From assembly GCA_030838245.1 (NCBI GenBank), contig JAUTXB010000115.1:1-7588 (forward strand): 7,588 bases of DNA, given 5' to 3'. Made by a program: the position numbers and the translations under genes. The stretch comes from Acidimicrobiaceae bacterium (GTDB lineage Bacteria > Actinomycetota > Acidimicrobiia > Acidimicrobiales > RAAP-2). Of the stretch, positions 1-7,588 are shown piece after piece. Each line of letters starts with the position of its first letter. The stretch's first letter is position 1. Below the pieces are notes generated by a model. That model worked only from the letters and a program-made list of their open reading frames with translations. It made no database searches and was not told where the DNA came from.

Positions 1-3
1 CTT

Positions 4-137
4 CGCGTTTGGGCGAAGCGCCCGAGTTCCACACGCGTTTGGGCGAAACGTAAGAGTTTGGGCGAAACGAAGATCGGCTCGAGACTTGGATTTCGCCCAA
101 GCGCGGAGCCTTCCGATGCAATTCGCCCAAGCGCGGA
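4..137. repeat. Cluster of five short repeats, three direct and two inverted
   Basis: The core TTTGGGCGAA occurs at 8-17, 38-47 and 57-66. Its complement TTCGCCCAA occurs at 92-100 and 122-130. Flanks are shared too: CGCG precedes the first two copies, TTTGGGCGAAACG is identical at 38-50 and 57-69, and TTCGCCCAAGCGCGGA is identical at 92-107 and 122-137. The first two direct copies are 30 bases apart, and so are the two inverted copies. The first copy also sits in a perfect hairpin (CTTCGC 1-6 with GCGAAG 13-18). No convincing gene overlaps the cluster, and it may continue left of the window. It could be an intergenic repeat family, a multi-site operator for a gene to the left, or part of a terminator region. 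The sequence shows the repeats; the role is unknown. Confidence 0.8.
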
Positions 138-159
138 AAAGTTCCAGAATCGATTCCCG

Positions 160-193
160 ATCGAGGCCCCGTCAGGCCCGGACGGACCTCGAT
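160..193 (-). terminator. Strong hairpin directly after the alcohol dehydrogenase stop codon
   Basis: ATCGAGG (160-166) pairs with CCTCGAT (187-193). Inside that, CCGTC (169-173) pairs with GACGG (181-185), leaving a 7-base loop and a small 2x1 internal loop, for 12 base pairs in all. The hairpin abuts the minus-strand stop codon at 194-196. There is no clean U-tract beyond it on the minus strand, only an AACTTTTCC stretch about 15 bases on. It is therefore a terminator or 3'-end protecting stem of the U-poor kind common in GC-rich bacteria. A 10-base perfect palindrome, GAATCGATTC, lies just beyond at 147-156. Confidence 0.6.
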
Positions 194-1315
194 TCAGGTG
201 TAGAGAACCACCCCGCGGATGTTCGTTCCCGCGTGCATGTCCTCGTATCCCTTACTCACTTCGTCCAAGGCGTAGGTGGTGGTGATCAGCTCATCCAGCT
301 TGAGCTGGCCTTCCCGGTACATCTGTATCTGGCGGGGGATGTCGGCCGTGGGGTTGCAGGCGCCGAAGAGCGAACCCTGGATCCGTTTCTGGGACAACGT
401 CAGCTCGAGGAGCGAGACGGGAATGCCGACCTCGGACATGGGCCCGATGCCGGTGACCACCACCGTGCCTGCCTTGCGGGTGGCGGCAAAGGCCTGGGCG
501 ACGTGCTCACCGGTGGTCACACCGACGGTGACGATGACGGCGTCGGCCCCCTGTCCGTCGGTGACGCTCTTGGCGAACTCGTTTGCCTCGGCGATCCCCT
601 CAAAGGCGTGGGTGGCCCCGAGCTCGAGGGCCTTTTCCCGCTTCATGGCCACCGGGTCGACGGCGATGACATGCGACGCCCCGACATGGGCAGCGCCCTG
701 GACAGCATTGATGCCGATCCCGCCGACGCCCATGATGATCACCGTGTCACCCGGATCGAGTTCCGCCGAGTGCACCGAGGCGCCCCAGCCCGTACCCACC
801 CCGCAGCCCAGCAGGCACAGGGTCTCCAGTGGCAGGTCCTTCGGCACCTTGACCGCCGACATGACCGACACCACCGTGTGCTCGCAGAAGGTGGAGACGC
901 CGGACATCTGACCGACGCGCTGGCCCTCAAGAGTATGGAGCCGGAAGCTCTCGGGATCCCCAGGGCGGCAGCCGCTCAGAATGGTGGCCCCGAAGGTACA
1001 AAGATTCTGGTGGCCGGTGGCGCACCACCGGCAGCGTCCGCACGCCGGAAGAAAGGAGAACACGACATGGTCGCCTACCTCGAAGTCAGGGGTATGGGGC
1101 CCGACCTTCTCCACGACACCGGATCCCTCATGACCGCCGGCCATGGGAAGCACTGTGGTGCGGAGATCCCCCGTGGCCAGGTGGTCGTCGGAGTGGCACA
1201 AGCCCGACGCCACCATTCGGACCAGGAGCTCGTCCTGTCGGGGATCGTCCAGCTCCAGCTCCATGGTCTCGTACCGGCCCGGTGACGAGCTGATGACCGC
1301 TCCTCGTGTCCTCAT
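194..1315 (-). CDS. NDMA-dependent-type zinc alcohol dehydrogenase (MDR superfamily)
   Basis: This 373-residue medium-chain dehydrogenase should oxidise an alcohol to an aldehyde (or the reverse) in the cytoplasm. Visible catalytic zinc ligands are Cys40 (GLCHSDDH), His62 (GGHEGSG) and Cys171 (LLGCGVGTGWG). The structural zinc is held by Cys92, Cys95, Cys98 and Cys106. The Rossmann motif GVGGIG is at 196-201, with Asp220 after the second strand, which favours NAD(H) over NADP(H). The blocks MGVGGIGINAVQGAAH, VIAVDPV.K, GSLFGACNP.ADIP and QLKLDELITTTY match my memory of the actinobacterial NDMA-dependent group (Rxyl_3153-like). That group keeps NAD tightly bound and is linked to mycofactocin as its redox partner. 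The start is supported by AAGGGGGAA five bases upstream. The gene is transcribed away from the CoA-ligase/E1 set, so a shared pathway is only inferred. The alcohol substrate is unknown. Confidence 0.93.
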   Translation of the reverse strand: MRTRGAVISSSPGRYETMELELDDPRQDELLVRMVASGLCHSDDHLATGDLRTTVLPMAGGHEGSGVVEKVGPHTPDFEVGDHVVFSFLPACGRCRWCATGHQNLCTFGATILSGCRPGDPESFRLHTLEGQRVGQMSGVSTFCEHTVVSVMSAVKVPKDLPLETLCLLGCGVGTGWGASVHSAELDPGDTVIIMGVGGIGINAVQGAAHVGASHVIAVDPVAMKREKALELGATHAFEGIAEANEFAKSVTDGQGADAVIVTVGVTTGEHVAQAFAATRKAGTVVVTGIGPMSEVGIPVSLLELTLSQKRIQGSLFGACNPTADIPRQIQMYREGQLKLDELITTTYALDEVSKGYEDMHAGTNIRGVVLYT

Positions 1316-1318
1316 GCG

Positions 1319-1327
1319 TTCCCCCTT
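1319..1327 (-). promoter_or_regulatory. Ribosome binding site of the alcohol dehydrogenase
   Basis: On the minus strand AAGGGGGAA lies just upstream of the ATG at 1315. It supports this start over internal Met codons. The resulting N-terminus (MRTRGAVI) fits the usual beginning of the family. Confidence 0.7.
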
Positions 1328-1340
1328 GGCCCTGCGCTGG

Positions 1341-1391
1341 CCTCGCGGACCATCGGCCCTCGCGGCCCATCAGTCCTCGCCGAACATCAGT
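1341..1391. repeat. Three tandem copies of a 17-bp repeat upstream of the dehydrogenase
   Basis: The units are 1341-1357 (CCTCGCGGACCATCGGC), 1358-1374 (CCTCGCGGCCCATCAGT) and 1375-1391 (CCTCGCCGAACATCAGT). The common pattern is CCTCGCsG.mCATCrGy, and the CCTCGC block is intact in all three. They lie 26-76 bases upstream of the dehydrogenase start, in its leader or promoter. The 17-base period is not a multiple of three, which argues against coding. They may be stacked sites for a regulator or a simple slippage repeat. Confidence 0.7.
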
Positions 1392-1501
1392 TGGTGAGGC
1401 TAGCAATCCGGGCGATGTATCACAGCCTGGCTTGTTGCCTTCCCGGCCACGGGCGCTGTTACCTGACTGCTCCGATCCACCGGCCCCGTGCACGGCTGCG
1501 T

Positions 1502-1517
1502 GAAAATTGCTATTTTC
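1502..1517. promoter_or_regulatory. AT-rich perfect inverted repeat, candidate operator
   Basis: GAAAAT (1502-1507) and ATTTTC (1512-1517) are exact inverted complements around TGCT. The element is an isolated AT-rich island in very GC-rich DNA, in the middle of the divergent intergenic region. Its size and symmetry fit a dimeric repressor site, for example of the TetR or GntR type that often controls acyl-CoA catabolic genes. No regulator gene is in the window, so the partner is unknown. It could instead be a promoter element. Confidence 0.45.
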
Positions 1518-1662
1518 GCTGCGAGGAGACCACCGTTGGCTGCACCGGAGGAGACAGCCGCCACTCTAGGATCGATATGTCGGAACGAGGGGGAAGCGGA
1601 GTGGGGACAACGGACCACAGCGCGGCGAGAGCGTCCCGGTCATTCCGTCCGCCTGCCCTCGG

Positions 1663-1680
1663 ATCAGGGAACCGCTGATG
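1663..1680 (+). promoter_or_regulatory. Start leader of acyl-CoA synthetase 1 with ribosome binding site
   Basis: ATCAGGGAACCGCTGATG ends in the start codon at 1678-1680, and AGGGA (1666-1670) is the likely ribosome binding site, seven bases away. The same string with an extra AGG (ATCAGGAGGGAACCGCTGATG) precedes the crotonase start at 7215-7235. The match supports both start sites. Confidence 0.6.
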
Positions 1681-3162
1681 CCTGCGGCTACGCCCTTCGG
1701 GCGAGTGCTCGAGGGTGTAACCGCTACGGACCCCCAGCGCGCCGCTCTGATCATTGACGGAACCGTCACCACCTACGGCGAGCTCGACGCAGCCGTCGCC
1801 CAGTGTGCATCGGGCCTCCGCGCTGCTGGGGTGGCCCCCGGTTGGCGTATCCCGTTGGTCGACGACACCAGCGTGCTGTCGACGGCCACCCTCATCGGCG
1901 CGACCCACGTGGGCGCGGCGGCGGCACTCATGAACCCCCGCCTGACCAGCGGTGAGCTCGCCGTGTTGATGGAGGCGGCGGAGACGGCGCCAATCGGTGT
2001 GGCCGGAGCCGGTTCCGTCGGTGTTCTCCGAGGCGTGGGTCACACCACCGTCCTCGGCGTCGACGAGCTGCTCGGCGGCCCGACCCGAGACCGGTCTCTG
2101 GCTCAAGACCCCGCCTCCGATGACGAGGCCGTGGTGCTGTTCACCAGTGGCACTACCGGTACGCCCAAAGCGGTGGCCCTTACTCACGGGCTGGTGGCGC
2201 CGAAGATCGCCGCGTTCGCGCCTGGGGTCGAGACCGAACCGTCGGTCTCGCTCATGTGCGTACCGTTCGTGCACATCGGGGGCATGCTCGGCCTGATGGT
2301 GCAGCTGGCCAAGGGCAACACGACCGTCGTCCAGACCCGTTTCGAGGCGGGCGAGTGGCTGGCCTTGGTGGCCCGGCACGGTGTGCAGACCTCCTTTTTG
2401 GTCCCGACGATGTTGCACCGGATCCTCGACCACCCGGACTTCGCCAGCACCGATCTCCGCTCGCTCACCAGCCTGACCTATGGGGCCGCGCCCGCGTCGC
2501 CCGAGTTGATCCGACGGGCCATGGACTTGCTCCCGGATGTGGAGCTGACCAACACCTTCGGCCAGACCGAGACGATGGGCTCGATTACCGCGCTCGGCCC
2601 CGGCGACCACGGGGCGGAGCGCCTGGCTTCCGTGGGTCGTCCGCTGCCCGGTGTCGAGGTGCGGATCGTCGACCCCGTGTCCGGCCACGCCGTGCCGACC
2701 GGGGTGGTGGGGGAGCTCTGGGTGAAGAGCGAGGGCAGTGTGGTCCCGAGCGCTGCGGCCAACGATCCCAGCGTGCCGACGGGCTGGTTCCGCACCGGGG
2801 ACATGGTCTCGGCCGACGACGAGGGATACCTCTATCCATCGGGGCGCCTCTCCGACACCATCAACCGAGGAGGAGAGAAGTTCGCCCCCTCGGAGGTGGA
2901 AGCGATCGTGCGGACCCATCCCACCGTCCGTGATGTGGCCGTGGTGGGAGTTCCCGACCCGGAGATGGGCAATCGGGTCGGTTGTGCCATCGTCGGCCGT
3001 GAGGCGATCACCGGCGACGCGCTCCGGGCCTTCTGCACGGGACGCATCGCCAACTTCAAGTTGCCCGAGCGGCTGATGTTCGTGGACGAGATCCCCTACA
3101 ACGACTTCGGCAAGGTGGACCGCAAGGAGCTTCGGGCCCGGTTCGCGGCACAAGGCTTGTGA
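1678..3162 (+). CDS. Acyl-CoA synthetase 1 (AMP-forming, ANL superfamily)
   Basis: This 494-residue enzyme should activate a carboxylic acid with ATP to an acyl-adenylate and then form the CoA thioester. The large N-terminal domain carries the ATP-loop TSGTTGTPK (156-164), the FGQTE motif (294-298; often YGxTE) and the FRTGD motif with Asp375. The hinge and C-terminal domain carry GRLSDTINRGGEK (389-401). The catalytic lysine is Lys479 in NDFGKVDRK. All core motifs are intact and the length is normal for the family. INRGGEK resembles short-chain and oxalyl-CoA-synthetase-like members more than long-chain FadD proteins, but the substrate cannot be assigned. It is the first gene of the plus-strand set, and the E1 alpha gene starts 88 bases downstream. 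A hairpin follows the stop at once. Confidence 0.93.
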   Translation: MPAATPFGRVLEGVTATDPQRAALIIDGTVTTYGELDAAVAQCASGLRAAGVAPGWRIPLVDDTSVLSTATLIGATHVGAAAALMNPRLTSGELAVLMEAAETAPIGVAGAGSVGVLRGVGHTTVLGVDELLGGPTRDRSLAQDPASDDEAVVLFTSGTTGTPKAVALTHGLVAPKIAAFAPGVETEPSVSLMCVPFVHIGGMLGLMVQLAKGNTTVVQTRFEAGEWLALVARHGVQTSFLVPTMLHRILDHPDFASTDLRSLTSLTYGAAPASPELIRRAMDLLPDVELTNTFGQTETMGSITALGPGDHGAERLASVGRPLPGVEVRIVDPVSGHAVPTGVVGELWVKSEGSVVPSAAANDPSVPTGWFRTGDMVSADDEGYLYPSGRLSDTINRGGEKFAPSEVEAIVRTHPTVRDVAVVGVPDPEMGNRVGCAIVGREAITGDALRAFCTGRIANFKLPERLMFVDEIPYNDFGKVDRKELRARFAAQGL

Positions 3163-3182
3163 CCACCGGTGTTGGCCGGTGG
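3163..3182 (+). terminator. Hairpin immediately after the acyl-CoA synthetase 1 stop codon
   Basis: CCACCGG (3163-3169) and CCGGTGG (3176-3182) form a perfect 7-bp stem with a 6-base loop, starting on the first base after TGA. There is no U-tract. It lies 68 bases before the E1 alpha start, within what looks like one transcription unit, so it may be a partial terminator, a 3'-end stabiliser or a processing site that sets the ligase-to-E1 ratio rather than a full stop. Confidence 0.45.
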
Positions 3183-3237
3183 CGTCCGCGGTCAGTGGAG
3201 CGATCGGCTGGCGGCCGGCGCTGTCCGCACTCGAGCG

Positions 3238-3245
3238 AAGGAGGA
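3238..3245 (+). promoter_or_regulatory. Ribosome binding site deciding the E1 alpha start
   Basis: AAGGAGGA lies five bases before the ATG at 3251. It is the best Shine-Dalgarno match in the window. It favours 3251 over an in-frame ATG at 3179, which lies within the hairpin stem that follows the previous gene and would add 24 residues with no family resemblance. Confidence 0.85.
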
Positions 3246-3250
3246 AGTGC

Positions 3251-4264
3251 ATGCAACCGACAACCGAGCACGTGACCGCGGGCGGGGGCCTGTCGGACGC
3301 CGCCGCCCTACGCATCTTTCGCACGATGACGACCATACGGACAACCGAGGACCGGATCATCCGGGGACTGAGCTCCGGCGAGCTCACCATGACCTACTAC
3401 ACGGTCCGAGGACAAGAGGCGATTCCCGCGGCCATCTGTGAGCATCTCCGCCGAGACGACTACATGGTGACTACCTACCGGGGTACCCACGACTGCATTG
3501 CCAAGGGCGTTCCCCTCGACGAGCTCTTGGCCGAGATGCTCGGGAAGGCGACGGGCACGTCCAAGGGCAAGGGCGGACCCATGCACCTCTCGGACCCCCG
3601 GTCGGGCCTGATGGTGACCACCGGTGTGGTGGGAGGTGGGTTGCCGATCGCCGCCGGACTGGCCTTGTCGAGCCAGCTGCGAGGCACCGACCAGGTCACC
3701 GTGGTCAACTTCGGCGATGGCGCCACCAGCATCGGCGCAACCCATGAGGCGTGCAACCTGGCCGCACTGTGGCAGCTCCCGGTGGTCTTCGTGTGCCAGA
3801 ACAACCGGTACGGGGAGCACACCAAGTTCGCCGAGTACACGCGTACCACGAGCCTGGCCGAGCGCTTCGGCGCCTACGGCATGGAGGCCCGGACGGTGGA
3901 CGGGAACAGCATCCCGACCATGAGCGCGGCCGCCGAGGAGGCGATCGGGCGGGCCCGGGCCGGACAGGGCCCGACCTTTCTCGAGTGCATGACCTACCGG
4001 CTGGGGGGTCACTCGTTCGGCTCGACCACTGAGTACATGGACCCAGGCGAGCTCTCGGCCGCCGAGGCCGCCGAGCCGGTGGGCCGGAACCGAACCTGGC
4101 TGCGAGACGAGCGGGGGATCGGTGAGGACGTGCTCGCTGACATGGAGGCCGAGGTTCGCGTCCAGGTTGAAGCCGCCCTCGAGTCGGCGAAAGCGAGCGC
4201 CCCGCCCTCACCGGACGAGCTGTTGACCGATGTGTTCTCGAGCCTGGAGGCGTCGCCGCGATGA
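3251..4264 (+). CDS. 2-oxoacid dehydrogenase E1 component, alpha subunit (thiamine diphosphate)
   Basis: This 337-residue subunit forms a heterotetrameric E1 with the next gene product. The E1 decarboxylates a 2-oxoacid (or cleaves acetoin) on thiamine diphosphate and passes the acyl group to a lipoyl domain. The TPP/Mg motif is GDG (155-157) to NN (184-185), with normal spacing. GQEA (54-57), YRGTH (76-80) and GKATGTSKGKGGPMH (98-112) are typical of acetoin/pyruvate-type alpha subunits. The active-site loop YRLGGHS (249-255) keeps the conserved His254 and Ser255, followed by the less usual FGSTTEYMDP. Length is normal. The last four bases (ATGA) overlap the beta gene, implying coupled translation. 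Actual substrate (pyruvate, acetoin, branched-chain or other oxoacid) is not decidable from motifs. Confidence 0.93.
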   Translation: MQPTTEHVTAGGGLSDAAALRIFRTMTTIRTTEDRIIRGLSSGELTMTYYTVRGQEAIPAAICEHLRRDDYMVTTYRGTHDCIAKGVPLDELLAEMLGKATGTSKGKGGPMHLSDPRSGLMVTTGVVGGGLPIAAGLALSSQLRGTDQVTVVNFGDGATSIGATHEACNLAALWQLPVVFVCQNNRYGEHTKFAEYTRTTSLAERFGAYGMEARTVDGNSIPTMSAAAEEAIGRARAGQGPTFLECMTYRLGGHSFGSTTEYMDPGELSAAEAAEPVGRNRTWLRDERGIGEDVLADMEAEVRVQVEAALESAKASAPPSPDELLTDVFSSLEASPR

Positions 4265-5262
4265 GTGCACCACAGCAAGCGGACGCCGACCCGATCCACA
4301 CCATGGCCGAAGCGGTGAACCAGGCCATCGACCAGGCCATGGGGGAGGACCCTGATGTCTTCGCGCTGGGCGAGGACATCGAAGACCCCATCGGCGGGGT
4401 CATGAAGGGCACCAAGGGCCTGTCGACCAAGTACGGCCGGGAACGGGTCCGGAACACTCCCATCTCCGAGCAGGCCATCGTGGGGGCAGCCATCGGTGCG
4501 TCGCTGGTGGGCATGCGTCCGATCGCCGAGGTCATGTTGATGGACTTCTTCGCCGTGGCCATGGACCAGGTGGCGAACCACGCGGCCAAGCTCCGCTACA
4601 TGTCCGGCGGACGGACGAACGTTCCCATCACCATTCGCACCTCGGTCGGGGGTGGTCGCCAGTTCGGGGCCCAGCATTCCCAGTCGCTCGAGGCGTGGAT
4701 GATGCATGTCCCCGGCCTCAAGGTGGCCGTGCCGTCGACGCCCGGCGATGCCAAGGGCCTGCTGTACTCGTGCATCTTCGACGACGACCCGTGCATTCAC
4801 ATGGAGACGCTGTCGCTGCTCTTCACCCGGGGGCCGGTCCCCGCCCAGAAATTCCAGATCCCGCTCGGCGTCGCCGACGTAAAGCGAGAGGGTGGCGACG
4901 TCACGGTGGTGACCTGGGGATGGCAGGTTCCCGAGGCGCTGGCCGCGGCCGAGGTCCTAGCCGGAGAGGGGATCAGCGTGGAGGTGGTCGACCTGCGCAC
5001 CTTGGTGCCGCTCGATCGGGACGCGGTGTTGGCCAGTGTGGCCAAGACCAAGCGTCTGGTGATCGTGCACGCAGCCACCAGGTTCGCCGGCCCGGGGGCA
5101 GAGATCGCCTCGATGGTGTCATACGAGCTCTTCGGTGAGCTGGCCGCGCCGGTCCAACGCCTTGGCGCGGTCTACTCGCCGGTTCCCTATGCCACCGAGC
5201 TCGAGACCCTCCACTATCCCAATCGGGTGGGAATCGCCGAGACAATCCGGGCACTGGCGTGA
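4261..5262 (+). CDS. 2-oxoacid dehydrogenase E1 component, beta subunit
   Basis: This 333-residue transketolase-like beta subunit pairs with the alpha subunit. Visible family features are ALGEDIEDPIGG (35-46), PISEQAIVG (67-75) with Glu70 that activates the TPP ring, QFGAQHSQSLEAW (134-146) with the active-site His139, and the C-terminal domain blocks EVVDLRTLVPLD (241-252) and VHAATRFAGPGAEIA (269-283). No key residue seems missing and the length is normal. GGAGG at 4246-4250, ten bases before the ATG and inside the alpha gene, is the likely ribosome binding site. The ATGA overlap and the 4-base gap to the lipoyl gene mark a tight operon. Confidence 0.93.
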   Translation: MSAPQQADADPIHTMAEAVNQAIDQAMGEDPDVFALGEDIEDPIGGVMKGTKGLSTKYGRERVRNTPISEQAIVGAAIGASLVGMRPIAEVMLMDFFAVAMDQVANHAAKLRYMSGGRTNVPITIRTSVGGGRQFGAQHSQSLEAWMMHVPGLKVAVPSTPGDAKGLLYSCIFDDDPCIHMETLSLLFTRGPVPAQKFQIPLGVADVKREGGDVTVVTWGWQVPEALAAAEVLAGEGISVEVVDLRTLVPLDRDAVLASVAKTKRLVIVHAATRFAGPGAEIASMVSYELFGELAAPVQRLGAVYSPVPYATELETLHYPNRVGIAETIRALA

Positions 5263-5266
5263 GGCG

Positions 5267-5512
5267 ATGAGCGAGAATCGGACGTGGATCAAGATCCCCA
5301 AGGCCGGTGTGGCCATCACCGAGGGCACCATCGTCCAGTGGCTGGTAGCCGACGGCAGCCAGGTCACCGAGGGTCAACCGCTGTACGTGCTCGAGACCGA
5401 GAAGGTCGAGATGGAGGTCGAATGCCCGTCGTCGGGCGTGGTCCGAATCAGTGGGCAGGCCGGTCAGGTCTACCCGGTGGGAGAGACAGTGGGGTTCGTC
5501 GATGCCGGGTGA
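5267..5512 (+). CDS. Free-standing lipoyl-domain protein (E2-like, no acyltransferase domain)
   Basis: This 81-residue protein is a single lipoyl domain and nothing else. It aligns over its whole length with the N-terminal domain of E2 subunits: IPKAGVAITEGTIVQW (10-25), a G.P.. turn (GQPL, 36-39), then ETEKVEMEV (43-51) with Lys46 as the probable lipoylation site, and the PSSGVV hairpin (54-59). TEKV at the tip points to lipoate; biotin carriers usually have MKM. There is no peripheral-subunit-binding domain and no HxxxD catalytic core, because the frame stops at 5510-5512. It begins four bases after the E1 beta stop, with only a weak GAGG before it, so translation is probably coupled. It should accept the acyl group from the E1 pair. 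The acyltransferase and dihydrolipoamide dehydrogenase must be encoded elsewhere. Confidence 0.9.
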   Translation: MSENRTWIKIPKAGVAITEGTIVQWLVADGSQVTEGQPLYVLETEKVEMEVECPSSGVVRISGQAGQVYPVGETVGFVDAG

Positions 5513-5542
5513 ACGAGCCCACGGGCCCCGCCGATCGATGGG

Positions 5543-7054
5543 TTGCGCCGTGACGCGATCGGCTGCTCGTTGAACGGGCAGGTCGGCTCGCACCTGCGGG
5601 GTGTGGCCGCCACCGCAGCCCTCGACGCCGACCGGGTGGCCATCATCGACGGCCCCCAGGTGGTCACCTTCGGTGAGCTCGATGCCCGGGCCAACGGGCT
5701 GGCCACCCGTCTGGCCGAGCTGGGGGTGGAGCCGGGCGACACCGTCGGCATCGGGATGAGGAACCGCCCCGAGTGGTTCACTGCTTCGCACGCCATCGCC
5801 CGTCTCGGAGCCATGTTCGTGCCCATCTCACCCCGGCTGACTTCCGAGGAAGCGGGCTACATCGTTCGTGACTCGCGGATGAAAGCGTTCATCGCTGAGA
5901 CCGCGGTCGGCTTCGCCGCCGACGGGGTCCACGTGCTCGACATCGACGCCTCCGACTTCCCGGGGCCGGTCGACCGTCCACCCCGAGACGACTTCCTCAA
6001 CACGGGGCCGACCCTCCTCGGCTATACGTCGGGCACCACCGGACGTCCGAAGGCGGTGGAGCGACCGGCACCGGTCCCTGCTCCGGTGGCCACCACGTCG
6101 GCGGTCGCAGCCTTTTGGGGTTACGGCCCCGACACGGTGCAGCTGGTCTGCGGCCCGCTCTACCACACCGCCCCGAGCGCCTATGCCGAGTACTCGCTGT
6201 GGGAGGGCGGGCAGGTGGTGGTACAGGACAAATTCGTCGGCGAGCGGTGTCTCTCCCTCATCGAGCAGCACCGGGTCACCCGGACCCAGATGGTCCCCGC
6301 CCATTTCGTACGGATCCTCGAAGCGGACTGGGCGGCATACGACCGCTCGACCATCCGACTCCTCATCCACGCCGCCGCCCCCTGTCCGGTGCCCCTCAAG
6401 GCGCGCATCATGGAGGTGTTCCCGCCCGGGACGATCTGGGAGCTGTACGGAGCCACTGAAGCCATGGGGACAGTCATCTCGCCCGGTGAGTGGCTGTTCA
6501 AGCCGGGGAGCGTCGGTCGGCCCTTTCCCGGGCTCGAGGTGCGCGTCCTGGACGAGGACGGCAAGGCGGCGGCACCGGGAGAGGTGGGCACGATCTACAT
6601 CAGCCCGTTTCCCGGAGCGGCCTTCGCCTATCGGGGCGACGCCGAGAAGACCGCCGCCGCCTATCGCGATGGATTCGCCACCGTCGGGGACCTCGGGCAT
6701 CTGGATGAGCACGGTTACCTGTTCATCGCCGATCGACGTACCGACCTGATCTTGAGCGGAGGCGTGAACGTCTATCCGGCCGAGGTCGAGAACGCCCTCG
6801 CCGCCGATCCCGATGTGGTCGACTCGGCGGTGATCGGCCTACCCGACGAGCGGATGGGTCAGCGGGTACACGCCATCATCGAGCTCCGCCCGGGAGTGGC
6901 ACTCGATCCTGCGCTCATCCTCGATCGTCTTTCCGAGCGACTGGCCGACTTCAAGCGTCCGAGGACGATCGAGTTCGTGGCCACCCTCCCCCGGGAGCCC
7001 AATGGAAAGGTGTTGAAGCGCCAACTACAAGTCGAGCGGGCAGAGACGCGCTGA
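5543..7054 (+). CDS. Acyl-CoA synthetase 2 (AMP-forming, ANL superfamily)
   Basis: A second ATP-dependent CoA ligase, about 503 residues. Numbered from a TTG at 5543, it has YTSGTTGRPK (161-170), LYGATE (301-306), TVGD (380-383), RRTDLILSGGVNVYPAEVE (398-416) and the catalytic Lys489 in NGKVLKR. All motifs are intact. The start is uncertain: TTG at 5543, TTG at 5570 (giving NGQVGSHLRGVA, the more family-like N-terminus) and GTG at 5603 are in frame, and none has a clear ribosome binding site. It lies in the same reading frame as the lipoyl gene, 30 bases after that gene's TGA. AVERPAPVPAP after the ATP loop and the later GPLYHTAP resemble mycobacterial-type FadD ligases with RPLP and YHAAP blocks. 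It differs clearly from synthetase 1, so it is not a recent duplicate, and the substrate is unknown. Confidence 0.92.
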   Translation: MRRDAIGCSLNGQVGSHLRGVAATAALDADRVAIIDGPQVVTFGELDARANGLATRLAELGVEPGDTVGIGMRNRPEWFTASHAIARLGAMFVPISPRLTSEEAGYIVRDSRMKAFIAETAVGFAADGVHVLDIDASDFPGPVDRPPRDDFLNTGPTLLGYTSGTTGRPKAVERPAPVPAPVATTSAVAAFWGYGPDTVQLVCGPLYHTAPSAYAEYSLWEGGQVVVQDKFVGERCLSLIEQHRVTRTQMVPAHFVRILEADWAAYDRSTIRLLIHAAAPCPVPLKARIMEVFPPGTIWELYGATEAMGTVISPGEWLFKPGSVGRPFPGLEVRVLDEDGKAAAPGEVGTIYISPFPGAAFAYRGDAEKTAAAYRDGFATVGDLGHLDEHGYLFIADRRTDLILSGGVNVYPAEVENALAADPDVVDSAVIGLPDERMGQRVHAIIELRPGVALDPALILDRLSERLADFKRPRTIEFVATLPREPNGKVLKRQLQVERAETR

Positions 7055-7055
7055 T

Positions 7056-7073
7056 GGCACCAGACTCGGTGCC
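7056..7073 (+). terminator. Hairpin one base after the acyl-CoA synthetase 2 stop codon
   Basis: GGCACC (7056-7061) and GGTGCC (7068-7073) form a perfect 6-bp stem with a 6-base loop just after the TGA at 7052-7054. No U-tract follows. It may end or stabilise the upstream transcript, and it directly precedes the 33-bp repeats. Confidence 0.4.
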
Positions 7074-7082
7074 CGTGTCGAG

Positions 7083-7181
7083 GACCAGCCGAATCGCACC
7101 GTGGTCGGGGGAACCGACCAGCCAATTCGCACCGTGGTCGGGGAAACCGACCAGCCGAATCGCACCGTGGTCGGGGAAACC
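7083..7181. repeat. Three tandem copies of a 33-bp repeat with hairpins across the junctions
   Basis: The copies are 7083-7115, 7116-7148 and 7149-7181. Each starts GACCAGCC, contains TCGCACCGTGGTCGGGG and ends AACC. Copies 1 and 3 differ by one base (G or A before AACC); copy 2 has CCAATTCG where the others have CCGAATCG. Across each junction TGGTCGG and CCGACCA form a 7-bp stem with a 5-base loop (7102-7120 and 7135-7153). The array fills more than half of the 178-base gap between synthetase 2 and the crotonase. There are no spacers, so it is not CRISPR. It may be a transcript-stabilising or terminating structure, a protein-binding array, or a copy of a dispersed intergenic repeat. Confidence 0.9.
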
Positions 7182-7217
7182 GGGGCTCGCGCCTCTGAGT
7201 CCCTTGATCGCCTAATC

Positions 7218-7225
7218 AGGAGGGA
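7218..7225 (+). promoter_or_regulatory. Ribosome binding site of the crotonase gene
   Basis: AGGAGGGA lies seven bases before the ATG at 7233, a strong match that fixes this start over the in-frame Met six codons later and the one within LNMPEK. Confidence 0.8.
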
Positions 7226-7232
7226 ACCGCTG

Positions 7233-7588
7233 ATGGACCGCACCGAGATGGAGACGATCATCTATGAGAAGGACGGGGCGATCGCTCGCATCGTCTTGAA
7301 CATGCCGGAGAAGGCCAACATCCAGACCGCCCAACAGGTGTGGGACTTCGAGGACGCGCTCAAGTGGGCCAACCGCGACGAGGAGGTGAAGGTGCTCATC
7401 GTGAAGGCCAACGGCAAAGGCTTTTGCGCCGGGCACGCCATCGTCGAGCCCGAGGAGATGGCCGAGGTGTACCCCACGACCGGCCCCACGCCCGAGCGGA
7501 CGTGGAAGAGCCACAACTACGACCTCTTCCTGTGGCCACCGTTGAACCTCTGGGAGTTCCCGAAGGCGACGATCTCCCAGATCCACGG
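7233..7588 (+). CDS. Enoyl-CoA hydratase/isomerase (crotonase family), 3'-truncated by the window end
   Basis: The first 118 codons are visible. The N-terminal crotonase strand pattern is clear: IIYEKDGAIARIVLNMPEKANIQ (9-31), VKVLIVKANGKGFCAGHAI (52-70) with the first oxyanion-hole segment around CAGH (65-68), then FPKATISQIHG, which normally leads into the second oxyanion segment just past the window edge. Family members add water to enoyl-CoAs, isomerise double bonds, or cleave or hydrolyse acyl-CoAs. The catalytic glutamates lie beyond the end, so the reaction cannot be assigned. A stretch rich in Trp and Pro (TWKSHNYDLFLWPPLNLWEFP, 90-110) lies between the two segments and may shape the pocket. 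The gene follows synthetase 2 after a 178-base gap and probably acts on a CoA thioester made by one of the ligases. Confidence 0.9.
   Translation, partial: MDRTEMETIIYEKDGAIARIVLNMPEKANIQTAQQVWDFEDALKWANRDEEVKVLIVKANGKGFCAGHAIVEPEEMAEVYPTTGPTPERTWKSHNYDLFLWPPLNLWEFPKATISQIH

Follow-up and report, generated by a model that had tools for sequence, protein, structure and literature searches.

A free-standing lipoyl protein encoded with a ThDP-dependent E1: the putative front half of a split 2-oxoacid dehydrogenase

Introduction

2-Oxoacid dehydrogenases are a standard example of substrate channelling, in which a swinging arm is tethered to a large core. Other lipoyl systems are arranged differently: GcvH of the glycine cleavage system is a free lipoyl carrier protein, and AcoC consists of a lipoyl domain and a hydrolase fold. 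A Haloferax E1 operon with an unattached single-domain lipoyl protein was reportedly described by Wanner and Soppa in 2002. One article (PMC3904984) lists single-domain lipoyl proteins of archaea as a class, in passages that mention no separate E2 core; the comparison with our locus is by description only. Passages of three other articles state that OdhA relies on E2p to supply lipoyl in trans (PMC10415282, PMC8146983, PMC7568260). In this corynebacterial and mycobacterial system (OdhA or KGD, with AceF), as described in those passages, an E2 core without a lipoyl domain of its own is fused to E1o and served in trans by a full-length E2. The OdhA/E2p and archaeal precedents show that lipoyl can be supplied in trans and that lipoyl proteins can be bare. 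For an E2 whose two halves are separate proteins accompanying a single E1 module, we found no description in the open-licence literature, covered as titles and the starts of abstracts.

Here, we analysed a stretch of 7,588 nucleotides (the window) in which E1α and E1β genes are followed by a gene for a lipoyl domain alone. Everything reported beyond its ends was read from genomes and plasmids of relatives. The system resembles the canonical PDH, BCKDH and ODH complexes in the ThDP folds of E1αβ, the PF00364 lipoyl domain, the PF00198 cores and the E3 in relatives' genomes. It differs from them in that the lipoyl protein is separate, no E2 gene stands beside E1 in the window, and no subunit-binding domain was seen in the lipoyl protein or in ten stand-alone cores of relatives. 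In contrast to OdhA/KGD, the carrier is not attached to an E2, and such cores as were found are proteins of their own.

Gene content and the lipoyl protein

The following genes were annotated in the window:

194..1315, minus strand: alcohol dehydrogenase of the NDMA-dependent type (TIGR03989, 537.3 bits, cut-off 440)
1678..3162, plus strand: CoA ligase 1 (AMP-binding), the upstream neighbour (PF00501, 226.5 bits)
3251..4264, plus strand: E1α subunit of a ThDP-dependent dehydrogenase, 337 aa (PF00676, 210.8 bits)
4261..5262, plus strand: E1β subunit, 333 aa (PF02779, 134.3 bits; PF02780, 120.6 bits; NCBIfam NF006667, 326.8 bits, cut-off 321)
5267..5512, plus strand: free-standing lipoyl carrier, 81 aa, acceptor Lys46 (PF00364, 60.1 bits)
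5543..7054, plus strand: CoA ligase 2 (AMP-binding), the gene after the lipoyl carrier (PF00501, 229.2 bits)
7233..7586, plus strand: 5' part of an enoyl-CoA hydratase family gene, truncated by the window end (PF00378, 29.3 bits)

The TTG start codon of CoA ligase 2 is uncertain and its role in the module putative. The open reading frames confirmed the tight E1α-E1β-lipoyl run of the initial annotation, including the 81-residue protein with Lys46: the E1 genes share an ATGA overlap, and four bases (5263-5266) separate E1β from the lipoyl gene. That the window itself holds no E2 gene was borne out by a Pfam scan of its ORFs. PF00676, PF02779 and PF02780, together with a conserved motif, assign E1αβ to the ThDP-dependent αβ type. 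The motif, G155-D156-G157 and N185 of E1α, is invariant in an alignment with six relatives and is presumably the ThDP motif. Neither E1 subunit matched PF00198, as an OdhA/KGD-like fusion would.

Instead of a canonical E2 with lipoyl, subunit-binding and catalytic domains on one polypeptide, the operon encodes a lipoyl-only protein. PF00364 covers its residues 8-73, no second Pfam family scored above cut-off, and Lys46 sits in the motif ETEKVEME. A protein search limited to 0.55-1.75 times the query length, which by itself does not exclude longer kin, returned 69 homologues of 62-96 aa, and Lys46 is invariant in the 25 that were aligned. In all 38 domains from 37 bare-type loci, at most 11 residues lie beyond the lipoyl domain and D or E precedes the acceptor lysine. 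Biotin carboxyl carriers have Met-Lys-Met around this lysine, and the protein was not assigned to them. Like GcvH it is a free lipoyl carrier; unlike GcvH it matched PF00364 but none of the GcvH families of Pfam or NCBIfam, and its partners differ. The E1αβ-lipoyl gene order is shared with acetoin dehydrogenase, and the lipoyl part of AcoC (NF011457) was the best NCBIfam match, but at 70.6 bits against a cut-off of 307 and over residues 6-80 only; the protein lacks the hydrolase domain and is not AcoC.

A scan of genome contigs for lipoyl loci, in which 80 of 87 were kept, separated two forms. The lipoyl frame stops 0-11 residues past the domain in ten loci (L001-L010), six of which have E1 genes within the examined stretch. 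Among the other 70 (L011-L080), 63 have an E2 core downstream of the lipoyl domain (in L051, in another frame), six have a frame that exits the stretch, and L031 stops after 145 residues. Since ordinary E2s were recovered by this same scan, the bare form constitutes a separate set.

Maximum-likelihood analysis of 56 E1β rows placed the window's E1β in a clade of 23 rows (support 99/98) from Acidimicrobiia and other MAGs and from plasmids of Streptomyces, Burkholderiales, Azospirillum and Sphingobium. All 23 belong to bare-lipoyl loci, referred to here as type 1, and none of the 19 rows labelled full lies inside the clade; we assigned these labels from locus readings, and one row labelled full (L139) is a broken lipoyl-hydrolase gene, not a core-bearing E2. 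A further 14 bare-locus rows fall outside, so bareness is not confined to this clade. The initial annotation had asked whether the small protein is, in homologous loci, always a fragment of a broken E2; the uniformly bare clade and the short tails of the 38 domains rule this out.

The direct order E1α-E1β-lipoyl was found in 17 of the 23 clade loci, with E1 fused in some. In L005, L135, L145, L146 and L192 the lipoyl gene is found at a distance of about 1.3 to 17 kb, and in L008 just upstream of E1α. An enoyl-CoA hydratase gene directly follows it in L001, L246 and L247, with 87% (L246) and 91% (L247) identity to the hydratase of the window. No E2 core was found in the examined stretches around these three loci, and the full-length E2 that the initial annotation had envisaged just outside the window, in the same operon, has no counterpart there.

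Occurrence of separate E2 cores

Stand-alone E2 cores were found in several relatives. On three Burkholderiales plasmids, of Diaphorobacter HDW4B, Paraburkholderia PGU19 and P. sprentiae (loci L083, L136 and L137), E1α-E1β-lipoyl is followed by an E2 core of 249-275 aa without a lipoyl or subunit-binding domain, annotated '2-oxo acid dehydrogenase subunit E2'. Plasmid pAB510b of Azospirillum B510 carries E1α-E1β-lipoyl-ligase-FAD protein at about 160-166 kb, and a second lipoyl gene with a 254-aa core behind IS elements at 80-81 kb, 80 kb from the E1αβ-lipoyl genes. In Sphingobium TomTYG74, E1αβ, a core and a lipoyl gene lie within about 20 kb on one island. The core, 231 aa long, is annotated 'hypothetical protein'; it occurs with the lipoyl gene on 10 of 10 such Sphingobium plasmids, which are near-copies of one another. 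The main text of the article on the Sphingobium tomato isolates (PMC10653915) does not contain the terms 'pyruvate dehydrogenase', 'acyl-CoA' or 'lipoyl'. The core of MAG G179 is on the same contig as the lipoyl gene, 28 kb away; next to it are a TetR gene and one for a Rieske protein of the family found in the cluster. In G001 and G009 the cores are unlinked to the lipoyl gene: that of G009 precedes a different, fused E1 of 680 aa, and that of G001 lies beside hisC-like, trpB-like and thiamine genes.

Ten stand-alone cores matched PF00198 and no other Pfam family (E 0.1). Asp-His-Arg and a Gly four residues on are invariant in twelve that were aligned. Ten short or mid-length frames, among the matches listed, were checked as further cores. 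The frames of L230, L231, L234, L235 and L236 end at contig edges; in L232, L233 and L237 core and lipoyl domain sit on different ORFs, through either a broken frame or a genuine split, and in L239 both share one frame. For L238 (432 aa), a one-domain read-out showed no clear lipoyl score, and it was counted in neither class. L204, L207 and L208 were gene-calling or contig-edge cases.

A second group of loci (type 2) has an E1β about 40% identical to that of the window. In five of seven genomes of Acidimicrobiia (G066, G108, G140, G193 and G217), a core and E1α-E1β-lipoyl lie on one strand within about 4-8 kb, although these genomes are close relatives rather than independent events, and four of the five, as well as G238, were found with a core profile that already included the core of G217. 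Opposite-strand ORFs separate the core from E1α-E1β-lipoyl in G066 and G217, the parts are split over two contigs in G238, and the contig of G276 stops before any core. In the type-2 loci inspected, an SDR gene and a 149-aa ORF adjoin E1α; by eye, the latter looks VOC-like.

The initial annotation had suggested that the lipoyl protein docks in trans on an E2 core encoded elsewhere. This gained support for the family, where cores lie beside the lipoyl gene, on the same plasmid or island, or elsewhere (L083, L136, L137, Azospirillum, Sphingobium, the type-2 loci, G001, G009 and G179); a core serving the window's own organism would be an extension of this pattern.

How often type-1 loci are accompanied by a dedicated core was determined with PF00198 in 26 genomes or records, namely 18 MAGs (G001, G002, G004, G007, G008, G009, G055, G057, G133, G174, G179, G182, G198, G254, G273, G307, G315 and G339) and plasmids W01-W07 and W09. 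The set did not include G003, G005, G006 and G010 (genomes of L004, L006, L007 and L010, with no E1 genes in the stretch) or the Rubrobacter plasmid W08, which is outside the E1β clade and carries no E2 core. A stand-alone core was present in 8 of the 26 (G001, G009, G179 and W03-W07). None was found by this search in the other 18, a count that draws on MAGs of unstated completeness, on plasmid sequence alone for W01, W02 and W09, and on G008, G055, G057 and G339, each of which has one core match cut by a contig edge. Among the five nearest MAGs (G001, G002, G307, G315 and G339) only G001 has a dedicated core, which has a long branch (2.62) and a weak placement in the core tree. No E2 core of any kind was found in G007. 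It is chiefly this low frequency that speaks against a simple model of two genes: where a dedicated core is missing, an E2 or OdhA-like core already in the cell has to take over, or a different route is used. Of the 18 MAGs, 13 had both a full-length E2 and an E2 match in a frame of more than 1,200 aa, which we take to be OdhA-like from its size. E3 and LipA each scored above cut-off in 12 of 14 relatives' genomes.

Phylogeny of the cores

A tree was constructed with 44 E2 cores, 14 stand-alone and 30 full (a subsample); OdhA-like cores were omitted, as were L051 and L140, which have lipoyl domain and core in different frames. Well-supported branches force at least four changes of the stand-alone label, some of which may be losses, and the placement of long rows is unsure. 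The proteobacterial cores group with the full-length E2s L194 and L195 (100/100) and show about 55% match to plasmid proteins annotated as AceF. The Sphingobium core, a long row, falls with another set of full E2s (98/95), and the type-2 cores with those of G179 and G009 fall with full E2s of Acidimicrobiia MAGs (95/97). Since the stand-alone cores are next to different full-length E2s while the type-1 E1 forms one clade, we read the trees as one E1-lipoyl module that probably gained a catalytic core several times. Such repeated gain suggests that the module needs an E2-type acceptor.

CoA ligases and neighbouring genes

The initial annotation had offered, as another route, hydrolysis of the acyl-lipoyl product to a free acid that a neighbouring ligase activates. 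A CoA ligase was found in the examined stretch of 5 of 8 loci with a core versus 6 of 15 without, a count that leaves the window out and draws on stretches of varying length. Ligase presence therefore does not track core absence, the ligase was rejected as an E2 substitute, and the hydrolysis route was left unsupported. Nor is a ligase always the next gene, as it is in the window: in L001, L246 and L247 no ligase lies between the lipoyl gene and the hydratase. Because the hydratase follows directly there, CoA ligase 2 seems to have joined a conserved cluster, rather than providing the acceptor step. A gene 70% identical to CoA ligase 1 is directly upstream of E1α in L247, as in the window.

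A Rieske oxygenase and/or a KstD-like flavoprotein was present in the examined stretch of 15 of 24 loci, according to profiles built from the very loci scanned. The P. sprentiae flavoprotein passed PRK12844, 3-ketosteroid-delta-1-dehydrogenase, with 924.1 bits (cut-off 789); those of L144 (699.2 bits), L143 (364.3 bits) and L246 (226.2 bits) were below it. Thiolase, acyl-CoA dehydrogenase, hydratase and transporter genes neighbour L001. From these Rieske/KstD-like and other neighbours we infer that the pathway is the breakdown of a cyclic ketone, steroid-like or smaller.

Discussion

We propose that the window encodes the front half of a split dehydrogenase acting on a 2-oxoacid (or an α-hydroxyketone), in which the free lipoyl protein takes acyl groups from E1 and delivers them in trans to an E2 core; we put the probability of this reading at about 60%. 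E1αβ with ThDP would cleave the substrate and reductively acylate a lipoyl group on Lys46. The carrier, which has no tether or subunit-binding domain, would then diffuse to a separate E2 acyltransferase core or, alternatively, to one belonging to an E2 or OdhA-type enzyme that the cell already has. There, CoA would take the acyl group, and a shared E3 would re-oxidise the carrier. The resulting acyl-CoA would enter the β-oxidation-like genes of the cluster.

Alternatively, no E2 may take part in the window's lineage, with acyl-lipoyl hydrolysed to a free acid and the acid activated by a neighbouring CoA ligase. Four of the five nearest MAGs have no dedicated core, the module is flanked by two ligases in the window, and a patatin-like hydrolase gene follows the lipoyl gene in Streptomyces L081. 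However, ligases are equally common in loci with and without a core, an E2 core accompanies the module in several lineages, and the thioester energy would be wasted. The ten neighbour proteins scanned also included no conserved hydrolase: FAA hydrolase, amidohydrolase, malate synthase and patatin each occurred in one or two loci. We consider this route unlikely. The same neighbour scan bears on an unrecognised transacylase, for instance an α/β-hydrolase of the AcoC-like type, as the acceptor where an E2 core is missing. The pairing of lipoyl domain and hydrolase fold in AcoC offers a precedent, and the AcoC lipoyl part is the best NCBIfam match of the carrier, albeit far below cut-off; none of the ten neighbours matched an α/β-hydrolase family, and no conserved alternative transferase was found among them beside core-less modules. 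Such an enzyme seems rather improbable.

The small protein could also have a role other than CoA acyl transfer, such as carrying electrons between E1 and E3, or be unlipoylated. Lys46 is a lipoylation site by prediction, and lipoyl proteins have been proposed as electron carriers in passages on LarG of Pelobacter. The tight linkage to E1αβ and the pairing with E2 cores in several lineages make such a role quite improbable. That the protein is left over from a broken E2, or arose as a sequencing artefact, is more doubtful still, and we give it hardly any weight: frame-broken genes do exist in the data set (L139, and L232, L233 and L237 with lipoyl domain and core in different ORFs), but the bare form extends over several phyla and complete plasmids, in all 23 clade rows and with at most 11 trailing residues in all 38 domains.

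A broader reading is conceivable, which we advance tentatively and hold to be doubtful as a whole. E1αβ and the untethered carrier may form a portable module that generates acyl groups in the breakdown of cyclic ketones (steroid- or terpenoid-like), that needs no multi-enzyme core, that several times gained a separate E2 catalytic half, and that elsewhere borrows the E2 or OdhA core of the cell. If true, 2-oxoacid dehydrogenase chemistry would here run in a core-less mode with a free carrier. The genes encode a pyruvate dehydrogenase-like enzyme in which the parts of a fused textbook complex seem to have come apart, with a separate swinging arm and, in several relatives, a separate catalytic half. 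An E1 with a free carrier, together with relatives' cores devoid of lipoyl and subunit-binding domains, offers a natural test of whether the tether and the large core are needed. The module also marks a catabolic cluster in which the small partner proteins are named merely 'hypothetical protein' or 'lipoyl domain-containing protein'.

E2 core on Sphingobium plasmids

A gene annotated as encoding a 'hypothetical protein' on plasmids of tomato-isolate Sphingobium was identified as a stand-alone E2 core, the catalytic half of E2, by its match to PF00198:

L192 (Sphingobium plasmid locus), 20239-20934, minus strand: stand-alone E2 core (PF00198, 198.8 bits)

An E2 core was also searched for on the Rubrobacter indicoceani plasmid that carries locus L141, and none was found on that plasmid. 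This locus fell outside the clade of the window, the 23-row E1β clade in which every row lies at a bare-lipoyl locus. Its E1α-E1β-lipoyl genes were adjoined by genes for a sugar transporter, glycerol-3-phosphate dehydrogenase and glycerol kinase.

Variation among the compared loci

Bare lipoyl genes, which encode the lipoyl domain alone, occurred twice within one locus (L143), twice on one plasmid (L082 and L193) and twice in each of two genomes (G002 and G307). At three loci with such genes (L004, L006 and L007), no E1 gene was recognised within the locus stretch examined; in L004, the bare lipoyl gene was followed by a hydratase gene. A single polypeptide of approximately 660–690 amino acids apparently corresponded to E1α plus E1β in L005, L009, L149, L151, L153, L154, L159 and L191.

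In Paraburkholderia phymatum (pBPHY02, L139), a short piece of an α/β-hydrolase came after the lipoyl gene, together with transposase genes. The lipoyl gene and hydrolase piece are apparently a broken gene of the AcoC type, in which a lipoyl domain is fused to an α/β-hydrolase.

Repeats in the window

By visual inspection, positions 7080-7190, which lie between ligase 2 and the hydratase, contained about three imperfect copies of a unit of approximately 34 bases. Motifs of the form 'tttgggcgaa', and also their complements, recurred by eye in positions 1-150, upstream of the alcohol dehydrogenase end.
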